Source: Butyrivibrio sp. (GTDB lineage: Bacteria; Bacillota; Clostridia; Lachnospirales; Lachnospiraceae). From it: a stretch of DNA of 64,000 nucleotides. The position numbers and the translations under genes were made by a program. The notes under the pieces were generated by a model. That model did not search any database, was not told the DNA's origin, and saw only the letters and a list, made by a program, of their open reading frames with translations. The stretch lies in NCBI GenBank assembly GCA_017535785.1, contig JAFXTN010000010.1, positions 1 to 64,000 on the forward strand, written 5' to 3'. Below are positions 1 to 64,000 of this stretch, one piece after another. Position 1 is the stretch's first letter. Each line of letters starts with the position of its first letter.

Positions 1-8
1 ACCTCGCT

Positions 9-287
9 TTACTTTTTTAGTTCACGAAGCTTTGAAAGGATGGCTTCTTTATCTGCGTTTGGCTCATCGAGCTGGTTTATGAGTTGCATAAATGCGGTTT
101 TTTCCGCATTTAATTCAGTAAGCTGTGTTTTCGCATCAGTAAGTTGAGTCTTGGTATCATCAAGTTCTTCCTGAAGCTCATCAATCATATATTTAACTGT
201 GTTACGATCTAGGATCTTAAGCTCTTCAGAGAACATATCCATCATACTTTCTGTGTTTAGCATGCATCTAATCCGCTTTGTGTGGTA
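9..287 (-). pseudogene. Rpn-family nuclease C-terminal fragment (tail remnant)
   Basis: An open frame of 84 codons from the ATG at 263 encodes a helical, coiled-coil tail, with the stretch DMFSEELKILDRNTVKYMID followed by Q/T/L/E-rich heptads. As I recall, the C-terminal tails of Lachnospiraceae Rpn (PD-(D/E)XK) transposase-nucleases look like this. It lies in the same reading frame as the Rpn gene immediately upstream on the minus strand and is separated from it only by the TAA at 288-290. Eight further in-frame codons after that stop (ending R-I-R-C) also look like family sequence. No ribosome-binding site of quality precedes the ATG. I read it as the 3' remnant of a second Rpn copy or as a stop-truncated tail, not a working gene. 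The alternative is a free-standing small coiled-coil protein. Confidence 0.55.
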
Positions 288-1159
288 TTAGCTTCTTTGA
301 GCCTTTTCGAGCTCGGCTATTTTCCTTTTTAATTCGGTGTTTTCATCACGTAGTTCGGAAATTTCAGCTTTGTTTTTTGCAAGCTCGGGCTCGTATTTCT
401 CTTCAGCATCAGTGTATCCTGCTGTATATTGAGAGTTCATCTGCTCTCTGTAACGGCGTTGGCCTTCTAAGATTTCTTTTGCTTGATTGTCATAATTAAG
501 TTCAAAGATCAATGTTCCGACCTCCTCTATATCAGGATGGTTCTTGGCTAGGGCTTTGAATTCTTCCCAGGTTGTCGCCTTAAAAAGTTCTGCCCAGTAG
601 ACAAGATTGTTATCGATATCTTCTTTTGTTGCTTTATCTGTGTGGTTTAATTGTAGCACATTTATCCCGAATTTATCAGTATATAGGCTGTGACTTTTGA
701 TATTTGTAAGACGGTACTTTGCATAGAATTCTTCTTCTGCACCTTTTATAAGTTCCTGATCAGTGATGCAGAAGAGAGTAGTTGATTTGATTGAGGAATA
801 ATTCTCACTTTTTCCGATGTTGTCATACGCTCTGCATAGGTACAATATCGAGCGAGAAATCCAGTATTTGTCAGGATATACCTGAAGCTCGATATTTAGG
901 ATCTCGTTGTCATTGAGAGTCAGCTTGATATCCATGATGGTCTCTTTCCGGTGCTGCTAAGGTCAATGGGGTTGGTTACTAGCAGTTCTTTTACATCGTA
1001 TGGGGAGATGCCCTTTAATGCACATACAAGGCCGGTTAAAGCTTTCTCGGATCTCTGCATTACGTAATGGAACATCATGTCACTCATGAGAGTGAATTCG
1101 ATTTCTCCTGTTGCTGTTTCGTAAGTTACTGGTTTGTGATTGTCATTTGTCTTTGACAT
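288..1159 (-). pseudogene. Rpn-family recombination-promoting nuclease / PD-(D/E)XK transposase, frameshifted
   Basis: Two overlapping minus-strand frames together make one Rpn-type protein. The first starts at the ATG at 1159 (AAAGGAA lies 12 bases upstream) and carries the N-terminal region with FTLMSDMMFHYVMQ and LLVTNPIDLSSTGK. The second continues from about 935 with MDIKLTLNDNEILNIELQVY, holding the Asp and the E-x-Q that form the PD-(D/E)XK active site, and ends in a Glu/Lys coiled coil. Reading -T-G-K-E-T-I-M-D-I-K- across the joint needs one extra base near 938-945. As written, the first frame runs into a stop at about 920. No slippery heptamer is obvious, so a true mutation or a sequencing error is likelier than programmed frameshifting. 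Rpn proteins are DNA endonucleases linked to RecA-independent recombination, and decayed copies are common. Confidence 0.75.
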
Positions 1160-1269
1160 AATAGAATGAAATTCCTTTCTGAATATAAAGAATTTGGCGA
1201 ATCCGCCATATGTCGACATGAGAATGGCCGTTGAAAGACCGTCGACATATTCAATGATATCAGACAAAA

Positions 1270-1308
1270 CTTAAGATCCTCTGTAGATAATTCTTAAGTT
1301 TTCTTAAG
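1270..1308. repeat. Cluster of CTTAAG palindromes
   Basis: CTTAAG occurs three times, at 1270, 1293 and 1303. The last two lie within direct repeats of TTCTTAAG that end in a TTCTTAAGAA palindrome. They sit in the 311-base gap between the divergent Rpn gene and the gene at 1471, just upstream of a TATAAT box at 1362-1367. They could be an operator, or AT-rich chance. No known regulator is assigned. Confidence 0.3.
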
Positions 1309-1361
1309 AAAGGGCGCGGATATATTCTGGCAATAGTTAATAAAACCATATATTCTGACGA

Positions 1362-1432
1362 TATAATAAATAGCGACGGAAGCGTGTTTCTCAATGGATT
1401 GAATTTCATTGAAAAACGCGCTTTTTCTTTCG
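1362..1432 (+). promoter_or_regulatory. -10 box and terminator-like 5' leader hairpin
   Basis: A perfect TATAAT at 1362-1367, without a good -35, predicts transcription starting near 1374. Seven bases later a 16-pair stem begins: 1381-1396 pairs with 1407-1422, with one G-U and one mismatch, around a 10-base loop. It is followed by TTTTCTTTC. It ends about 38 bases before the start codon of the gene at 1471. By shape it is an intrinsic terminator or a stabilising stem at the very 5' end of the mRNA, which would make it an attenuator for that gene. No + strand gene lies upstream for it to terminate. Confidence 0.45.
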
Positions 1433-1470
1433 AATGAAAGCATTGAAACATTACGATACGGAGGAGCTAT

Positions 1471-2046
1471 ATGAATATTAGTCTGAATCTCAAAAAAGAA
1501 GATACTCAAAAGATCACAACAGAAATAGAATTGGCGCGGTATATCATGGAAAGAGGAAATGACACGGGAAAAATGTCGGAAGCGGACCGAGCCAAGATGG
1601 AAGCCCGTATAAACGCCAAGCTTCAATCAGGGAAAAAGCTTTCACAGGAGGAGATGGACTATTTAAGAAGGTATAATCCGATCATGTATGCACATGCTCT
1701 GAGGGTTCAAAGAATGGCAGAAGCTGTAGAAGAGCAGCTAAAGCATGCAAAGAGTAAGGAAGAAGCAGATCGTATTATAACTTCTGCTTTAAATGGAATA
1801 TCAAAAAACGATCCCGACAGGGAATACATATTTGCCGCGGTAAATAGGGTGGCGACTGAGTTTCATAAGTCGGGAGCATATGACGAGCTACCGAATACCA
1901 TAGACGAGGATGATAAGAAGAAAAAGAAGGGTGGAGAAGTCTTTTCTGCTGCGGAAGATGATGAAGACGATGAGTTTGACTTAAAGAATTGGAGTCCGCT
2001 TACGGAGGTATATGATAATATGCCTACATTCTCAGTGGAAGCGTGA
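1471..2046 (+). CDS. Uncharacterised cytoplasmic protein
   Basis: A 191-residue protein that I do not recognise. GGAGGAG sits six bases before the ATG, so it is well supported as a translated gene. It has no signal peptide or membrane segment. The first two thirds are predicted helical and rich in Lys, Glu, Arg and Ala (for example SEADRAKMEARINAKLQ). There follow a Lys run (DDKKKKKGG), a very acidic patch (AAEDDEDDEFD) and a short tail ending NMPTFSVEA. The basic-then-acidic low-complexity C-terminal third is probably disordered. It is a single gene between a decayed Rpn locus and the pheST promoter, preceded by a hairpin leader. Nothing in the context fixes a role. Confidence 0.7.
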   Translation: MNISLNLKKEDTQKITTEIELARYIMERGNDTGKMSEADRAKMEARINAKLQSGKKLSQEEMDYLRRYNPIMYAHALRVQRMAEAVEEQLKHAKSKEEADRIITSALNGISKNDPDREYIFAAVNRVATEFHKSGAYDELPNTIDEDDKKKKKGGEVFSAAEDDEDDEFDLKNWSPLTEVYDNMPTFSVEA

Positions 2047-2059
2047 TACATCATAAGGC

Positions 2060-2088
2060 TTGACAAAAGTTTTTTTGCCCAATACAAT
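2060..2088 (+). promoter_or_regulatory. Sigma-A promoter of the pheST operon
   Basis: TTGACA at 2060-2065 and TACAAT at 2083-2088 are separated by 17 bases, a near-consensus housekeeping promoter. Transcription would start near 2095, directly in front of the T-box leader. Confidence 0.8.
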
Positions 2089-2094
2089 TAGTTG

Positions 2095-2375
2095 TTGAAA
2101 TAGAAAATAACAAATGCTATGAAGGTGTGGGCCTCGCCCAAGATGTTATGCGGATTTGCATTACAGAGACTGGAAGTCATCGGCTGGAAGCTTCCTAATG
2201 AGAGCATATACGGAACATTCGCACCGGAGCAGCTTGCCTGAATTGATTTCGTTAGTAGGGTGAGACGTATGTCTACGTTACAGATATAATGAGTGTCCGA
2301 GCATTATATGCCGGGAACTTGGGTGGTACCGCGTTTATTACGTCCCAAATGCTACATGCATTTGGGACTTTTTTT
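2095..2375 (+). ncRNA. T-box riboswitch leader, probably tRNA-Phe specific
   Basis: The leader carries the T-box core GGGTGGTACCGCG at 2321-2333, which pairs with the uncharged tRNA acceptor end, followed by a strong terminator at 2342-2375. A UUC triplet at 2218-2220 in GGAACATTCGCACC, just before the 3' strand of the lower stem I helix (GCACC pairing with GGTGT near 2125), is the likely specifier. It would read tRNA-Phe, matching the pheS-pheT genes downstream. In such leaders uncharged tRNA stabilises the antiterminator and allows read-through. The T-box call is firm. The specifier assignment rests on position and context. Confidence 0.88.
2342..2375 (+). terminator. T-box regulated terminator
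   Basis: GTCCCAAATGC at 2342-2352 pairs perfectly with GCATTTGGGAC at 2358-2368 around a five-base loop, followed by seven T. The competing antiterminator would use the T-box sequence just upstream. Confidence 0.88.
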
Positions 2376-2377
2376 GA

Positions 2378-2477
2378 GCAGAGCACTTGGCGAGGTGGTT
2401 TCGAGCCTAGTGCGAGCCATGGGGATGTACTTGACGAGGTATTGTCGAGTTTAGTACATATCCCAAGTGCAGAGCAC
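2378..2477 (+). repeat. Tandem covarying hairpin element flanked by 9-base direct repeats
   Basis: Between the T-box terminator and pheS lie two hairpins of the same design. Hairpin 1 is at 2383-2413: GCACT-T-GGC, loop GAGGTGGTTTCGA, GCC-T-AGTGC. Hairpin 2 is at 2427-2457: GTACT-T-GAC, loop GAGGTATTGTCGA, GTT-T-AGTAC. Both keep a T/T mismatch and a 13-base loop of the form GAGGT-N4-TCGA while the stem pairs change together. Hairpin 2 is extended by TGGGGA with TCCCA. GCACTTGG (2383-2390) can instead pair perfectly with CCAAGTGC (2463-2470). GCAGAGCAC occurs at both ends (2378-2386 and 2469-2477). It could be an RNA regulatory module or a small dispersed mobile repeat. It is in the transcribed, untranslated part of the pheST leader. 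Confidence 0.6.
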
Positions 2478-2510
2478 AGTTTTGAAGACATCACATTATG
2501 GAGGAAGATT

Positions 2511-3533
2511 ATGATTAGTGAACAGCTCGACAAAATTAGAAAGGAGGCCCTTAAGCAGATACGTGAGTCTGACGGCCTCGACAAACTTAATGAGATCAGA
2601 GTCAACATTCTTGGTAAAAAAGGTGAGCTCACAAGCATCCTTAAGAGCATGAAGGACGTAGCTCCCGAGGACAGACCTAAGGTTGGTCAGCTTGTTAATG
2701 AGACAAGAGAAGCTATCGAGAAGGTGCTTGAAGAGACCAAGAATAAGATGGAAGCTGCTGCACGTGATGCCAAGCTCAGAGCTGAGGTTATCGACGTAAC
2801 TCTTCCTGCCAAGAAGAATAAGGTTGGTCATCACCATCCCAACACCATCGCTCTTGAAGAAGTAGAAAGAATCTTCACAGGCATGGGTTATGAGGTTGTT
2901 GAAGGACCTGAAGTTGAAAAAGACTACTACAACTTCGAAGCGCTCAACATCCCTGCGGATCACCCCGCTAAGGATGAGCAGGATACTTTCTATATTAACG
3001 GAGATCTTCTTCTCAGAACTCAGACATCTTCAACACAGGTTCATGAGATGGAGAAGGGAAGGATCCCGATCAAGATGATCGCTCCCGGAAGAGTTTTCCG
3101 TGCCGATGAAGTTGATGCTACACATTCACCTTCTTTCCACCAGGTAGAAGGACTTGTTATTGATAAGAACATTACATTTGCAGATCTTAAGGGAACACTC
3201 GCTGAGTTTGCTAAACAGCTCTTCGGACCCGATACCAAGACAAAGTTCAGACCTCACCACTTCCCTTTCACAGAGCCTTCTGCTGAGATGGACGTAAGCT
3301 GCTTTAAGTGCGGCGGTAAGGGATGTCGTTTCTGTAAGGGTGAGGGCTGGATCGAGATCCTCGGTTGCGGTATGGTACATCCTCACGTTCTTGAGATGAG
3401 CGGAATCGATCCTAACGAGTACGTTGGATTTGCGTTTGGTGTAGGACTTGAGAGAATCGCGCTTCTTAAATACGAGATCGACGACATGAGACTTCTCTAC
3501 GAGAACGATATTAGATTCCTTAATCAGTTCTGA
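2511..3533 (+). CDS. pheS: Phenylalanine--tRNA ligase alpha subunit
   Basis: This 340-residue protein charges tRNA-Phe together with PheT as an alpha2-beta2 cytoplasmic enzyme. An N-terminal coiled-coil arm of about 90 residues binds tRNA, followed by a class II catalytic core with the [18 protein letters not shown] segment (motif 2), a Phe pocket around [14 protein letters not shown], and motif 3 [16 protein letters not shown] near the C-terminus. A four-Cys insert ([17 protein letters not shown]) resembles the zinc-like knuckle seen in many Firmicute PheS. The frame is open back to 2289 through the T-box, but the ATG at 2511 has GGAGGAAG just upstream and matches the usual N-terminus, so I chose it. 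pheT follows after 56 bases. Confidence 0.97.
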
Positions 3534-3589
3534 TAGAGTAGCATTCCGTATAAACGCCAACATCTTACTTATAGAATAGGAGAATAACA

Positions 3590-6013
3590 ATGAACTCATC
3601 TAAATCATGGATTAAAGCATATGTACCGGATCTTTCATGCACCGACCAGGAATTCTTCGATGCGATGACCCTTTCCGGAACCAAGACAGAAACATACACA
3701 CCTCTTGATAAGAACCTCGAGAAGATCGTGGTTGGACAGATCAAGACTATTGAGCAGCACCCCGACGCTGATAAGCTCGTTATTTGCCAGGTAGATATCG
3801 GAACGGAGACAATTCAGATCGTCACAGGTGCCAAGAATATGAAAGAAGGCGACAAGGTTCCCGTTGTTCTTGACGGCGGACGCGTTGCAGGCGGACACGA
3901 CGGAAGCCCCAATCCCGCTGAAGGCATCAAGATCAAAGCCGGTAAGCTCAGAGGCGTTCCCAGTGCAGGTATGATGTGCTCTATCGAAGAGCTTGGATCG
4001 ACCAAGGATTTCTATCCCGAAGCTCCCGAAGACGGACTTTATATTTTCCCCGAGAACACTGAGGTTGGAGCCGATGCCGTTGATGTTCTCGGTCTTCACG
4101 ACACAGTATATGAATTCGAAGTAACTTCAAACAGAGTTGACTGCTACAGCATTCTCGGTATCGCAAGAGAGGCTGCAGCTACATTTAAGCTTCCTTTCAA
4201 TGCACCCGCTATCGAAGTTAAAGAGGACGGCGAGGGCAAGACTTCCGATATGATCAGCGTAGAGATCAAGGATACAGATCTTTGCACAAACTACTGCGCA
4301 AGAGTCGTAACGGATATCAAGATCGCTCCTTCACCCGAGTGGATGCAGAGAAGACTTGCAAGTGTAGGCATTCGTCCCATCAATAACCTCGTAGATATCA
4401 CAAACTACGTTATGATGGAGCTTGGTCAGCCCATGCACGCTTACGATCTTAATACTATCGCAGGTAACAAGATCGTTGTAAAAAGAGCCGCTGACGGCGA
4501 TACTTTCGTAACTCTCGACGGACAGGAGAGAAAACTCGACAAAGACGTTCTCATGATCTGCGATGCTGAGAAAGCAGTCGGAATCGCTGGTATCATGGGC
4601 GGTGAGAACTCTATGATCACTGACGATGTTAAGACAGTTCTTTTTGAGGCTGCTACATTCAACGGACCCAACATCAGAAAGAGTGCCAAGAGAGTAGGTC
4701 TTCGTACAGACGCATCCGGCTTCTTCGAGAAAGGCCTTGACCCTGCAAACGCAGAGGTTGCCATCAACAGAGCTTGCCAGCTTATAAACGAGCTTGGCTG
4801 CGGTAAAGTTGTTCCCGGAATCGTAAAAGAGGGTCTTCCTATCGCACCTCTTAAGAGATTTGCGCTTGAAGCTGACAAGATCAATCAGCTCCTCGGAACA
4901 GATATCTCCAAGGAAGACATGATCGCAATCCTTAATAAAGAAGAAGTCGGCTATGATGCTGCAACCGATGAAGTTATCATCCCTTCATTCAGGCAGGATC
5001 TTAACCAGATGTGCGATATCGCGGAGGAAGTTGCAAGATTCTACGGATATGACAAGATCCCTACAACTCTTCCTAAGAACAGCGCAACAACAGGCGGTAT
5101 CTCATTCAAGATGAGAGTAGAGAAAAAAGCCAGAGAAGTAGCTCAGTTCTGCGGCTTCTCACAGGGCTATACATATTCATTCGAAAGCCCCAAGGTATTT
5201 GATAAGCTTCTTTTACCTGAGGATGCAAAAGAAAGACAGGCTATCAAGATCTCCAATCCTTTGGGAGAAGATTTCTCAATAATGAGAACTATCCCTCTCA
5301 ACGGCATGCTTACCAGCCTTGCAACCAACTATAACCGCAGAAACAAGGACGTTCGCCTCTATGAGATGGGTAACATCTATGTGGCTAAGTCACTTCCTCT
5401 TACAGAGCTTCCTGATGAGAGAATGCAGTTCACACTTGGTTTCTACGGCGACGGCGACTTCTATAGCATGAAGGGCGTTATCGAGGAGCTCCTTGACAGC
5501 GTAGGAATGCTCGACAAGGTAGAGTACGATCCCAATGCAGGCAAATCCTTCCTTCATCCCGGAAGACAGGCCAATGTCGTTTATGACGGAGAGGTTATTG
5601 GATATTTAGGTGAAGTTCATCCCGTTGTGTGCGATAATTATGATATCGGCACAAGAGTTTATATTGCTGTTATCGATATGCCTCATGTTGTTGAGCACGC
5701 TAACTTCGATACAATTTACACAGGAATTGCCAAGTTCCCTGCTGTTACAAGAGACATCTCCATGGTTGTTCCCAAGGAAGTCCTTGCGGGCGAGATCGAG
5801 AAGATGATCCGTCAGCGCGGCGGCAAGAAGCTTGAGGATCTTTCACTCTTTGATATCTACGAGGGATCACAGATCAAGGAAGGCTTCAAGTCTATGGCAT
5901 ATTCACTTGTATTCAGAGACAAAGAAAAGACTCTTGAAGACGATGAAGTAAATGCAGCAATGAAGAAGATATTGAATGGTCTTGAGTCACTTAATATCGA
6001 ACTTCGTTCATAA
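3590..6013 (+). CDS. pheT: Phenylalanine--tRNA ligase beta subunit
   Basis: An 807-residue partner of PheS, of full family length. In order it has an N-terminal EMAP-like OB fold for tRNA binding (about residues 40-150, with VGQIKTIEQHPDADKLVICQ), the B3/B4 editing region, the B5 domain, a catalytic-like core, and a C-terminal ferredoxin-fold anticodon-binding domain starting at FPAVTRDISMVVP. The ribosome-binding site is AGGAG before ATG 3590. It shares the T-box controlled transcript with pheS. No terminator is visible before the M18 peptidase gene, so that gene and queA may be read through. Confidence 0.97.
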   Translation: MNSSKSWIKAYVPDLSCTDQEFFDAMTLSGTKTETYTPLDKNLEKIVVGQIKTIEQHPDADKLVICQVDIGTETIQIVTGAKNMKEGDKVPVVLDGGRVAGGHDGSPNPAEGIKIKAGKLRGVPSAGMMCSIEELGSTKDFYPEAPEDGLYIFPENTEVGADAVDVLGLHDTVYEFEVTSNRVDCYSILGIAREAAATFKLPFNAPAIEVKEDGEGKTSDMISVEIKDTDLCTNYCARVVTDIKIAPSPEWMQRRLASVGIRPINNLVDITNYVMMELGQPMHAYDLNTIAGNKIVVKRAADGDTFVTLDGQERKLDKDVLMICDAEKAVGIAGIMGGENSMITDDVKTVLFEAATFNGPNIRKSAKRVGLRTDASGFFEKGLDPANAEVAINRACQLINELGCGKVVPGIVKEGLPIAPLKRFALEADKINQLLGTDISKEDMIAILNKEEVGYDAATDEVIIPSFRQDLNQMCDIAEEVARFYGYDKIPTTLPKNSATTGGISFKMRVEKKAREVAQFCGFSQGYTYSFESPKVFDKLLLPEDAKERQAIKISNPLGEDFSIMRTIPLNGMLTSLATNYNRRNKDVRLYEMGNIYVAKSLPLTELPDERMQFTLGFYGDGDFYSMKGVIEELLDSVGMLDKVEYDPNAGKSFLHPGRQANVVYDGEVIGYLGEVHPVVCDNYDIGTRVYIAVIDMPHVVEHANFDTIYTGIAKFPAVTRDISMVVPKEVLAGEIEKMIRQRGGKKLEDLSLFDIYEGSQIKEGFKSMAYSLVFRDKEKTLEDDEVNAAMKKILNGLESLNIELRS

Positions 6014-6073
6014 CCATAGAGCAGAAATTGCTTGATTTTGGAGCGAAGCTACAAAAGAAAGGAGCATGAGATA

Positions 6074-7570
6074 ATGGGTAGAAAGAATGTATGGACAACA
6101 TACAACAAGACTCAGCTTAAGGCTTGCGATAAATTTGCTGAGGACTACAAGGCATTTCTTAACTGTTCCAAGACAGAAAGAGAAGCCGTTGACACTATCG
6201 TTAATGAGATAGAGGCAGCCGGCTACAGAGAGCTCAACACTCTCATCGGTACCAAAACTAAACTTAAAAAAGGCGATAAAGTATATTGCGTCTGGATGAA
6301 CAAGAGCATCGTTATGTTCCAGATGGGATCAGATCCCATGGAGGCCGGACTTAACATCCTCGGAGCTCACATTGATTCTCCGAGGCTCGATGTTAAGGTC
6401 AATCCTCTTTACGAGGAAGGAGGCTACGCTTACCTTGATACTCACTACTACGGCGGTATCAAGAAGTACCTCTACGTTGCGACACCACTTGCCATTCACG
6501 GCGTACTTGTAAAAAAAGACGGCACAACCGTTCAGCTTAATGTTGGTGAGGATGAGGACGATCCGGTATTCTTCATTTCAGATCTTCTCATTCATCTTTC
6601 ATCGGAGCAGATGAACAAGAAAGCTTCTGCCGTAGTTGAGGGCGAGGCGCTTGACCTTATAATCGGTAACAGGCCCTTTGTCATCGACAATGACTCGGAA
6701 AAAGAGAAGAAGGCAAGCACCAAGTATACAGCAGGTGAACAGTATGCCATCAATCATGAAAAAGAAGAAAAGAAAGAATCAGGTAAGCTTTCGGGAGCCG
6801 TAAAACGCGGTATTCTTGCGATCCTTAACGATCTTTACGGAATCGAAGAGGATGACTTTATGTCAGCGGAGCTCGAGATCGTTCCCGCAGGAAGGGCAAG
6901 AGATGCGGGCTTTGACAGATCTATGATCATGGGCTACGGCCATGATGACAGAGTATGCGCATATCCTTCAATGAGAGCTATCCTTGAAGCCAAGAATCTC
7001 AAGAGAACAGCTTGCTGTATCCTTGTTGATAAAGAGGAGATCGGAAGCTACGGCGCTACCGGAATGCAGAGTAAGTTCTTTGAAAAGGCCGTTGCTGAGG
7101 TCATGAACCTCACAAAAGAAGGCTATAATGAGCTTTCACTCAAGAGATGTCTTGCAAACTCATGCATGCTTTCATCCGATGTTTCGGCAGCATTTGACCC
7201 TCAGTATTCTTCGCAGTTTGAGAAAAAGAACACTGCATATATGGGAGAGGGTATTTCGTTTAATAAGTACACCGGATCAAGAGGAAAGTACGGCTCAAGC
7301 GATGCCAATGCTGAATTTGTCGCAGAGATCAGAAAGATCTTTGATAAAAAAGATATCGTTTACCAGTTCGCTGAGCTTGGTAAGGTTGATGCGGGCGGCG
7401 GCGGAACTATCGCTTACATGCTTGCCAACTACGGCATGAACGTTATCGATTCAGGAATCTGTGTCCTGAGCATGCATTCACTTTGGGAAGTTATTAGTAA
7501 GGCCGACCTTTATGAGGCTCTTCGCGGTTATGTGGCTTTCCTTGAAAACATTGATTTTAGAAATGAGTAA
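6074..7570 (+). CDS. M18 family aminopeptidase
   Basis: A 498-residue cytosolic zinc aminopeptidase of the M18 (aspartyl aminopeptidase) family, which releases N-terminal residues, typically acidic ones. The co-catalytic zinc ligands are visible as GAHIDSPRLDVK, VDKEEIGSYG (paired Glu) and the C-terminal MHSLWEV His. An alternative in-frame ATG at 6032 exists, but AAAGGAG nine bases before ATG 6074 and the typical MGRKNVW start favour 6074. It follows pheT by 60 bases and is followed by queA after 9 bases, suggesting one transcript. Substrate preference cannot be read from sequence alone. Confidence 0.92.
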   Translation: MGRKNVWTTYNKTQLKACDKFAEDYKAFLNCSKTEREAVDTIVNEIEAAGYRELNTLIGTKTKLKKGDKVYCVWMNKSIVMFQMGSDPMEAGLNILGAHIDSPRLDVKVNPLYEEGGYAYLDTHYYGGIKKYLYVATPLAIHGVLVKKDGTTVQLNVGEDEDDPVFFISDLLIHLSSEQMNKKASAVVEGEALDLIIGNRPFVIDNDSEKEKKASTKYTAGEQYAINHEKEEKKESGKLSGAVKRGILAILNDLYGIEEDDFMSAELEIVPAGRARDAGFDRSMIMGYGHDDRVCAYPSMRAILEAKNLKRTACCILVDKEEIGSYGATGMQSKFFEKAVAEVMNLTKEGYNELSLKRCLANSCMLSSDVSAAFDPQYSSQFEKKNTAYMGEGISFNKYTGSRGKYGSSDANAEFVAEIRKIFDKKDIVYQFAELGKVDAGGGGTIAYMLANYGMNVIDSGICVLSMHSLWEVISKADLYEALRGYVAFLENIDFRNE

Positions 7571-7579
7571 TCAGAATTT

Positions 7580-8635
7580 ATGAGTAATAGAGCTGAACTT
7601 GGTTTATCAACAGCTGACTATTATTTCGATCTTCCACAGGAGCTTATCGCTCAGGACCCTCTTGAAAAGAGAGATGAGTGTAAGCTCCTTGTTATCGATA
7701 AGAAGACGGGTAAGACAGAGCATCACATCTTCAGTGAGATCATTAACTATCTTAATCCCGGTGACTGCCTTGTCCTTAACAACACCAAGGTCATCCCTGC
7801 AAGGCTCCTTGGTGAAAAAGAGGGAACGGGCGCAGCTGTTGAGATACTTCTTTTAAAGAGAAAAGAGAATGATGTATGGGAGACTTTGGTCAAACCGGGT
7901 AAAAAACTTCGTCCCGGTGCCAGGGTTTCTTTTGGCGGAGGGATCTTAAAGGCGGAGATCCTCGATATCGTTGAGGAAGGAAACAGACTTGTGAAATTCT
8001 ACTACGACGGTATCTGGGAAGAGGTCCTCGACAGGCTCGGCGAAATGCCGCTTCCTCCTTATATCACGCACAAGCTCCAAGATAAGAACATGTATCAGAC
8101 GGTATATGCGAAGTTTGAGGGCTCTGCTGCGGCGCCTACCGCGGGACTTCATTTTACGGATGAGCTCCTTCAAAAGATACGCGAAAAAGGCGTTGAGATG
8201 GCTTTTGTGACCCTTCACGTCGGTCTTGGTACATTCAGACCCGTCAAGGTAGAAAACGTCAAAGAGCACCATATGCACACCGAATGGTACCGGGTGACGC
8301 AAGAAGCCGCCGATAAGATCAACAAGGCAAAAGAGACAGGCCATAAGGTTATCTGCGTCGGAACGACCAGCTGCAGGACCATAGAGAGCGCTGCTGATGA
8401 AAACGGAAGGCTCCGGGAGTGTAGCGGCGACACTTCGATCTTTATCTATCCAGGCTATAAGTTTAAGGTTCTTGATCAGCTTATCACGAACTTCCATTTG
8501 CCGGAGTCAACCCTTGTTATGCTCGTTGCAGCACTTGCAGGACGTGAGAATATCCTTGCGGCGTATGAGGAGGCGATCAAGGAGAGATATCGCTTCTTTT
8601 CCTTTGGTGATGCCTGCTTTATAACCGAATTATAA
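7580..8635 (+). CDS. queA: S-adenosylmethionine:tRNA ribosyltransferase-isomerase
   Basis: This 351-residue enzyme transfers and isomerises the ribosyl group of SAM onto 7-aminomethyl-7-deazaguanine at tRNA position 34, giving epoxyqueuosine. Family landmarks are [13 protein letters not shown] at the N-terminus, [23 protein letters not shown] and the C-terminal [17 protein letters not shown]. Length is normal. The ATG at 7580 lies 9 bases after the stop of the M18 gene and has no strong ribosome-binding site, so translation is probably coupled. No tgt or other queuosine gene lies next to it, so it appears separated from its pathway here. Confidence 0.96.
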
Positions 8636-8648
8636 ATAGAGTGATAGG

Positions 8649-8676
8649 TTGAGAAAAAGTTTGTATGGTGTATAAT
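8649..8676 (+). promoter_or_regulatory. Promoter of the PilZ gene
   Basis: TTGAGA at 8649-8654 and a perfect TATAAT at 8671-8676 are spaced by 16 bases, shortly after the queA stop. This suggests independent transcription of the PilZ gene. Confidence 0.65.
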
Positions 8677-8714
8677 AAATCGTGTAAGAGAGTTTGTATT
8701 ATTGGAGATTTATT

Positions 8715-9065
8715 ATGGAAGATAGAAGAAAGAATAAACGTCTTGAGCTATCCGGAGATATAGTTATAAAAGAGATCACAAGCGGCCCTAAGGCTGATAC
8801 CGTAGAGATTGAGATCATCGATGCTTCTACCGAAGGTATCGGCTTTACAACGGATAAGCAGCTTATGATTGGTGCCAATTATGAGGCGAATCTGACGCTG
8901 TGGACCAAAGAGACTGTGCATGTATTTGTACAGATCGTTCGTGCGTGGAAAGAGGGCGATACATATTGCTACGGCGGTATGTTCATCGGTATGCCGGAGG
9001 ATGTTAAGATGCATATCGGAGTCTACGGAACCGTAGAGGATGCGCTTTCCGAGCAGGGGGAGTGA
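8715..9065 (+). CDS. PilZ domain protein (c-di-GMP receptor)
   Basis: A 116-residue single-domain cytoplasmic protein. The N-terminal RRKNKRLELS supplies the RxxxR arginine switch and DASTEGIGF supplies the (D/N)xSxxG motif, the two elements that bind cyclic di-GMP in PilZ proteins. The rest is the usual six-stranded barrel. No effector domain is fused, so it would act on a partner, which cannot be named from context. The start at 8715 has TTGGAG seven bases upstream. It has its own promoter and terminator. Confidence 0.88.
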   Translation: MEDRRKNKRLELSGDIVIKEITSGPKADTVEIEIIDASTEGIGFTTDKQLMIGANYEANLTLWTKETVHVFVQIVRAWKEGDTYCYGGMFIGMPEDVKMHIGVYGTVEDALSEQGE

Positions 9066-9084
9066 CCTTATATCAGTAAACATG

Positions 9085-9123
9085 AGGCTTTCTTTGATGT
9101 TGATGTCAAAGAAGGCCTTTTTT
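9085..9123 (+). terminator. Intrinsic terminator after the PilZ gene
   Basis: AGGCTTTCTTTGA at 9085-9097 pairs with TCAAAGAAGGCCT at 9106-9118 (one G-U) around an 8-base loop, followed by a T run. Confidence 0.85.
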
Positions 9124-9216
9124 ATGCGCTTTTTTCACCTCGTTCGATTTGAACAAAGACAAGTATTATGGTAAGGTGGAACAGTATGAAATAAAACGAC
9201 TATTGGAGGCAACGAA

Positions 9217-10269
9217 ATGGAAAACACTTTTAAGAAACGACTGACAACTTTTATTGCCGTAGCCTATGGCGTGACATTTTTTATGTATTTGATCATGTTC
9301 TTTGGGCTCAGGGCCGGAAAAGATCTTTCGGTATTCCCCAACGCGCAGATGATGTATCCTGCATGCGGAGTAATGCTTGGCTTTCTTCTTTTCGGAGATA
9401 AGGAGAAAAAGATTCCTAAGGCCGGATTTATTGTTGCTCTTATCACGGGAGTTGTTGCGATGATAATGGCAATTGTTTCATTGATCGCACCAATAACTAT
9501 GATCGATACCGGTGCCGGACAGACTACAAATTGGAACGTATACAGTATTTACGCGGCAATGGTGGGAAGTTTTATAGCTTATATCCTTTTCTGGGCATGT
9601 GGCAAGGAAAAAAGAAAAAATGTAGGCTTAAGTAGAAACAATATACCGATGAGTATTATCATGGTGCTTGTGTTCCTGGTTTTATTTGTGCTCAGAATGC
9701 TGATCTCTTCTTTTGTAAGTCAGTTTGTCACACCGGATGAAGCCGGCGGGGTACAGATGATACTTAATGTATTGGTTACTCCTGCGACTTATATCAGTGC
9801 TTTATCACTGCTTATAAATTTCCCTTTGACCTTTTTGATGTACTGGGGAGAAGAGTATGGATGGAGATATTATCTTCAGCCTATTTTGCAGAAAAAGTTC
9901 GGACTCCGACTTGGCGTTGTGATCCTTGGTGTTGTATGGGGATTGTGGCATATCGGACTTGATTTTATGTACTATACAACCACAACAGGTCCTGCGTATT
10001 TGCTTTCTCAGATCATCACATGTATCGGACTTGCTATATTCTTTGGCTATGCATACATGAAGACACAGAATATATGGGCTATAGCTCTTATGCACTTCAT
10101 GAACAACAATTTCCTTGTGCTGTTTACGGGAAATGACGTAAATGTGCTTCAGAATCAGACGGTTACACTTTCTTATATACCGATCCATATAATCAGTTTC
10201 CTTATATTTATCATCTTCATCTTTGCACCTGTCTATGGCAGAAAAAAGACAGAGCAGAGTGCTTTATAA
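9217..10269 (+). CDS. CPBP (CAAX/Abi) family intramembrane glutamic protease
   Basis: A 350-residue polytopic membrane protein with about eight hydrophobic segments. The C-terminal half carries the CPBP catalytic signature: the EExxxR motif as E212-E213-Y-G-W-R217, the His of WGLWHIGLD at 245, and a third motif in ALMHFMNNN. Such proteins cleave within the membrane in prenylated-protein-type or bacteriocin-immunity roles. No peptide or bacteriocin gene is adjacent, so the substrate is unknown. TTGGAGG precedes the ATG. It is a single gene ending at a terminator shared with the opposing sortase gene. Confidence 0.85.
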   Translation: MENTFKKRLTTFIAVAYGVTFFMYLIMFFGLRAGKDLSVFPNAQMMYPACGVMLGFLLFGDKEKKIPKAGFIVALITGVVAMIMAIVSLIAPITMIDTGAGQTTNWNVYSIYAAMVGSFIAYILFWACGKEKRKNVGLSRNNIPMSIIMVLVFLVLFVLRMLISSFVSQFVTPDEAGGVQMILNVLVTPATYISALSLLINFPLTFLMYWGEEYGWRYYLQPILQKKFGLRLGVVILGVVWGLWHIGLDFMYYTTTTGPAYLLSQIITCIGLAIFFGYAYMKTQNIWAIALMHFMNNNFLVLFTGNDVNVLQNQTVTLSYIPIHIISFLIFIIFIFAPVYGRKKTEQSAL

Positions 10270-10287
10270 CTGATTTTACCTAAACAA

Positions 10288-10330
10288 AAAAACTTTCTCC
10301 TAAATTCAGTACTTTAGGAGAAAGTTTTTT
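10288..10330. terminator. Bidirectional terminator between convergent genes
   Basis: AACTTTCTCCTAAA at 10291-10304 is a perfect inverted repeat of TTTAGGAGAAAGTT at 10313-10326. A T run follows on the + strand and an A run precedes it, so it serves both the CPBP gene and the minus-strand sortase operon. Confidence 0.88.
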
Positions 10331-10341
10331 ATTGTTAGTAT

Positions 10342-10959
10342 TTATTCTGCGTCAACTCTTTTTGCGATAACAACCAGTCTGTGAGTAGCTATATAAATAG
10401 GAGTGCAAGTATAAAGAGTAAGCTGCTCATCTTCAGTCGGATCCAGGATCTCGATATCTTCGGGTTCAACTACTTTGATCTCAGACACCTTGTATTCATA
10501 GGTGTTATCCCTTGTATCAACAAAGATCTCATCACCAACCTCAACTTCATCCAGTCTGTTGAAGTACTTACCAAAGTTGTAATTGCGGTGGCCCGCTATA
10601 ACGCAGTTGCCGACTTCTCCGGGAGAAGCGGTTCCGGGCTCGTGTCCGAGGGAAGCGGAGAGGGCGCTTTTATTCGTACCCTCTTTTACCGGCTCCTTGG
10701 AGTCTATCTTGGGAATCCTTACTACGTACATGATGTCGTCGGATACTAACAGGCTGTCATCACCGTTTTCCAGAGATACGGTTACAAGTCCGTCATCTGA
10801 TGTTCCTTCATTGTCCTCTAGAGGCAATGCACTGTAGAAGGATTCAAGTGCGCTTTCTTTTTCCTGCGCCTGTATTACGTTTATTGATATTGATGCAATA
10901 ATAAGAGCCAGTCCCGATACCAATAAGATGGCACCTATTATCCTTAAAAACAATTTCAT
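10342..10959 (-). CDS. Class D-type sortase
   Basis: A 205-residue membrane-anchored transpeptidase that joins LPxTG-like surface proteins to the cell wall. It has an N-terminal membrane helix (about residues 5-30), then the sortase barrel with catalytic His124 in AGHRNYNFG, Cys185 in TLYTC and Arg194 in ATHRLVV. The TLYTC signature and short length suit class D. Its ATG overlaps the stop of the surface-protein gene (ATGA), so the two are translationally coupled and this sortase most likely anchors that protein. Class assignment is by motif only. Confidence 0.9.
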   Translation of the reverse strand: MKLFLRIIGAILLVSGLALIIASISINVIQAQEKESALESFYSALPLEDNEGTSDDGLVTVSLENGDDSLLVSDDIMYVVRIPKIDSKEPVKEGTNKSALSASLGHEPGTASPGEVGNCVIAGHRNYNFGKYFNRLDEVEVGDEIFVDTRDNTYEYKVSEIKVVEPEDIEILDPTEDEQLTLYTCTPIYIATHRLVVIAKRVDAE

Positions 10960-13900
10960 CTTCTTTTCCTATTATGAGCTTTCTTTGGATTTATCACCAA
11001 AAGAACTGTTCCGATGATCACGGCAACTCCTCCGATGATGTAAGCTACGAGAGTACCGACAAATCCACCTGTCTTGGCAAGTTTAGCGCCTGCTGCGACT
11101 TTTCTTCTTACGCCGAGGACTTCCCCGTTTGGACCAAGTATGTACTCGTAGTTCGGGTCGCCGCCTTCAAGTGTGGCGCCGTCTACAACAGTGTATCCGT
11201 TTGCTTTGATCTCTTCGTCACTGATGATCCTGTCATCATATTCTGAAGGTGCTTTAACGATGATCTTGGGCTTATTTCCGGCGTTTGCGTTGGCATTTGC
11301 AGCGTTCTTGCCGGCAGCATCAGCACCTGCATTGGTATTTACCGCATTATTTGCTGAATTGTTGTTTCCGCCGTTGTTGTCGTTATCGTGGTGATCATCG
11401 CTGTCGTGGTGCTTGCTGTCTGAAGATCCTCCGGAGTTCTTATTGTCTGAACCGTTTGAAGGACCGCCGGATCCGTTGCCCTGACCATTTCCGTTTTTGT
11501 TATCGTCGGTGTTTCCGCCGTTATTTCCGGGATTCGGTACATCCGGCTCGGGAGCTTTGGTTTTTGTATTAGTGAAGCTTATTTTGTTTTCGCCATTCGT
11601 GACTGTAATAGTTTTAGTCTCTTCGCTTAGATCGTAACCATCCGGAGCTTTTATTTCTTTAACTATGTATTTCTTACCGCTTTGAAGCTTGTTTATAGCT
11701 TTTACCTGGCCGTTTGCTCTGGTTTTAAGCTGTAAAACTTCATTGCCGTCTTCATCTGATATAGAGAATACTGCACCTTCAAGAGGTGTGCCGTCTTCCT
11801 TGTCCGTTTTATCAATTATCAGTGTTACAACGTTTCCGACACTGAAAAACTGAAAACTACCTTTTTTTAACTGAAATTCCCTGTCGAAATTGCCTCCGTT
11901 ACCAAAGCCTTCAAGGGAAGCATGGTTACTAAAATCATTATTGTTTGGATAAAGAGCAGGAGCAGTGTATTTCAGTACGTAAATGGTTCTGTCGGAATTA
12001 TCGGGGAGTTTTACCTCCATAAGCGTTTTTCCATCACCTGCATCCGATATTTTTGTGGTATATCCGGTTGCTTCTTCTCCGGCGGTAACTTCACCGCTTG
12101 CAGGATTGATGATACCAACATAGAGTTTAATCGAATCATCATCAAGTTCAAAGCTTGAGCCAAGTGTGTCTTTAACAGTGCATCCATCGGGGAGGACTTG
12201 CTTGGAACTGTTTATGACTATTGTATACTCACCCTTTGTTTTATTACTCGAAACTTTACCGGTCTTAGAGAACATGGAGTTATTGAAGCTCTTTGAGGCT
12301 TTATCTGAGCTTATTTTAATAGGCTCGGGATGCTCTTTGGTCTCAAGAGATGCGTTGTTCTTAATCGTAAGCTTGGGCGAGTTGATATTATCCAAATAAG
12401 TTTGGTCTTTTACTTTAGCAAAGAATTTAATTACTTTTCTCGAATTATCTGTACCTGCAACAGCGTCTTCGGGATAGATGATTAGGGTACCGTCGGTGCT
12501 ATTGTATGTGTAATAAGGTCTTACGCCGGTATCCTTATTAATTGGTTCTCCATTCAATGTGACGGGTTTATCACTTAATTCAAGTCCGTTTTCGTTTAGT
12601 CCGTCTTTGACTATGATTTGAGTAATATCCATTTTGTTGTCATTGGCAACGATCTGATACTCGAATTCGTGAGTTTCATAATTGTAATCTCCGAGTATTT
12701 CCTTAGTAAGAACATTACTTTTACATGTTGTGGATACTTCTTCTTCTACGGAATCTATTTGGGCAGAATTCATGACTATTTTGTTATAGTATTTTTTTGA
12801 ATTATTTCCTGACCAAAACTCGTGATTTTCTTCTGTATTAGCAAGCTTTGTCACTACAGTAAAAGTTATGCTTTTACCATCAAGGATATCTCCAAGCGTG
12901 ATCAAATATTCTTTGTCAGCTATTTGGGTATAGTTATTTTCGATATCAAATGATGAGCCATCCGATAATTTCGCGTCCTGTATAGAAACAAATTCCTGAT
13001 CGCTATTGATAAATTCAGTGATACGAACATTTGTAAGGTGCTGTAAGCCGCTGTTTGCGGTTATTTTCCATTTTATCTCATGGTTTGAAGGATCGTATTT
13101 ACCGTTTTTTTCAATACCGGGCTTAAGACCGAATTTTGCTCCGATTTTTTCGGATTTGCTGGTCTTAACTTCGTCGTTTTCATTATATTCAAACCAGGCT
13201 TCATTATCGGGAGCTTCTTTATGATTGATCTTAAGATAATCACTGTATTTTTCTATTTTTGTCTTGTAGGAGATGACATAATCATCGTTAGCATCGGCGT
13301 TACCCAGTACTACAGCAAAATCATATGCTTTACCTAATGAGGAATCTCCGGATGATTTTTTTACTGTTACATCATCGGATATATCAGAGCCGTTTTTGGA
13401 AACTTCAACAGAATCGGCAATAAATTTCATGCCGGAATCTTTGGCATTAAATTTATCGTATACAGTGAGATCATTGAAAGCATATCCCAGATTATCGAGA
13501 GTGATCTTCCAAGTGATGATTCCTTCATCATTATCTTTATCGTTGGTGATATCGATATAATCCTTTTTAAGTGTCAGCTTTTTTTCAAGAGGTATTTCCT
13601 CGGGCTCGTCAGGATCGGGATTGGAATTTGGCTGATTATCTTTTATCTTGATCGTTATTGGATCTTCGCTACCGTAAAGAGTGAAGCTGACGTCTTCTTG
13701 ACTTCCAATCTCAGCAGCATTAAGGCTGCAATCCAATCCAAAAACCACGTCGTTGAATAAACCGATTCTGGTTGTTGTTATATCAAGAAGAGCATTTCCT
13801 TTAGAATCCAAAGTAACATAGCCAAGTTTGAGCATTTTGCTTGGATCATCCGGATCCGGAATTTCTATATCGATATTGGGTGGATATTCTGCTAGTATTG

Positions 13901-14210
13901 TTGGGAATTTAGGCAAAATGATCTTGTCGCCTTCTAGGATATATGAATCATCATAATCCGCTCTGTCATCGCCTTCGGGAATCATGTTGAGATATAGAGA
14001 ACTGTTGAGAGTGTATTTGAGATAGAACTCATCGTTTAGAGATACTTCGTCTCCAGCCTCCAGTGGGTCCCCATTTTTGTACAGCTCAACCTTCTGTACA
14101 ATTTCTTTTTTTTCCCCGTCGCCTTCTTCAGCAAGTGCAGTTATAGGGAGTGAGAGGATCCCAATGCACAGAAAAAGGCACAATAAGAGTGCTTTTAAAG
14201 TTTTTTTCAT
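10956..14210 (-). CDS. Sortase-anchored multidomain surface protein (SpaA/Cna-B type)
   Basis: A 1084-residue cell-wall protein. It has a signal peptide ending near residue 27 (ITALAEEG) and an N-terminal domain of about 180 residues. Four Ig-like adhesin modules follow, starting near LKKDYIDITNDKDNDEGIITW, GIEKNGKYDPSNHEIKWKI, LGDYNYETHEFEYQIV and KTGKVSSNKTKGEYTIVIN. One Cna-B/SpaA module comes next (TDKEDGTPLEGAVFSI to VTNGENKISFTN). A disordered Gly/Asn/Asp/His linker leads to the sorting signal LAKTG at 1044-1048, a membrane helix and NRKRR. The Cna-B module is of a type that often carries an internal isopeptide bond. GGAGGG precedes the ATG. The sortase gene follows with overlapping codons. 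It is probably an adhesin or fibre subunit; the ligand is unknown. Confidence 0.88.
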   Translation of the reverse strand: MKKTLKALLLCLFLCIGILSLPITALAEEGDGEKKEIVQKVELYKNGDPLEAGDEVSLNDEFYLKYTLNSSLYLNMIPEGDDRADYDDSYILEGDKIILPKFPTILAEYPPNIDIEIPDPDDPSKMLKLGYVTLDSKGNALLDITTTRIGLFNDVVFGLDCSLNAAEIGSQEDVSFTLYGSEDPITIKIKDNQPNSNPDPDEPEEIPLEKKLTLKKDYIDITNDKDNDEGIITWKITLDNLGYAFNDLTVYDKFNAKDSGMKFIADSVEVSKNGSDISDDVTVKKSSGDSSLGKAYDFAVVLGNADANDDYVISYKTKIEKYSDYLKINHKEAPDNEAWFEYNENDEVKTSKSEKIGAKFGLKPGIEKNGKYDPSNHEIKWKITANSGLQHLTNVRITEFINSDQEFVSIQDAKLSDGSSFDIENNYTQIADKEYLITLGDILDGKSITFTVVTKLANTEENHEFWSGNNSKKYYNKIVMNSAQIDSVEEEVSTTCKSNVLTKEILGDYNYETHEFEYQIVANDNKMDITQIIVKDGLNENGLELSDKPVTLNGEPINKDTGVRPYYTYNSTDGTLIIYPEDAVAGTDNSRKVIKFFAKVKDQTYLDNINSPKLTIKNNASLETKEHPEPIKISSDKASKSFNNSMFSKTGKVSSNKTKGEYTIVINSSKQVLPDGCTVKDTLGSSFELDDDSIKLYVGIINPASGEVTAGEEATGYTTKISDAGDGKTLMEVKLPDNSDRTIYVLKYTAPALYPNNNDFSNHASLEGFGNGGNFDREFQLKKGSFQFFSVGNVVTLIIDKTDKEDGTPLEGAVFSISDEDGNEVLQLKTRANGQVKAINKLQSGKKYIVKEIKAPDGYDLSEETKTITVTNGENKISFTNTKTKAPEPDVPNPGNNGGNTDDNKNGNGQGNGSGGPSNGSDNKNSGGSSDSKHHDSDDHHDNDNNGGNNNSANNAVNTNAGADAAGKNAANANANAGNKPKIIVKAPSEYDDRIISDEEIKANGYTVVDGATLEGGDPNYEYILGPNGEVLGVRRKVAAGAKLAKTGGFVGTLVAYIIGGVAVIIGTVLLVINPKKAHNRKRR

Positions 14211-14268
14211 ACTTTCCCTCCAAAATAATAAAAATTATTTCATATTAAATGTAACAAACAGATATTTT

Positions 14269-14325
14269 ATAATAGTGAAGAATCTGTGTCTATTTTGTGT
14301 TTATTCGGTTACCGGACACAAAATA
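14269..14325 (-). promoter_or_regulatory. Nested dyad over the surface-protein promoter
   Basis: TATTTTGTGT at 14291-14300 and ACACAAAATA at 14316-14325 form a perfect 10-base inverted repeat. Its 15-base spacer holds the palindrome CGGTTACCG at 14306-14314. On the minus strand, TATTAT (14274-14269) is a candidate -10 whose -35 position would fall inside the left arm, and no TTGACA-like box is present. This looks like an activator or repressor site controlling the surface-protein and sortase operon. Confidence 0.5.
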
Positions 14326-14358
14326 TAGTACTTTTTTGACCTTATTTCCGAGTCATCC

Positions 14359-14387
14359 TTGCCTAGAAGTCTTATTTTTTATACAAT
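14359..14387 (+). promoter_or_regulatory. Promoter of the UDP-glucose dehydrogenase gene
   Basis: TTGCCT at 14359-14364 and TACAAT at 14382-14387 with 17 bases between them. Start of transcription is expected near 14394, followed by a short GTGCGAGCGCAC hairpin. Confidence 0.6.
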
Positions 14388-14465
14388 TATGTAGTGCGAG
14401 CGCACGTATGGTCATGAATTTAATGATCTTAAACATACATTTTGACTGGATTATGAGGTGAGATG

Positions 14466-15650
14466 ATGAGGATAACAGTAGTAGGCACGGGATATGTGGG
14501 GCTATCCATTTCTGTACTTTTATCACAATACAATGACGTTACCGCAGTGGACATTGTTCCCGAGAAGGTAGAGATGATCAACAATAGAAAGTCCCCTATC
14601 GTTGATAATGAGATAGAGGAGTATCTTAAGAAGGATTCGCTTAGGTTAAAAGCCACAACTGATGCGATAAGTGCGTATAAAACCGCTGAGTTTATCGTTG
14701 TTTCGACTCCGACCAATTACGATGAGAAACTTAACTACTTTGATACATCTTCTGTAAGAAGTGTTGTCGAGCAGGCTAGGAAAGTGAATCCCGAAGCTTA
14801 TATCATAATCAAATCCACGATCCCGGTTGGATACACTTCGGATCTTATGGATGAATATGAGACGGATCACATTCTCTTTTCACCTGAGTTCTTGAGAGAG
14901 GGAAAGGCGCTATATGATAACCTCTATCCTTCAAGGATTATCGTCGGCTACAATACCGATTCGGATGAAGCTGAAGAGAAGGCACATATTTTCTCTGATC
15001 TTCTTAAGCAGGGAGCACTTAAAAAAGATATTCCGACACTCTTTATGAATTCAACCGAGGCAGAGTCCGTAAAGCTTTTTGCCAATACATATCTTGCACT
15101 CAGAGTTTCGTTCTTTAACGAGCTTGATACTTACGCAGAGGTAAGAGGTCTTAATACCAAGAACATAGTTAAAGGTGTTTGCCTCGATCCCAGAATAGGA
15201 GATTTCTACAACAATCCTTCGTTTGGCTACGGCGGCTATTGCCTTCCCAAGGATACCAAGCAGCTTCTTGCAAACTATGAGGATGTTCCGAACAACCTAA
15301 TCACTGCGATCGTTGATGCGAACAGAACAAGAAAAGATTTCATTGCTGACAGGATATGGGCTCTTCATCCCAAGAAGGTCGGTGTTTACAGACTTACGAT
15401 GAAAGCGGGCTCCGATAACTTCAGGCAGTCGGCTATCCAGGGTATCATGAAGAGGATAAAATCAAGAGGCATAGAGTGCGTGGTTTATGAGCCTACACTC
15501 AAGGAAGACAGCTTCTTTAATTCCAAAGTCATAAGAGATATCAATGAGTTCAAAAAAGAGTGTGACTTTATCATTGCAAACAGACTCACACCCGAGCTTT
15601 CGGATGTTGTAGATAAGGTTTATACGAGAGATCTTTTCGGAAACGAATAA
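14466..15650 (+). CDS. ugd: UDP-glucose 6-dehydrogenase
   Basis: Oxidises UDP-glucose to UDP-glucuronate with two NAD+, feeding surface polysaccharide synthesis. The N-terminal Rossmann motif is [10 protein letters not shown]. The catalytic Cys is residue 259 in [14 protein letters not shown], and FSPEFLREG binds substrate. At 394 residues it is of normal length for the short bacterial type. Two ATG codons abut (14463 and 14466). GAGGTG at 14455-14460 gives better spacing to 14466. It is a single gene with its own promoter and terminator and no polysaccharide cluster nearby. A related nucleotide-sugar dehydrogenase substrate cannot be excluded. Confidence 0.9.
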
Positions 15651-15666
15651 AATGAGAATAAAAACA

Positions 15667-15702
15667 GGAGTGAAGCTTGATTAAGTTTCACTCCCTTTTT
15701 TA
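15667..15702 (+). terminator. Intrinsic terminator after ugd
   Basis: GGAGTGAAGCTT (15667-15678) pairs with AAGTTTCACTCC (15683-15694) around GATT, with one G-U, then a T run. Confidence 0.85.
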
Positions 15703-15719
15703 TGAAAATTATAAAAAGA

Positions 15720-17051
15720 TCATTTGATCAAAGATCTAAGATCGCTGAAAAATGTGGGATATGAGATATCCACGCATTTATCGTCTGCAATTATTGTTTC
15801 GCCATCTGCGCCGAGGGCCGCGATAGCAAAGCTCATCGCAAGTCTGTGGTCGCTGTGAGAATCAATTTTGGCACCGGTAAGAGGCTTTCCTCCGCGGATG
15901 ATCATTCCGTCATCGGTTGCCGTAACGTCACATCCCATCGCCTTTAAGTTATCTACAACCGAGTCGATTCGATTGGATTCTTTTACCTTGAGCTCCGCTG
16001 CATCTTTGATGATCGTTGTGCAATCGGCTGTAGCTGCAAGAACAGCTACGACGGGAAGCTCATCAATCATTGTCGGGATATCCGCGCCGCCGATAACGAA
16101 TTCTTTGTTTTCATCGCCATGGAGCTTGCTGTATTTAACAAGGATGTCGGCGCGCTTTTCGCTTGAATTATCTTCATTTAAAAGAGTGATATCGGCGCCC
16201 ATGCGCTTTAAGACATTTATGATGCCGGCTCTTGTCTCATTGACTCCGACGTTCTTGATAAGAAGCTCGGAGCCGGGAACCATAAGCGCTGCCGCGATAA
16301 AGAAAGCAGCGGAAGATATGTCGCCCGGAACGTTTATGTCTATTGCTTTGAGCGGCTGTCCGGGATTAAGGACAGCTGCGGCTTTGCCGTCTTCGTATGT
16401 TTCATTGTGAATATCCGCACCGAAAGCTTTAAGCATGATCTCGGTGTGGTTTCTTGAAAGAGCGGGCTCTATAACTGTTGTCGCAGAATCTGCGTAGAGG
16501 CCTGCGAGTATTATCGCTGATTTAACCTGTGCGGAAGCAACGGGGCTGTTGTAAGTGATTCCGTGGAGCTTCTTTCCGCCTGTGATATGGAGAGGCGCGC
16601 AGTCATTGTCTTTTACTGAAACTATATCGGCGCCCATTTCGGATAAGGGTGTGATGACTCTTTTCATCGGACGCTTTTCTATCGAAGCATCACCTGTGAT
16701 ATCTGTGTCAAAAGACTGAGCGGAGAGTATTCCGGAGATCAGTCTTGTAGTCGTTCCGCTGTTGCCGGTATAAAGAAGTGAATCCGGCGCGGTCAGACCG
16801 TTTATACCTTTACCGTGAACATATATCGTCGGAACTCCGGTCATATGATTGTTCTTTTTCTCAATCTCGATCCCAAGCTTTCTGAAGCAATCAATCGTCG
16901 AGAGGCAGTCTGCGCTCTCAAGGAAGCCGGTGATCGTTGTGGTTCCTTCCGCAAGTGCACCGAACATTATGCTCCTGTGTGATATTGATTTATCTCCGGG
17001 AACGGTTATCTCGCCTTTTATAGGTGATGTAGCTCTGCTAAGTGATATCAT
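15720..17051 (-). CDS. aroA: 3-phosphoshikimate 1-carboxyvinyltransferase (EPSP synthase)
   Basis: This 443-residue shikimate pathway enzyme joins phosphoenolpyruvate to shikimate 3-phosphate. Landmarks in order are VPGDKSISHRSIMF at the N-terminus, YTGNSGTTTRLISGIL, GDASIEKRPMKRVI, and PTMIDELPVVAVLAA with the catalytic Asp, then KVKESNRI. It lies 18 bases downstream of tyrA on the same strand, so both are made from one promoter and serve tyrosine/chorismate supply. No aroA terminator was found in the 17 bases before the ugd terminator region. Confidence 0.96.
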   Translation of the reverse strand: MISLSRATSPIKGEITVPGDKSISHRSIMFGALAEGTTTITGFLESADCLSTIDCFRKLGIEIEKKNNHMTGVPTIYVHGKGINGLTAPDSLLYTGNSGTTTRLISGILSAQSFDTDITGDASIEKRPMKRVITPLSEMGADIVSVKDNDCAPLHITGGKKLHGITYNSPVASAQVKSAIILAGLYADSATTVIEPALSRNHTEIMLKAFGADIHNETYEDGKAAAVLNPGQPLKAIDINVPGDISSAAFFIAAALMVPGSELLIKNVGVNETRAGIINVLKRMGADITLLNEDNSSEKRADILVKYSKLHGDENKEFVIGGADIPTMIDELPVVAVLAATADCTTIIKDAAELKVKESNRIDSVVDNLKAMGCDVTATDDGMIIRGGKPLTGAKIDSHSDHRLAMSFAIAALGADGETIIADDKCVDISYPTFFSDLRSLIK

Positions 17052-17069
17052 CTTTTTTCCTCAAGTGAG

Positions 17070-18167
17070 TTATTTTTGGTAAACGTTGTAGTCCTTTTCC
17101 GAAAGGATCGCAATGGATTTTTCTAAGCTTGCTTTGTCGTAAAGCTCGATATTGAGCGTTCCGCGCTCGTACTCTCTGTTGTGAACGATGCCGATATTCT
17201 TGATGTTGATCTTGTTCTCTGAGAGAAGGAGAGCAACGTTTGCAAGGCATCCGGGCTGATCGTCGATCTCGACACTTACGCTGTGGACCTTCTGGATAGG
17301 GCCGCTTGAAGTCTCGATAAACGACTCTCTGTATTCCCTTGCTGATGAAAAGAAATCGAATATCTTATCTGTTTCTTTTTCATCAATTGCGAGCTTGATC
17401 TCATATAATGAATCAATGTATTTGCCAAGTAATTCAGAGATGTTGTCGGCATTGGTCGTGCAGATCTGTTGCCACATGATAGGGGAGGATGAGGATATAC
17501 GCGTGATATCCTTGAATCCGCCTGCCGCGATCGTCTTCATGAGCTGATCTTCCGAATCGTTGTCTTTTACCAGGTTGACGAGCGAAGCGGAGATGACGTG
17601 CGGAACATGGCTTATTGCCGCTGTGATGTAGTCGTGTCTGTTGTGGTCCACGACAAGCGGGATCGCGCCGATCATCTTGACAAGCTCATAGTATCTATCA
17701 AGTCTTTCTTTTTCCGTAGACTCTGTTGTTGTAAGGATGTAATAAGCATTTTCCAAAAGAGATGACTTTGAATTACCAAAGCCGATCCTCTCGGTACCTG
17801 CCATCGGATGTCCGCCGATAAACTGAGATTCAAGCGAAAGCTCTTTTATCTTCTCATGGATACCTGTCTTGACGCTGCCGATATCTGTGAGCGTCGTCTT
17901 CTTATCAAGGAAGGGAAGGAGCTTGTCGATGTTGTCGTTGTTGCACTCAACCGGTGCGCAAAGGAAGATGTAGTCGCAATCCGAAAATTCCTGACCGATC
18001 TCGTAGAGGGGCAGGTCTACGATCTTTTGCTCAAATGCCTTGTCCACTGTCTCCTTGTGAGGAGTGTAGGCGATGATGCGTGATCCGGGCTGCTTTTCTT
18101 TTATTGCGCGGGCGATCGAGCCGCCTATAAGTCCCAGGCCTATAAAGCCGTAAGTTTCATTGTTCAT
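17070..18167 (-). CDS. tyrA: Prephenate dehydrogenase with ACT domain
   Basis: A 365-residue enzyme that oxidises and decarboxylates prephenate to 4-hydroxyphenylpyruvate, the tyrosine branch. The N-terminal Rossmann motif is GFIGLGLIGGSIARAIKE. GGHPMAGTERIGF carries the active-site His. The helical dimer domain follows, and a C-terminal ACT domain (about 295-365, from VEIDDQPGCLANVALLLSE) suggests feedback control by tyrosine. AGGAG lies 12 bases before the ATG. It is the first gene of the tyrA-aroA pair. Confidence 0.94.
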   Translation of the reverse strand: MNNETYGFIGLGLIGGSIARAIKEKQPGSRIIAYTPHKETVDKAFEQKIVDLPLYEIGQEFSDCDYIFLCAPVECNNDNIDKLLPFLDKKTTLTDIGSVKTGIHEKIKELSLESQFIGGHPMAGTERIGFGNSKSSLLENAYYILTTTESTEKERLDRYYELVKMIGAIPLVVDHNRHDYITAAISHVPHVISASLVNLVKDNDSEDQLMKTIAAGGFKDITRISSSSPIMWQQICTTNADNISELLGKYIDSLYEIKLAIDEKETDKIFDFFSSAREYRESFIETSSGPIQKVHSVSVEIDDQPGCLANVALLLSENKINIKNIGIVHNREYERGTLNIELYDKASLEKSIAILSEKDYNVYQK

Positions 18168-18237
18168 TGGTAAAAAAATCTCCTATAGTAATGTACGCTG
18201 TTTATGTCAGCGGATGTATACGAAAGTTATGAACTAC

Positions 18238-18266
18238 ACTATAACACTTTAATGTACGAAAATCAA
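18238..18266 (-). promoter_or_regulatory. Promoter of tyrA-aroA
   Basis: On the minus strand TTGATT (18266-18261) and TATAGT (18243-18238) are 17 bases apart, about 70 bases before the tyrA start. Confidence 0.65.
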
Positions 18267-18321
18267 ATACATGCGGCCTCAGACTATGCGCTGTTTCGTT
18301 GTGCAAAATTGCCAGTTATAC

Positions 18322-18350
18322 TTGTTTTGGTACATTATCTTTAGTAAAAT
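18322..18350 (+). promoter_or_regulatory. Candidate promoter of the EF-G-like gene
   Basis: TTGTTT at 18322-18327 and TAAAAT at 18345-18350 with 17 bases between. A second candidate, TTGCCA at 18309-18314 with TACATT at 18331-18336, overlaps it. The remaining leader up to 18426 shows no strong structure. Confidence 0.5.
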
Positions 18351-18426
18351 ATCATTATAAGTTTTTGGGGGACTTGTATCATATCTCATACATATTACCC
18401 AAAATTGAGCGACTGGAGGACAAGAT

Positions 18427-20517
18427 ATGAACGTTTACACAACAGACAAGATCAGAAACGTTGTACTGCTTGGGCACGGTGGTGCCGGCAAGACAAGCTT
18501 GGCTGAATCAATGGCTTATCTTGCAGGTATTACATCAAGGATCGGTAAGGTAGAAGATGGAAATACTCTCAGTGATTTTGATAAGGAAGAGCAGAAGAGA
18601 CACATCTCTATCAGCACATCCACGATTCCTATGGAATGGGATGGACACAAGATCAATATCCTTGATACTCCCGGTTTCTTTGATTTTGTCGGTGAAGTAG
18701 AGGAGGCTATCAGCGTTGCCGATGCGGCGATCATCGTAGTTTCCGGCAAGGCAGGAATAGAGGTAGGTACAGAGAAGGCGTGGGAGCTTTGCGAGAAGTA
18801 CAAGATTCCCCGCATGATATTCGTAGCAGATATGGATATCGATGATGTTTCGTACAGACAGGTCGTACAGGATATGACTGATAAGTACGGTAAAAAGATC
18901 GCTCCTTTCAATTTACCTATCCGTGAGAACGAGAAGTTCGTCGGATACGTAAATGTAATTCAGGAGAAGGGCTTTAGATGGCAGGGTAAGGAAGTTGTTG
19001 AGTGCGACGTTCCCGAGTACAACCAGGCCAACTTGAAGATCTGCCGTGACACTCTTTTAGAGGCTGTTGCTGAAACATCCGAAGAGTTCATGGACAGATA
19101 TTTTAACGGAGACACTTTCTCAGAATCCGAGATAAGAGCTGCTGTCCGCACCAATGTATGTGACGGAAGTATCGTTCCCATCGAGATGGGATCAAGTACT
19201 CTTTGCCAGGGTATTTACACTCTTATGGACGATATCGTTAAGTATATGCCAAGTCCCGAGAATCGTAAGATGGCGGGCATCAACACCAATACCAACGAGA
19301 TCTTCGAAGCTGACTTTGATTTCTCCAAACCAAAGACCGCTTTCGTATTTAAGACAATGGTCGATCCTTTCATCGGTAAGTATTCACTTATCAAGGTTAG
19401 ATCAGGTATCTTAAAACCCGACGATGTAATGTTCGTTGCCGGAAAAGATATGGAGATCAAGATCGGTAAGCTCTATATCCTCCAGGGAAATAAGACTACC
19501 GAAGTATCCGAGCTTCACGCAGGTGACCTTGGCGCACTTCAAAAGCTTGATGTTGCGACGGGCGATACGCTCTCAACCAAGGCTACTCCCGTTCAGTACG
19601 CTAAGATGGATATTTCACAGCCGTACACGGTTATGAGATACCATGCTCAGAACAAGCAGGATATCGACAAGATCGCACAGTCACTTGCTAAGATCGCGGC
19701 TGAGGATCAGACTCTCAGAGTTGTAAACGACGCCGAGAACAGACAGACTCTTCTGTACGGCATGGGCGACATGCATCTTGATGTTGTAAAGAGTAAGCTT
19801 GAGAATATCTATAAGGTAAAAATCGATCTTACCAAGCCTAAGGTTGCGTTCAGAGAGACTATCAGAAAGAATTCTGATGTTGAATACAAGTACAAGAAGC
19901 AGACAGGTGGACACGGTCAGTACGGACACGTTAAGATGCGCTTTGCTCCTTCGGGAGATCCCACAACTTCTTATACCTTCGATCAGGAGGTTGTAGGTGG
20001 AGCGGTTCCCAAGAACTTCTTCCCTGCAGTTGAAAAGGGTATCGCAGAGTCCGTTCTCAGAGGACCTCTTGCAGCTTATCCCGTTGTGGGCGTTAAGGCT
20101 ACACTTTATGACGGATCCTATCACCCTGTTGATTCGTCCGAGATGGCGTTCAAGGTTGCGGCTTCCAATGCTTTCAAGAAGGGCTTTATGGATGCAACTC
20201 CCGTTCTTCTTGAGCCTATCGTATCTCTCAAGGTTACGGTTCCCGACAGCTACACAGGCGATGTAATGGGCGACCTCAACAAGAGAAGAGGAAGAGTTCT
20301 CGGAATGAATCCTGCACCTTCAGGAAAGCAGATCATCGAGGCTGAAGTTCCTCAGATGGAGCTTTACGGATACTGCACACAGCTTCGTTCAATGACAGGC
20401 GGTAGCGGAGAATTCGAGTATGAGTTCAACAGATATGAGCAGGCACCTTCGGATGTTCAGGCAAAAGAAGTAGAGGCAAGAGCAGACAAGGTTGCAGCAG
20501 CAAATTCCGAAGAATAA
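18427..20517 (+). CDS. Elongation factor G-like GTPase (divergent paralogue)
   Basis: A 696-residue translational GTPase with the five-domain EF-G layout. It has the P-loop GHGGAGKTSLAE, switch region KEEQKRHISISTS, and G3 DTPGFFDFVGE. Domains II and III follow, then domain IV with GGHGQYGHVKMRF and domain V near the C-terminus. The G4 motif, normally NKxD, reads VADMDIDD here, so the base-contacting Asn and Lys are both missing. This marks it as the EF-G-like paralogue found in many Firmicutes rather than the canonical translocase, and GTP specificity may be altered. SD GGAGG precedes the ATG. It is monocistronic, with a strong terminator. The cellular role is not established. Confidence 0.85.
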   Translation: MNVYTTDKIRNVVLLGHGGAGKTSLAESMAYLAGITSRIGKVEDGNTLSDFDKEEQKRHISISTSTIPMEWDGHKINILDTPGFFDFVGEVEEAISVADAAIIVVSGKAGIEVGTEKAWELCEKYKIPRMIFVADMDIDDVSYRQVVQDMTDKYGKKIAPFNLPIRENEKFVGYVNVIQEKGFRWQGKEVVECDVPEYNQANLKICRDTLLEAVAETSEEFMDRYFNGDTFSESEIRAAVRTNVCDGSIVPIEMGSSTLCQGIYTLMDDIVKYMPSPENRKMAGINTNTNEIFEADFDFSKPKTAFVFKTMVDPFIGKYSLIKVRSGILKPDDVMFVAGKDMEIKIGKLYILQGNKTTEVSELHAGDLGALQKLDVATGDTLSTKATPVQYAKMDISQPYTVMRYHAQNKQDIDKIAQSLAKIAAEDQTLRVVNDAENRQTLLYGMGDMHLDVVKSKLENIYKVKIDLTKPKVAFRETIRKNSDVEYKYKKQTGGHGQYGHVKMRFAPSGDPTTSYTFDQEVVGGAVPKNFFPAVEKGIAESVLRGPLAAYPVVGVKATLYDGSYHPVDSSEMAFKVAASNAFKKGFMDATPVLLEPIVSLKVTVPDSYTGDVMGDLNKRRGRVLGMNPAPSGKQIIEAEVPQMELYGYCTQLRSMTGGSGEFEYEFNRYEQAPSDVQAKEVEARADKVAAANSEE

Positions 20518-20537
20518 ATAATAACAAATGCTATTTT

Positions 20538-20576
20538 AGCCGGGAGCAGGCGATATGCTCCCGGCTTTCTTTTTAT
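20538..20576 (+). terminator. Intrinsic terminator after the EF-G-like gene
   Basis: AGCCGGGAGCA (20538-20548) pairs perfectly with TGCTCCCGGCT (20556-20566), followed by TTCTTTTTAT. Confidence 0.9.
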
Positions 20577-20602
20577 GTTATGGGAAAAAGAGCTTGCATT
20601 AA

Positions 20603-20630
20603 TTGTTAGCAAAAGCTAACATAGTATATT
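20603..20630 (+). promoter_or_regulatory. Promoter with embedded palindromic operator, methyltransferase gene
   Basis: TTGTTA (20603-20608) and TATATT (20625-20630) are 16 bases apart. The spacer and -35 carry a perfect palindrome GTTAGC-AAAA-GCTAAC at 20605-20620. A repressor bound there would block polymerase. An alternative promoter, TTGCAT with TAACAT (20594-20622), overlaps the same site. Confidence 0.5.
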
Positions 20631-20682
20631 GAAAAATGTTCATATACATAGATTTGGCTTTTACCGGATGGAGGAAATGAAA

Positions 20683-21306
20683 ATGGGACTACTTAAAAAG
20701 GTTTTTGTACAGACACGTAAACCCGAAGGTGTTTTGGGGAAGATGATGATAAGCGGTATGAATAAAGGACATGCGAAAGTGGCTGATTGGGGACTTTCAC
20801 ATCTTAAGACGATCGCACCTTCCGAAATACTTGAAGTCGGATGCGGAGGCGGAAGAAACGCACGTGCGCTCATGCAGAAGTATCCTTCCGCAAAGATGAC
20901 TGCGATCGACTATTCAGATACTTCGCTTGCAACAGCAAGGGCTTACAATGCGGATATGATAAAAAATGGAAGATGTGAGATCAAACACGGCGATGTATCG
21001 GCGCTTGATCTTGAAAGCGATAAATACGATCTTGCAACTGCTTTTGAGACCATATATTTCTGGCCGGGACTTGAGAAATGCTTTAGCAATGTCGCAAGAG
21101 TCCTTAAGCCGGGCGGAACCTTTATGATCGTAAATGAATCGGACGGAACCGACAAGGCGGCTTCATATTATGAGAACATGATAGAAGGAATGAAGTGTCA
21201 CAAGAAAGAGGATATAATAGACGCTCTTAAGAGTGCGGGATTTTCTTCCGTCAAGGCAGATGTTCATGATTCAAAGCCCTGGATCACTGTCGTTGCAAAA
21301 AAGTGA
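20683..21306 (+). CDS. Class I SAM-dependent methyltransferase
   Basis: A 207-residue soluble methyltransferase of the Methyltransf_11/25 kind. Motif I EILEVGCGGGRNARAL binds SAM, AIDYSDTSLATAR is motif II, and ARVLKPGGTFMIVNE is the post-motif III strand. Three in-frame ATG codons precede; GGAGGA at 20670-20675 best fits the ATG at 20683. The C-terminal part does not reveal the substrate. It is monocistronic behind a promoter with a palindrome, so it may be inducible. Confidence 0.82.
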   Translation: MGLLKKVFVQTRKPEGVLGKMMISGMNKGHAKVADWGLSHLKTIAPSEILEVGCGGGRNARALMQKYPSAKMTAIDYSDTSLATARAYNADMIKNGRCEIKHGDVSALDLESDKYDLATAFETIYFWPGLEKCFSNVARVLKPGGTFMIVNESDGTDKAASYYENMIEGMKCHKKEDIIDALKSAGFSSVKADVHDSKPWITVVAKK

Positions 21307-21336
21307 TATAGGAAAAGATATCAATATGAGATTTGG

Positions 21337-21373
21337 AAAAAGGACTTCTTTAATAAATGAGGAAGTCCTTTTG
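21337..21373 (+). terminator. Intrinsic terminator after the methyltransferase gene
   Basis: AAGGACTTC (21340-21348) pairs with GAAGTCCTT (21362-21370), with flanking A and T runs. The loop is long and AT-rich. Confidence 0.7.
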
Positions 21374-21445
21374 TTGTCAGAGTTTTTTCTTGATTTTTTT
21401 TAATCTAATCGGATCGATACCCCGAAAAGTAGATAATTACTGACC

Positions 21446-21474
21446 TTGACACTCATGGTATGATTGTATACAAT
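21446..21474 (+). promoter_or_regulatory. Strong sigma-A promoter of the citrate synthase operon
   Basis: TTGACA at 21446-21451 and TACAAT at 21469-21474 with a 17-base spacer, 52 bases before the start codon. Confidence 0.82.
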
Positions 21475-21525
21475 TATACGCGATGACCATTTTAGTACAA
21501 TTTTTTGTAAGTGAGGAGTTTATTC

Positions 21526-22959
21526 ATGAGTGAGACTAGCGCATTTCAGAACAGGCCGGTGACCATGAATGACAAGAATAATCTGCTCCAGATCGAAGAG
21601 CACATGTATATTCTTGACGACATTCAAAAACCAAACGTTTTCAGAAATATGTTTCCCTATGAGGAAGTTCCCAAGATTCCGTTTAACGACAGGATTGTTC
21701 CACACAATATGCCCAAGGACATCTGGATCACGGATACTACTTTCCGTGACGGACAGCAGTCAAGGGCTCCATATACAACCAAGCAGATAGTTGATATCTT
21801 TGACATGCTTCACGAGCTTGGCGGCCCCAACGGTATGATCAGACAGAGCGAGTTCTTTTTATATAGTAAGAGCGATCGCGATGCGGTCTACAAATGTATG
21901 GAGAGAGGCTACAAGTTCCCCGAAGTTACAAGCTGGATCCGCGCAAGCGAGGACGATTTCAAGCTGGTTAAAGAGATCGGAATGAAGGAGACAGGTATCC
22001 TGGTATCTTGTTCCGATTATCATATTTTCTTAAAGCTTAAGATGACAAGAAGACAGGCACTTGACCACTACCTTAGTATCGTAAGAGCTTGTCTTGAGGA
22101 AGGAATAAGTCCAAGATGCCATCTCGAAGACATCACAAGAGCTGATATTTACGGCTTTGTCGTTCCTTTCTGTGTAGAGCTTATGAAGCTTAAAGAGGAG
22201 TACGGAATCCCTGTAAAGATCCGTGCTTGCGATACAATGGGCTACGGAGTTAACTTCTCCGGTGCTGTTATCCCCAGAAGCGTTCAGGGTATCATCTATG
22301 CGATCAACACCAACGCAGGTGTTCCCAGTGAACTTATCGAGTGGCACGGTCACAACGATTTCTATAAGGCTGTTACCAACTCAACAACAGCTTGGCTCTA
22401 CGGCTGTTCTTCAGTTAACACTTCACTCTTCGGTATCGGAGAGAGAACAGGTAACACACCTCTTGAAGCTATGGTATTTGAATATGCACAGCTCAAGGGT
22501 ACTCTTGATGGTATGAATACGCAGGTTATCACAGACCTTGCTGAGTATTATGAGAAGGAAGTAGGCTTCACGGTTCCTTCCAACACACCTTTTGTTGGTA
22601 AGAACTTCAATGTTACAAGAGCCGGAATCCACGCAGACGGACTTCTTAAGAACGAGGAGATCTACAACATCTTCGACACTGAGAAGTTCCTCAGAAGACC
22701 TCCTGTAAGTGCCGTATCTAACACATCGGGACTTGCCGGAATCGCTCACTGGATCAACATCCATTACAAGCTTCGCGACGAGCATGCTCTTTCCAAGTCT
22801 TCACCTCTTGTTACCAAGATAAAAGAGTGGGTCGATAAGGAGTACGCAGGCGGACGAGTTACCGTTATGACGGATGAAGAGCTTGTTTCCGAGATCAAAA
22901 AAGTTGGCAAAGAACTTGGAATAGTTGTTAAAGAGGGTGAGATCGTATCATCCAAATAA
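21526..22959 (+). CDS. Probable Re-citrate synthase (isopropylmalate/homocitrate synthase family)
   Basis: A 477-residue HMGL-like TIM-barrel condensing enzyme. The catalytic signature DTTFRDGQQSRAPY at the start of the barrel and EWHGHNDFYKAV with metal-binding His residues are clear. It lacks the C-terminal LeuA allosteric domain and sits not among leu genes but directly before a GntR regulator and NADP-isocitrate dehydrogenase. The DTTFRDGQQ(A/S)R-type sequence resembles the Re-face citrate synthase of anaerobes such as Clostridium kluyveri. I therefore infer condensation of acetyl-CoA with oxaloacetate for 2-oxoglutarate/glutamate synthesis. Homocitrate or isopropylmalate synthase are alternatives. 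SD GAGGAG favours ATG 21526 over an in-frame GTG at 21511. Confidence 0.75.
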   Translation: MSETSAFQNRPVTMNDKNNLLQIEEHMYILDDIQKPNVFRNMFPYEEVPKIPFNDRIVPHNMPKDIWITDTTFRDGQQSRAPYTTKQIVDIFDMLHELGGPNGMIRQSEFFLYSKSDRDAVYKCMERGYKFPEVTSWIRASEDDFKLVKEIGMKETGILVSCSDYHIFLKLKMTRRQALDHYLSIVRACLEEGISPRCHLEDITRADIYGFVVPFCVELMKLKEEYGIPVKIRACDTMGYGVNFSGAVIPRSVQGIIYAINTNAGVPSELIEWHGHNDFYKAVTNSTTAWLYGCSSVNTSLFGIGERTGNTPLEAMVFEYAQLKGTLDGMNTQVITDLAEYYEKEVGFTVPSNTPFVGKNFNVTRAGIHADGLLKNEEIYNIFDTEKFLRRPPVSAVSNTSGLAGIAHWINIHYKLRDEHALSKSSPLVTKIKEWVDKEYAGGRVTVMTDEELVSEIKKVGKELGIVVKEGEIVSSK

Positions 22960-22970
22960 AGGGGACAATT

Positions 22971-23651
22971 ATGGATAATCAAGACTTAAAGCAGGAAGTT
23001 ACGGATAAGTATTCACTTAGAGGCAGAGTATTTCATCGCATCAGAGAAGACATCCTTAACGGCAAATATAAGGATCATGAAGAGCTTAAGGAAGTAGCTA
23101 TCGGACAGGAACTCGGCGTCAGCAGAACTCCTGTAAGAGAGGCATTCAGACAGCTTGAACTTGAGGGACTTATTCAGATCATTCCCAACAGAGGTGCATA
23201 CGTTACGGGCATCAAGGTCAAGGATATCGAGGATATCTATATGATCAGATCCAAGCTCGAGGGACTCTGCGCAAGATGGGCTTGTGAGAATATTTCCAAA
23301 GAACAGCTTGAGGAGATGGAAGAGAACATCTACCTTGCTGAGTTCCATGCGGCCAGAGGCCATATGGAGCAGATGGCTGAGCTCGACAACAGATTCCACA
23401 ACATTTTATATGAGTCATGTAATTCCAAGATGCTTGAGCATCTTTTAAAGGACTATCACCAGTATGTTTGGAGAGTAAGACAAAAGACTCTTTCAAGCAG
23501 CAGAGGTGCCGTTTCAAACGTTGAGCACAAGTTTATCATGGAAGCCATCAAGGAGAATAATCCGGATAAGGCGGAAGAACTTGCCAATCAGCACATGATA
23601 AATGCTTACGAGAATATGGTTGAAAAGGGACTTCTCTCCATGTTTGAGTGA
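22971..23651 (+). CDS. GntR family regulator with FCD ligand domain
   Basis: A 226-residue DNA-binding regulator. The N-terminal winged helix spans about residues 15-85, with [21 protein letters not shown] as recognition helix. The C-terminal all-helical FCD domain has the metal or ligand residues in ELDNRFH and [10 protein letters not shown], which in this family often bind citrate-like organic acids. It starts 11 bases after the citrate synthase gene with GGGGA as ribosome-binding site and is followed by icd, so it probably senses a pathway intermediate and controls this operon. No operator was identified. Confidence 0.88.
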
Positions 23652-23715
23652 TAAATGGCAGCCTTTTACGGGCATTTACACATATAACACAACATCTTTT
23701 GAAAGGACTAATTTA

Positions 23716-24921
23716 ATGAGTAAGATTCAGATGACAACACCCATCGTTGAGATGGACGGCGACGAGATGACCAGAGTACTTTGGCAGATGATCAAGGATA
23801 AGCTTATTTTGCCAAGTATCGATCTTAAGAGCGAGTATTACGATCTCGGACTTAAACACAGAGACGAGACAGACGATCAGGTAACCGTAGACAGTGCCAA
23901 CGCAACACTTAAGTACGGAGTTGCGGTTAAGTGCGCTACCATCACACCCAACAATGAGCGTGTTGAGGAATACAACCTCAAGAAGATGTGGAAGAGCCCT
24001 AACGGTACCATCAGAGCGATCCTCGACGGAACAGTTTTCCGTACACCTATCATGGTGAAGGGTATCGAGCCCAACGTAAGAACATGGACCCAGCCTATCA
24101 CACTTGCAAGACATGCTTACGGTGATGTTTATAAGAACGTTGAGATCAGAGTTCCCGGAGCAGGTAAGGCTGAGCTTGTATTTACAGCCGAGGACGGAAC
24201 AGTTACCAAGGAAACTATTTTTGATTTCAAAGAGCCCGGTATCATCCAGGGTGTTCACAATAAGGATGCTTCTATCAGAAGCTTTGCAAGAGCTTGCTTT
24301 AAATATGCACTTGCTGAGAAAAAAGAGCTCTGGCTCGGAACCAAGGATACCATCAGTAAGACATACGACAGAAGATTCAGAGAGATCTTTGAAGAAGTAT
24401 TTGAAAATGAGTTCAAGGCTGACTTCGAAAAGGCAGGGATCACATACTTCTATACACTTATCGACGATGCCGTTGCCCGCGTAATGAAGTCTAAGGGCGG
24501 ATTTATCTGGGCTTGTAAGAACTACGACGGTGACGTTATGAGTGACATGGTATCATCCGCATTCGGTTCACTTGCGATGATGACTTCAGTTCTTGTATCT
24601 CCCACAGGAGTTTACGAGTACGAGGCAGCTCACGGAACAGTACAGAGACACTATTACAAGTATTTAAAGGGCGAGCCCACATCAACAAACCCTGTAGCAA
24701 CTATCTTTGCTTGGACAGGTGCTCTTCGTAAGAGAGGTGAGCTCGACGGAATAAAAGAGCTTATGACATGGGCAGACAAGATGGAGAAGGCAACACTTTC
24801 CGTTATCGAGTCAGGCCGCATGACAGGCGATCTTGCGCTTATCACATCTCTTCCTAACCCCGTTAAACTCGGAAGTGAAGAGTTCCTTGATGCCATCGCC
24901 GAAGAATATGCCAAAATGTGA
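23716..24921 (+). CDS. icd: NADP-dependent isocitrate dehydrogenase
   Basis: A 401-residue enzyme converting isocitrate to 2-oxoglutarate and CO2. It is of the eukaryote-like NADP-IDH subfamily, with [13 protein letters not shown] at the N-terminus, the [17 protein letters not shown] phosphate and isocitrate contacts, [14 protein letters not shown], and [20 protein letters not shown] for NADP. The frame is open further upstream, but AAAGGA before ATG 23716 and the usual MSKIQM start decide it. It is the third gene of the operon. An aconitase gene is not in the window. Confidence 0.95.
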
Positions 24922-24936
24922 TCAGAGTTGATTTAT

Positions 24937-24992
24937 AACACGCTCCCATCATTTACGGTAACACGCGTTATTGTTGAAGATGGGGGCGTGTT
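24937..24992 (+). terminator. Long inverted repeat after icd, terminator-like
   Basis: AACACGCTCCCATC (24937-24950) pairs with GATGGGGGCGTGTT (24979-24992), 14 pairs with one G-U, around a 28-base loop that contains AACACGCGTT. Only TTCT follows, so termination efficiency is doubtful. The 3' arm overlaps the next promoter. Confidence 0.55.
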
Positions 24993-25002
24993 CTGATATA
25001 CT
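24974..25002 (+). promoter_or_regulatory. Promoter of the polysaccharide deacetylase gene
   Basis: TTGAAG (24974-24979) and TATACT (24997-25002) are 17 bases apart. The spacer is made largely of the 3' arm of the inverted repeat behind icd. Confidence 0.55.
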
Positions 25003-25047
25003 ATACTCTGGTTGAATATTCATGGGGGAAATAATTTTTAATTCAAA

Positions 25048-25998
25048 ATGGCGTACGATAAAGGCGGGAGAAAAAGTGAAAAGGTACTGTATAACAGGCG
25101 TATCCGAAGACTTCGGAAATTCATCCTGATAACTGTCGCTGCCGCATGCCTTATTCCCACTATAATCTGTGTTATTTTGTCTATAAGATTTGATAGGCTT
25201 AAGACCGATTACGTTCAGGCACAGGCCGATCTCGACTGGTATAGAGAGCGCTTTGGCAATGAGATGGATATACTTGCCGAGGACGAGAAGGAGCCAGCGG
25301 CCAAGGATCCCGGGAAGCCTGATATTGATTACACTGATGTTGATATCATCGGAGCGCAGAACCCGGAGGATATTGAGGGTACGAGATATGTATATCTTAC
25401 CTTTGATGACGGCCCCAGCGTTTACACGGATGAGATACTTGATATTTTAAAAGAAAAAGATGTGAAGGCGACGTTCTTTGTATGCGGCAAGCCTAAATAT
25501 GAGGATTGCTACAAGAGGATAGCCGATGAAGGTCATACCTTAGGTATGCACTCTTACAGCCACAGATACAGTGATATATATGCTTCAGCAGAGGCTTTTC
25601 AGGAGGATCTTAAGAACCTCAGAGTTTATCTTTACAATACGACAGACACCTGGTCCAAGTATTACAGATTTCCGGGCGGAAGTTCCAACAATGTCAGCAA
25701 GACCGATATGAATGAGCTTATCGGAATACTTGAAAATGAGGACGTTACATTTTTTGACTGGAATATTTCTGCCGGAGATGACAAAGCAGGCGTCACTAAG
25801 GACATTATTTGTGCTAATATAGTAAATAACATACCTAAGTTTAAGCATTGTATCGTACTTATGCATGATGCGGCGGACAAGAAGGCCACGGTTGAGGCAC
25901 TTCCGGATATAATCGATGCCATAAACGGTATGGAAGACACTGTGATGGTTCCGATAACAGATGATACGTTACCGGTTCAACATATCAAAAACAACTAA
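25048..25998 (+). CDS. Membrane-anchored polysaccharide deacetylase (CE4/NodB)
   Basis: A 316-residue cell-surface enzyme that removes acetyl groups from peptidoglycan or another GlcNAc polymer. A basic N-terminus is followed by one membrane helix (about residues 28-48) and a short charged linker. The NodB domain then has TFDDGPS (Asp120, Asp121), HSYSH (His168, His172 for the metal), YRFPGGSS and the C-terminal LMHD. GGGGGA lies a rather long 17 bases before ATG 25048, and a stop lies three codons upstream, so this is the only in-frame ATG. The bactofilin gene follows after 28 bases, suggesting a shared envelope role. Confidence 0.9.
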   Translation: MAYDKGGRKSEKVLYNRRIRRLRKFILITVAAACLIPTIICVILSIRFDRLKTDYVQAQADLDWYRERFGNEMDILAEDEKEPAAKDPGKPDIDYTDVDIIGAQNPEDIEGTRYVYLTFDDGPSVYTDEILDILKEKDVKATFFVCGKPKYEDCYKRIADEGHTLGMHSYSHRYSDIYASAEAFQEDLKNLRVYLYNTTDTWSKYYRFPGGSSNNVSKTDMNELIGILENEDVTFFDWNISAGDDKAGVTKDIICANIVNNIPKFKHCIVLMHDAADKKATVEALPDIIDAINGMEDTVMVPITDDTLPVQHIKNN

Positions 25999-26026
25999 AC
26001 TACTAATGTAAGGGGAGGATATCGAG

Positions 26027-27025
26027 ATGGGATTTTTTTCTGAGCTAAAGAGCGATCTGTCTCAGGCAGTAAACACTCTTATGCCGGATGACAAAGCCGA
26101 AGGGGCGAACGGTCTTGATAAAGACAAGGCAGCTGAGGAATCCGTTAAGGTAAGCGAGGTCGATATCGACAGCATGCTTAACCGTCTTGACGACATCAAG
26201 CTTGATGACATCACAAACGACGCAAGTAACAAAGAAGAGGAGGCTGTCGCAGAAGAGCCTGCAGCAGAAGAAGTTGCTTCTTCAGACAACGAGACTACCG
26301 AAAGCGAGAGCTCTTTTGAAGAGATTCCCGAGGTGAAAGAGGAAGAGACAAGCAGTATTTCTTCCGAGATCGAAGAGATCGCCGAGAACCTTGAAGAGAA
26401 GATCGAAGAGGAAACCATGGCTGAGGTTGAGCATGAGGAGCCTAAGAGCGCACTCGAAGCTATCAACAACGAACACATTGATGAGTACATTGCCAAGAGC
26501 AATGAAACTGATAAAACCAATAATGATGGGGGAAATGAGAATATGGATTTTGAACAGCAGACACCAACTGATGAAACAGCTAACATTACTGAAGGTATGG
26601 TCATTAACGGTGACCTTCAGACAACAGGATCTCTCGATCTTGTAGGAAAGATCGTAGGTAACGTTAAGGCTCTCGGTAAGCTCAACGTAACAGGTGAGAT
26701 CCAGGGTGATTCAGATGCGGCTGAGATTTATGCCGAGGCAGCAAGGATCACAGGTGAAGTTAGAAGTAAGGGTAGCGTCAAGGTAGGACAGAGCACAGTT
26801 ATCGTAGGTAACATCTTCGGTTCAAGCGCAGTTATCGCAGGAGCTGTTAAGGGTGATATCGACGTACACGGACCTGTAGTACTTGATACAACTGCGATCG
26901 TTATGGGTAACATCAAGTCCCAGTCTGTACAGATCAACAACGGTGCGGTTATCGAGGGTATGTGCTCACAGGCATACGCTGACGTTAATCCTTCAGAGTT
27001 CTTCGAGGGACTTAAGAATAAATAA
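26027..27025 (+). CDS. Bactofilin with long acidic N-terminal extension
   Basis: A 332-residue cytoskeletal protein. Residues 1-185 are low-complexity and strongly acidic (Glu, Ser, Ala, Asp), beginning MGFFSELKSDLSQAV. From about 190 the bactofilin right-handed beta-helix begins (ITEGMVINGDLQTTGSLDLV), with regular Gly/Val rungs to about 315. Bactofilins self-assemble without nucleotide and scaffold envelope enzymes. The deacetylase gene just upstream is a plausible client, by neighbourhood only. SD GGGGAGG is strong. The acidic arm is much longer than in a minimal bactofilin. Confidence 0.88.
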   Translation: MGFFSELKSDLSQAVNTLMPDDKAEGANGLDKDKAAEESVKVSEVDIDSMLNRLDDIKLDDITNDASNKEEEAVAEEPAAEEVASSDNETTESESSFEEIPEVKEEETSSISSEIEEIAENLEEKIEEETMAEVEHEEPKSALEAINNEHIDEYIAKSNETDKTNNDGGNENMDFEQQTPTDETANITEGMVINGDLQTTGSLDLVGKIVGNVKALGKLNVTGEIQGDSDAAEIYAEAARITGEVRSKGSVKVGQSTVIVGNIFGSSAVIAGAVKGDIDVHGPVVLDTTAIVMGNIKSQSVQINNGAVIEGMCSQAYADVNPSEFFEGLKNK

Positions 27026-27051
27026 TTTATACGGACATACATGGAGATATT

Positions 27052-27744
27052 ATGAGAATACTTTTAAAACTCAGCGGCGAGGCGCTGGCAGGAGACAAAA
27101 AGACAGGCTTTGATGAGGAGACTGTCAGAAAGGTAGCTTCCCAGGTCAAGCAGCTTGTTGATAACGGAACCGAAGTGGGTATCGTTATCGGCGGTGGCAA
27201 TTTCTGGAGAGGCAGGACCAGCGAGAACATCGACCGCGTTAAGGCAGATCAGATTGGCATGTTGGCTACGATCATGAATTGCATCTACGTTTCGGAGATC
27301 TTCAGGAGCGTAGGAATGATGACCAACATTTTGACACCTTTTGAATGCGGATCTTTTACCAAACTGTTTTCTAAGGACAGAGCCAATAAGTATTTTGCCA
27401 AAGGTATGGTTGTATTCTTTGCGGGCGGCACGGGACATCCTTGCTTTTCAACAGATACACCGGCTGTACTTCGTTCCATAGAGGTTGACGCCGATTGCCT
27501 TTTGCTTGCAAAGTCTATTGACGGGGTATATGACAGCGATCCCGCCAAGAATCCGGATGCTAAGAGATATGATACACTTTCAATTGATGAGGTTATCGCC
27601 AAGAACCTTCAGGTTGTTGATATGACAGCATCAATCCTTGCAAGAGATAACAAGGTTCCTATGAGGGTATTTGCCCTTCAGGAAGAGAACAGTATCATCA
27701 AGGCTTGTTCCGGTGATTTTAACGGCACAACGGTTACTGTTTGA
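27052..27744 (+). CDS. pyrH: UMP kinase
   Basis: A 230-residue hexameric kinase making UDP from UMP with ATP, belonging to the amino-acid kinase fold. ILLKLSGEALAG at the N-terminus, IGGGNFWRG and the FFAGGTGHPCFSTDTPAVLR loop are diagnostic. It begins the conserved cluster pyrH-frr-uppS-cdsA-dxr-rseP-ispG-polC. GGAG lies six bases before ATG. Confidence 0.97.
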   Translation: MRILLKLSGEALAGDKKTGFDEETVRKVASQVKQLVDNGTEVGIVIGGGNFWRGRTSENIDRVKADQIGMLATIMNCIYVSEIFRSVGMMTNILTPFECGSFTKLFSKDRANKYFAKGMVVFFAGGTGHPCFSTDTPAVLRSIEVDADCLLLAKSIDGVYDSDPAKNPDAKRYDTLSIDEVIAKNLQVVDMTASILARDNKVPMRVFALQEENSIIKACSGDFNGTTVTV

Positions 27745-27782
27745 TAATAGCTTAAGATAATTGAAATTAAGGAGGCATCGCT

Positions 27783-28334
27783 ATGAACGATAAGATTAAA
27801 GAATACGCAGATAAGATGCAGAAGTCTTTCGATTTTTTAAAGGAGGAGCTTGCTTCTATCCGTGCAGGAAGAGCCAATCCCCATGTACTTGATAAGATCA
27901 AGGTAGATTATTACGGAACACCCACACCTCTTCAGCAGGTTGGTAATGTTTCCGTTCCCGAGGCACGTATCATCCAGATCGCACCTTGGGATAAGACATT
28001 GATAAAAGATATTGAGAAGGCTATCATGACTTCCGATCTCGGAATCACACCTACTAACGACGGTGCCGTTATCAGACTTGTTTTCCCTGAGCTCACAGAG
28101 GAGCGCAGAAAACAGCTCGCTAAGGACATCCGCAAGAAGGGTGAGGACGCTAAGGTTGCAGTCAGAAATGTAAGACGTGACGGCAATGATGCTCTTAAGA
28201 AGCTTAAGGGAAGCGATGTTTCCGAGGACGAGATCAACGATCTTAACGATGAACTTCAGAAGGTTACAGACAAGTACATCAAGGATATTGATGCTGCTGT
28301 AGAGGACAAGAACAAAGAGATCATGACAGTTTGA
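27783..28334 (+). CDS. frr: Ribosome recycling factor
   Basis: A 183-residue factor that splits post-termination ribosomes with EF-G. The whole protein matches the family, with LASIRAGRANPHVLDKI, PEARIIQIAPWDK and LTEERRKQLAKDIRKKGED. AAGGAGG precedes ATG 27783 by seven bases. It lies 38 bases behind pyrH, as in most bacteria. Confidence 0.98.
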   Translation: MNDKIKEYADKMQKSFDFLKEELASIRAGRANPHVLDKIKVDYYGTPTPLQQVGNVSVPEARIIQIAPWDKTLIKDIEKAIMTSDLGITPTNDGAVIRLVFPELTEERRKQLAKDIRKKGEDAKVAVRNVRRDGNDALKKLKGSDVSEDEINDLNDELQKVTDKYIKDIDAAVEDKNKEIMTV

Positions 28335-28357
28335 TCTTTGAGAAATAGGATATAAAA

Positions 28358-29083
28358 ATGGAAGAGATCATGAATGTACCACAGCATGTGGCTATCATCC
28401 TTGATGGTAACGGCAGATGGGCCAAGGCAAAAGGCATGCCCAGAAACTACGGACACATGCAGGGAGCCAAGGCGGTTGAGGATATTCTTGTAGATGCCAG
28501 AGATATCGGCATCAAGTATCTTACCGTCTATGCTTTTTCAACAGAGAATTGGAGTCGTCCCGAGGCTGAGGTTTCAGCCCTCATGACGATCCTTAGAAAT
28601 TACTTAAAGACAAGTATCAAGAAGTCCATGAAGAACAACGTTCGTTGCCGTGTTATCGGTGACAGATCAGCTCTTTCGGACGATATCGTAAAGGCTATCG
28701 AGGAGCTCGAGGAGGCTACAGCAGGCAACACCGGACTTACCTTTACCATTGCGATCAATTACGGAAGCAGGGATGAGATAACCCGCAGCGTCAAGAAGAT
28801 CGCCAAGAAGGTTGAGAGCGGTGAGCTCAAGGCAGATGACATCACAGAGCAGCTTATAGCCGAGAATCTTGATACGGATTTTTTACCGGACCCTGACCTT
28901 ATGATAAGAACATGCAATGAGCAGCGTGTGTCCAACTTCCTGTTGTGGCAGCTTGCTTATACGGAGTTTTACTATACTCCCATTGCATGGCATGATTTTG
29001 ATAAAGCCGAGCTTATTAAGGCAGTAGAAGCTTACGGAAACAGAAACCGTAAATTCGGAGGTCTTAAGAAAGATCAGGTTTAA
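28358..29083 (+). CDS. uppS: Isoprenyl transferase (undecaprenyl diphosphate synthase)
   Basis: A 241-residue cis-prenyltransferase that builds the C55 lipid carrier for cell-wall synthesis. Catalytic Asp in AIILDGNGRWAKAKG, then YAFSTENWSRP, and the C-terminal DLMIRTCNEQRVSNFLLWQ and AYTEFYYT bind isopentenyl diphosphate. The more usual motif is RTSGE(Q/M)R; here Cys-Asn replace Ser-Gly. It sits between frr and cdsA. Confidence 0.96.
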   Translation: MEEIMNVPQHVAIILDGNGRWAKAKGMPRNYGHMQGAKAVEDILVDARDIGIKYLTVYAFSTENWSRPEAEVSALMTILRNYLKTSIKKSMKNNVRCRVIGDRSALSDDIVKAIEELEEATAGNTGLTFTIAINYGSRDEITRSVKKIAKKVESGELKADDITEQLIAENLDTDFLPDPDLMIRTCNEQRVSNFLLWQLAYTEFYYTPIAWHDFDKAELIKAVEAYGNRNRKFGGLKKDQV

Positions 29084-29120
29084 GTACTATCGGAAACTGG
29101 AAAAAGGCTGGTTAGAAGAT

Positions 29121-29942
29121 TTGAAGACTAGAGTTATAAGCGGAATATTTATATTTCTTATTCTCGCGGGATCGCTTATCCCCGGAGGATATCTGCTTGC
29201 GGGAGTGTTGCTTGCCGTATCGTTTGTAAGCCTTTATGAACTGGTGAGAGCACTCGGCATACATGAAGAAGGAAAGAAAATAAATGCATTGGAAATATGC
29301 GGATATGCTTCGATCATCGTACACTACGTACAGATGGTCATTATTAGGGACTACAGATATTTTATCTTTTCCCTGATGTTTTCGTTTTTCCTTATCATGG
29401 TAAGTTATGTTGTAAACTTTCCGAAGTTTAAGTCATCGCAGGCTATAGCTACTTTTTTCTGTTTCGTATATGCGCCTGTTAATATGTCATTTGTATATCT
29501 TTTGAGAATACGCGCATTTGGTAACTATCTTGCATGGATACCTTTCATTGCATGGGTTTGCGATTCATGCGCATATTTTACCGGAAGAGCATTCGGTAAG
29601 CATAAGCTTGCTCCGCACCTTTCGCCCAAGAAGACGATCGAGGGCGCGATCGGTGGTATCATCGGCAGCGTAGCGGTTGGTGCACTTATTGGATACATAA
29701 TCTATGTAAGAGAGAATTATAAGATCGAAGTGATCTGGATGATGATGATCATAACGTTTGCCGGCAGCATTATCGCTCAGTTGGGAGATCTTCTCGCTTC
29801 AGGCATTAAGAGAGATCATAACATAAAGGATTATGGCAAACTGATTCCGGGACATGGCGGAATAATGGACCGTTTTGACAGCGTGATATTTGTGATCCCT
29901 TGCATATATTTCTTGGCAGCGGTTCTGACACGACGTTTTTAA
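29121..29942 (+). CDS. cdsA: Phosphatidate cytidylyltransferase
   Basis: A 273-residue integral membrane enzyme that makes CDP-diacylglycerol from phosphatidate and CTP. It has multiple hydrophobic helices, with the CDP-alcohol transferase signature near the C-terminus: KDYGKLIPGHGGIMDRFDS, preceded by SPKKTIEGAIGG. The start is a TTG at 29121; no ATG or GTG fits the expected N-terminus MKTRVISGIF. The ribosome-binding site is weak. It follows uppS by 37 bases. Confidence 0.94.
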   Translation: MKTRVISGIFIFLILAGSLIPGGYLLAGVLLAVSFVSLYELVRALGIHEEGKKINALEICGYASIIVHYVQMVIIRDYRYFIFSLMFSFFLIMVSYVVNFPKFKSSQAIATFFCFVYAPVNMSFVYLLRIRAFGNYLAWIPFIAWVCDSCAYFTGRAFGKHKLAPHLSPKKTIEGAIGGIIGSVAVGALIGYIIYVRENYKIEVIWMMMIITFAGSIIAQLGDLLASGIKRDHNIKDYGKLIPGHGGIMDRFDSVIFVIPCIYFLAAVLTRRF

Positions 29943-29961
29943 GACTTTAGATAATACATTT

Positions 29962-29999
29962 GCACCGGAGGTCTTGCTTCGGTGCTGATTTTATATAAT
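29962..29999 (+). other. Hairpin and possible internal promoter before dxr
   Basis: GCACCGGA (29962-29969) pairs with TTCGGTGC (29978-29985), one G-U, followed by TGATTTTATATAAT. TATAAT at 29994-29999 could be a -10, but no well-spaced -35 is visible. It may be a weak terminator or pause. Confidence 0.35.
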
Positions 30000-30036
30000 A
30001 AGAAATTTCTGCGATCAGGTTGCAGTAGGAGAAAAA

Positions 30037-31188
30037 ATGAGAAATATTGTTTTACTGGGATCCACGGGTTCAATAGGAACACAGACACTTGATGTTGTAA
30101 GAAACAACTCTTCGGAGCTTAAGGTTATCGGCCTTGCCGCCAACAGAAGAGTTGATGACGTTGAGAAGCAGGTCAGGGAATTCAAGCCCAAGTACGCCTG
30201 CATGTTTGATGAGAGTGCCGCAAAAGACCTTGCGGACAGGATCAAAGATACAGATACGAAAGTTTACAGCGGTATGGACGGTCTTTTGGAGATGGTTTCC
30301 GTTCCCGAAGCCGATACCGTTCTTACGGCGGTTGTGGGTATGATCGGTATCAGACCTACTATCCGTGCTATAGAGAGTGGCAAGGATATTGCACTTGCCA
30401 ATAAAGAGACGCTTGTGTGCGCAGGACATATCATCATGCCCCTCGCGAAGGAGAAGAACGTTAAGATCCTTCCCGTTGACAGTGAGCACAGCGCTATCTT
30501 CCAGTCACTTAACGGAGAACCTAAGGATAAGGTTGAAAAGATCCTTCTAACAGCCAGCGGCGGTCCTTTCAGAGGAAAGAAGAAAGAAGAGCTTAAGGAT
30601 ATGACGGCTGCGGATGCGCTCAAGCACCTCAACTGGGACATGGGCCCCAAGGTCACTATCGATTCTTCAACACTTGTAAACAAGGGACTTGAAGTTATGG
30701 AGGCAAGATGGCTCTTTGATGTGAGCCTTGATAATATCCAGGTTTTGATACATCCGCAGAGTATCGTTCACAGTGCTGTTCAGTACTGCGACGGTGCGGT
30801 GATAGCTCAGCTCGGCGTTCCGGATATGAAACTTCCGATCCAGTATGCTCTTTTCTATCCGGACAGAAGACCCATGAGTGAAAAGAGATTGGATCTTTTT
30901 GAACTTCACAGCCTGACTTTTGAAAAGCCGGATACCGATACTTTCAGAGGTCTTAAGCTTGCATTTGATTCAGCTTATGCAGGCGGCAGCATGCCTACAG
31001 TGTTTAATGCGGCCAATGAGATGGCGGTAAAGAGGTTTTTAAAGGGTGATATCAAGTATCTTGAGATCTATGACATGATACAGGAAGCTATGGAATATCA
31101 CAGCAAGATAGATAATCCCACGGTTGCACAGATTCTTGATGCAGAAAAAGATATCTATGATTTCTTGGGAAATAAATATAACATCTGA
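30037..31188 (+). CDS. dxr: 1-deoxy-D-xylulose-5-phosphate reductoisomerase
   Basis: A 383-residue second enzyme of the MEP isoprenoid pathway, converting DXP to MEP with NADPH. N-terminal GSTGSIGTQTLDVV, IALANKETLVCAG, PVDSEHSAIFQSL (metal ligands) and LTASGGPFRGKK are as expected. SD AGGAG. Together with dxs (57010), ispG (32295) and ispA (56064) it gives four isoprenoid genes in the window. Confidence 0.97.
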   Translation: MRNIVLLGSTGSIGTQTLDVVRNNSSELKVIGLAANRRVDDVEKQVREFKPKYACMFDESAAKDLADRIKDTDTKVYSGMDGLLEMVSVPEADTVLTAVVGMIGIRPTIRAIESGKDIALANKETLVCAGHIIMPLAKEKNVKILPVDSEHSAIFQSLNGEPKDKVEKILLTASGGPFRGKKKEELKDMTAADALKHLNWDMGPKVTIDSSTLVNKGLEVMEARWLFDVSLDNIQVLIHPQSIVHSAVQYCDGAVIAQLGVPDMKLPIQYALFYPDRRPMSEKRLDLFELHSLTFEKPDTDTFRGLKLAFDSAYAGGSMPTVFNAANEMAVKRFLKGDIKYLEIYDMIQEAMEYHSKIDNPTVAQILDAEKDIYDFLGNKYNI

Positions 31189-31197
31189 GGATAAATT

Positions 31198-32250
31198 ATG
31201 GCAGTAAGCATTATCATCTTTTTTATAATATTCGGAGTACTGGTTACGTCCCATGAGCTTGGGCATTTTCTCATAGCCAAGGCGGGCGGTATAAGAGTCA
31301 AAGAATTCTTTATCGGAATGGGACCTACCTTATGGAAAAAACAAAAAGGCGAAACCTTATACAGTATCAAGCTTTTGCCGGTCGGAGGAGCCTGCGTTTT
31401 TGACGGAATGGATCCTGTCGCCGAGGAAAGAGAAAGCTATGATGAGAGATCTTTTTTGAATGCTCCCGTGTGGAGAAGGATCGCTACTTTATTTGCCGGA
31501 CCTTTTGCTAATTTCCTTATCGCTTACATTCTGGCAGTTGTGATCGTTAGCTTCTCTAATTGGAATTTTCCTATCATACACGAAATGACCGAGGATTCCG
31601 CTGCGGTTGAGGCCGGACTTCAGGCAGGAGATAAGATCATCAGTATCGACGGCGAGAAGGTCTACATGGCAGAAGAAGTGACTCTTATCTCGCAATTTGC
31701 TGAAGGATCACCTATGGACATCGTATATGAGAGAGACGGACAGAAGTACAGCACAACTCTCTATCCCAAGTACGACGACGAGCAGCGCCGCTATTACATG
31801 GGTGTTTACATGGGCGAGCTTGATAAGATCAAGGGCATTAGTACTCTTAAGTACGCATGGTACGAGGTCAGATATTCATTTAAGACAACCTACAGAAGCC
31901 TTGCGCTCCTTGTAAAAGGTAAACTTTCAGCCGATGATGTTTCGGGACCAGTCGGTATGGTTAAGATCGTCGACGATGTATATGAGGAAGCAAGTCCTTA
32001 TGGCATTTCGGTAGTTCTTTTGACAATGCTGTCTCTGACACTGTTATTGTCAGTAAACCTCGGTGTCATGAACCTTCTTCCTTTCCCTGCACTTGACGGA
32101 GGAAGACTTGTGTTCCAGTTCATCGAAGTGATATTCGGAAAGCCTGTTCCTCCGGAAAAGGAAGGCTATGTCCACATGTTTGGAATGATCCTTTTGATAG
32201 GACTTATGATTTTTGTATTATTCAATGACATTACTAAGTTTACAAGATAA
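31198..32250 (+). CDS. rseP: RIP metalloprotease RseP (site-2 protease)
   Basis: A 350-residue intramembrane zinc protease that cleaves membrane-bound anti-sigma factors or signal peptide remnants. The first membrane helix carries the zinc motif SHELGH (His19, Glu20, His23). A PDZ domain lies at about residues 120-200 (VEAGLQAGDKIISIDGE). The C-terminal NLLPFPALDGGRLVFQ holds the third ligand Asp. Nine bases behind dxr. The substrate is not evident nearby. Confidence 0.95.
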   Translation: MAVSIIIFFIIFGVLVTSHELGHFLIAKAGGIRVKEFFIGMGPTLWKKQKGETLYSIKLLPVGGACVFDGMDPVAEERESYDERSFLNAPVWRRIATLFAGPFANFLIAYILAVVIVSFSNWNFPIIHEMTEDSAAVEAGLQAGDKIISIDGEKVYMAEEVTLISQFAEGSPMDIVYERDGQKYSTTLYPKYDDEQRRYYMGVYMGELDKIKGISTLKYAWYEVRYSFKTTYRSLALLVKGKLSADDVSGPVGMVKIVDDVYEEASPYGISVVLLTMLSLTLLLSVNLGVMNLLPFPALDGGRLVFQFIEVIFGKPVPPEKEGYVHMFGMILLIGLMIFVLFNDITKFTR

Positions 32251-32294
32251 TCATGGCAACGCTAAATGTTCGTCTGCCAAGGTAAGGAGTCTAT

Positions 32295-33353
32295 ATGGCA
32301 TACAGAGACAATACCAAGGTTGTTAAGATAGGAAATAAGGTTATCGGTGGCGGTAACCCGATCATGATACAGTCTATGACCAATACGCCCACAGAGGACG
32401 TTGCGGCTACGGTTGCGCAGATCCGGAGGCTTGAGAAGGCAGGCTGCGATATCATTCGCTGTACTGTGCCCACCAAGGAGGCTGCAGAGGCGGTAAAAGA
32501 GATCAAGAAGCAGATCACTATCCCGCTTGTTGCGGATATTCATTTTGATTACAAGATGGCGATAGCCGCAATGGAAAACGGCGCCGATAAGATCAGGATC
32601 AATCCCGGAAATATCGGTTCCAAGGACCGCATCCAGGCAGTTGTTTCTTGCGCAAAAGAGAGAAATATCCCCATAAGAGTCGGTGTTAACAGCGGTTCTT
32701 TGGAAAGAGATCTCGTCGAAAAATACGGCGGAGTTACCGCTGAGGGACTTGTTGAGAGCGCACTTGATAAGATAGGCATCATCGAGGATTTCGGATATGG
32801 CAATATGGTTGTCAGCATCAAATCCTCCAACGTCATGCTTTGTGTCAAGGCACACGAACTTCTCGCAGAGAAATGTAAGTATCCCCTTCACGTGGGGATC
32901 ACTGAGGCGGGAACCGTCTGGGGAGGCAATATCAAATCATCCGTCGGACTTGGGATCATCTTAAATGAAGGAATCGGAGATACGATAAGAGTTTCTCTCT
33001 CGGGAGATCCCGTTGAAGAGATCAAGACAGCAAAGGCTATCCTCAGGACCCTTGATATAAGAAAGGGCGGAATAGAGGTTGTATCTTGCCCGACCTGCGG
33101 AAGGACCAAGATCGATCTTATCGACCTTGCCAACAAGACAGAGACTCTTGTACAGAACTATCCCGATCTTAATATCAAGGTGGCAGTTATGGGATGCGCC
33201 GTTAACGGCCCCGGAGAAGCCAAAGAGGCTGATATCGGAATTGCCGGAGGAACCGGCGAAGGTCTTCTTATAAAACACGGGGAAGTGGTTAAGAAGGTCA
33301 AAGAAGACGAGCTTTTAAATGTATTAAAAGAAGAGCTCGACAATTGGAAGTGA
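32295..33353 (+). CDS. ispG: 4-hydroxy-3-methylbut-2-en-1-yl diphosphate synthase
   Basis: A 352-residue [4Fe-4S] enzyme of the MEP pathway, acting on methylerythritol cyclodiphosphate. The TIM-barrel half starts at GGNPIMIQSMTNTPTEDV. The C-terminal domain has the cluster cysteines in SCPTCGRTKID and VMGCAVNGPGEAKEADIG. SD AAGGAG. Located between rseP and polC. Confidence 0.97.
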   Translation: MAYRDNTKVVKIGNKVIGGGNPIMIQSMTNTPTEDVAATVAQIRRLEKAGCDIIRCTVPTKEAAEAVKEIKKQITIPLVADIHFDYKMAIAAMENGADKIRINPGNIGSKDRIQAVVSCAKERNIPIRVGVNSGSLERDLVEKYGGVTAEGLVESALDKIGIIEDFGYGNMVVSIKSSNVMLCVKAHELLAEKCKYPLHVGITEAGTVWGGNIKSSVGLGIILNEGIGDTIRVSLSGDPVEEIKTAKAILRTLDIRKGGIEVVSCPTCGRTKIDLIDLANKTETLVQNYPDLNIKVAVMGCAVNGPGEAKEADIGIAGGTGEGLLIKHGEVVKKVKEDELLNVLKEELDNWK

Positions 33354-33382
33354 TACACTTCTTTTGAGAGGTGCTTTAGGGT

Positions 33383-36300
33383 ATGTCAAAAAAGTTTTTT
33401 GAGGTTTTCCCTGCACTTAAGCTGGACGCCAAGACCAAAGAGATAATGGAACAGACTTTGGTCACCAAGGTGTCCACGACAAGGAAGCAGGATTTTATAC
33501 GAATATATATTTCGAGTAACAATCTTATTGATAAGTCAGACATCATTAAGAGTGAGACGAGTATCAAGAAGCAGCTTTTCGGAAGTCATGACCTGAACGT
33601 CAAGATATACGAGAAGTTTAGCTTGTCTGCACAGTATACACCCAAGAATTTGTTGGAACTTTACAAGGACAGCATTGAGCTTGAGCTAAAAGACTATGAC
33701 CATATGGAGTATAGTCTTTTTCGTTCGGCTTCTTTTGTGTACCCTGAGGACGGAAATGTTGTTATCCGGCTCGAGGACAGCGTTGTAAGTCAGAAGAAGG
33801 CTCCCGATCTTATCAGAGTTCTTTCTAAGATCTTCAATGAAAGATGCGGCCTTTCTGTAGACATCCAGCCTGAATTTATCGCGGTTGAAAAGAGCAACGA
33901 TGAGCCCGACTATTCGGCAGAATCAGCGCGTATGGCCAAGAAGCTTGAGGAAGCTGAGCTTAAGTCCGAGGAAAAGAAAAAAGAGAAGGAAGAAAAAGAA
34001 GCAGCTAAGGCGGAAGATAACAGTAAGGCAGCGAGTGCGCCTGCGGTTTCCGCATCCAAAGTACCTGTTTCGGGAGGCTTCGGGAAAAGCAAATTTGCGG
34101 GAAGAAAAGGCGATTTCGGAGCCTTTAAGAGATCTGACAATCCCGATGTTATCTTCGGAAGAGACTTTGATGACGAGACCATTAAGCTGGTCGATATTGT
34201 CGGAGAACTCGGTGAAGTTGCTATACACGGAAAGATCACGGCTTTTGATAAGAGAGATATCAGAAACGAAAAGAGCATTCTCATTTTTGATGTGACTGAT
34301 TTTACGGATTCCATCACGGTAAAGATGTTCGTTAAAACCGAGGATGTTCCCGAGATCACCAAGGATATCAAGCCCGGAGCCTTTGTAAAGGTAAAAGGAA
34401 TCGCGGCTGTAGATAAGTTTGATCATGAGCTTTCGATCCAGTCTGTTGCGGGAGTTAAGAAGATCCCCGACTTTACATCCAAGAGAGTTGACAGAGCTGA
34501 TGTGAAGAGAGTGGAGCTCCACTGCCATACCAAGATGAGTGATATGGACGGAGTTTCAGAGGTAAAAGATATCGTCAAGCAGGCCTATAAGTGGGGAATG
34601 CCGGGTATCGCGATCACGGACCACGGCGTTGTTCAGGCACTTACCGATGCCAACCACGTATGGGAATCTCTTTATGACGATGAGAAAAAGAGAAGAAAAG
34701 AAGCAGGCGAGCCGCCTATCGAGAGACAGGATTTCTTTAAACTGATCCTCGGAGTGGAGGCTTATCTTGTCGACGACTTAAAAGAGATTGTTGTAAACGA
34801 CAAGGGACAGCCGCTTGAGAATACCACCTTTGTCGTATTTGATATTGAGACGACAGGTTTTTCGCCCATTAAGAATAAGATAATCGAGATTGGTGCCGTT
34901 AAGATCGTTAACGGAGAGATCGTTGACAGATTCTCGGAATTTATCAATCCCGAGGTTCCGATCCCATATAAGATAACAAAGCTGACCAGCATTACCGATG
35001 ACATGGTTATCGATGCTCCTACGCGAGAGGTCATCATTCCTAAGTTCGTTGAATTCTGCAAGGACGCCGTTCTTGTCGGACACAACGTTGGTTTTGATAT
35101 CAGCTTTATCAATCAGAACTGTAAAGAGCTCGGAATAGATGTTGATTATACGACGGTCGATACTCTGTGGCTTTCAAGATATTTCTTCCCGCTTCAGGCT
35201 AAGCATACGCTGGATGCGGTTGCTAAGACACTTAACGTTGTACTTGGTCATCATCACAGAGCTGTAGATGATGCTGAGTGTACTGCGCTTATCTTTAATA
35301 AATTCATACCTATGCTTAAGGAGCAGAAGGCGGTTACGCTTACCGACGTAAACATCTTGGGTAAGCCCACTAAAGAGATGATTCGCCATCTTCGTCCCAA
35401 TCATTGCATCATCCTTGCAAAGAACACTCTTGGAAGGGTTAATCTCTATACCCTAGTGAGTGAGTCTCACGTTGACTATTTCAGGAGATTCCCTCTTATT
35501 CCTAAGAGTGAGCTTATAAAGCACAGAGAAGGACTGATCATAGGAAGCGCTTGCTGCGCGGGTGAGCTTTACGGCGCCGTTGTCGAGGGAAGACCGCCCG
35601 AAGAGATCGCAAGACTTGTGGACTTCTATGATTATCTTGAGATCCAGCCTGTAGCAAACAATCACTTCATGGTTGAATCCGACAGATACGAAGATATCAA
35701 TTCAGACGATGATATCAGAGAGATCAATAAAGAGATAGTCAGACTCGGAGAGCAGTGGGGTAAGCCTGTTGTCGCTACTTGTGATGCGCATTTCCTCAAT
35801 CCCGAGGACGAAATCTACCGTACCATCATCATGGCAGGAAAAGGTATGAACGACGAGGAGGAGTCACCTCTTTATCTTAGAACGACCGATGAGATGATGC
35901 AGGAATTTGATTATCTCGGAGGAGATAAGGCAAAAGAGATCGTTATAGACAATACACGTAATATCCTAGATATGTGTGACAGCATCTCGCCGGTTCGTCC
36001 GGATAAGTGTGCGCCCGTCATCGAAAACAGTGACGAGATCCTTACCAAGATCTGCTATGACAAGGCTCATGAGATCTATGGAGATGAGCTTCCCGAGATA
36101 GTGCAGGAGCGTCTTGAGAGAGAGCTTAATTCCATTATCAAGAACGGTTTCGCCGTTATGTATATCATTGCGCAGAAGCTTGTTTGGAAGTCCAATGAGG
36201 ACGGATATCTCGTTGGTTCGAGAGGTTCCGTAGGATCGTCGTTTGTCGCATTCACTTCGGGTATCACCGAGGTTAATTCGCTGAGCCCGCATTACGTGTG

Positions 36301-37909
36301 CCCTCACTGCAAATACAGTGATTTCGATTCGGAAGAGGTTCTTAAATACGGCGGCAATTCAGGCTGCGACATGCCGGATAAACGTTGCCCTAAGTGCGGA
36401 ACAATGATGAATAAGGACGGCTTTGACATTCCTTTCGAGACATTCCTTGGATTCAAGGGAGATAAGGAGCCTGATATCGACCTTAACTTCTCGGGTGAGT
36501 ATCAGTCCAAGGCCCACAAATATACGGAAGTTATCTTTGGTTACGGACAGACCTTCAGAGCCGGAACCATAGCTTCTCTTGCGGATAAGACCGCATTTGG
36601 TTTCGTAAAGAAATATTACGATCAGATCGGTTCAAGCAAAAGAAAATGTGAGATAAACAGAATTGTTCAGGGTTGTACCGGTATCCGAAGAGGTACAGGT
36701 CAGCACCCCGGAGGAATCATCGTTCTTCCTGTGGGAGAGGACATCAACTCTTTCTGTCCCGTTCAGCATCCTGCGAACGATATGACCACAGCGACCATAA
36801 CGACACATTACGACTATCACTCGATCGACCACAACCTTCTTAAGCTCGATATTCTGGGACACGATGATCCGACCATGATCAGATTCCTTCAGGATTGCAC
36901 GGGGCTCGATCCCAAGCTTGTGCCACTCGATGATAAGAACGTTATGAGTCTATTCATGAATACGACTGCGCTCGGCGTTACTCCCGAGCAGCTCGGAGGA
37001 ACGAAGCTAGGATGCCTCGGTCTTCCTGAGTTCGGTACCGACTTCGCTATGCAGATGGTTATCGATGCCAAGCCCACATCATTGTCCCACCTTATCAGGA
37101 TCTCAGGTCTTTCACACGGTACGGACGTTTGGCTTGGTAACGCGCAGACTCTTATTCAGGAGGGCAAGGCGACCATTGATACCTGTATCTGCTGTCGTGA
37201 CGATATCATGATCTATCTTATTCAGAAGGGGATGGATAAGTCTCTTTCGTTCAAGACCATGGAGTCTGTACGTAAAGGTAAAGGACTTAAGCCTGAGATG
37301 GAAGAAGCCATGATCGCAGCGGGAGTTCCGGATTGGTACATCTGGTCCTGTAAAAAGATAAAGTACATGTTCCCTAAGGCTCACGCCGCAGCTTACGTTA
37401 TGATGGCTTGGCGTATAGCTTATTTCAAGGTTTATGTACCGCAGGCCTTCTATGCAGCATGGTTCAGTATTAGAGCCAAGGCGTTTAACTATGAGCACAT
37501 GTGCCAGGGTGAGAACCACCTTCATGCCATCATGAAAGAGTACAACAGCAAAAAAGATGAGCTTACCAATGCTCAGCAGGCAGAGTACGGCGACATGAGA
37601 CTTGTTGAGGAGATGTACGAGAGAGGAATAGAATTCCTTCCCATCGATATCTTCAAGGTTAAGTCAAGGGATTTCCAGGTTATCGGCGATAAGATCATGC
37701 CTTCGCTTACAAGTATCGACGGCATGGGTGAAAAAGCCGCAGACCAGATCGTGGAAGCCGCCAAAGACGGCTCGTTCCTTTCCAAGGACGACTTCAAGCA
37801 GCGCACCAAGTGCCCTCAGGCCGTTATCGACAAGATGGCCGACATGGGTCTTCTCGGGGACATCCCCGATTCCAACCAGATCAGTATCTTTGACTTTATG
37901 AAAGCATAA
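33383..37909 (+). CDS. polC: DNA polymerase III alpha subunit, PolC type
   Basis: A 1508-residue Gram-positive replicative polymerase with built-in proofreading. In order it has an N-terminal domain (1-190), a Lys/Glu-rich linker (200-250), an OB fold (270-370), and a PHP domain starting near 378 (VELHCHTKMSDMDG). It is interrupted by a DEDDh exonuclease (Asp487 in FDIETTGFSP, HHHRAVDDAEC). Next come the PHP remainder, a Cys-rich zinc site around 975-1015 (CPHCKY, CPKCGTMM), and the catalytic PDIDLNFSG (Asp1031, Asp1033). C-terminal DNA-binding parts with helix-hairpin-helix (LTSIDGMGEKAADQI) end the protein. It closes the pyrH-polC cluster. Confidence 0.98.
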   Translation: MSKKFFEVFPALKLDAKTKEIMEQTLVTKVSTTRKQDFIRIYISSNNLIDKSDIIKSETSIKKQLFGSHDLNVKIYEKFSLSAQYTPKNLLELYKDSIELELKDYDHMEYSLFRSASFVYPEDGNVVIRLEDSVVSQKKAPDLIRVLSKIFNERCGLSVDIQPEFIAVEKSNDEPDYSAESARMAKKLEEAELKSEEKKKEKEEKEAAKAEDNSKAASAPAVSASKVPVSGGFGKSKFAGRKGDFGAFKRSDNPDVIFGRDFDDETIKLVDIVGELGEVAIHGKITAFDKRDIRNEKSILIFDVTDFTDSITVKMFVKTEDVPEITKDIKPGAFVKVKGIAAVDKFDHELSIQSVAGVKKIPDFTSKRVDRADVKRVELHCHTKMSDMDGVSEVKDIVKQAYKWGMPGIAITDHGVVQALTDANHVWESLYDDEKKRRKEAGEPPIERQDFFKLILGVEAYLVDDLKEIVVNDKGQPLENTTFVVFDIETTGFSPIKNKIIEIGAVKIVNGEIVDRFSEFINPEVPIPYKITKLTSITDDMVIDAPTREVIIPKFVEFCKDAVLVGHNVGFDISFINQNCKELGIDVDYTTVDTLWLSRYFFPLQAKHTLDAVAKTLNVVLGHHHRAVDDAECTALIFNKFIPMLKEQKAVTLTDVNILGKPTKEMIRHLRPNHCIILAKNTLGRVNLYTLVSESHVDYFRRFPLIPKSELIKHREGLIIGSACCAGELYGAVVEGRPPEEIARLVDFYDYLEIQPVANNHFMVESDRYEDINSDDDIREINKEIVRLGEQWGKPVVATCDAHFLNPEDEIYRTIIMAGKGMNDEEESPLYLRTTDEMMQEFDYLGGDKAKEIVIDNTRNILDMCDSISPVRPDKCAPVIENSDEILTKICYDKAHEIYGDELPEIVQERLERELNSIIKNGFAVMYIIAQKLVWKSNEDGYLVGSRGSVGSSFVAFTSGITEVNSLSPHYVCPHCKYSDFDSEEVLKYGGNSGCDMPDKRCPKCGTMMNKDGFDIPFETFLGFKGDKEPDIDLNFSGEYQSKAHKYTEVIFGYGQTFRAGTIASLADKTAFGFVKKYYDQIGSSKRKCEINRIVQGCTGIRRGTGQHPGGIIVLPVGEDINSFCPVQHPANDMTTATITTHYDYHSIDHNLLKLDILGHDDPTMIRFLQDCTGLDPKLVPLDDKNVMSLFMNTTALGVTPEQLGGTKLGCLGLPEFGTDFAMQMVIDAKPTSLSHLIRISGLSHGTDVWLGNAQTLIQEGKATIDTCICCRDDIMIYLIQKGMDKSLSFKTMESVRKGKGLKPEMEEAMIAAGVPDWYIWSCKKIKYMFPKAHAAAYVMMAWRIAYFKVYVPQAFYAAWFSIRAKAFNYEHMCQGENHLHAIMKEYNSKKDELTNAQQAEYGDMRLVEEMYERGIEFLPIDIFKVKSRDFQVIGDKIMPSLTSIDGMGEKAADQIVEAAKDGSFLSKDDFKQRTKCPQAVIDKMADMGLLGDIPDSNQISIFDFMKA

Positions 37910-37922
37910 GTGATAATGAATC

Positions 37923-37955
37923 AGGCACCATCCATGCGGATGGTGCCTGTTGTTA
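37923..37955 (+). terminator. Terminator after polC
   Basis: AGGCACCATCC (37923-37933) pairs perfectly with GGATGGTGCCT (37938-37948) around ATGC. The T tract is interrupted (GTTGTTAT), so it is moderately strong. Confidence 0.75.
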
Positions 37956-38076
37956 TATGCCAAGCAATTTGTCAAATGTACCGCACTCTATAATATAAAT
38001 AAAGTGCGTTATAAAGCACATAAATCCACATCTAAAAGATTTTTGGAAAATTTTTAGAAAAATTTGAAAAAAGTAC

Positions 38077-38105
38077 TTGCATTATTCTTATCCATGAGAT
38101 AATAT
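38077..38105 (+). promoter_or_regulatory. Promoter of tRNA-Glu
   Basis: TTGCAT (38077-38082) and TAATAT (38100-38105) with 17 bases between. GATAAT at 38098-38103 is an overlapping option. The short 5' leader folds as GTCGCCGC with GCGGTCGAC. Confidence 0.6.
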
Positions 38106-38146
38106 AAACAAGTCGCCGCGATACAGCGGTCGACAAAAGCTAGTAA

Positions 38147-38218
38147 GCCTCGTTGGTCAAGCGGTTAAGACGCTGCCCTCTCACGGCAGAATCAGCGGTT
38201 CGATTCCGCTACGAGGTA
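38147..38218 (+). tRNA. tRNA-Glu (anticodon CUC)
   Basis: A full cloverleaf of 72 bases. The acceptor stem is GCCTCGT with ACGAGGT, whose first pair is G1-U72. The D arm is TGGTCAAGCGGTTAAGA. The anticodon stem CTGCC/GGCAG has loop CTCTCAC, giving CTC at 38180-38182, and the T arm is AGCGG-TTCGATT-CCGCT. CCA is not encoded. The body matches bacterial tRNA-Glu. The G-U closing pair is unusual for this species. Confidence 0.95.
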
Positions 38219-38247
38219 TTGACTGTTTATAACAGCCCAACCCTAAA

Positions 38248-38278
38248 CCAGACTTCATATGAGTCTGGATTTTTTTTA
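38248..38278 (+). terminator. Terminator after tRNA-Glu
   Basis: CCAGACT (38248-38254) pairs with AGTCTGG (38262-38268), followed by A and eight T. Confidence 0.85.
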
Positions 38279-38338
38279 CCCATTTTGGAAATAAAGGATT
38301 TTAACGGCTGTTATGTTCATAATTAATTAAATCTACTG

Positions 38339-38367
38339 TTTACAAATACAAAAACACACGTTATAAT
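38339..38367 (+). promoter_or_regulatory. Promoter of the rimP-nusA-infB operon
   Basis: TTTACA (38339-38344) and a perfect TATAAT (38362-38367) with a 17-base spacer. Transcription should start near 38374. Confidence 0.78.
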
Positions 38368-38373
38368 ATTACG

Positions 38374-38511
38374 CAGAAGTGGACTTTCGCGAGTCCACTT
38401 TTTGTGTGTCATGATATTGAAGTCATAAATCAAATAAGCGACTATGCTTGCATGGGAGCAATTCGTATATCATGAGTATTTGTTTTTTATCACGTGGACC
38501 GTCAATCCACG
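38374..38511 (+). promoter_or_regulatory. Structured leader of the rimP-nusA operon with early terminator
   Basis: About 158 bases separate the predicted transcript start from rimP. First comes AGTGGACT (38378-38385) paired with AGTCCACT (38392-38399) and followed by TTTTTG, an intrinsic terminator a few bases into the RNA. Next, TCATGATAT (38409-38417) pairs perfectly with ATATCATGA (38467-38475), closing a 49-base domain with a small TGCT/AGCA stem. Last, CGTGGA (38493-38498) pairs with TCCACG (38506-38511) before the AAGGAG site. In Bacillus subtilis NusA represses its own operon through a terminator in this leader, so the first hairpin is a likely counterpart. The middle domain is unassigned. 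Confidence 0.6.
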
Positions 38512-38531
38512 CGCAAACTTAAGGAGAAAAG

Positions 38532-38996
38532 ATGGCACGTAAGAATGACATTGAGAAGAAGACTGAAGATCTTCTTACCCCAATCGCTGAAACAAACGGC
38601 GTCAGCATTTACGATGTGGAATATGTCAAGGAAGCGGGTGAATGGTACCTTCGCTGTTATATCGACAAAGAGGGCGGCGTTGATATCAACGACTGCGTCA
38701 ATGTTAACAGAGCGCTTTCCGATGCACTTGATGTAGACGATTTCATCGAGGAGGCTTATACCTTAGAGGTCAGCAGCCCCGGACTTGGACGCCAGCTCAA
38801 GAAAGACAGACATTTTCAGAACAGCATAGGTATGGACGTAGAACTCAAGCTTTTTAAGCCCAGAGACGGTGTTAAGGAGTTTGCCGGTACACTTAAGAGT
38901 TTTGACGACACTTCGGTTACCGTAACTATAAATGACAATGATGAGACTTTTATAAGAAAAGAGATATCAGTTATTAAGCTTGCTCTTGATTTTTAA
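38532..38996 (+). CDS. rimP: Ribosome maturation factor RimP
   Basis: A 154-residue factor for 30S subunit assembly. It has an N-terminal alpha/beta domain with YDVEYVKEAGEWYLRCYID and ISSPGL-type signature VSSPGLGRQLKKDRHF, and a C-terminal SH3-like domain. AAGGAG lies six bases before ATG 38532. First gene of the operon. Confidence 0.95.
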   Translation: MARKNDIEKKTEDLLTPIAETNGVSIYDVEYVKEAGEWYLRCYIDKEGGVDINDCVNVNRALSDALDVDDFIEEAYTLEVSSPGLGRQLKKDRHFQNSIGMDVELKLFKPRDGVKEFAGTLKSFDDTSVTVTINDNDETFIRKEISVIKLALDF

Positions 38997-39020
38997 TCTG
39001 AGCGGAAAAAGGAGATTACG

Positions 39021-40208
39021 ATGAGTAAAGAATTAATGGATGCCCTTGACCTTTTGGAGAAGGAGAAGAACATCAGCAAGGATTCTCTGTTCGATGCGAT
39101 CGAGAATTCACTTATCACTGCTTGCAAGAACAATTTCGGCAAGGCAGAGAACATCAGAGTAGAAGTTGACAGAGACAACTGTGATTTCAAGTGCTTTGCA
39201 GAGAAGACAGTTGTTGAGACCGCAGATGATGTTATGGATCCCATGCTTGAGATATCACTCGACGATGCCAAGAAGATCAGCAAGAAGAGCAAGGTTGGCG
39301 ACGTTGTAAATGTATCTCTCAACTCCAAGGAGTTTGGACGTATCGCAACTCAGAATGCCAAGAACGTTATCTTACAGAAGATTCGTGAGGAAGAGCGCGG
39401 TGCTATATACAGTGAGTATTTTGAGAAAGAGCATGACATTGTAACAGGTGTCATCCAGAGATATGTAGGCAAGAACATCAGCATCAACCTCGGACGCGCA
39501 GATGCGATCCTCAATGAGAACGAGCAGGTTGAAGCTGAGGCTAAGTCAGGCTTCTACAGACCTACATCACGTATCAGAGTATATGTGCTTGAGGTTAAGA
39601 ATGGTTCTAAGGGACCTAGGATCCTTGTTTCAAGAACACATCCCGATCTCGTAAAGAGACTTTTCGAACAGGAAGTTGCTGAGATCCAGGACGGTACAGT
39701 TGAGATCAAGAGCATTGCAAGAGAAGCAGGAAGCCGTACAAAGATCGCTGTTTACTCACACAACCCCAACGTTGATGCGGTTGGTGCTTGCGTAGGTGTA
39801 AACGGAGCAAGAGTTAATCTTATCGTAGATGAGCTCAATGGTGAGAAGATCGACGTTATCAACTGGGATGAGAACCCCGGTAACCTTATTCAGAACGCTC
39901 TTTCACCTGCTAAGATCGTTGCGGTATTTGCTGATCCCGATGAGAAGAGCGCTAAGGTAGTCGTTCCCGATTATCAGCTTTCACTTGCTATCGGTAAGGA
40001 AGGTCAGAACGCTCGTCTTGCAGCAAGACTTACAGGATACAAGATCGACATCAAGAGCGAGACTCAGGCTAAGGATGCTCCCGGATTCCGTATGGAAGAC
40101 TATCTTGATGATGAAGATTATGATGATGAGGATTATGAAGGCGAGTACGAGGAAGAGGAAATCGAGGCAGTCGATGAAGCTTCTGAGGATGCCGACGTAG
40201 AGGAATAA
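39021..40208 (+). CDS. nusA: Transcription termination/antitermination factor NusA
   Basis: A 395-residue RNA polymerase partner. It has an N-terminal polymerase-binding domain (1-130), an S1 domain (about 135-200), and two KH domains (GACVGVNGARVNLIVDELNG and LAIGKEGQNARLAARLTGYKI). A short very acidic tail (about 360-395, DDEDYDDEDYEGEYEEEE) follows. No C-terminal acidic-repeat domains of the enterobacterial kind are present, as is usual for Firmicutes. It may act on the terminator in its own operon leader. Confidence 0.97.
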   Translation: MSKELMDALDLLEKEKNISKDSLFDAIENSLITACKNNFGKAENIRVEVDRDNCDFKCFAEKTVVETADDVMDPMLEISLDDAKKISKKSKVGDVVNVSLNSKEFGRIATQNAKNVILQKIREEERGAIYSEYFEKEHDIVTGVIQRYVGKNISINLGRADAILNENEQVEAEAKSGFYRPTSRIRVYVLEVKNGSKGPRILVSRTHPDLVKRLFEQEVAEIQDGTVEIKSIAREAGSRTKIAVYSHNPNVDAVGACVGVNGARVNLIVDELNGEKIDVINWDENPGNLIQNALSPAKIVAVFADPDEKSAKVVVPDYQLSLAIGKEGQNARLAARLTGYKIDIKSETQAKDAPGFRMEDYLDDEDYDDEDYEGEYEEEEIEAVDEASEDADVEE

Positions 40209-40209
40209 G

Positions 40210-40470
40210 ATGCAAAAAAAGATTCCAACAAGAAAATGTGTCGGATGCGGAGAGATGAAGGACAAAAGAGATCTCGTCAGAGTCATAAAGACTCCCGAGG
40301 ATGAAATTTGTCTTGATACTACAGGAAGAGCGAACGGAAGAGGTGCTTATATCTGCAACAATATAGATTGCTTCCGTAAGGCACTTAAGAACAAAGGTCT
40401 CGAGCGTTCACTGAAGGCACAGATTCCCGAAGATGTACTTGATAAGTTGAGTAAAGAGTTTGGAGAGTAA
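40210..40470 (+). CDS. ylxR: YlxR/RnpM family RNA-binding protein
   Basis: An 86-residue DUF448 protein. KIPTRKCVGCGEMKDKRDL at the N-terminus, and TTGRANGRGAYIC followed by C-F-R-K, are family marks. In B. subtilis the homologue binds RNase P RNA and modulates its activity. It starts one base after the nusA stop, so translation is coupled. Confidence 0.92.
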   Translation: MQKKIPTRKCVGCGEMKDKRDLVRVIKTPEDEICLDTTGRANGRGAYICNNIDCFRKALKNKGLERSLKAQIPEDVLDKLSKEFGE

Positions 40471-40471
40471 T

Positions 40472-40813
40472 TTGGATTCTAATAAAGTTTATTCTATGTT
40501 AGGGCTTTGCATGAGAGCGGGTAAGCTTAAGAGCGGCGAGTTATCGGTGCTTGAGGCTGTTCGCGGGAAAAAAGCCCAAGTAGTAATAGTCAGTGAAGAT
40601 GCTTCTGATAATACCAAGAAGCTATTTGCAGATAAATGTAGTTATTATAAGGTGCCCATTGTTTTTTTTGGAAACAAGGAGAGCCTGGGACATGCAATAG
40701 GTAAGGGTGTTCGAACAAGCCTTGTCGTTACCGACCAAGGACTGGCGAAATCGCTTTTAAAGAACTTACTCTTAGAAGATCAGTTTGGAGGAAATGTGAA
40801 TGGCAAAAATTAA
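40472..40813 (+). CDS. ylxQ: L7Ae-family ribosomal protein YlxQ
   Basis: A 113-residue L7Ae/L30e-like RNA-binding protein, conserved between ylxR and infB in Firmicutes. The family start is [22 protein letters not shown]-like; [14 protein letters not shown] and ALGHAIGKG-type [16 protein letters not shown] follow. I start it at the TTG at 40472, which has GGAG six bases upstream; a TTG at 40460 would overlap ylxR. It overlaps infB by 14 bases. Confidence 0.88.
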
Positions 40814-43634
40814 GATATCTGACCTTGCGAATGAGCTTGGATGCGAAGGAAAAGAGCTGATAAGCTACGCGCAGGAGAATGGAATAGAGGCGAAGCGTTC
40901 GAACAGTTCTATTGAAGAGTCCGATGCAGATAAGATCAGAAAGCATTTTAAGGGCAAAAAGACAAGTGCTGAGGCACCCAAGAAGGTAGAAAAGCCTGCA
41001 AAGGCAGCTGACACTAAGGCAGTAGAAAAGGAAGTAAAAGAGTCTAACGCCGAGGCAGCAAAGGCTTCTGCTGAAGATGCTCCCAAGAAAAAGAAGAAGA
41101 TCATCATGGTTACCAACGCAGGTAATTCCAAGATGGGCGGATTCTCAGGACAGGGCGGCAACAACGCAGGTAACCAGAGACCTCGTGACAACAGACAGGA
41201 CAGAGGAGGCAACAACAGACGCGGAACTTTCGCGCAGTCTCAGAATGTTTATCATCCTATCAAGCCTTTGACAGCGCCTTCACAGCTTGACAGCTATGAT
41301 AATTCATATAACAAGACACAGCCTGCGGCTAAGCCCGCTCCCACTAAGAAGGAAGCTCCTGCAGCACCTGCACAGAGTCAGGCCCCCGCTAAGGAGAATG
41401 TTGTAAAAGAGGCTCCTCAGAAAAGAGAGGTTTCAAGAGACAGAGCACAGGCTCCCGACAGAAACAGAGATAACAGAGACAACAGAAATAATCGTCCCGG
41501 TGCAGGAACAGGCGCACCCAGAGGCGACAGAAATAATTTCCAGAACAGACAGGGCGGCCAGAACGGCGGCTTCCGCAGAGATGACAACAGAAACGGCGGA
41601 GCAGGTCAGCAGGGCGGCAAGTTTGGTCAGAGAAATGACAACAAGTTCGGCGGCGGAAATAAGTTTGATAAGGGCGGAAGAAATAACTTCGCCGATGCAC
41701 CTTCTGCTAAGGAAGGATCAGGCCGCAGAGACGAAGAGAGAAGAAGACTCGGTCAGGAGAAGGATAAGAGAAACAAGAAGGATCTTGCTTACGAGCAGGA
41801 AGAGATGATGCCGAGAAGTAAGAGAGTCGGCAGATTCATCAAGCCTGAGGTTAAGAAGGTTGAAGAACCCGAAGAGCAGATCAAGGTTATCTCTATTCCC
41901 GAGAAGGTTTCTATCAAGGAACTTGCCGAGAAGATGAAGATGCAGCCCTCTGTTATCATCAAGAAGCTCTTTATGGCAGGACAGGTTTCTACCGTTAATA
42001 CAGAGCTTACATATGAAGAGGCTGAGAATATCGCTATTGAATATGACATCATCTGTGAGAAGGAGATCCCCGTTGACGTTATCGAGGAACTTCTTAAAGA
42101 GGATGATGATGCACCCGAGACACTTAAGAAGAGACCTCCCGTTGTCTGCGTAATGGGTCACGTTGACCATGGTAAGACATCACTTCTTGACGCTATCCGT
42201 AAGACCAGCGTTACAGATCGTGAGGCAGGCGGTATCACACAGAGGATCGGTGCTTATACAGTATCTGTTAACGATCAGAAGATCACATTCCTTGATACAC
42301 CCGGTCACGAAGCATTTACAGCAATGCGTATGCGTGGTGCTACATCAACAGATATCGCAGTTCTCGTTGTAGCTGCCGATGACGGTGTTATGCCTCAGAC
42401 AATCGAGGCTATCAACCATGCTAAGGCCGCAGAGGTTGAGATCATTGTTGCGGTCAACAAGATCGATAAGCCCAATGCCAATATAGATAAGGTTAAGCAG
42501 GAGATGACAGAGTACGGTCTTATCTCTACAGATTGGGGCGGAACAACAGAGTTCGTTCCCGTATCTGCTAAGTCAGGTGAAGGTATCGAGACACTTCTTG
42601 AGACAATCATCCTTACTGCAGATATCCTTGAGCTCAAGGCTAACCCTGATAGAGAGGCAAGAGGACTTGTTCTTGAGGCAAGACTTGATAAGGGTCGTGG
42701 ACCTGTTGCCAACGTACTTGTTCAGAAGGGTACACTCCATGTGGGTGACTTCATTTCAGCAGGAGCAAGCTCAGGTAAGGTTAGAGCAATGGTTGACGAT
42801 AAGGGCAACAAGCTCAAGGAAGCACGTCCTTCACAGCCTGTTGAGATCCTCGGACTTTCCGATGTTCCCAACGCAGGTGAGGTATTCCTCGGACATGCAA
42901 CAGATAAGCTTGCTAAGCAGTATGCCAATACTTACCTTCAGCAGCACAAGAAAGACCTTATCGAAGAGACTAAGGCTAAGATGTCACTTGATGATCTTTA
43001 CTCCAAGATCGAGGAAGGAAGACTTCAGGAACTCAACATCATCATCAAAGCCGACGTACAGGGTAGCGTAGAGGCCCTCAAGCAGAGCCTTCTCAAGCTT
43101 TCCAACGAAGAGGTTGTTGTTAAGGTTATTCACGGCGGTGTAGGTGCGATCACAGAGTCAGACGTTACTCTTGCGGCAGCATCTAACGCAGTTATCATCG
43201 GTTTCGACGTTCGTCCCGATGCTACAGCTAAGAGCATGGCAGAGCACGAAGGCGTTGAGATCAAGCTTTATAAGGTTATTTATCAGGCAATCGAGGAGAT
43301 CGAGTTTGCTATGAAGGGTATGCTTGCTCCTATCTATGAGGAGAGAGTTACCGGACATGCAGAAGTTCGTCAGATCTTCAAGGCATCCAAGGTTGGTAAC
43401 ATTGCCGGTTCCTTCGTTAAGGACGGTGTTATCAAGAAGGATTCCAAGGTTAGGATCACAAGAGACGGAGAGCAGATCTTCGAAGGTGACCTTGCTTCAC
43501 TTAAGAGATACAAGGATGACGCCAAGGAAGTTAAGGAAGGCTTCGAGTGCGGTCTTGTATTTGACGGATTCGACCAGATCCACGAAGGTGATATGGTAGA
43601 AGCATACGAGATGGTTGAGGTTCCCAGAACCTAA
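40800..43634 (+). CDS. infB: Translation initiation factor IF-2
   Basis: A 944-residue GTPase that places initiator tRNA on the 30S subunit. An N-terminal IF2_N module (1-55) precedes a long disordered region. Residues about 60-110 are Lys/Ala/Glu rich, and about 115-330 are rich in Arg, Gly, Asn, Asp and Gln with RGG-like stretches ([19 protein letters not shown]). A second IF2_N lies near 365-420. The GTPase has [22 protein letters not shown] and NKIDKPN, followed by beta-barrel, IF2 core and C-terminal fMet-tRNA domain. SD GGAGGAAATG overlaps the end of ylxQ. Confidence 0.97.
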
Positions 43635-43673
43635 CGTGAGAGCAGGACTTCCTTGATTATCGAAGGAGACACA

Positions 43674-44066
43674 ATGCGTAAAAACAGCAATAAAAATAAA
43701 AGAATAAACGGAGAAGTCATGAAGGTCATTTCAGAGGCTATCCGTTACAGTAAAGATCCCAGGATCAGCCCTATGACATCCGTTATGGATGTTGAGGTTG
43801 CTCCGGATCTTAAAACCTGCAAAGTATGGGTTACAGTCATGGGTAATGACGAGGACAGAGACCGTACTTTGGAGGGTCTTAAGAGTGCGGCGGGTTATGT
43901 GCGCAGCACACTTGCAAAAGAGCTTAACATGAGATATACACCCGAGATCAGATTCATCATGGACGACTCCATTGAGTATGCGATCGATATGTCAAAGAAG
44001 ATTGATGAGATAGCTGCCAAGGATAACGAGGCCAGAAAGGCCCGCGGAGAAGAGAATGAAGATTGA
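43674..44066 (+). CDS. rbfA: Ribosome-binding factor A
   Basis: A 130-residue KH-like factor for late 16S processing and 30S maturation. KRINGEVMKVISEAIRYSKD, SVMDVEVAPDLKTCKVWVTV and the MRYTPEIRFIMDDSIEYA stretch are typical. The frame opens at 43653, but AAGGAG before ATG 43674 decides the start. It overlaps nrnA by 11 bases. Confidence 0.95.
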   Translation: MRKNSNKNKRINGEVMKVISEAIRYSKDPRISPMTSVMDVEVAPDLKTCKVWVTVMGNDEDRDRTLEGLKSAAGYVRSTLAKELNMRYTPEIRFIMDDSIEYAIDMSKKIDEIAAKDNEARKARGEENED

Positions 44067-45006
44067 TGAGTTAATGAACGAAGTAAGCACAGTTGGGATC
44101 GGCGGACATATCCGTCCCGACGGAGACTGCGTAGGATCGTGTCTTTCGATGTATCTTTATATCAAGAAGAACTACCCTGATGTAAAGGCGACTGTTTTTC
44201 TTGAGAAGATACCTCCTGAGCTTATGTTTATAAAGGACGCAGAGCTTGTTAACAGCGACTTTTCGACGGACGTAGAGTCTTTTGACTTATTTATCGCACT
44301 TGATTGCGGCAAAGAAAGACTCGGAGATGCCGAGAAGTTTTTTGACAATGCTAAGCGCACGGTAAATATCGATCATCATGTAAGCAATGAGGGAACCGGA
44401 GATGTAAATTACATAGTTCCCACCGCAAGCAGCGCATGCGAGCTTGTTTATGATGTGATAGATACGAACAAGATCGATGAGGATATCGCCAAAGCGATCT
44501 ACACCGGAATGGTAACTGATACCGGCGTTTTCAAATATTCCAACACATCACCCAAGACCATGAAGGTTGCGGCAGAGCTTATTTCTTACGGCTTTGATTT
44601 CGGAAGCCTTATAGATCATGTTTTTTATGAAAAGACATATCTGCAGAATCAGATCCTTGGAAGAGCGCTTTTGGAGAGCATGCTCGTGCTCGACGGAAGA
44701 TGCATAGTATCCGTGATATCCAAGCAGACAATGGATTTTTACGGGGCATCAAGTAATGACCTTGACGGTATAGTAAGTCAGATGCTTCTTACGATCGGCG
44801 TTGATTGCTCACTTTTTATGTATGAGATATCACCGCTTGAATATAAGGTCAGCCTTAGAAGTAACGGCGCGGTAGACGTTGCCAAGATAGCAGGGCTTTT
44901 CGGAGGCGGCGGACATACAAGAGCAGCCGGATGTACTGTCAACGGAACATGTCATGATGTTATCAATAATATAGTTAAGTATATCCATCACCAAATGGAA
45001 GAATAA
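44056..45006 (+). CDS. nrnA: DHH/DHHA1 phosphoesterase, NrnA-type nanoRNase / pAp phosphatase
   Basis: A 316-residue two-domain manganese phosphoesterase that degrades short oligoribonucleotides and often 3'-phosphoadenosine 5'-phosphate. HIRPDGDCVGSC, ALDCGKERLGD, the DHH-type NIDHHVSNEGTGDVNY and the C-terminal DHHA1 GGGGHTRAAGCTV are all present. Overlaps rbfA. Followed by a strong terminator. Confidence 0.94.
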   Translation: MKIDELMNEVSTVGIGGHIRPDGDCVGSCLSMYLYIKKNYPDVKATVFLEKIPPELMFIKDAELVNSDFSTDVESFDLFIALDCGKERLGDAEKFFDNAKRTVNIDHHVSNEGTGDVNYIVPTASSACELVYDVIDTNKIDEDIAKAIYTGMVTDTGVFKYSNTSPKTMKVAAELISYGFDFGSLIDHVFYEKTYLQNQILGRALLESMLVLDGRCIVSVISKQTMDFYGASSNDLDGIVSQMLLTIGVDCSLFMYEISPLEYKVSLRSNGAVDVAKIAGLFGGGGHTRAAGCTVNGTCHDVINNIVKYIHHQMEE

Positions 45007-45015
45007 AACGAATTT

Positions 45016-45053
45016 AAAGGTACCCATATAGTCAGTATTTGGGTACCTTTTTA
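45016..45053 (+). terminator. Terminator between nrnA and truB
   Basis: AAAGGTACCCA (45016-45026) pairs with TGGGTACCTTT (45040-45050), then TT. It lies 12 bases before truB with no obvious promoter between, so partial read-through is likely needed for truB-ribF. Confidence 0.75.
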
Positions 45054-45064
45054 AGAAAGAGCGT

Positions 45065-46021
45065 ATGAACAATTACAATGGACTCATAAATATATATAAG
45101 GAACCCGGTTTTACCTCCAACGATGTTGTTGCCAAGCTTCGCGGCATTCTTCGTCAAAAGAAAATAGGTCACACCGGAACGCTTGATCCCGATGCTGTCG
45201 GGGTTCTTGTTGTGTGCCTCGGAACAGGCACAAAGCTTGTCGAGATGCTTACAGACCACGACAAGGAGTACATCGCCGTGTGCAGACTGGGTGTCGTAAC
45301 GGACACTCAGGACATGTCCGGAAACGTGCTTGAGACAAGAGACGTCAACGTCACAAGAGAAGAGCTCCACGATGCCGTAAGAGCATTTGTTGGAGACTAC
45401 GATCAGATCCCGCCTATGTATTCTGCGATCAAACAGGGTGGCAAGAAGCTCTATGAGCTTGCGAGAGAGGGAATAGAGGTTGAGAGAAAGCCGCGTCACG
45501 TGCATATCGGTGCCATAACGGTTTTGGACGATTCCCATCTTGAAGAAGAACACTTTTTTACCATGGAAGTTAAATGCTCCAAGGGTACATATATCAGGAC
45601 GCTTTGTCATGACATCGGCCAGAGACTTGGCTGCGGCGCGGCAATGCAGCATCTTACAAGGACTAAGGTCGGTGCTTTCGGACTTGAGGATGCGATCACT
45701 CTTTCACAGGTTGAAGAGCTTAGAGATGCCGGCACACTTGATGAGATGATAAAGTCTCCGGAATACATTTTCAGAGACCTTGATAAGATCCATGTAAAAG
45801 ACGCTGCGAGAAAGCTCCTTGAAAACGGCAACAGCTTCAGGAAGGACAACATCCTAAGCGAAGATCCCGCGGACGTTAACGACACGGAATTTGAGGACAG
45901 CATGTTTGTCGATAAGGACATGGTCAGAGTCTATTCAGAAGACGATACCTTTTTTGGCATATATAAATACAACGAGAAAACAAGGCTTTTTGACGTTGTG
46001 AAATTTTTCTATGAAGGTTAA
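45065..46021 (+). CDS. truB: tRNA pseudouridine(55) synthase
   Basis: A 318-residue enzyme making pseudouridine 55 in the T-loop of tRNAs. GLINIYKEPGFTSNDVV, the catalytic Asp in KKIGHTGTLDPDAVGVL, and MEVKCSKGTYIRTLCHDIG are conserved. Its stop overlaps the ribF start (TAATG). Confidence 0.96.
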   Translation: MNNYNGLINIYKEPGFTSNDVVAKLRGILRQKKIGHTGTLDPDAVGVLVVCLGTGTKLVEMLTDHDKEYIAVCRLGVVTDTQDMSGNVLETRDVNVTREELHDAVRAFVGDYDQIPPMYSAIKQGGKKLYELAREGIEVERKPRHVHIGAITVLDDSHLEEEHFFTMEVKCSKGTYIRTLCHDIGQRLGCGAAMQHLTRTKVGAFGLEDAITLSQVEELRDAGTLDEMIKSPEYIFRDLDKIHVKDAARKLLENGNSFRKDNILSEDPADVNDTEFEDSMFVDKDMVRVYSEDDTFFGIYKYNEKTRLFDVVKFFYEG

Positions 46022-46935
46022 TGATGCGAATAATCAGTAAGCATGAAGAATTTAATATAAAAGACGAAACGGCGATCGCCATAGGTAAGTTTGACGGCAT
46101 TCACCTTGGGCACAGAGAGCTTTTATCAAGGATCGTATATAAAAAGAAAGACGGTCTTAAGAGTGTTATCTTTACCTTTGACCCGTCGCCCGAAGAGTTC
46201 TTTATGGGGAAAAAGATGCCTCAGCTCTTTACGAGAGATGAGAAGAGAAGGGCATTTGAAAAGCTCGGCATAGATATCCTCGTTGAGTTTCCTCTTAACG
46301 AAGTGACCGCAGCTACGCATCCCGAGGACTTTGTAAGACGTATTTTGGTAAAAGAGCTTGGTGCAAAATTCATTGCAGCGGGATCCGATGTTTCTTTTGG
46401 CGACAAGGGAAAAGGCGACAGTGCGCTCCTTGAAAGCCTTAAGGACGAGCTTTCTTATGAGCTTTGCATCATTGATAAGGTTCAGGTTGACGGAGAAGAG
46501 GTAAGCTCAACAAGAGTCAGAAACGCTGTTTCAGACGGTGAGATGCTCCTTACTGAGAGGCTTCTTGGCGATAAGTACAGCGTAAGCGGTATCGTGCAGC
46601 AGGGTAACCGCATCGGCAGGACGATCGGCGTTCCTACGGTAAATATCCATCCCGAGAAGTACAAGCTCCTTCCTCCGTACGGAGTCTACAGCAGCACTGT
46701 GGTTATCGGGGATAATGAATACAAGGGCATGACCAATATAGGCAGAAAGCCTACCATCTCTGAAAAAGAGCGAGTTGGCGTTGAGACCTATATCTATGAC
46801 TTTGATGAGGATGTTTACGGTAAGTTCATAGAAGTGAGACTCGGAGCCTTCGTAAGACCCGAGATGAAGTTTGAGAGTATCGATGCTCTCAAGGCACAGA
46901 TAAAGAAGGATCTGAAGATCTCGTACGAGCTTTGA
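46021..46935 (+). CDS. ribF: Bifunctional riboflavin kinase / FAD synthetase
   Basis: A 304-residue enzyme producing FMN and then FAD. The N-terminal nucleotidyltransferase half has IGKFDGIHLGHREL and SVSSTRVR-like EEVSSTRVRNAVSDG. The C-terminal kinase half has GIVQQGNRIGRTIGVPTVN and GMTNIGRKPT. Two ATG codons abut (46021 and 46024); AAGG at 46014-46017 allows either. Coupled to truB by overlap. Confidence 0.95.
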   Translation: MMRIISKHEEFNIKDETAIAIGKFDGIHLGHRELLSRIVYKKKDGLKSVIFTFDPSPEEFFMGKKMPQLFTRDEKRRAFEKLGIDILVEFPLNEVTAATHPEDFVRRILVKELGAKFIAAGSDVSFGDKGKGDSALLESLKDELSYELCIIDKVQVDGEEVSSTRVRNAVSDGEMLLTERLLGDKYSVSGIVQQGNRIGRTIGVPTVNIHPEKYKLLPPYGVYSSTVVIGDNEYKGMTNIGRKPTISEKERVGVETYIYDFDEDVYGKFIEVRLGAFVRPEMKFESIDALKAQIKKDLKISYEL

Positions 46936-46969
46936 TCCGAGCGCTTACGAGCTTTTGTGGGTGATTTAA

Positions 46970-47911
46970 ATGGATAGTTTTTATGTGGCTGTAAATGCCG
47001 TACTTCCTTTTTTGATCTATATACTTATAGGTTTTATCGCACGAAGAGCGGGAGTTACCAAAGAGAGTTTTTTGCGTGAGCTTAACAGCGTGGTGTTTAA
47101 GGTGTTCTTTCCGTTTATCATGTTCGGGAACCTATACGCCGCTGATTTTGGAATGCTTAGAAATGCAGGATATGTGCTGTTCGCGGTTGTTGCGACTTTG
47201 ATCGTTATCGCTGTTTCTTTTGCGGTGGTTCCTTTATTTGAAAAGAACGACTCCAGAAAAGGCGTGTTGATACAGGCCATATATAGGAGTAATTCCGTTC
47301 TCTTTGCCATTCCGCTTACGCAGAGGGTATTTGGAGATGCAGGCGCAGCAAAGGCAAGCATTTTGGTGGCTTTCGTAGTTCCGCTTTACAATATAACTGC
47401 GGTTGCGGTGCTTGAGTATTTCAGAGGAGGGAAGGTCTCTTACAGAAAGCTTTTTGTGAATATACTTAAGAATCCGCTTATAATCGGTGCGATCGCGGGT
47501 GTTATCTTCAATCTTTTGCCGGTGACGATGCCCGGATGTTTTCAGGTGCCGATAAAAGAGCTTTCGTCACTTGCAACTCCGATGGCACTTTTTGTACTAG
47601 GAGGAACCATCCACGCATCCGATATCAAAAAGAATGCAGCTCCGCTGGCCACATGTATCTTACTTAAGCTGGTGATCATACCGATTTTTATTGTGAGTAT
47701 TGCTTCGATGATGCGCTACGATCCGATTGAGATGTTTGTGATATTCAGTGTGTTCGCGACACCCGTTGCAGCCTCATCTTTTCCGATGGCTCAGAGCATG
47801 GGAGGGGATGCGGATCTCGCCGGAGAATTTGTCGCTTTATCTACCGGAATATCGATATTTACGATATTTGCGTGGATCATGGTCCTTAGAGGAATTTTCC
47901 ACATTGTATAG
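46970..47911 (+). CDS. AEC family transporter (auxin efflux carrier-like permease)
   Basis: A 313-residue inner membrane permease with about ten hydrophobic helices in two five-helix halves. LRELNSVVFKVFFPFIMFGNL, SNSVLFAIPLTQRVFGD and FVLGGTIHA followed by the C-terminal ATPVAASSFPMAQSMGGD fit the AEC/MdcF-like carriers. In bacteria these move dicarboxylates, malonate or similar acids. No metabolic partner is adjacent, so the substrate is unknown. Confidence 0.88.
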   Translation: MDSFYVAVNAVLPFLIYILIGFIARRAGVTKESFLRELNSVVFKVFFPFIMFGNLYAADFGMLRNAGYVLFAVVATLIVIAVSFAVVPLFEKNDSRKGVLIQAIYRSNSVLFAIPLTQRVFGDAGAAKASILVAFVVPLYNITAVAVLEYFRGGKVSYRKLFVNILKNPLIIGAIAGVIFNLLPVTMPGCFQVPIKELSSLATPMALFVLGGTIHASDIKKNAAPLATCILLKLVIIPIFIVSIASMMRYDPIEMFVIFSVFATPVAASSFPMAQSMGGDADLAGEFVALSTGISIFTIFAWIMVLRGIFHIV

Positions 47912-47959
47912 GGCAGATAGATGTTGTTTTTGTTCCCGTAAAAGGCGGATGAATATTGC

Positions 47960-47988
47960 TTTACACGTTTGAATTTATGTGCTAGAAT
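47960..47988 (+). promoter_or_regulatory. Promoter of rpsO
   Basis: TTTACA (47960-47965) and TAGAAT (47983-47988) with 17 bases between; transcript start near 47995 leaves a leader of about 115 bases. Confidence 0.72.
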
Positions 47989-47993
47989 TAGTA

Positions 47994-48069
47994 AGTTGTT
48001 GGGAGACTGACAACTGTTACAGAACTACCGTTACTGATGAATGCGGATACTCCAACCCGTTCTCGGTAA
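47994..48069 (+). promoter_or_regulatory. Structured rpsO leader, possible S15 autoregulatory site
   Basis: AGTTGT (47994-47999) pairs with ACAACT (48010-48015). Further on, AGAAC-TACCG (48021-48030) faces GTTCT-CGGTA (48059-48068): the two five-base pairings are in crossing order, or TTAC-AGAAC can form one bulged helix with GTTCT-CG-GTAA. S15 is known in several bacteria to bind its own leader, in E. coli at a pseudoknot, so this is a candidate autoregulatory fold. Confidence 0.45.
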
Positions 48070-48109
48070 TAGGCGGATTCAAGTTTAATTGTTTTTATAA
48101 GGAGACGAA

Positions 48110-48376
48110 ATGATTACAAAAGAGAAAAAGACAGAAGTTATCAGCAAGTTTGCAAGAAAGGCCGGAGATACAGGTTCACCGGAGGTTCAGGTAGCTATTC
48201 TCACAGAGAGAATCCATGAGCTCAACGATCACCTTCAGAAGAACCCCAAGGATCACCACTCAAGAAGAGGTCTTCTTAAGATGGTAGGTCAGAGACGTAG
48301 ACTTCTCGGATACCTCAAGAATAAGGATATCGAAGTTTATCGTAAGCTTATCGCAGACCTTGGTCTTAGAAAGTAA
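48110..48376 (+). CDS. rpsO: 30S ribosomal protein S15
   Basis: An 88-residue primary 16S-binding protein, full length. [40 protein letters not shown] are conserved across bacteria. AAGGAG before ATG 48110. It stands before pnp as in many bacteria but with its own terminator. Confidence 0.98.
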
Positions 48377-48385
48377 TCTGATTAA

Positions 48386-48437
48386 AAAGGCGGGATGAGG
48401 CTGACACATGTCAGTCTGTTCCGCCTTTACTTTTTTA
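48386..48437 (+). terminator. Terminator after rpsO
   Basis: AAAGGCGG pairs with CCGCCTTT, enclosing a second CTGACA/TGTCAG stem, followed by TACTTTTTTAT. Confidence 0.82.
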
Positions 48438-48512
48438 TACTGAGAAATCCTAGCAGATCTCGGTATAAAGGCACTATCACAATGCGAATATGATATGCGG
48501 ATTCAAAGTTGT

Positions 48513-48590
48513 AGCAAAGTGCGTGATATACGACTGCACGCTTTTTGCTATAACCTTGAAGCCTGTATATCATATGAAAGCTTATATGAT
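48513..48590 (+). promoter_or_regulatory. Double-hairpin leader of pnp
   Basis: Hairpin 1: AGCAAA-GT-GCGTG (48513-48525) pairs with CACGC-TT-TTTGCT (48537-48549), so it has a small internal loop. Hairpin 2: ATCATAT (48569-48575) pairs perfectly with ATATGAT (48584-48590) directly before the AAAGGATGG ribosome-binding site. E. coli pnp is autoregulated through an RNase III-cut leader hairpin. A similar logic is possible here but is not shown. A promoter for pnp was not clearly found. Confidence 0.5.
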
Positions 48591-48605
48591 GAAAGGATGG
48601 TTAAT

Positions 48606-50690
48606 ATGGTAAAGACTTACACAATGGAGCTTGCCGGACGTACTCTTAAGGTTGAGATCGGCAAGGTTGGAAAACAGGCTAACGGATGTGCATTCATGCA
48701 GTACGGAGATACAACAGTTCTTTGTACAGCTACTGCTTCAGCTAAGCCCAGAGACGGAATCGACTTCTTCCCACTCAGCGTTGAGTACAGCGAGAAGTTC
48801 TACGCAGTAGGAAAGTTCCCCGGCGGATACAATAAGAGAGAGGGTAAGCCCTCTGAGAACGCGATCCTTACAAGCCGCGTTATCGACAGACCTATGCGTC
48901 CTCTTTTCCCTAAGGACTACAGAAATGACGTAACAATCGAGACAATGGTAATGGCAGTTGATCCTCAGTGCCGTCCCGAGCTTGTAGCTATGCTTGGTGC
49001 ATCGGTATCTGTTTCAATTTCCGATATTCCTTTTGACGGCCCTTGCGCTATGACACAGATGGGTATGATCAACGGTGAGCTCATCGTTAACCCTACTCAG
49101 GAGCAGTGGAACACAGGTGACCTCAAGCTTACTGTTGCATCAGTAGGACAGAAGGTTATCATGATCGAGGCCGGCGCTAACGAGATCCCCGAAGAGAAGA
49201 TGAAGGAAGCTATCTACAAGGCTCACGAAGTAAACCTTCAGATCATCGAGTTCTTCAAGGGCATCGTTGCAGAGGTTGGTAAGGCTAAGCACGAGTACAC
49301 AAGCTGTGCTGTTCCCGAAGAGCTCTTTGCAGCCATCAAGGAGATCGTTCCTCCCGAGGAGATGGAGAAGGCAGTCTTCACAGATGACAAGCAGACAAGA
49401 GAAAACAATATCGCAGAGATCACAGACAGACTTACTGAGAAGTTTGCAGAGAACGAAGAGTGGCTTGCAATTCTCGGTGAAGCTATATATCAGTATGAGA
49501 AGAAGACAGTTCGTAAGATGATCCTTAAAGATCACAAGAGACCTGACGGACGTGATATCAAGCAGATCAGACCTCTTGCAGCTGAGGTTGATCTTATTCC
49601 CAGAGTACACGGTAGTGCTATGTTCACTCGTGGACAGACACAGATCTGTGACGTTACAACTCTTGCACCTCTTTCAGAGGCTCAGAAGGTTGAGGGAATG
49701 GATGCATTTGCTCAGGACAAGAGATACGTTCACCACTACAATTTCCCTGCTTACTCAGTAGGTGAGACAAAGGTTTCAAGAGGACCCGGACGTCGTGAGA
49801 TCGGTCACGGTGCACTTGCAGAGAGAGCACTTCTTCCCGTTCTTCCCAGCGTTGAGGAGTTCCCTTATGCGATCCGTTGCGTATCAGAGACATTTGAGTC
49901 TAACGGATCAACATCAATGGCTTCAACATGTGCATCTTGCATGTCACTTATGGCTGCAGGTGTTCCTATCAAGAAGATGGTTGCCGGTATCAGCTGCGGT
50001 CTTGTAACAGGCGATACAGACGATGATTTCATCGTTCTTACAGATATCCAGGGTCTTGAGGACTTCTTCGGAGACATGGACTTCAAGGTAACAGGAACTA
50101 AAGACGGTATCACAGCTATCCAGATGGATATCAAGATCCACGGTCTTACAAAGCCTATCGTTGAGACAGCTATCGAGCAGTGTCGTGAGGCTAGATTCTT
50201 CATCATGGATGAGTGCATGAGCAAGGCGATCGCAGAGCCTCGTAAGGAAGTTAACCAGTACGCTCCTAAGATCGTATCTGTTCAGATCGATCCCGAGAAG
50301 ATCGGTGATGTTGTTGGTCAGAGAGGTAAGACAATCAACGAGATCATCGCTCGTACAGGTGTTAAGATCGACATCACAGATGATGGTAAGGTTTCAGTTT
50401 GCGGCGAGGATCAGGAGATGCTCCAGAAGGCTGTAGACATGGTAAACATCATCGTTACAGACTTTGAGAAGGGTCAGACTTTCACAGGTAAGGTTGTAAG
50501 CATCAAGGAATTCGGTGCATTCGTTGAGTTCGCTCCCGGTAAAGAGGGAATGGTTCACATCAGCAAGATCTCCAAGGAGAGGATCGATCGCGTAGAGGAC
50601 GTTCTTACACTTGGCGATACAGTTAAGGTTGTATGCCTTGGCAAGGACAAGATGGGCAGAATCAGCTTCTCTATAAAGGATGCTCAGTAA
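48606..50690 (+). CDS. pnp: Polyribonucleotide nucleotidyltransferase (PNPase)
   Basis: A 694-residue phosphorolytic 3'-to-5' exoribonuclease, a trimeric RNA-decay enzyme. Two RNase PH domains flank a helical domain (FFPLSVEYSEKFYAVGKFPG; SVGETKVSRGPGRREIGHG; SNGSTSMASTCASCMSL). A KH domain (IGDVVGQRGKTINEIIARTG) and an S1 domain (GKVVSIKEFGAFVEFAPGK) complete it. The frame extends upstream to 48495, but AAAGGATGG six bases before ATG 48606 and the family N-terminus set the start. Confidence 0.97.
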   Translation: MVKTYTMELAGRTLKVEIGKVGKQANGCAFMQYGDTTVLCTATASAKPRDGIDFFPLSVEYSEKFYAVGKFPGGYNKREGKPSENAILTSRVIDRPMRPLFPKDYRNDVTIETMVMAVDPQCRPELVAMLGASVSVSISDIPFDGPCAMTQMGMINGELIVNPTQEQWNTGDLKLTVASVGQKVIMIEAGANEIPEEKMKEAIYKAHEVNLQIIEFFKGIVAEVGKAKHEYTSCAVPEELFAAIKEIVPPEEMEKAVFTDDKQTRENNIAEITDRLTEKFAENEEWLAILGEAIYQYEKKTVRKMILKDHKRPDGRDIKQIRPLAAEVDLIPRVHGSAMFTRGQTQICDVTTLAPLSEAQKVEGMDAFAQDKRYVHHYNFPAYSVGETKVSRGPGRREIGHGALAERALLPVLPSVEEFPYAIRCVSETFESNGSTSMASTCASCMSLMAAGVPIKKMVAGISCGLVTGDTDDDFIVLTDIQGLEDFFGDMDFKVTGTKDGITAIQMDIKIHGLTKPIVETAIEQCREARFFIMDECMSKAIAEPRKEVNQYAPKIVSVQIDPEKIGDVVGQRGKTINEIIARTGVKIDITDDGKVSVCGEDQEMLQKAVDMVNIIVTDFEKGQTFTGKVVSIKEFGAFVEFAPGKEGMVHISKISKERIDRVEDVLTLGDTVKVVCLGKDKMGRISFSIKDAQ

Positions 50691-50727
50691 TCACAAGAGA
50701 ACTACCTTATAAATAATTAAATCACAA

Positions 50728-50757
50728 GGGGCCGGCGTGTTGTTGCATACCGGCCTC
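50728..50757 (+). terminator. Hairpin between pnp and prfC
   Basis: GGGGCCGG (50728-50735) pairs with CCGGCCTC (50750-50757). There is no T tract, so it may be a weak or factor-aided terminator or an mRNA-processing site 22 bases before prfC. Confidence 0.5.
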
Positions 50758-50779
50758 ATACTTAGTTAAGGACAATAAA

Positions 50780-52384
50780 ATGAGTAACACTAAAGAGACA
50801 ATAAATGAAATCAATAAGAGGCGTACCTTTGCCATAATTTCCCACCCCGATGCAGGTAAGACAACTCTTACAGAGAAGTTCCTCCTCTACGGTGGAGCCA
50901 TCAATATGGCGGGAAGCGTTAAAGGTAAAGCTACTGCAAGACATGCGGTATCCGACTGGATGGAGATTGAGAAACAGCGTGGTATCTCTGTTACATCTTC
51001 TGTTCTTCAGTTTAATTATGAAGGCTGCTGCATCAATATTTTGGATACACCGGGACACCAGGATTTCTCGGAGGATACCTACAGAACACTCATGGCTGCG
51101 GATTCCGCTGTCATGGTAATTGACGCAAGTAAGGGTGTAGAGGCTCAGACAAGAAAGCTTTTCAAAGTCTGCGCAATGAGCCATATTCCGATCTTTACCT
51201 TTATCAATAAGCTCGATCGTGATGCTATGGATACATTCGATCTTCTCGATGATATCGAGAACAACCTCGGAATTGCTACTTGCCCTATGAACTGGCCTAT
51301 AGGTTCAGGTAAGAACTTCAAGGGTATCTATGACAGAAGAGAGGGACATATTGTAACTTTCTCTGAGACTCAGAAGGGTACCAAAGAGGGTAAAGAGACG
51401 ATCATAGAGCTTGACGATAAGGCTGCTATAGACAGCGAGATCGGACAGGATGCATACGAGAAACTTCAGGGCGAGATAGAGCTTTTGGACGGAGCAGGAG
51501 CGGAGTACGATCTTGAAAAGGTACGTGCCGGTGAGCTTACTCCCGTATTCTTTGGATCAGCTCTTCAGAATTTCGGTGTTGAGCTTTTCCTTCATCATTT
51601 CCTTAAGATGGCAACTCCTCCGACAGGAAGAACATCATCCGACGGAGAGGTTATAGATCCGCTTGATAGCGAGTTTACAGCATTCGTATTTAAGATCCAG
51701 GCTAACATGAACAAGGCTCACAGAGACAGAGTTGCGTTTATGAGGATATGCTCAGGAAGATACGATGCGAGCAAAGAAGTTAAGCACGTTCAGAGCGGCA
51801 AGGTTATGAGACTTTCTCAGCCTCAGCAGCTTATGGCGGATGAGCGTAAGATCTTAAGTGAAGCTTACGCAGGTGATATAATGGGTGTATTCGATCCCGG
51901 TATTTTCGCGATCGGAGATACAGTATGTATGCCAAAGGATAACGTTGTTTACGAAGGTATCCCGACATTCGCACCCGAGCATTTTGCAAGGGTTCGTCAG
52001 GTTGATACCATGAAGCGTAAGCAGTTCGTAAAGGGTATCACTCAGATCGCTCAGGAAGGTGCCATTCAGATCTTTCAGGAGTACAACACAGGCCTTGAGG
52101 AGATCATTGTAGGTGTTGTAGGTGTACTTCAGTTTGATGTATTGAAGTTCAGACTCCAGACCGAGTACAATGTTGATATTATCTTGGAGAATCTTCCTTA
52201 CGAATATATCAGATGGGTAGACAATGAGGATGTAGACATGTCTTCACTTGTCGGAACATCAGATATGAAGAAGATCAAAGATATGCATGACAGACCACTT
52301 CTTTTGTTTATAAATGAGTGGAGTGTAGGTATGACAATGGAGAGAAACAAGGGACTTGTTCTTTCCGAGTTTAAGAAAAACTAA
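50780..52384 (+). CDS. prfC: Peptide chain release factor 3
   Basis: A 534-residue translational GTPase that removes RF1 and RF2 from ribosomes. P-loop AIISHPDAGKTTLTEKFLLYGG, G2 EKQRGISVTSSV, G3 DTPGHQDFSEDTYRTL and G4 FINKLDRD are complete. The C-terminal part with GVVGVLQFDVLKFRL is family specific. SD AAGGAC, start 50780. The lipoprotein gene follows after 11 bases. Confidence 0.95.
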   Translation: MSNTKETINEINKRRTFAIISHPDAGKTTLTEKFLLYGGAINMAGSVKGKATARHAVSDWMEIEKQRGISVTSSVLQFNYEGCCINILDTPGHQDFSEDTYRTLMAADSAVMVIDASKGVEAQTRKLFKVCAMSHIPIFTFINKLDRDAMDTFDLLDDIENNLGIATCPMNWPIGSGKNFKGIYDRREGHIVTFSETQKGTKEGKETIIELDDKAAIDSEIGQDAYEKLQGEIELLDGAGAEYDLEKVRAGELTPVFFGSALQNFGVELFLHHFLKMATPPTGRTSSDGEVIDPLDSEFTAFVFKIQANMNKAHRDRVAFMRICSGRYDASKEVKHVQSGKVMRLSQPQQLMADERKILSEAYAGDIMGVFDPGIFAIGDTVCMPKDNVVYEGIPTFAPEHFARVRQVDTMKRKQFVKGITQIAQEGAIQIFQEYNTGLEEIIVGVVGVLQFDVLKFRLQTEYNVDIILENLPYEYIRWVDNEDVDMSSLVGTSDMKKIKDMHDRPLLLFINEWSVGMTMERNKGLVLSEFKKN

Positions 52385-52395
52385 GGGGATAGCGC

Positions 52396-53790
52396 ATGAC
52401 TAAAGGAAAGAGAATAATCGCACTGATCATGATATTTACAATGATCATGGTCACAGGATGTTCTTCAAAGAGCTTTGACGAGTATCTTGAGACTCTCGGG
52501 ATAAAAGATTCCGAATATGACAATACAGCTACAGAAACCGGTGGGGAAGCCGATGCTTCGGTAGCTGACACTGCTTCCGTTGTGGAAGGAGATGATGACA
52601 CCTATACCGAAACCAAGTCCGAAAAGGTCGAGGAGCAGGGTATAGGAGCAGGTATTGAAAAGGTAGTCCGGGAAGTCAAGTCATTGGATATAAAGGGCCG
52701 CCAGGCAGATAAGGAAGCTCTGGGACTCACTGAAGAAGGCATTGCTAAGATAAAAGAGGAGCAGAAAGATCTTTTCTATTACAACAAGCTTACTGAAGCA
52801 GGAAAGACTCTTTATGTTGAGATACTTGTCATTATGCAGAACCAGGCGGAGAATATACCGCTTTCTTATCTTGTTGATAATGACATGGTGGATTATCTCT
52901 TTTATTGCGTCATGTACGATCATCCCGAGATTTTCTGGGTTGACGGATATACTTTTACCAAGAATACATTAAAGAACGGCTCGGGCTATATTACCTTCCA
53001 GGGACGTTATACCTGTGATATGAACGAGGTCGAGGCTCGCAAGGTCAAGATCAATGAGTATGTAAATGAATGTCTTGCCAATGCACCTTCATCAGATGAT
53101 GACTATTATGCCATCAAGTATGTTTATGACTATATCGTAGAGCATACGGAGTATGATGCTGATGCGCCCGATGATCAGAATATATGCTCTGTTTTCATTG
53201 GAGGAAGAAGTGTATGTAACGGCTATGCCAAGGCTACACAGTATCTTCTCAATAAATTGGGCATAGAGTGCATCTTTGTAACGGGCACAGCCAATACCAA
53301 GACCGCTAAGGGCATTAAACATGCATGGAACCTGGTTAAGTGTAATGATGCATATTATTACGTCGATACGACCTGGGGAGATGCTTTCTCGGATGAGGAT
53401 ACTCAGAGTGCGCTTACGGTCAGAAATCCTTCTGTATATTATGATTATCTGAACGTTACGACGGATTACATTGAGAAATGTCACGTTTTATCTGACTTTG
53501 CACGTTTTCCTGAGTGCAACAGCATGACTGATAATTACTTCGTCAGAGAGGATGAGTATTTCAAGACGGCAGATATTACGCTTGTTAAGGACCTTATTGA
53601 CAGAAGAGTCAAGGAAGGCCGCGATAATGCCACAATGAAGTGCGCAGATAAAGAGGTTTACGATTCACTTTATAACCTTTTGTTCGAGGAGCGTGAGATA
53701 TTTAATGCGCTTCCTGAGGGCAAAAATAACGTAGCGGATTACACGGCAATGCCCGATTCCGATATTATTATAATCTGGCTTGATGACTGA
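52396..53790 (+). CDS. Transglutaminase-like lipoprotein
   Basis: A 464-residue exported lipoprotein with a signal sequence and lipobox IMVTGC-SSKS, so the mature protein starts at Cys22 and is membrane tethered. A Thr/Glu/Asp-rich linker (about 40-95) precedes a helical region. A transglutaminase/cysteine-protease fold follows, with Cys274 in GGRSVCNGYAKA, His309 in KHAWNLV and Asp324 in YYVDTTWGD, a complete triad. It could cleave or crosslink envelope peptides. It is placed after prfC with only 11 bases between, which looks like operon membership without functional logic. Confidence 0.85.
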   Translation: MTKGKRIIALIMIFTMIMVTGCSSKSFDEYLETLGIKDSEYDNTATETGGEADASVADTASVVEGDDDTYTETKSEKVEEQGIGAGIEKVVREVKSLDIKGRQADKEALGLTEEGIAKIKEEQKDLFYYNKLTEAGKTLYVEILVIMQNQAENIPLSYLVDNDMVDYLFYCVMYDHPEIFWVDGYTFTKNTLKNGSGYITFQGRYTCDMNEVEARKVKINEYVNECLANAPSSDDDYYAIKYVYDYIVEHTEYDADAPDDQNICSVFIGGRSVCNGYAKATQYLLNKLGIECIFVTGTANTKTAKGIKHAWNLVKCNDAYYYVDTTWGDAFSDEDTQSALTVRNPSVYYDYLNVTTDYIEKCHVLSDFARFPECNSMTDNYFVREDEYFKTADITLVKDLIDRRVKEGRDNATMKCADKEVYDSLYNLLFEEREIFNALPEGKNNVADYTAMPDSDIIIIWLDD

Positions 53791-53794
53791 ATTG

Positions 53795-53803
53795 TGGTAT
53801 AAT
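53795..53803 (+). promoter_or_regulatory. Extended -10 promoter before the Asp23 gene
   Basis: TG at 53795-53796, one base, then a perfect TATAAT at 53798-53803. No -35 of quality. This is the expected form of an extended -10 promoter and lies just after the lipoprotein stop. Confidence 0.6.
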
Positions 53804-53836
53804 AAAGAGAACTTTATACAATAAGAGGTGAATACT

Positions 53837-54190
53837 ATGGGAAAAGAAATTGCAGAGGTTGGATCGGTTAAGATCGCAGACGATGTAGTTGCAAGAATCG
53901 CAGCCCTTGCAGCACTTGAAGTCGACGGTGTTTCCGCTATGGCCGGTAATTATACAAGCGATGTACTTGAAAAGGTTAGTCGCAAAAATCTTGCTAAGGG
54001 AGCAAAGGTACTTGTAGGACAGGCTGAGGTCAAGGTTGACCTTTCACTTATGATGGCTTACGGCTACAACATTCCCGCTACCTGCCAGCAGGCCCAGACA
54101 AGAGTCAAGACAGCTGTTGAGAATATGACAGGTCTTGAGGTTACGGATGTTAACATCAGAATTGCAGGCATTACAATGCCTAAGGCATAA
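53837..54190 (+). CDS. Asp23/Gls24 family envelope stress protein
   Basis: A 117-residue Asp23 (DUF322/YqhY-like) protein. VKIADDVVARIAALAALEVDGV and VKVDLSLMMAYGYNIPA are family features. The homologue next to nusB in Firmicutes is YqhY, which has been linked to control of fatty-acid (acetyl-CoA carboxylase) activity in B. subtilis. The start at ATG 53837 has GAGGTG upstream. Precedes nusB by 21 bases. Confidence 0.88.
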   Translation: MGKEIAEVGSVKIADDVVARIAALAALEVDGVSAMAGNYTSDVLEKVSRKNLAKGAKVLVGQAEVKVDLSLMMAYGYNIPATCQQAQTRVKTAVENMTGLEVTDVNIRIAGITMPKA

Positions 54191-54211
54191 AGAAACAGAA
54201 GTAGGGATAAT

Positions 54212-54616
54212 ATGATGAACAGAAGCTTATTGAGAGAGCAGGTTTTTAAGCTGCTCTTTCGTGTTGAATTCAATTCAATGGAAGAGATGTCAGAGCAGGA
54301 GGAGCTTTTCACCTCATCTGTAGACAATGATTTTTCTACTGCAGACGCTGACTACATCAGAGATAAATATGAGAAGATAGCTGAGAAGCTTGAAGATATC
54401 GATAAGGCTATCAATGACAAGACCAAGGGATGGGATACTGCCCGCATGGCAAAGGTTGATCTTACGATCATCAGACTTGCCGTATACGAGATTCAGTATG
54501 ATGAGACAGTTCCTACAGGAGTAGCCATCAACGAGGCCGTTGAACTTGCCAAGAAATTCGGTCAGGACGGTTCACCTGCCTTTGTAAACGGAGTGTTAGC
54601 TAAATTTGCGGAGTGA
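54212..54616 (+). CDS. nusB: Transcription antitermination factor NusB
   Basis: A 134-residue all-helical factor joining NusE/S10 on boxA RNA in rRNA operons. RSLLREQVFKLLFRVEF at the N-terminus, MAKVDLTIIRLAVYEI and GVAINEAVELAKKFGQDGSPAFVNGVL are conserved. ATG 54212 or 54215 are equally possible. The 3' end overlaps the xseA start. Confidence 0.95.
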   Translation: MMNRSLLREQVFKLLFRVEFNSMEEMSEQEELFTSSVDNDFSTADADYIRDKYEKIAEKLEDIDKAINDKTKGWDTARMAKVDLTIIRLAVYEIQYDETVPTGVAINEAVELAKKFGQDGSPAFVNGVLAKFAE

Positions 54617-55817
54617 GTATACAGTCACACAGGTTAATGCCTATATCAAGAATATGTTTACTCAGGATTTTCTCCTTAAGTCGATCACGATAAAGGGAGA
54701 AGTCAGTAATTGTAAGTACCACTCTTCCGGACACATCTATTTCACTTTAAAGGATCGGGGTGGTGCTATTTCTTGTGTCATGTTCAGAGGCGACCGCGAA
54801 AAGGGCGGCCTTAAATTTGACATGAAGGAAGGACAGCAGATCAAGGCATCAGGCACCGTCGATGTATATGAGAGAGACGGCAAATATCAGCTTTACGCAA
54901 GGAAGATAGAGCTTGACGGTGCGGGAGCTCTTTTTGAAAAGTTTGAAGAGTTAAAGAAAAAGCTTGAGGAATCGGGAATGTTTGCACCTGAATACAAACA
55001 GCCCATTCCGCGTTATATAAAGACTCTTGGTATAGTAACCGCTCCTACGGGCGCGGCTGTGCGGGATATAATAAATGTAGCGACCCGCAGAAATCCACAT
55101 ATTCAGATAATTCTTTATCCTGCCATAGTTCAAGGTGACCTTGCTACCGAGAGTATTGTAAAAGGAATACAGACTTTGTCCGGTACAGAGGTTGATGTTA
55201 TCATAGTCGGACGTGGCGGAGGTTCTATAGAAGATTTATGGGCTTTCAATGAAGAAGAAGTGGCTCAGGCCATTTTTGATTGCCCCGTTCCGATCATTTC
55301 AGCAGTTGGACATGAAACAGATACTACTATCGCGGATTATGTAGCGGACAGAAGAGCGCCTACGCCTTCAGCGGCTGCGGAGCTCGCAGTTTTTGAGTAC
55401 GACAGATTCATCCAGGATCTTGAAGATTACTCTTTTACCCTGCATAAATGCGTGGAAAGAAAGCTACATGCGGCAAAGCTTTTATGCGACGGATATTCCA
55501 AGTCGCTTAGGCTACTCAGTCCGATGGGCAAGATAAAAGACAGGCTGCTCAGAATGGATCAGTATGAGGATGCTCTTTCCAATCTTATGAAGAACAGATT
55601 GCAGGCTGTGCGCCACAGGTTTTTGATAGATACGGAGAGACTCAAAGGTCTTTCGCCTTTAGACAGGCTACTTGGAGGTTATTCCTATGTTGCAGATGAA
55701 AAGGGTAACAACATCCGCAGCATCAAGGGTGTTAAAAAGGGCGATGAGCTGTCGGTATATGTGAGCGACGGAATCATCAGTACCGTAGTAGAGGATACAT
55801 CCAAAGAAAAATGGTAA
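54606..55817 (+). CDS. xseA: Exodeoxyribonuclease VII large subunit
   Basis: A 403-residue subunit of the single-strand DNA exonuclease. An N-terminal OB fold (TVTQVNAYIKNMFTQDFLLK, GEVSNCKYHSSGHIYFTLKD) is followed by the catalytic domain with GIVTAPTGAAVRDI, VIIVGRGGGSIEDLWAFN and GHETDTTIADYVADRRAPTP, and a coiled-coil C-terminus. The start is a TTG at 54606 inside nusB; no ATG or GTG fits. Confidence 0.95.
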   Translation: MRSEYTVTQVNAYIKNMFTQDFLLKSITIKGEVSNCKYHSSGHIYFTLKDRGGAISCVMFRGDREKGGLKFDMKEGQQIKASGTVDVYERDGKYQLYARKIELDGAGALFEKFEELKKKLEESGMFAPEYKQPIPRYIKTLGIVTAPTGAAVRDIINVATRRNPHIQIILYPAIVQGDLATESIVKGIQTLSGTEVDVIIVGRGGGSIEDLWAFNEEEVAQAIFDCPVPIISAVGHETDTTIADYVADRRAPTPSAAAELAVFEYDRFIQDLEDYSFTLHKCVERKLHAAKLLCDGYSKSLRLLSPMGKIKDRLLRMDQYEDALSNLMKNRLQAVRHRFLIDTERLKGLSPLDRLLGGYSYVADEKGNNIRSIKGVKKGDELSVYVSDGIISTVVEDTSKEKW

Positions 55818-55827
55818 AGGGGTCATT

Positions 55828-56061
55828 ATGGCAACCAAGAAGGAAAAAGAAGAAAAGCAGAAATTAACTGTAGAAGAAGCTTTTGCACAGATAGAAGAAA
55901 AGATAGAGGCTCTTGAAAGCGATGATATTACTTTAGAAGATTCTTTTAAAGAGTATCAGGAAGGAATGAAGCTTTTAAAGAGCTGTCATGATATGATAGA
56001 ACAGGTAGAAAAGAAAGTTCAGAAGATTGCCGAGGACGGAACTTTAGAGGATTTTGAGTAA
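55828..56061 (+). CDS. xseB: Exodeoxyribonuclease VII small subunit
   Basis: A 77-residue helical subunit, with VEEAFAQIEEKIEALES and the LEDSFKEYQEGMKLLKSC family stretch. Begins 10 bases after xseA with AAAGGGG as ribosome-binding site. Confidence 0.94.
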   Translation: MATKKEKEEKQKLTVEEAFAQIEEKIEALESDDITLEDSFKEYQEGMKLLKSCHDMIEQVEKKVQKIAEDGTLEDFE

Positions 56062-56063
56062 AA

Positions 56064-57008
56064 ATGGGCGATACGAATTTTGAATCGGAATTAAAACAAA
56101 GAGTTGAATATATAGAGGGTGTGCTTAAGTCTATGCTCCCCAAGGAGGAAGGCTATGCAAAGACCGTTATCGAGGCGATGAACTACAGCCTTATGGCGGG
56201 TGGCAAGAGACTTAGGCCCATGATGATGTATGAAGCCTACAAGCTTTTTGCAGGTGATTCCGCAAACGATGCGGTGATACATCCGTTTATGACGGCGATG
56301 GAGATGATACATACTTATTCGCTTGTTCATGACGATCTTCCCGCTATGGATAACGATGAATACAGAAGAGGAAGAAAGACGACACACGCCGTATACGGAG
56401 CAGGAATGGCGACACTTGCGGGTGACGGACTTCTGAATCTTGCTTTTGAAACAGCGATAGGCGGCGCAGCAAGCGGAGTAAGCCTTCCCGAATATGACGG
56501 AGAGACAAGCAACAGATACGTCGCAGCGCTCAAGGTCCTTTCGACCAAGGCGGGTATATACGGTATGGTAGGCGGACAGTGCGCCGACATCATGGCTGAG
56601 AATACTGCCATTACGGACAAGGAAGAGCTTGGCACTTTGCTTCGCTATATAGATGACAACAAGACGGGAGCTCTTATAGAGAGCAGTCTTATGATAGGAG
56701 CGATCCTTGGAGGTGCGAGCGCAGCTCAGGTCAAGGCTATCGAAAGAGCCGGAAACAGTGTCGGAGTTGCATTCCAGATCCAGGATGATATTCTTGATAT
56801 TGTAGGAAATCTCGAGGAGCTTGGAAAGCCCATCGGCTCTGATGAGAAGAACCAGAAGACAACGTATGTCAGTCTCTACGGAATGGACGAAGCTACCGCT
56901 AAGGTAAAAGAGCTTTCGGATGCAGCTTCAGACATATTAAAAGAGCTTGGATTTAAAGATTCGTTTTTGGATAAGCTATTCCAATACTTGATATACAGAA
57001 GGAAATGA
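56064..57008 (+). CDS. ispA: Polyprenyl (geranyl/farnesyl) diphosphate synthase
   Basis: A 314-residue trans-prenyltransferase building C10-C15 diphosphates. The first Asp-rich motif is DDLPAMDNDEYRRGRKTTH and the second is FQIQDDILDIVG. MAGGKRLRPMM at the N-terminus binds isopentenyl diphosphate. It starts two bases after xseB and ends one base before dxs, giving substrate for UppS. Confidence 0.95.
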   Translation: MGDTNFESELKQRVEYIEGVLKSMLPKEEGYAKTVIEAMNYSLMAGGKRLRPMMMYEAYKLFAGDSANDAVIHPFMTAMEMIHTYSLVHDDLPAMDNDEYRRGRKTTHAVYGAGMATLAGDGLLNLAFETAIGGAASGVSLPEYDGETSNRYVAALKVLSTKAGIYGMVGGQCADIMAENTAITDKEELGTLLRYIDDNKTGALIESSLMIGAILGGASAAQVKAIERAGNSVGVAFQIQDDILDIVGNLEELGKPIGSDEKNQKTTYVSLYGMDEATAKVKELSDAASDILKELGFKDSFLDKLFQYLIYRRK

Positions 57009-57009
57009 C

Positions 57010-58860
57010 ATGTTACTAGATCAGATTAAAGATACAGGTGATATAAAGAAGATACCTCAGTCCAAATATCATATTCTTGCGCAGGAGATCAGAGAGTTTC
57101 TCATAGATAAGATATCTGTAACGGGAGGTCATCTTGCGTCCAATCTTGGTGCCGTTGAGCTCACAATGGCTCTTCACCTTGCACTCAATCTTCCCAAGGA
57201 CAAGATAATCTGGGACGTTGGACATCAGGCATATACACACAAGATCCTTACGGGAAGAAAAGATAAATTTGATACACTTCGTCAGTTCGGCGGCCTTTCG
57301 GGATTTCCGAAGAGATGTGAGAGCGACACGGATTGTTTTGACACCGGACACAGCTCAAACTCTATCTCTGCGGGACTTGGTATGGTAAAGGCAAGAGATC
57401 TTGCCGGAGACGATTATGCCGTTGTATCGGTAATAGGAGACGGCTCTCTTACGGGCGGTCTTGCTTATGAAGCGCTCAACAACGCTTCCAAGCTCGATAC
57501 CAATTTTATCATCATCTTAAATGACAATGAGATGTCTATCTCTGAGAGTGTCGGAGGTATGAGAAAGTACCTCAACAACGTGCGTACTGCGCAGGGGTAT
57601 CTTACTCTTAAAGAAGACGTTTTTGCACAGGTCGGTAATAACCACAAGGTTGTAGAGAGCATCAGAAGAGCCAAGAACTCTTTTAAACAGCTCTTTATAC
57701 CCGGAATGGTATTTGAGAACCTCGGTATCACTTACCTCGGACCTGTAGACGGCCACGATACGGTAAGCCTTGAAAAGACTATAAAAGAGGCCAGAAAAGT
57801 TAAAAAGGCCGTTATGATACATGTTATGACCAAGAAGGGAAAAGGCTATGAGCCTGCGGAGAGACATCCCGCAAGATTCCATGGAACCGAGCCCTTCCTC
57901 GTAGAGAACGGTCTTCCGAGGAACCCCAGAACAACCTCCAACTATCAGGATATCTTCAGCACAGTTATGTGTAAGCTCGGTGCAAGAGATGAGAAGGTAG
58001 TTGCTATAACCGCTGCAATGGCTGATGGTACGGGACTTAAGAGATTCAGAAATATTTATCCCGACAGATTTATCGACGCCGGAATAGCGGAGGAACACGC
58101 AGTTTCTTTTGCCGCAGGAATGGCCGCAGGCGGATATAAGCCTGTATTTGCGGTATATTCATCATTCCTTCAAAGAGCGTATGACCAGATTTTGGAGGAC
58201 GTATGTCTTCAGAATCTTCCGGTTGTTTTTGCGATAGACAGAGCGGGCCTTGTCGGAAGCGACGGCGAGACGCATCAGGGAATATTTGACGTTGCATTTT
58301 TATCCTCAATGCCCAATATGCATATCATGGCGCCCAAGAATAAATGGGAGCTTTCGGATATGCTCAAGTTCTGCGTAAGCTTTGACGGACCGACTGCCGT
58401 AAGATATCCAAGGGGCAATGCATATGACGGACTTAAGGAATTCCGTGCACCTATCGAGATGGGTAAGTGCGAGCCTATTTATGAGGAAAAAGATATCTGC
58501 CTTCTTGCCGTAGGTTGCATGGTCAAGATTGGCGAGGAAGTGCGCGATATACTTAAGAATAACGGGCTCAACTGCTCGCTTGTAAATGCGAGATTCGTTA
58601 AACCTATAGATACGGATTACATTCACACTGCTTCCGCATCACACAGACTCCTTGTCACAATGGAGGAGAATGTCGCTAGCGGCGGTTACGGCGAAAAGGT
58701 TCGTGAATATGTGGATGAGAACAGACTTGATGTCGGAGTTTTGAACATAGCGATCCCTGACGAATTTGTAACTCACGGAAGTGTGGACAGACTTCGCAAG
58801 GAGCTTAAGATCGACGCAGATTCAATCGCCGAGAGAATAATGCAGGAGATACACAGATAA
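57010..58860 (+). CDS. dxs: 1-deoxy-D-xylulose-5-phosphate synthase
   Basis: A 616-residue thiamine diphosphate enzyme, first step of the MEP pathway, from pyruvate and glyceraldehyde 3-phosphate. GHQAYTHKILTGRKDKF, the cofactor motif GDGSLTGGLAYEALNNAS with NDNEMSIS, and FIDAGIAEEHAVSFAAGMA with the catalytic Glu are present. SD AAGGAA. Part of the ispA-dxs-tlyA block. Confidence 0.97.
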   Translation: MLLDQIKDTGDIKKIPQSKYHILAQEIREFLIDKISVTGGHLASNLGAVELTMALHLALNLPKDKIIWDVGHQAYTHKILTGRKDKFDTLRQFGGLSGFPKRCESDTDCFDTGHSSNSISAGLGMVKARDLAGDDYAVVSVIGDGSLTGGLAYEALNNASKLDTNFIIILNDNEMSISESVGGMRKYLNNVRTAQGYLTLKEDVFAQVGNNHKVVESIRRAKNSFKQLFIPGMVFENLGITYLGPVDGHDTVSLEKTIKEARKVKKAVMIHVMTKKGKGYEPAERHPARFHGTEPFLVENGLPRNPRTTSNYQDIFSTVMCKLGARDEKVVAITAAMADGTGLKRFRNIYPDRFIDAGIAEEHAVSFAAGMAAGGYKPVFAVYSSFLQRAYDQILEDVCLQNLPVVFAIDRAGLVGSDGETHQGIFDVAFLSSMPNMHIMAPKNKWELSDMLKFCVSFDGPTAVRYPRGNAYDGLKEFRAPIEMGKCEPIYEEKDICLLAVGCMVKIGEEVRDILKNNGLNCSLVNARFVKPIDTDYIHTASASHRLLVTMEENVASGGYGEKVREYVDENRLDVGVLNIAIPDEFVTHGSVDRLRKELKIDADSIAERIMQEIHR

Positions 58861-58866
58861 CGGTTT

Positions 58867-59766
58867 ATGGCAAAGGATAAAGAAAGACTTGATGTCCTAC
58901 TTGTAAACAGAGGATTGGCACCTTCCAGAGAAAAGGCCAAGACTCTCATAATGGCGGGAGACGTTTTTGTAAACGGTCAGAGAGAAGATAAACCCGGAAC
59001 AACTTTTGAAGAAGCCAAGATAACTTCTTTGGAAGTAAGGGGCGATACACTTCCCTATGTGAGCAGAGGCGGACTTAAGCTTGAGAAGGCGGTCAACAAT
59101 TTTGGCTTTTCTCTTGAAGGAAAGGTCTGCATGGATATCGGAGCATCCACCGGAGGCTTTACCGATTGCATGCTCCAGAATAAAGCTGCCAAGGTTTACT
59201 CCGTCGATGTGGGACACGGACAGCTAGACTGGAAGCTTAGGAGCGACGATAGAGTCGTTTGCATGGAGAAGACTAATTTCAGATACATGGTAAGAGATGA
59301 CATTCAGGACGATCTTGATTTTGCTTCCTGCGATGTATCTTTTATCTCATTAACCAAGATACTTCTTCCCGCAAGGAGACTTCTTAAGGACAATGCGCAG
59401 ATGGTATGCCTTATAAAGCCTCAGTTCGAAGCGGGTAAAGATAAAGTTGGGAAAAAGGGTGTAGTAAGAGATCCCAAGGTCCATGAAGAGGTAGTGCACA
59501 GGATAATTGATTTTGTCCACATCGCAGGTTTTGATGTCCTGCACCTTGATTTTTCTCCTATAAAGGGACCTGAGGGAAATATAGAATATCTTGTTCATAT
59601 TGAAAAAAATCCTTCGTATAACGAGAAGGTTTCTGAGCTTACAGAGGCAGAGGGAGAGCGGATCTTAAGAGAAACTGTAGAAGCTGAAAACGGTTATTCT
59701 CACGATCCCGATATGGAGAAGCTTATCAGGGACACAGTTGGCAAAGCACATGGCAATTTGGACTGA
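58867..59766 (+). CDS. tlyA: TlyA family rRNA (cytidine-2'-O)-methyltransferase
   Basis: A 299-residue protein with an N-terminal S4 RNA-binding domain (RLDVLLVNRGLAPSREKAKT, residues 5-65) and a FtsJ-like SAM methyltransferase domain (CMDIGASTGGFTDCMLQ, VDVGHGQLDWKL, LIKPQFEAGK). Related enzymes methylate 16S and 23S rRNA; some were once called haemolysins. It starts six bases after dxs. Confidence 0.93.
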   Translation: MAKDKERLDVLLVNRGLAPSREKAKTLIMAGDVFVNGQREDKPGTTFEEAKITSLEVRGDTLPYVSRGGLKLEKAVNNFGFSLEGKVCMDIGASTGGFTDCMLQNKAAKVYSVDVGHGQLDWKLRSDDRVVCMEKTNFRYMVRDDIQDDLDFASCDVSFISLTKILLPARRLLKDNAQMVCLIKPQFEAGKDKVGKKGVVRDPKVHEEVVHRIIDFVHIAGFDVLHLDFSPIKGPEGNIEYLVHIEKNPSYNEKVSELTEAEGERILRETVEAENGYSHDPDMEKLIRDTVGKAHGNLD

Positions 59767-59783
59767 CACATTGTGGGGGAACC

Positions 59784-60629
59784 ATGGAAAAGTTTTGTAT
59801 AGTCGCAAATAAAACTAAAGACAAAGATCTGAAGATAACACGTTATATCATCAAATATCTGGAGGATAAGGGCAAGACCTGTACTCTTGCAGAGACTACG
59901 GGAAGGCCGACGGAAGGCACTATCGGAAGGGACTTTATGAGTTCAATTCCGGAAGATTCCGATTGTTGTATAGTCCTAGGCGGTGACGGTACAATGCTGG
60001 AAGCCGCAAGGAGTCTTGCTTTTCTTGATATCCCCATAATCGGAGTTAATCTCGGAACCTTGGGATATCTTGCCGAGGTTGAAAAGAGTGGTATCGATGA
60101 AGCACTTGTGAAGCTTCTCTCGGGAGAATTCGAGACTGAAGACAGAATGATGCTTCACGGCAGCATAAACGGTCAGAAGGATTATGCGCTTAACGATATC
60201 GTCATCACCAGAGCATCTACGATCCAAGCGATCAATTTCAATATTTACATCAACAAGCTTCTTTTGTGTGAATATCATGCAGACGGAATCATCATATCAA
60301 CGCCTACGGGATCTACCGGATATAACATGTCAGCTGGTGGCCCCATCGTTGAACCGTCGGCTAATATGATCCTACTTACGCCGATATGTCCGCATACGCT
60401 TAATTCAAGAAGTATCGTACTTCCGGCAGATGCGAAGATATCGATCGAGCTCACCGACAGCTTCAAAAATCGAAACAGTAAAGTTGTCGCAGCGTACGAC
60501 GGTGGTGGCATCGTCGATATGAAAGTCGGAGATAGGATAGAGATAAGGAAATCCAAGAAGACTACCAAGATCTTAAAGCTCAACAGAGTAAGCTTTTTGG
60601 AAATCCTCAGTAAGAAATTCAGTATGTAA
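59784..60629 (+). CDS. nadK: NAD kinase
   Basis: A 281-residue kinase making NADP from NAD. The catalytic GGDGTMLEAAR, GVNLGTLGYLAEVE, NDIVITRA and the STPTGSTGYNMSAGGPIV loop are diagnostic. Located between tlyA and argR as in most Clostridia. Confidence 0.96.
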   Translation: MEKFCIVANKTKDKDLKITRYIIKYLEDKGKTCTLAETTGRPTEGTIGRDFMSSIPEDSDCCIVLGGDGTMLEAARSLAFLDIPIIGVNLGTLGYLAEVEKSGIDEALVKLLSGEFETEDRMMLHGSINGQKDYALNDIVITRASTIQAINFNIYINKLLLCEYHADGIIISTPTGSTGYNMSAGGPIVEPSANMILLTPICPHTLNSRSIVLPADAKISIELTDSFKNRNSKVVAAYDGGGIVDMKVGDRIEIRKSKKTTKILKLNRVSFLEILSKKFSM

Positions 60630-60662
60630 AACAAACTCTTTTGCGGAAAGGACAGTCCGAAA

Positions 60663-61115
60663 ATGAAGAATAAAAGACATGACAAGATCATAGAGATCAT
60701 AGCTTCACACGTTGTAGAAACTCAGGATCAGCTTGCAATGTATTTAAGACAGGCGGGCTATGACGTTACTCAGGCAACCATTTCAAGAGACATCAGGAAG
60801 ATGAAACTCACTAAGCAGGTTACCGAGGACGGAAGACAGAAGTACGTTTATACAACAGCCGATTCGAGTGCTATGCAGGAGAAGTATGTAAGCGTCCTCA
60901 AGGCAGGCTTTGTCAGCATGGACGTTGCGCAGAATATTCTTGTTATCAAGACCGTGTCCGGTATGGCGATGGCTCTCGCGACAGCGATCGATGCGCTCAA
61001 GTTCAAAGAGATCGTTGGATGTATCGCAGGCGATGACACCATTATGATCGCGATAAAGACCAATGAAGAGGCTCAGAAGGTCATGGATACATTACATGAC
61101 ATGATGCAAGAATAA
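60663..61115 (+). CDS. argR: Arginine repressor ArgR/AhrC
   Basis: A 150-residue arginine-sensing regulator. N-terminal winged helix (QATISRDIRKMKLTKQ) and the C-terminal hexamerisation and arginine-binding domain with GCIAGDDTIMIAIK. No arginine biosynthesis gene is nearby; the position before recN is conserved. Confidence 0.94.
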   Translation: MKNKRHDKIIEIIASHVVETQDQLAMYLRQAGYDVTQATISRDIRKMKLTKQVTEDGRQKYVYTTADSSAMQEKYVSVLKAGFVSMDVAQNILVIKTVSGMAMALATAIDALKFKEIVGCIAGDDTIMIAIKTNEEAQKVMDTLHDMMQE

Positions 61116-61125
61116 GTGGGGAAAT

Positions 61126-62805
61126 ATGCTATATAGTTTACACGTTAAAAATCTGGCTCTAATAAAAGAGCAGGAGATAGAGTTTTCGAAGGGGCTTAAT
61201 ATACTTACAGGTGAGACCGGTGCAGGTAAATCAGTGGTTTTGGGCTCTGTTAATCTTGCGCTCGGAGCCAAGGCGGATGCTTCTCTTATAAGGACCGGAG
61301 AAGAGTCGGCGCTTGTCGAGCTTGTTTTCGGGATCGAAAGCGATGTTCAGAGAAATGTTTTAAAAGAGATGGATATCCCTGTTGAAGATGATGAGACGAT
61401 CGTCATCCAGAGAAAGATAATGCAGGGAAGAAGCGTTTCAAAGGTTTGCGGCGAGACAGTTACGGCAAGGCAGCTTAAAGAGATCGCCAATGCTTTTATC
61501 AACATTCACGGACAGAATGACAATCAGGAGCTTCTTAAGAAAAAGAAGCATCTTGAGATCCTTGACGATTACTGTGCGGATAAGACGGAAGCTCTTTTTA
61601 CCGAGTTAAAAGAAAAATATGCGGATATGAAAAGACTCGAAGAAGAGCTCGAAGACACCGATATAGACGAAGCTTCAAGGCTCAGAGAGCAGGAGCTTTT
61701 GGAATATGAGATAAATGAGATAAACGAAGCCGAGGTCGTGCTTGGAGAAGATGAAGAGCTTGAGGGAAGCTATCGCAAGATGGTGAACGCTCAGAAGATA
61801 TCAGGAGCTGCCAACATGGCTATGGCAATGACGGGTTCCGGAGAGTCCGAGGACAGCGCGGCTGATCTTGTGAGCAGGGCTGTTAGAGAGCTTTCATCAG
61901 TATCTTCGTATGACGATGAGCTTGAGGATATAGTGTCGCAGATATCCGATGTGGAGAATCTTTTGACTGACTTTAACAGAAGTCTTTCTGCGTATATCTC
62001 GGGGCTTGAGTTTGACGATGAGAAGTTCAGGACCTGCGAGGACAGATTAAATACACTAAATCATCTCAAGGATAAGTACGGCGGAAGTCTTGAAGCGGTA
62101 CTTAAATATCTTGAAGAGAAGACAGAAAAGCTCGATGCTTTAAGTGATCTTGAGGCGCACAGAGATGCTCTCAAGAAGAGCTTGGAAGAGAGAAAGGGTC
62201 AGGTCTTTGAGCTTTGTAAGAAGATCTCCGACATAAGAAAAGCGGGGGCAAAAGAGCTTGAGAAGAAGCTTATCGCTGCTCTCATAGATCTGAATTTCCT
62301 TGATGTGAGATTTGAGATCCAGATAGATTATGACGAGAATGAGCTTACAAGCAAGGGCTGTGATAAAGTCAGATTCATGATCTCAACAAACCCCGGCGAG
62401 AGTCTCAGGGCGCTTGATGATATCGCAAGCGGCGGTGAGCTTTCAAGGATAATGCTTGCACTTAAGACAGTTGTTGCTGACAAGGATGATATCAGTACGC
62501 TTATCTTTGATGAGATAGATGCGGGTATCAGCGGAAAGACTGCTTGGATGGTCGCAGGCAAGCTCGGCGAGCTTTCCAAGGATCATCAGATCATATGTAT
62601 TACGCACCTTGCGCAGATCGCAGCTATGGCCGATTATCACTACATGATCGATAAAGGTCTTGAGGACGGAAGGACAGTTACAAATATCTATGCTCTGGAC
62701 GGCGAGCAGTCGGAGAGAGAGATCGCAAGGCTTTTGGGCGGCGAAGAAATAACTGAGGCTTCACTTACTAACGCACGTGAACTCATAGAAAAGGCAAAGA
62801 GATGA
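61126..62805 (+). CDS. recN: DNA repair protein RecN
   Basis: A 559-residue SMC-like ATPase acting in double-strand break repair. Walker A LTGETGAGKSVVLGS, a long central coiled coil (about 160-390), signature ASGGELSRIMLALK and Walker B TLIFDEIDAGISGKTA. The stop overlaps the next gene (ATGA). Confidence 0.96.
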   Translation: MLYSLHVKNLALIKEQEIEFSKGLNILTGETGAGKSVVLGSVNLALGAKADASLIRTGEESALVELVFGIESDVQRNVLKEMDIPVEDDETIVIQRKIMQGRSVSKVCGETVTARQLKEIANAFINIHGQNDNQELLKKKKHLEILDDYCADKTEALFTELKEKYADMKRLEEELEDTDIDEASRLREQELLEYEINEINEAEVVLGEDEELEGSYRKMVNAQKISGAANMAMAMTGSGESEDSAADLVSRAVRELSSVSSYDDELEDIVSQISDVENLLTDFNRSLSAYISGLEFDDEKFRTCEDRLNTLNHLKDKYGGSLEAVLKYLEEKTEKLDALSDLEAHRDALKKSLEERKGQVFELCKKISDIRKAGAKELEKKLIAALIDLNFLDVRFEIQIDYDENELTSKGCDKVRFMISTNPGESLRALDDIASGGELSRIMLALKTVVADKDDISTLIFDEIDAGISGKTAWMVAGKLGELSKDHQIICITHLAQIAAMADYHYMIDKGLEDGRTVTNIYALDGEQSEREIARLLGGEEITEASLTNARELIEKAKR

Positions 62806-63458
62806 CAATAGATAATGACGATCTTATAAACAGCATAATGGCGTCGCTGGGAAGGATAGATGCGATAAAGCTTGAGGATATCCCGAACATCGATCTTTAT
62901 ATGGATCAGCTCACCACGTTTATGGACGAGAGGCTTAAGAAGGCAACCCGTCATCCGGGCGAGGACAAGATCCTTACGAAGACGATGATCAACAACTATG
63001 CCAAGAACGATCTTTTACCTCCTCCCGTAAGGAAGAAGTATTCCAAGGATCACCTTATACTCCTCATCTTTATCTTTTACCTAAAAAACATCCTGTCGAT
63101 AAATGACATTCAGACACTGCTTGAGCCATTGAAGAACAGGTTCAGACACAGCGATGATGAGCTTAATCTGAGCAAGATCTACGACCTTGCGTATACGCTT
63201 CAAAAAGAAGAGCTCGATCCTTGTATGGACGATCTTAAGAAGAAGTATGAGAAGGCTCTCGGTACATTTGAAGATGAGGGACTTTCGGAAGAAGAGAAAA
63301 AGAAGATGCAGATGTTTTCTTTTATAACTCTTTTGTCCTACGACGTTTATGTCAAAAAGCTCCTCATAGAGAAGATCCTCGACAATATCACGGGCGCTGA
63401 GGATAAGGCGGCTAAGGATAAGAAAAAAGAAAAGCCCGCGAAAGATAAGAAGAAATAA
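62802..63458 (+). CDS. DUF1836 domain protein
   Basis: A 218-residue cytoplasmic protein. The N-terminal half contains the DUF1836 signature TMINNYAKNDLLPPPVRKKY with YSKDHLILLIFIFYLKNILS following, which resembles a MerR-like helix-turn-helix. The C-terminal end is Lys-rich (KDKKKEKPAKDKKK). It is translationally coupled to recN by ATGA overlap. It is probably a DNA-binding or scaffold protein, but no function is established for the family. Confidence 0.82.
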   Translation: MTIDNDDLINSIMASLGRIDAIKLEDIPNIDLYMDQLTTFMDERLKKATRHPGEDKILTKTMINNYAKNDLLPPPVRKKYSKDHLILLIFIFYLKNILSINDIQTLLEPLKNRFRHSDDELNLSKIYDLAYTLQKEELDPCMDDLKKKYEKALGTFEDEGLSEEEKKKMQMFSFITLLSYDVYVKKLLIEKILDNITGAEDKAAKDKKKEKPAKDKKK

Positions 63459-63477
63459 TAAAGGAAACACAATATAA

Positions 63478-64000
63478 ATGGGAATATACGATACACTTAA
63501 TTCGCAGCAAAAAAAGGCAGTACTGCAGACGGAAGGACCGGTGCTGATACTTGCGGGAGCAGGTTCGGGAAAGACAAGGGTACTTACGCACAGGATTGCC
63601 TATCTTATTGATGAGTGCGGAGTCAATCCATGGAATATCATGGCTATCACATTCACCAATAAGGCGGCCGGTGAGATGAGGGAGAGAGTTGACAAGATAG
63701 TCGGCTTCGGCGCAGAGAGCATCTGGGTTTCGACCTTCCACTCAAGCTGTGTGAAAATCCTTAGAAGATACGCAGACAGACTTGGCTACGGCACCAATTT
63801 TACAATTTACGATACCGACGACTCCAAGAGTCTTATGAAAGATATATGCAAAAAATATCAGCTGGAGACCACTCAGCTTAAGCTTCGCAGTATCATGGGA
63901 AGCATCTCGAAATGCAAAGACAATCTGGTCACTCCCGAAGAGTATGCGCTCAATACGCAGAATGATTTTATCAAACTCAAGATTTCCAAGGCTTATACGG
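63478..64000 (+). CDS. pcrA: UvrD/PcrA-type DNA helicase (5' part, cut by window edge)
   Basis: The first 174 codons of a superfamily 1A helicase. The N-terminus has LNSQQKKAVLQTEGPVLILA, Walker A GAGSGKTRVLTHRIAYL, motif Ia ITFTNKAAGEMRERV and the STFHSSCVKILRR segment. This fits PcrA/UvrD, which unwinds DNA in repair and removes RecA. AAAGGAAA lies upstream of ATG 63478. The reading frame is still open at base 64000. Confidence 0.92.
   Translation, partial: MGIYDTLNSQQKKAVLQTEGPVLILAGAGSGKTRVLTHRIAYLIDECGVNPWNIMAITFTNKAAGEMRERVDKIVGFGAESIWVSTFHSSCVKILRRYADRLGYGTNFTIYDTDDSKSLMKDICKKYQLETTQLKLRSIMGSISKCKDNLVTPEEYALNTQNDFIKLKISKAYT

Follow-up and report, generated by a model that had tools for sequence, protein, structure and literature searches.

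A dispersed hairpin repeat family of Butyrivibrio and other Lachnospiraceae, with one two-hairpin unit upstream of pheS

The two hairpins that lie between the T-box leader and the pheS gene of a Butyrivibrio genome make up a single unit, 91 nt long, of a dispersed family of repeats, which is common, structurally exact and apparently undescribed: neither our literature searches nor the extracts of PMC3733652, PMC12306157 and PMC8040213 gave a description of it. We hypothesize, with slightly better than even confidence, that the family is a mobile hairpin repeat resembling REP/BIME elements, which in Butyrivibrio is kept at the ends of cistrons and has a local effect on mRNA there. The copies in the genome studied stand behind genes of central metabolism (butyrate formation, glycolysis, and the uptake of ammonium and of branched-chain amino acids), and close species that differ at the same junction offer natural experiments on hairpins behind stop codons.

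The window, by which we mean the whole 64,000-nt stretch analysed (contig JAFXTN010000010.1, forward strand), carries pheS and pheT downstream of a T-box leader and of the hairpins, in the layout given below, where R1 denotes the covariance model of the hairpin family.

2110..2350, + strand: T-box leader of pheST, context outside the repeat (Rfam RF00230, 86.8 bits, E 1.4e-19, slightly below the gathering score of 93)
2340..2375, + strand: T-box intrinsic terminator including the T run, from the sequence; the repeat starts directly 3' of it
2376..2466, + strand: single 91-nt two-hairpin unit, from orthologous leaders
2378..2417, + strand: hairpin 1, with outer GC-A-GA/GA-GC, GCACT/AGTGC, T.T, GGC/GCC, tandem G.A, GG/TC and loop TGGTT (R1 match 2379-2417, 52.1 bits; pair counts; outer pairs)
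2421..2464, + strand: hairpin 2, with outer GGGGAT/ATATCCC, GTACT/AGTAC, T.T, GAC/GTT, tandem G.A, GG/TC and loop TATTG (R1 match 2423-2461, 47.3 bits)
2467..2477, + strand: GTGCAGAGCAC, where a further, truncated unit probably begins, from comparison with unit starts
2511..3533, + strand: pheS (phenylalanine--tRNA ligase alpha; TIGR00468, 351.9 bits, cut-off 237)

Hairpin 1 reads GCACT-T-GGC-GAGGTGGTTTCGA-GCC-T-AGTGC (2383-2413) and hairpin 2 GTACT-T-GAC-GAGGTATTGTCGA-GTT-T-AGTAC (2427-2457); they are spaced 44 nt, and the T run of the T-box terminator (2369-2375) lies just upstream. Further outer pairs join GC-A-GA (2378-2382) to GA-GC (2414-2417) in the first hairpin and GGGGAT (2421-2426) to ATATCCC (2458-2464) in the second. 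The preliminary description had recognised two related hairpins of one plan, and both are present as it wrote them, while the 13-base loop that it drew is replaced here by a tandem G.A mismatch (GA/GA), a paired GG/UC and five remaining loop bases. Its placing of the hairpins outside the T-box also holds, as the Rfam match stops at 2350 and the hairpins begin at 2378; being situated 3' of the T-box terminator, the pheST copy would, as had been proposed, be carried by read-through mRNA only. No Rfam covariance model matched over the window hairpins at E<=5, and the three gathering-level matches on eight further loci (Clostridiales-1, c-di-GMP-I and tRNA) are other RNAs. With up to three mismatches, CACTTNNCGAGGNNNNNTCGAGNNTAGTG occurs twice in the window against 0.00 expected from 100 shuffles, and a genome-wide scan that requires the T of GAGGT gives 17 occurrences, compared with 0 for the backwards control; a chance origin of the pattern is excluded.

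Energy folding of the window sequence on its own gave a z of -2.18, with 3 of 200 shuffles equally good. Hairpin 1 was recovered as described, whereas hairpin 2 had its inner part paired in a different register; the evidence for the hairpin 2 fold comes from related copies. Single-sequence folding of the copies at the liv genes (L018, L019) likewise gives other structures, and the case for the predicted family fold is a comparative one. An alternative fold that pairs GCACTTGG (2383-2390) with CCAAGTGC (2463-2470) was rejected, as it is missing from the leaders of G016, G033 and G035; the start of a truncated next unit would account for this 8-base complement.

The structure compared consists of a stem of five pairs, a mismatch, a stem of three, the tandem G.A, a stem of two and a loop of five. 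In a gap-free alignment of 17 copies from the genome itself, 94.1% of cells are paired, 7 of the 10 pairs show double-sided change, and 500 shuffles never do equally well; in slid versions of the structure the paired share falls to 15-44%. The compensatory change first noticed between the two window hairpins extends through the family, with double-sided changes in 9 of 10 pairs among 122 distinct copies (the window plus 80 loci of named genomes), in an alignment that was fitted to the model and so leans towards its structure. In single copies the tandem G.A becomes Watson-Crick (L027) or a G-C flips to C-G (L028). A census at up to 6 mismatches to the consensus yielded 230 distinct hairpins, in which core and stem are conserved to about the same degree: U.U is kept in 212, G.A in 218, A.G in 220 and G.U in 203, against 187-216 for the commonest form of the four outer stem pairs, the constancy of the core letters being inflated because the census consensus fixed them; Watson-Crick pairing holds at the two free positions in 189 and 205 hairpins. 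Such censuses, run with a consensus at 4-7 mismatches, miss strongly changed alleles (for example at gap-pgk). Over the nine other pairs G.U outnumbers A.C (61 vs 32, or 44 vs 28 with the outermost left out), so that the written strand is probably the folding one, a conclusion valid for RNA and single-stranded DNA alike. A second tandem G.A lies outside the hairpin and is closed by a covarying pair (C/G 30, T/A 33, with T/G 3 and C/A 1, and the non-pairs G/A 14, G/G 2 and A/G 1). Neighbouring hairpins within 150 nt are direct in 112 of 114 pairs, 71 of them at a spacing of 44, and inverted in two (L082, L083). Tandem arrays have periods of about 55, 59 or 91-92 nt, and other copies have a further hairpin behind them, itself with CGAG/CGAG.

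Within the genus Butyrivibrio, R1 matched 53 of 61 genomes (0-58 matches each, 1,273 in total, E<=0.01), 43 of 200 in the family, taken one per genus with the present genome included (E<=0.001), and 8 of 391 in the class, all of the same family (E<=1e-4), stricter filters being applied in the genus, family and class searches beyond 40 genomes; the present genome alone has 24 matches at E<=0.1. The exact pattern was found in at least 119 stretches of named genomes, and among the matches listed 80 have titles, which we take to be Lachnospiraceae names or unresolved Eubacteriales and Clostridiaceae names. A phage origin was rejected, there being no match to the exact pattern in viral contigs.

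That the hairpins belong to the pheST leader, the setting in which they had been introduced, is not supported: the two form a single copy of a repeat that is spread over the genome and also stands 3' of unrelated genes, behind their stop codons or terminators. At 18 sites in the genome, 13 copies lie between two genes co-directional with the hairpin and one between two genes that both run opposite to the hairpin. The junctions include dnaJ-prmA, ptb-buk, amt-asnB, gap-pgk and the liv genes. Neighbours above NCBIfam cut-offs are RmlA, DnaJ-PrmA, phosphate butyryltransferase-butyrate kinase and ammonium transporter-asparagine synthase; best matches below the cut-off, some of them from ORFs cut by the locus edge, are LivG-LivF, 3-hydroxybutyryl-CoA dehydrogenase, a relative of acyl-CoA dehydrogenase, glyceraldehyde-3-phosphate dehydrogenase-phosphoglycerate kinase and leucyl-tRNA synthetase. 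The neighbour at L273 is presumably CsrA (no match at E 1e-40).

In a Butyrivibrio sample of 86 elements, both neighbouring genes run with the hairpin in 53 cases and against it in 6. Copies begin at or within 12 nt past the stop codon in 30 of the 64 cases with a same-strand upstream gene (7.1 expected if uniform), two of these 30 overlapping the stop codon, and 29 of 80 copies directly follow a hairpin and T run resembling a terminator, against a background of 59 in 1,496; together, 59 of 80 are adjacent to a stop codon or a terminator. With repeated upstream genes removed, the orientation counts are 42 vs 6, and 22 of 51 copies are stop-adjacent (5.2 expected). The other named or other-genus loci (91 elements) have no significant bias in orientation (27 vs 19, or 27 vs 18 without repeats, p 0.23) and no excess at stop codons (3 of 38 vs 2.7 expected) or terminators (3 of 83 against a background of 36 in 1,458). 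The untitled loci L143-L181 (38 elements) are intermediate, with orientation 18 vs 4, 3 of 22 stop-adjacent (vs 1.5) and 7 of 36 terminator-adjacent (against 15 in 650). These statistics come from best-scoring and exact-pattern matches, which are not a census, with genes called as longest ORFs and short ORFs across the element dropped. Relatives, covariation and a preferred context were thus all found in Butyrivibrio, so that the refuting condition named in the preliminary description does not apply there; the preferred context consists of stop codons and terminators. The other named genera lack it, and the location preference is, as far as tested, a Butyrivibrio trait. At the liv genes and others the GTAG end of the element serves as the TAG stop codon. 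The hairpin was also seen directly behind genes ending in KG-stop (L033, L036, L039, L040, L043, L044, L059); at two of these loci (L036, L039) the upstream genes look like sugar ABC permeases and are presumably followed by a binding-protein gene.

Orientation and proximity to stop codons lead us to prefer a function at the level of mRNA for Butyrivibrio. The modular unit would spread and duplicate within the genome, probably mobilised in trans, and Butyrivibrio would keep it in sense orientation at cistron 3' ends, directly after a stop codon or an intrinsic terminator, where the transcribed RNA would form a hairpin whose core (U.U, tandem G.A, G.U) is fixed and strand-specific. Locally, the likeliest effect is that the intercistronic or 3'-UTR structure would shield the upstream mRNA from 3'-5' decay, and/or that the hairpin would slow ribosomes at the stop codon, with the outcome that neighbouring cistrons may be expressed at different levels. 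As the other named genera have no significant bias in orientation and no excess at stop codons or terminators, this role cannot extend to the whole family, and outside Butyrivibrio selfish DNA is an equally good or better reading of the data. Points against an mRNA role are that some copies lie inside MITE-like elements or on both strands, as selfish DNA would, that they come and go between close species, and that the fixed core exceeds what a mere exonuclease block needs.

There is a modest chance that the family is instead a purely selfish miniature element with no host role, whose hairpin is recognised, in single-stranded DNA, by an enzyme such as a transposase, its location reflecting target choice and the purging of harmful insertions. 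The absence of orientation bias outside Butyrivibrio agrees with this, as do the T at -9 in 55 of 62 pair-type starts, the tandem arrays, nested insertion and lineage-specific amplification (G026, G231, G175). In one locus of the present genome (L274, G000:C16:184034) a whole unit apparently sits inside the loop of another family hairpin, which is uninterrupted in the relatives of that locus (L360, L355). By eye, the same first hairpin stands at 10 of 13 places fetched from G026, mostly directly behind a T run. In two other genera (G231, L194-L211; G175, L213-L221) the hairpin lies inside MITE-like elements, which end in GTAACAGTTCAGCC in G231 and similarly in G175 and which we take to be IS66-like; in G231, 8-bp duplications are seen by eye in L198, L200 and L201, and inner tandem amplification at 55/59 nt in L197 and L211. 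Against a purely selfish element, purging alone would not obviously give the 42 vs 6 sense bias of Butyrivibrio, and the search for an enzyme found none. The present genome (90.8% complete) has no match to Y1_Tnp (PF01797) or RVT_1 (PF00078), and over the genus genomes copy number correlates with neither (Spearman 0.15 and 0.11). Nine genus genomes with at least 5 copies have no Y1_Tnp, several of them incomplete but G024 and G033 99-100% complete, and seven have Y1_Tnp and no copies. None of 20 long RAYT-like Y1_Tnp loci, picked by ORF length, carries the hairpin at up to 6 mismatches. RAYT/IS200-type transposition was accordingly rejected as the present driver for want of both correlation and flanking hairpins, and reverse transcriptases, group IIC introns among them, which the terminator target and GTG start had brought to mind, for want of correlation and of any RVT_1 match in the present genome. 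As neither Y1 transposase nor reverse transcriptase matches track the copies, the family raises the question of which enzyme spreads it.

We see a smaller chance that a Lachnospiraceae RNA-binding protein or RNase reads the U.U/tandem-G.A/G.U core, the copies forming a post-transcriptional regulon of central metabolism and transport operons. The sense bias and stop proximity in Butyrivibrio speak for such a reader, and so does the constancy of the mismatched core, around which stems are swapped wholesale at one site: at gap-pgk, CACTT.., GAATC../GATTC and GAACC../GGTTC replace one another around a similar core. That constancy is inflated by the census consensus, however, and a transposase reading single-stranded DNA would produce it as well; the search for a partner covered transposase and reverse-transcriptase families only. 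Gain and loss between close species would also be odd for a needed site. At gap-pgk, by eye in 30 genomes, the element is present in 10, absent in 15 and not judgeable in 5, and in G013 its halves no longer match, as in a recombinant; G021 has a Clostridiales-1 RNA (RF01699, 72 bits) downstream of pgk (L305, 2734-2891). Behind 3-hydroxybutyryl-CoA dehydrogenase the aligned junction of G047 is empty. For the 18 sites of the present genome, matched loci include a flank-homologous one for 10 in G024 and for 12 in G047, although a site missing from the matched loci need not be empty. It is similarly doubtful that the hairpin is a genome-wide post-transcriptional control element of Butyrivibrio, and perhaps of other Lachnospiraceae, read at cistron ends by a dedicated putative protein, self-copied, and recruited to operons of glycolysis (gap-pgk), butyrate formation (hbd-bcd-type, ptb-buk) and transport.

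The pheS leaders record both the insertion and its variation. The gene is present in 58 of 61 genus genomes; 30 loci were obtained and 27 read, three truncated loci being left out. A T-box motif is recognised in 22 of the 27, and the element stands at the same place in 6 of these 22: the present genome (G000), G024 (two tandem 91-nt units), G047 (one chimeric hairpin fused from both), G016, G033 and G035. In G043 the hairpin is present and the T-box absent, and G001, G031, G045 and G046 have empty sites, with the ribosome-binding site close behind the terminator. On the mobile-repeat reading, the ancestor of a subclade would have acquired the unit by insertion downstream of the T-box terminator and upstream of the pheS ribosome-binding site. 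That it is a cis-regulatory element of the pheST leader acting with the T-box is very improbable: the six related leaders do carry it, with A-U/G-C exchange between them, but 16 of 22 recognised T-box leaders lack it, the same element stands at many unrelated genes, and its position here matches the Butyrivibrio preference for terminator T runs.

By its behaviour in Butyrivibrio the family would be a new relative of the REP/BIME kind. REP-type repeats are best known from Proteobacteria, and REPINs, which go with RAYT transposases, are dispersed doublets with lineage-specific amplification. In contrast to REPINs, no RAYT was found beside the present hairpin, and nine copy-rich genomes have no Y1 match; unlike BIMEs, in which REPs alternate in orientation, neighbouring copies are nearly all direct. 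The extract of Di Nocera et al. 2013 (PMC3733652) describes GTAG REPs as abundant hairpins of 20-40 nt that form dimers and clusters and lie mainly between convergent or co-directional genes, close behind stop codons, the TAG of which may come from the GTAG end; it also mentions RAYTs that lack flanking REPs. The phyla listed there with GTAG or CGTC repeats include no Firmicutes, and the extracts of two REP surveys (PMC3733652, PMC12306157) make no mention of Lachnospiraceae, Butyrivibrio or Clostridia. The present family resembles GTAG REPs in being a palindromic 20-40 nt repeat with many intergenic copies and, in Butyrivibrio, in lying between same-direction genes behind stop codons (PMC3733652, in extract), and it too forms dimers and clusters. 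It differs in its fixed U.U, tandem G.A, G.U core, in dimers that are direct, head-to-tail and 44 nt apart, in having no hairpin at the 20 RAYT-like loci and no link of copy number to Y1 matches, and in its tag (GCAG 42 and GTAG 23 of 307), which is paired and not free, since the base after the tag's G covaries with a partner beyond the hairpin. Because of its tag, the missing RAYT link and its head-to-tail dimers, we place it outside the GTAG super-family. E. coli REPs less than 16 nt from a stop codon were reported to lower translation (Liang, Rudd and Deutscher 2015, as cited in the extract of PMC12306157); the present hairpin shares the position directly behind the stop codon, with an unrelated sequence. 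The extract of PMC3733652 describes the MITEs RUP, NEMIS and ERIC as small, mobile, transcribed and structured; riding in MITE-like elements in G231 and G175 links the hairpin to this class, while no terminal inverted repeats are evident by eye in the Butyrivibrio unit.

Two observations concern individual loci. At three arrays (L064 of Faecalicatena orotica at 713 and L126 at 5440, both in reverse-strand coordinates, and L173 at 6770) the hairpin starts a few bases past a TATACT/TATAAT-like box; the box may pair downstream, and these could be promoter-borne small RNAs or mere outer stems. In Frisingicoccus caecimuris (L083, 298-957), copies on both strands lie just upstream of what appears by eye to be the start of a 16S rRNA gene.
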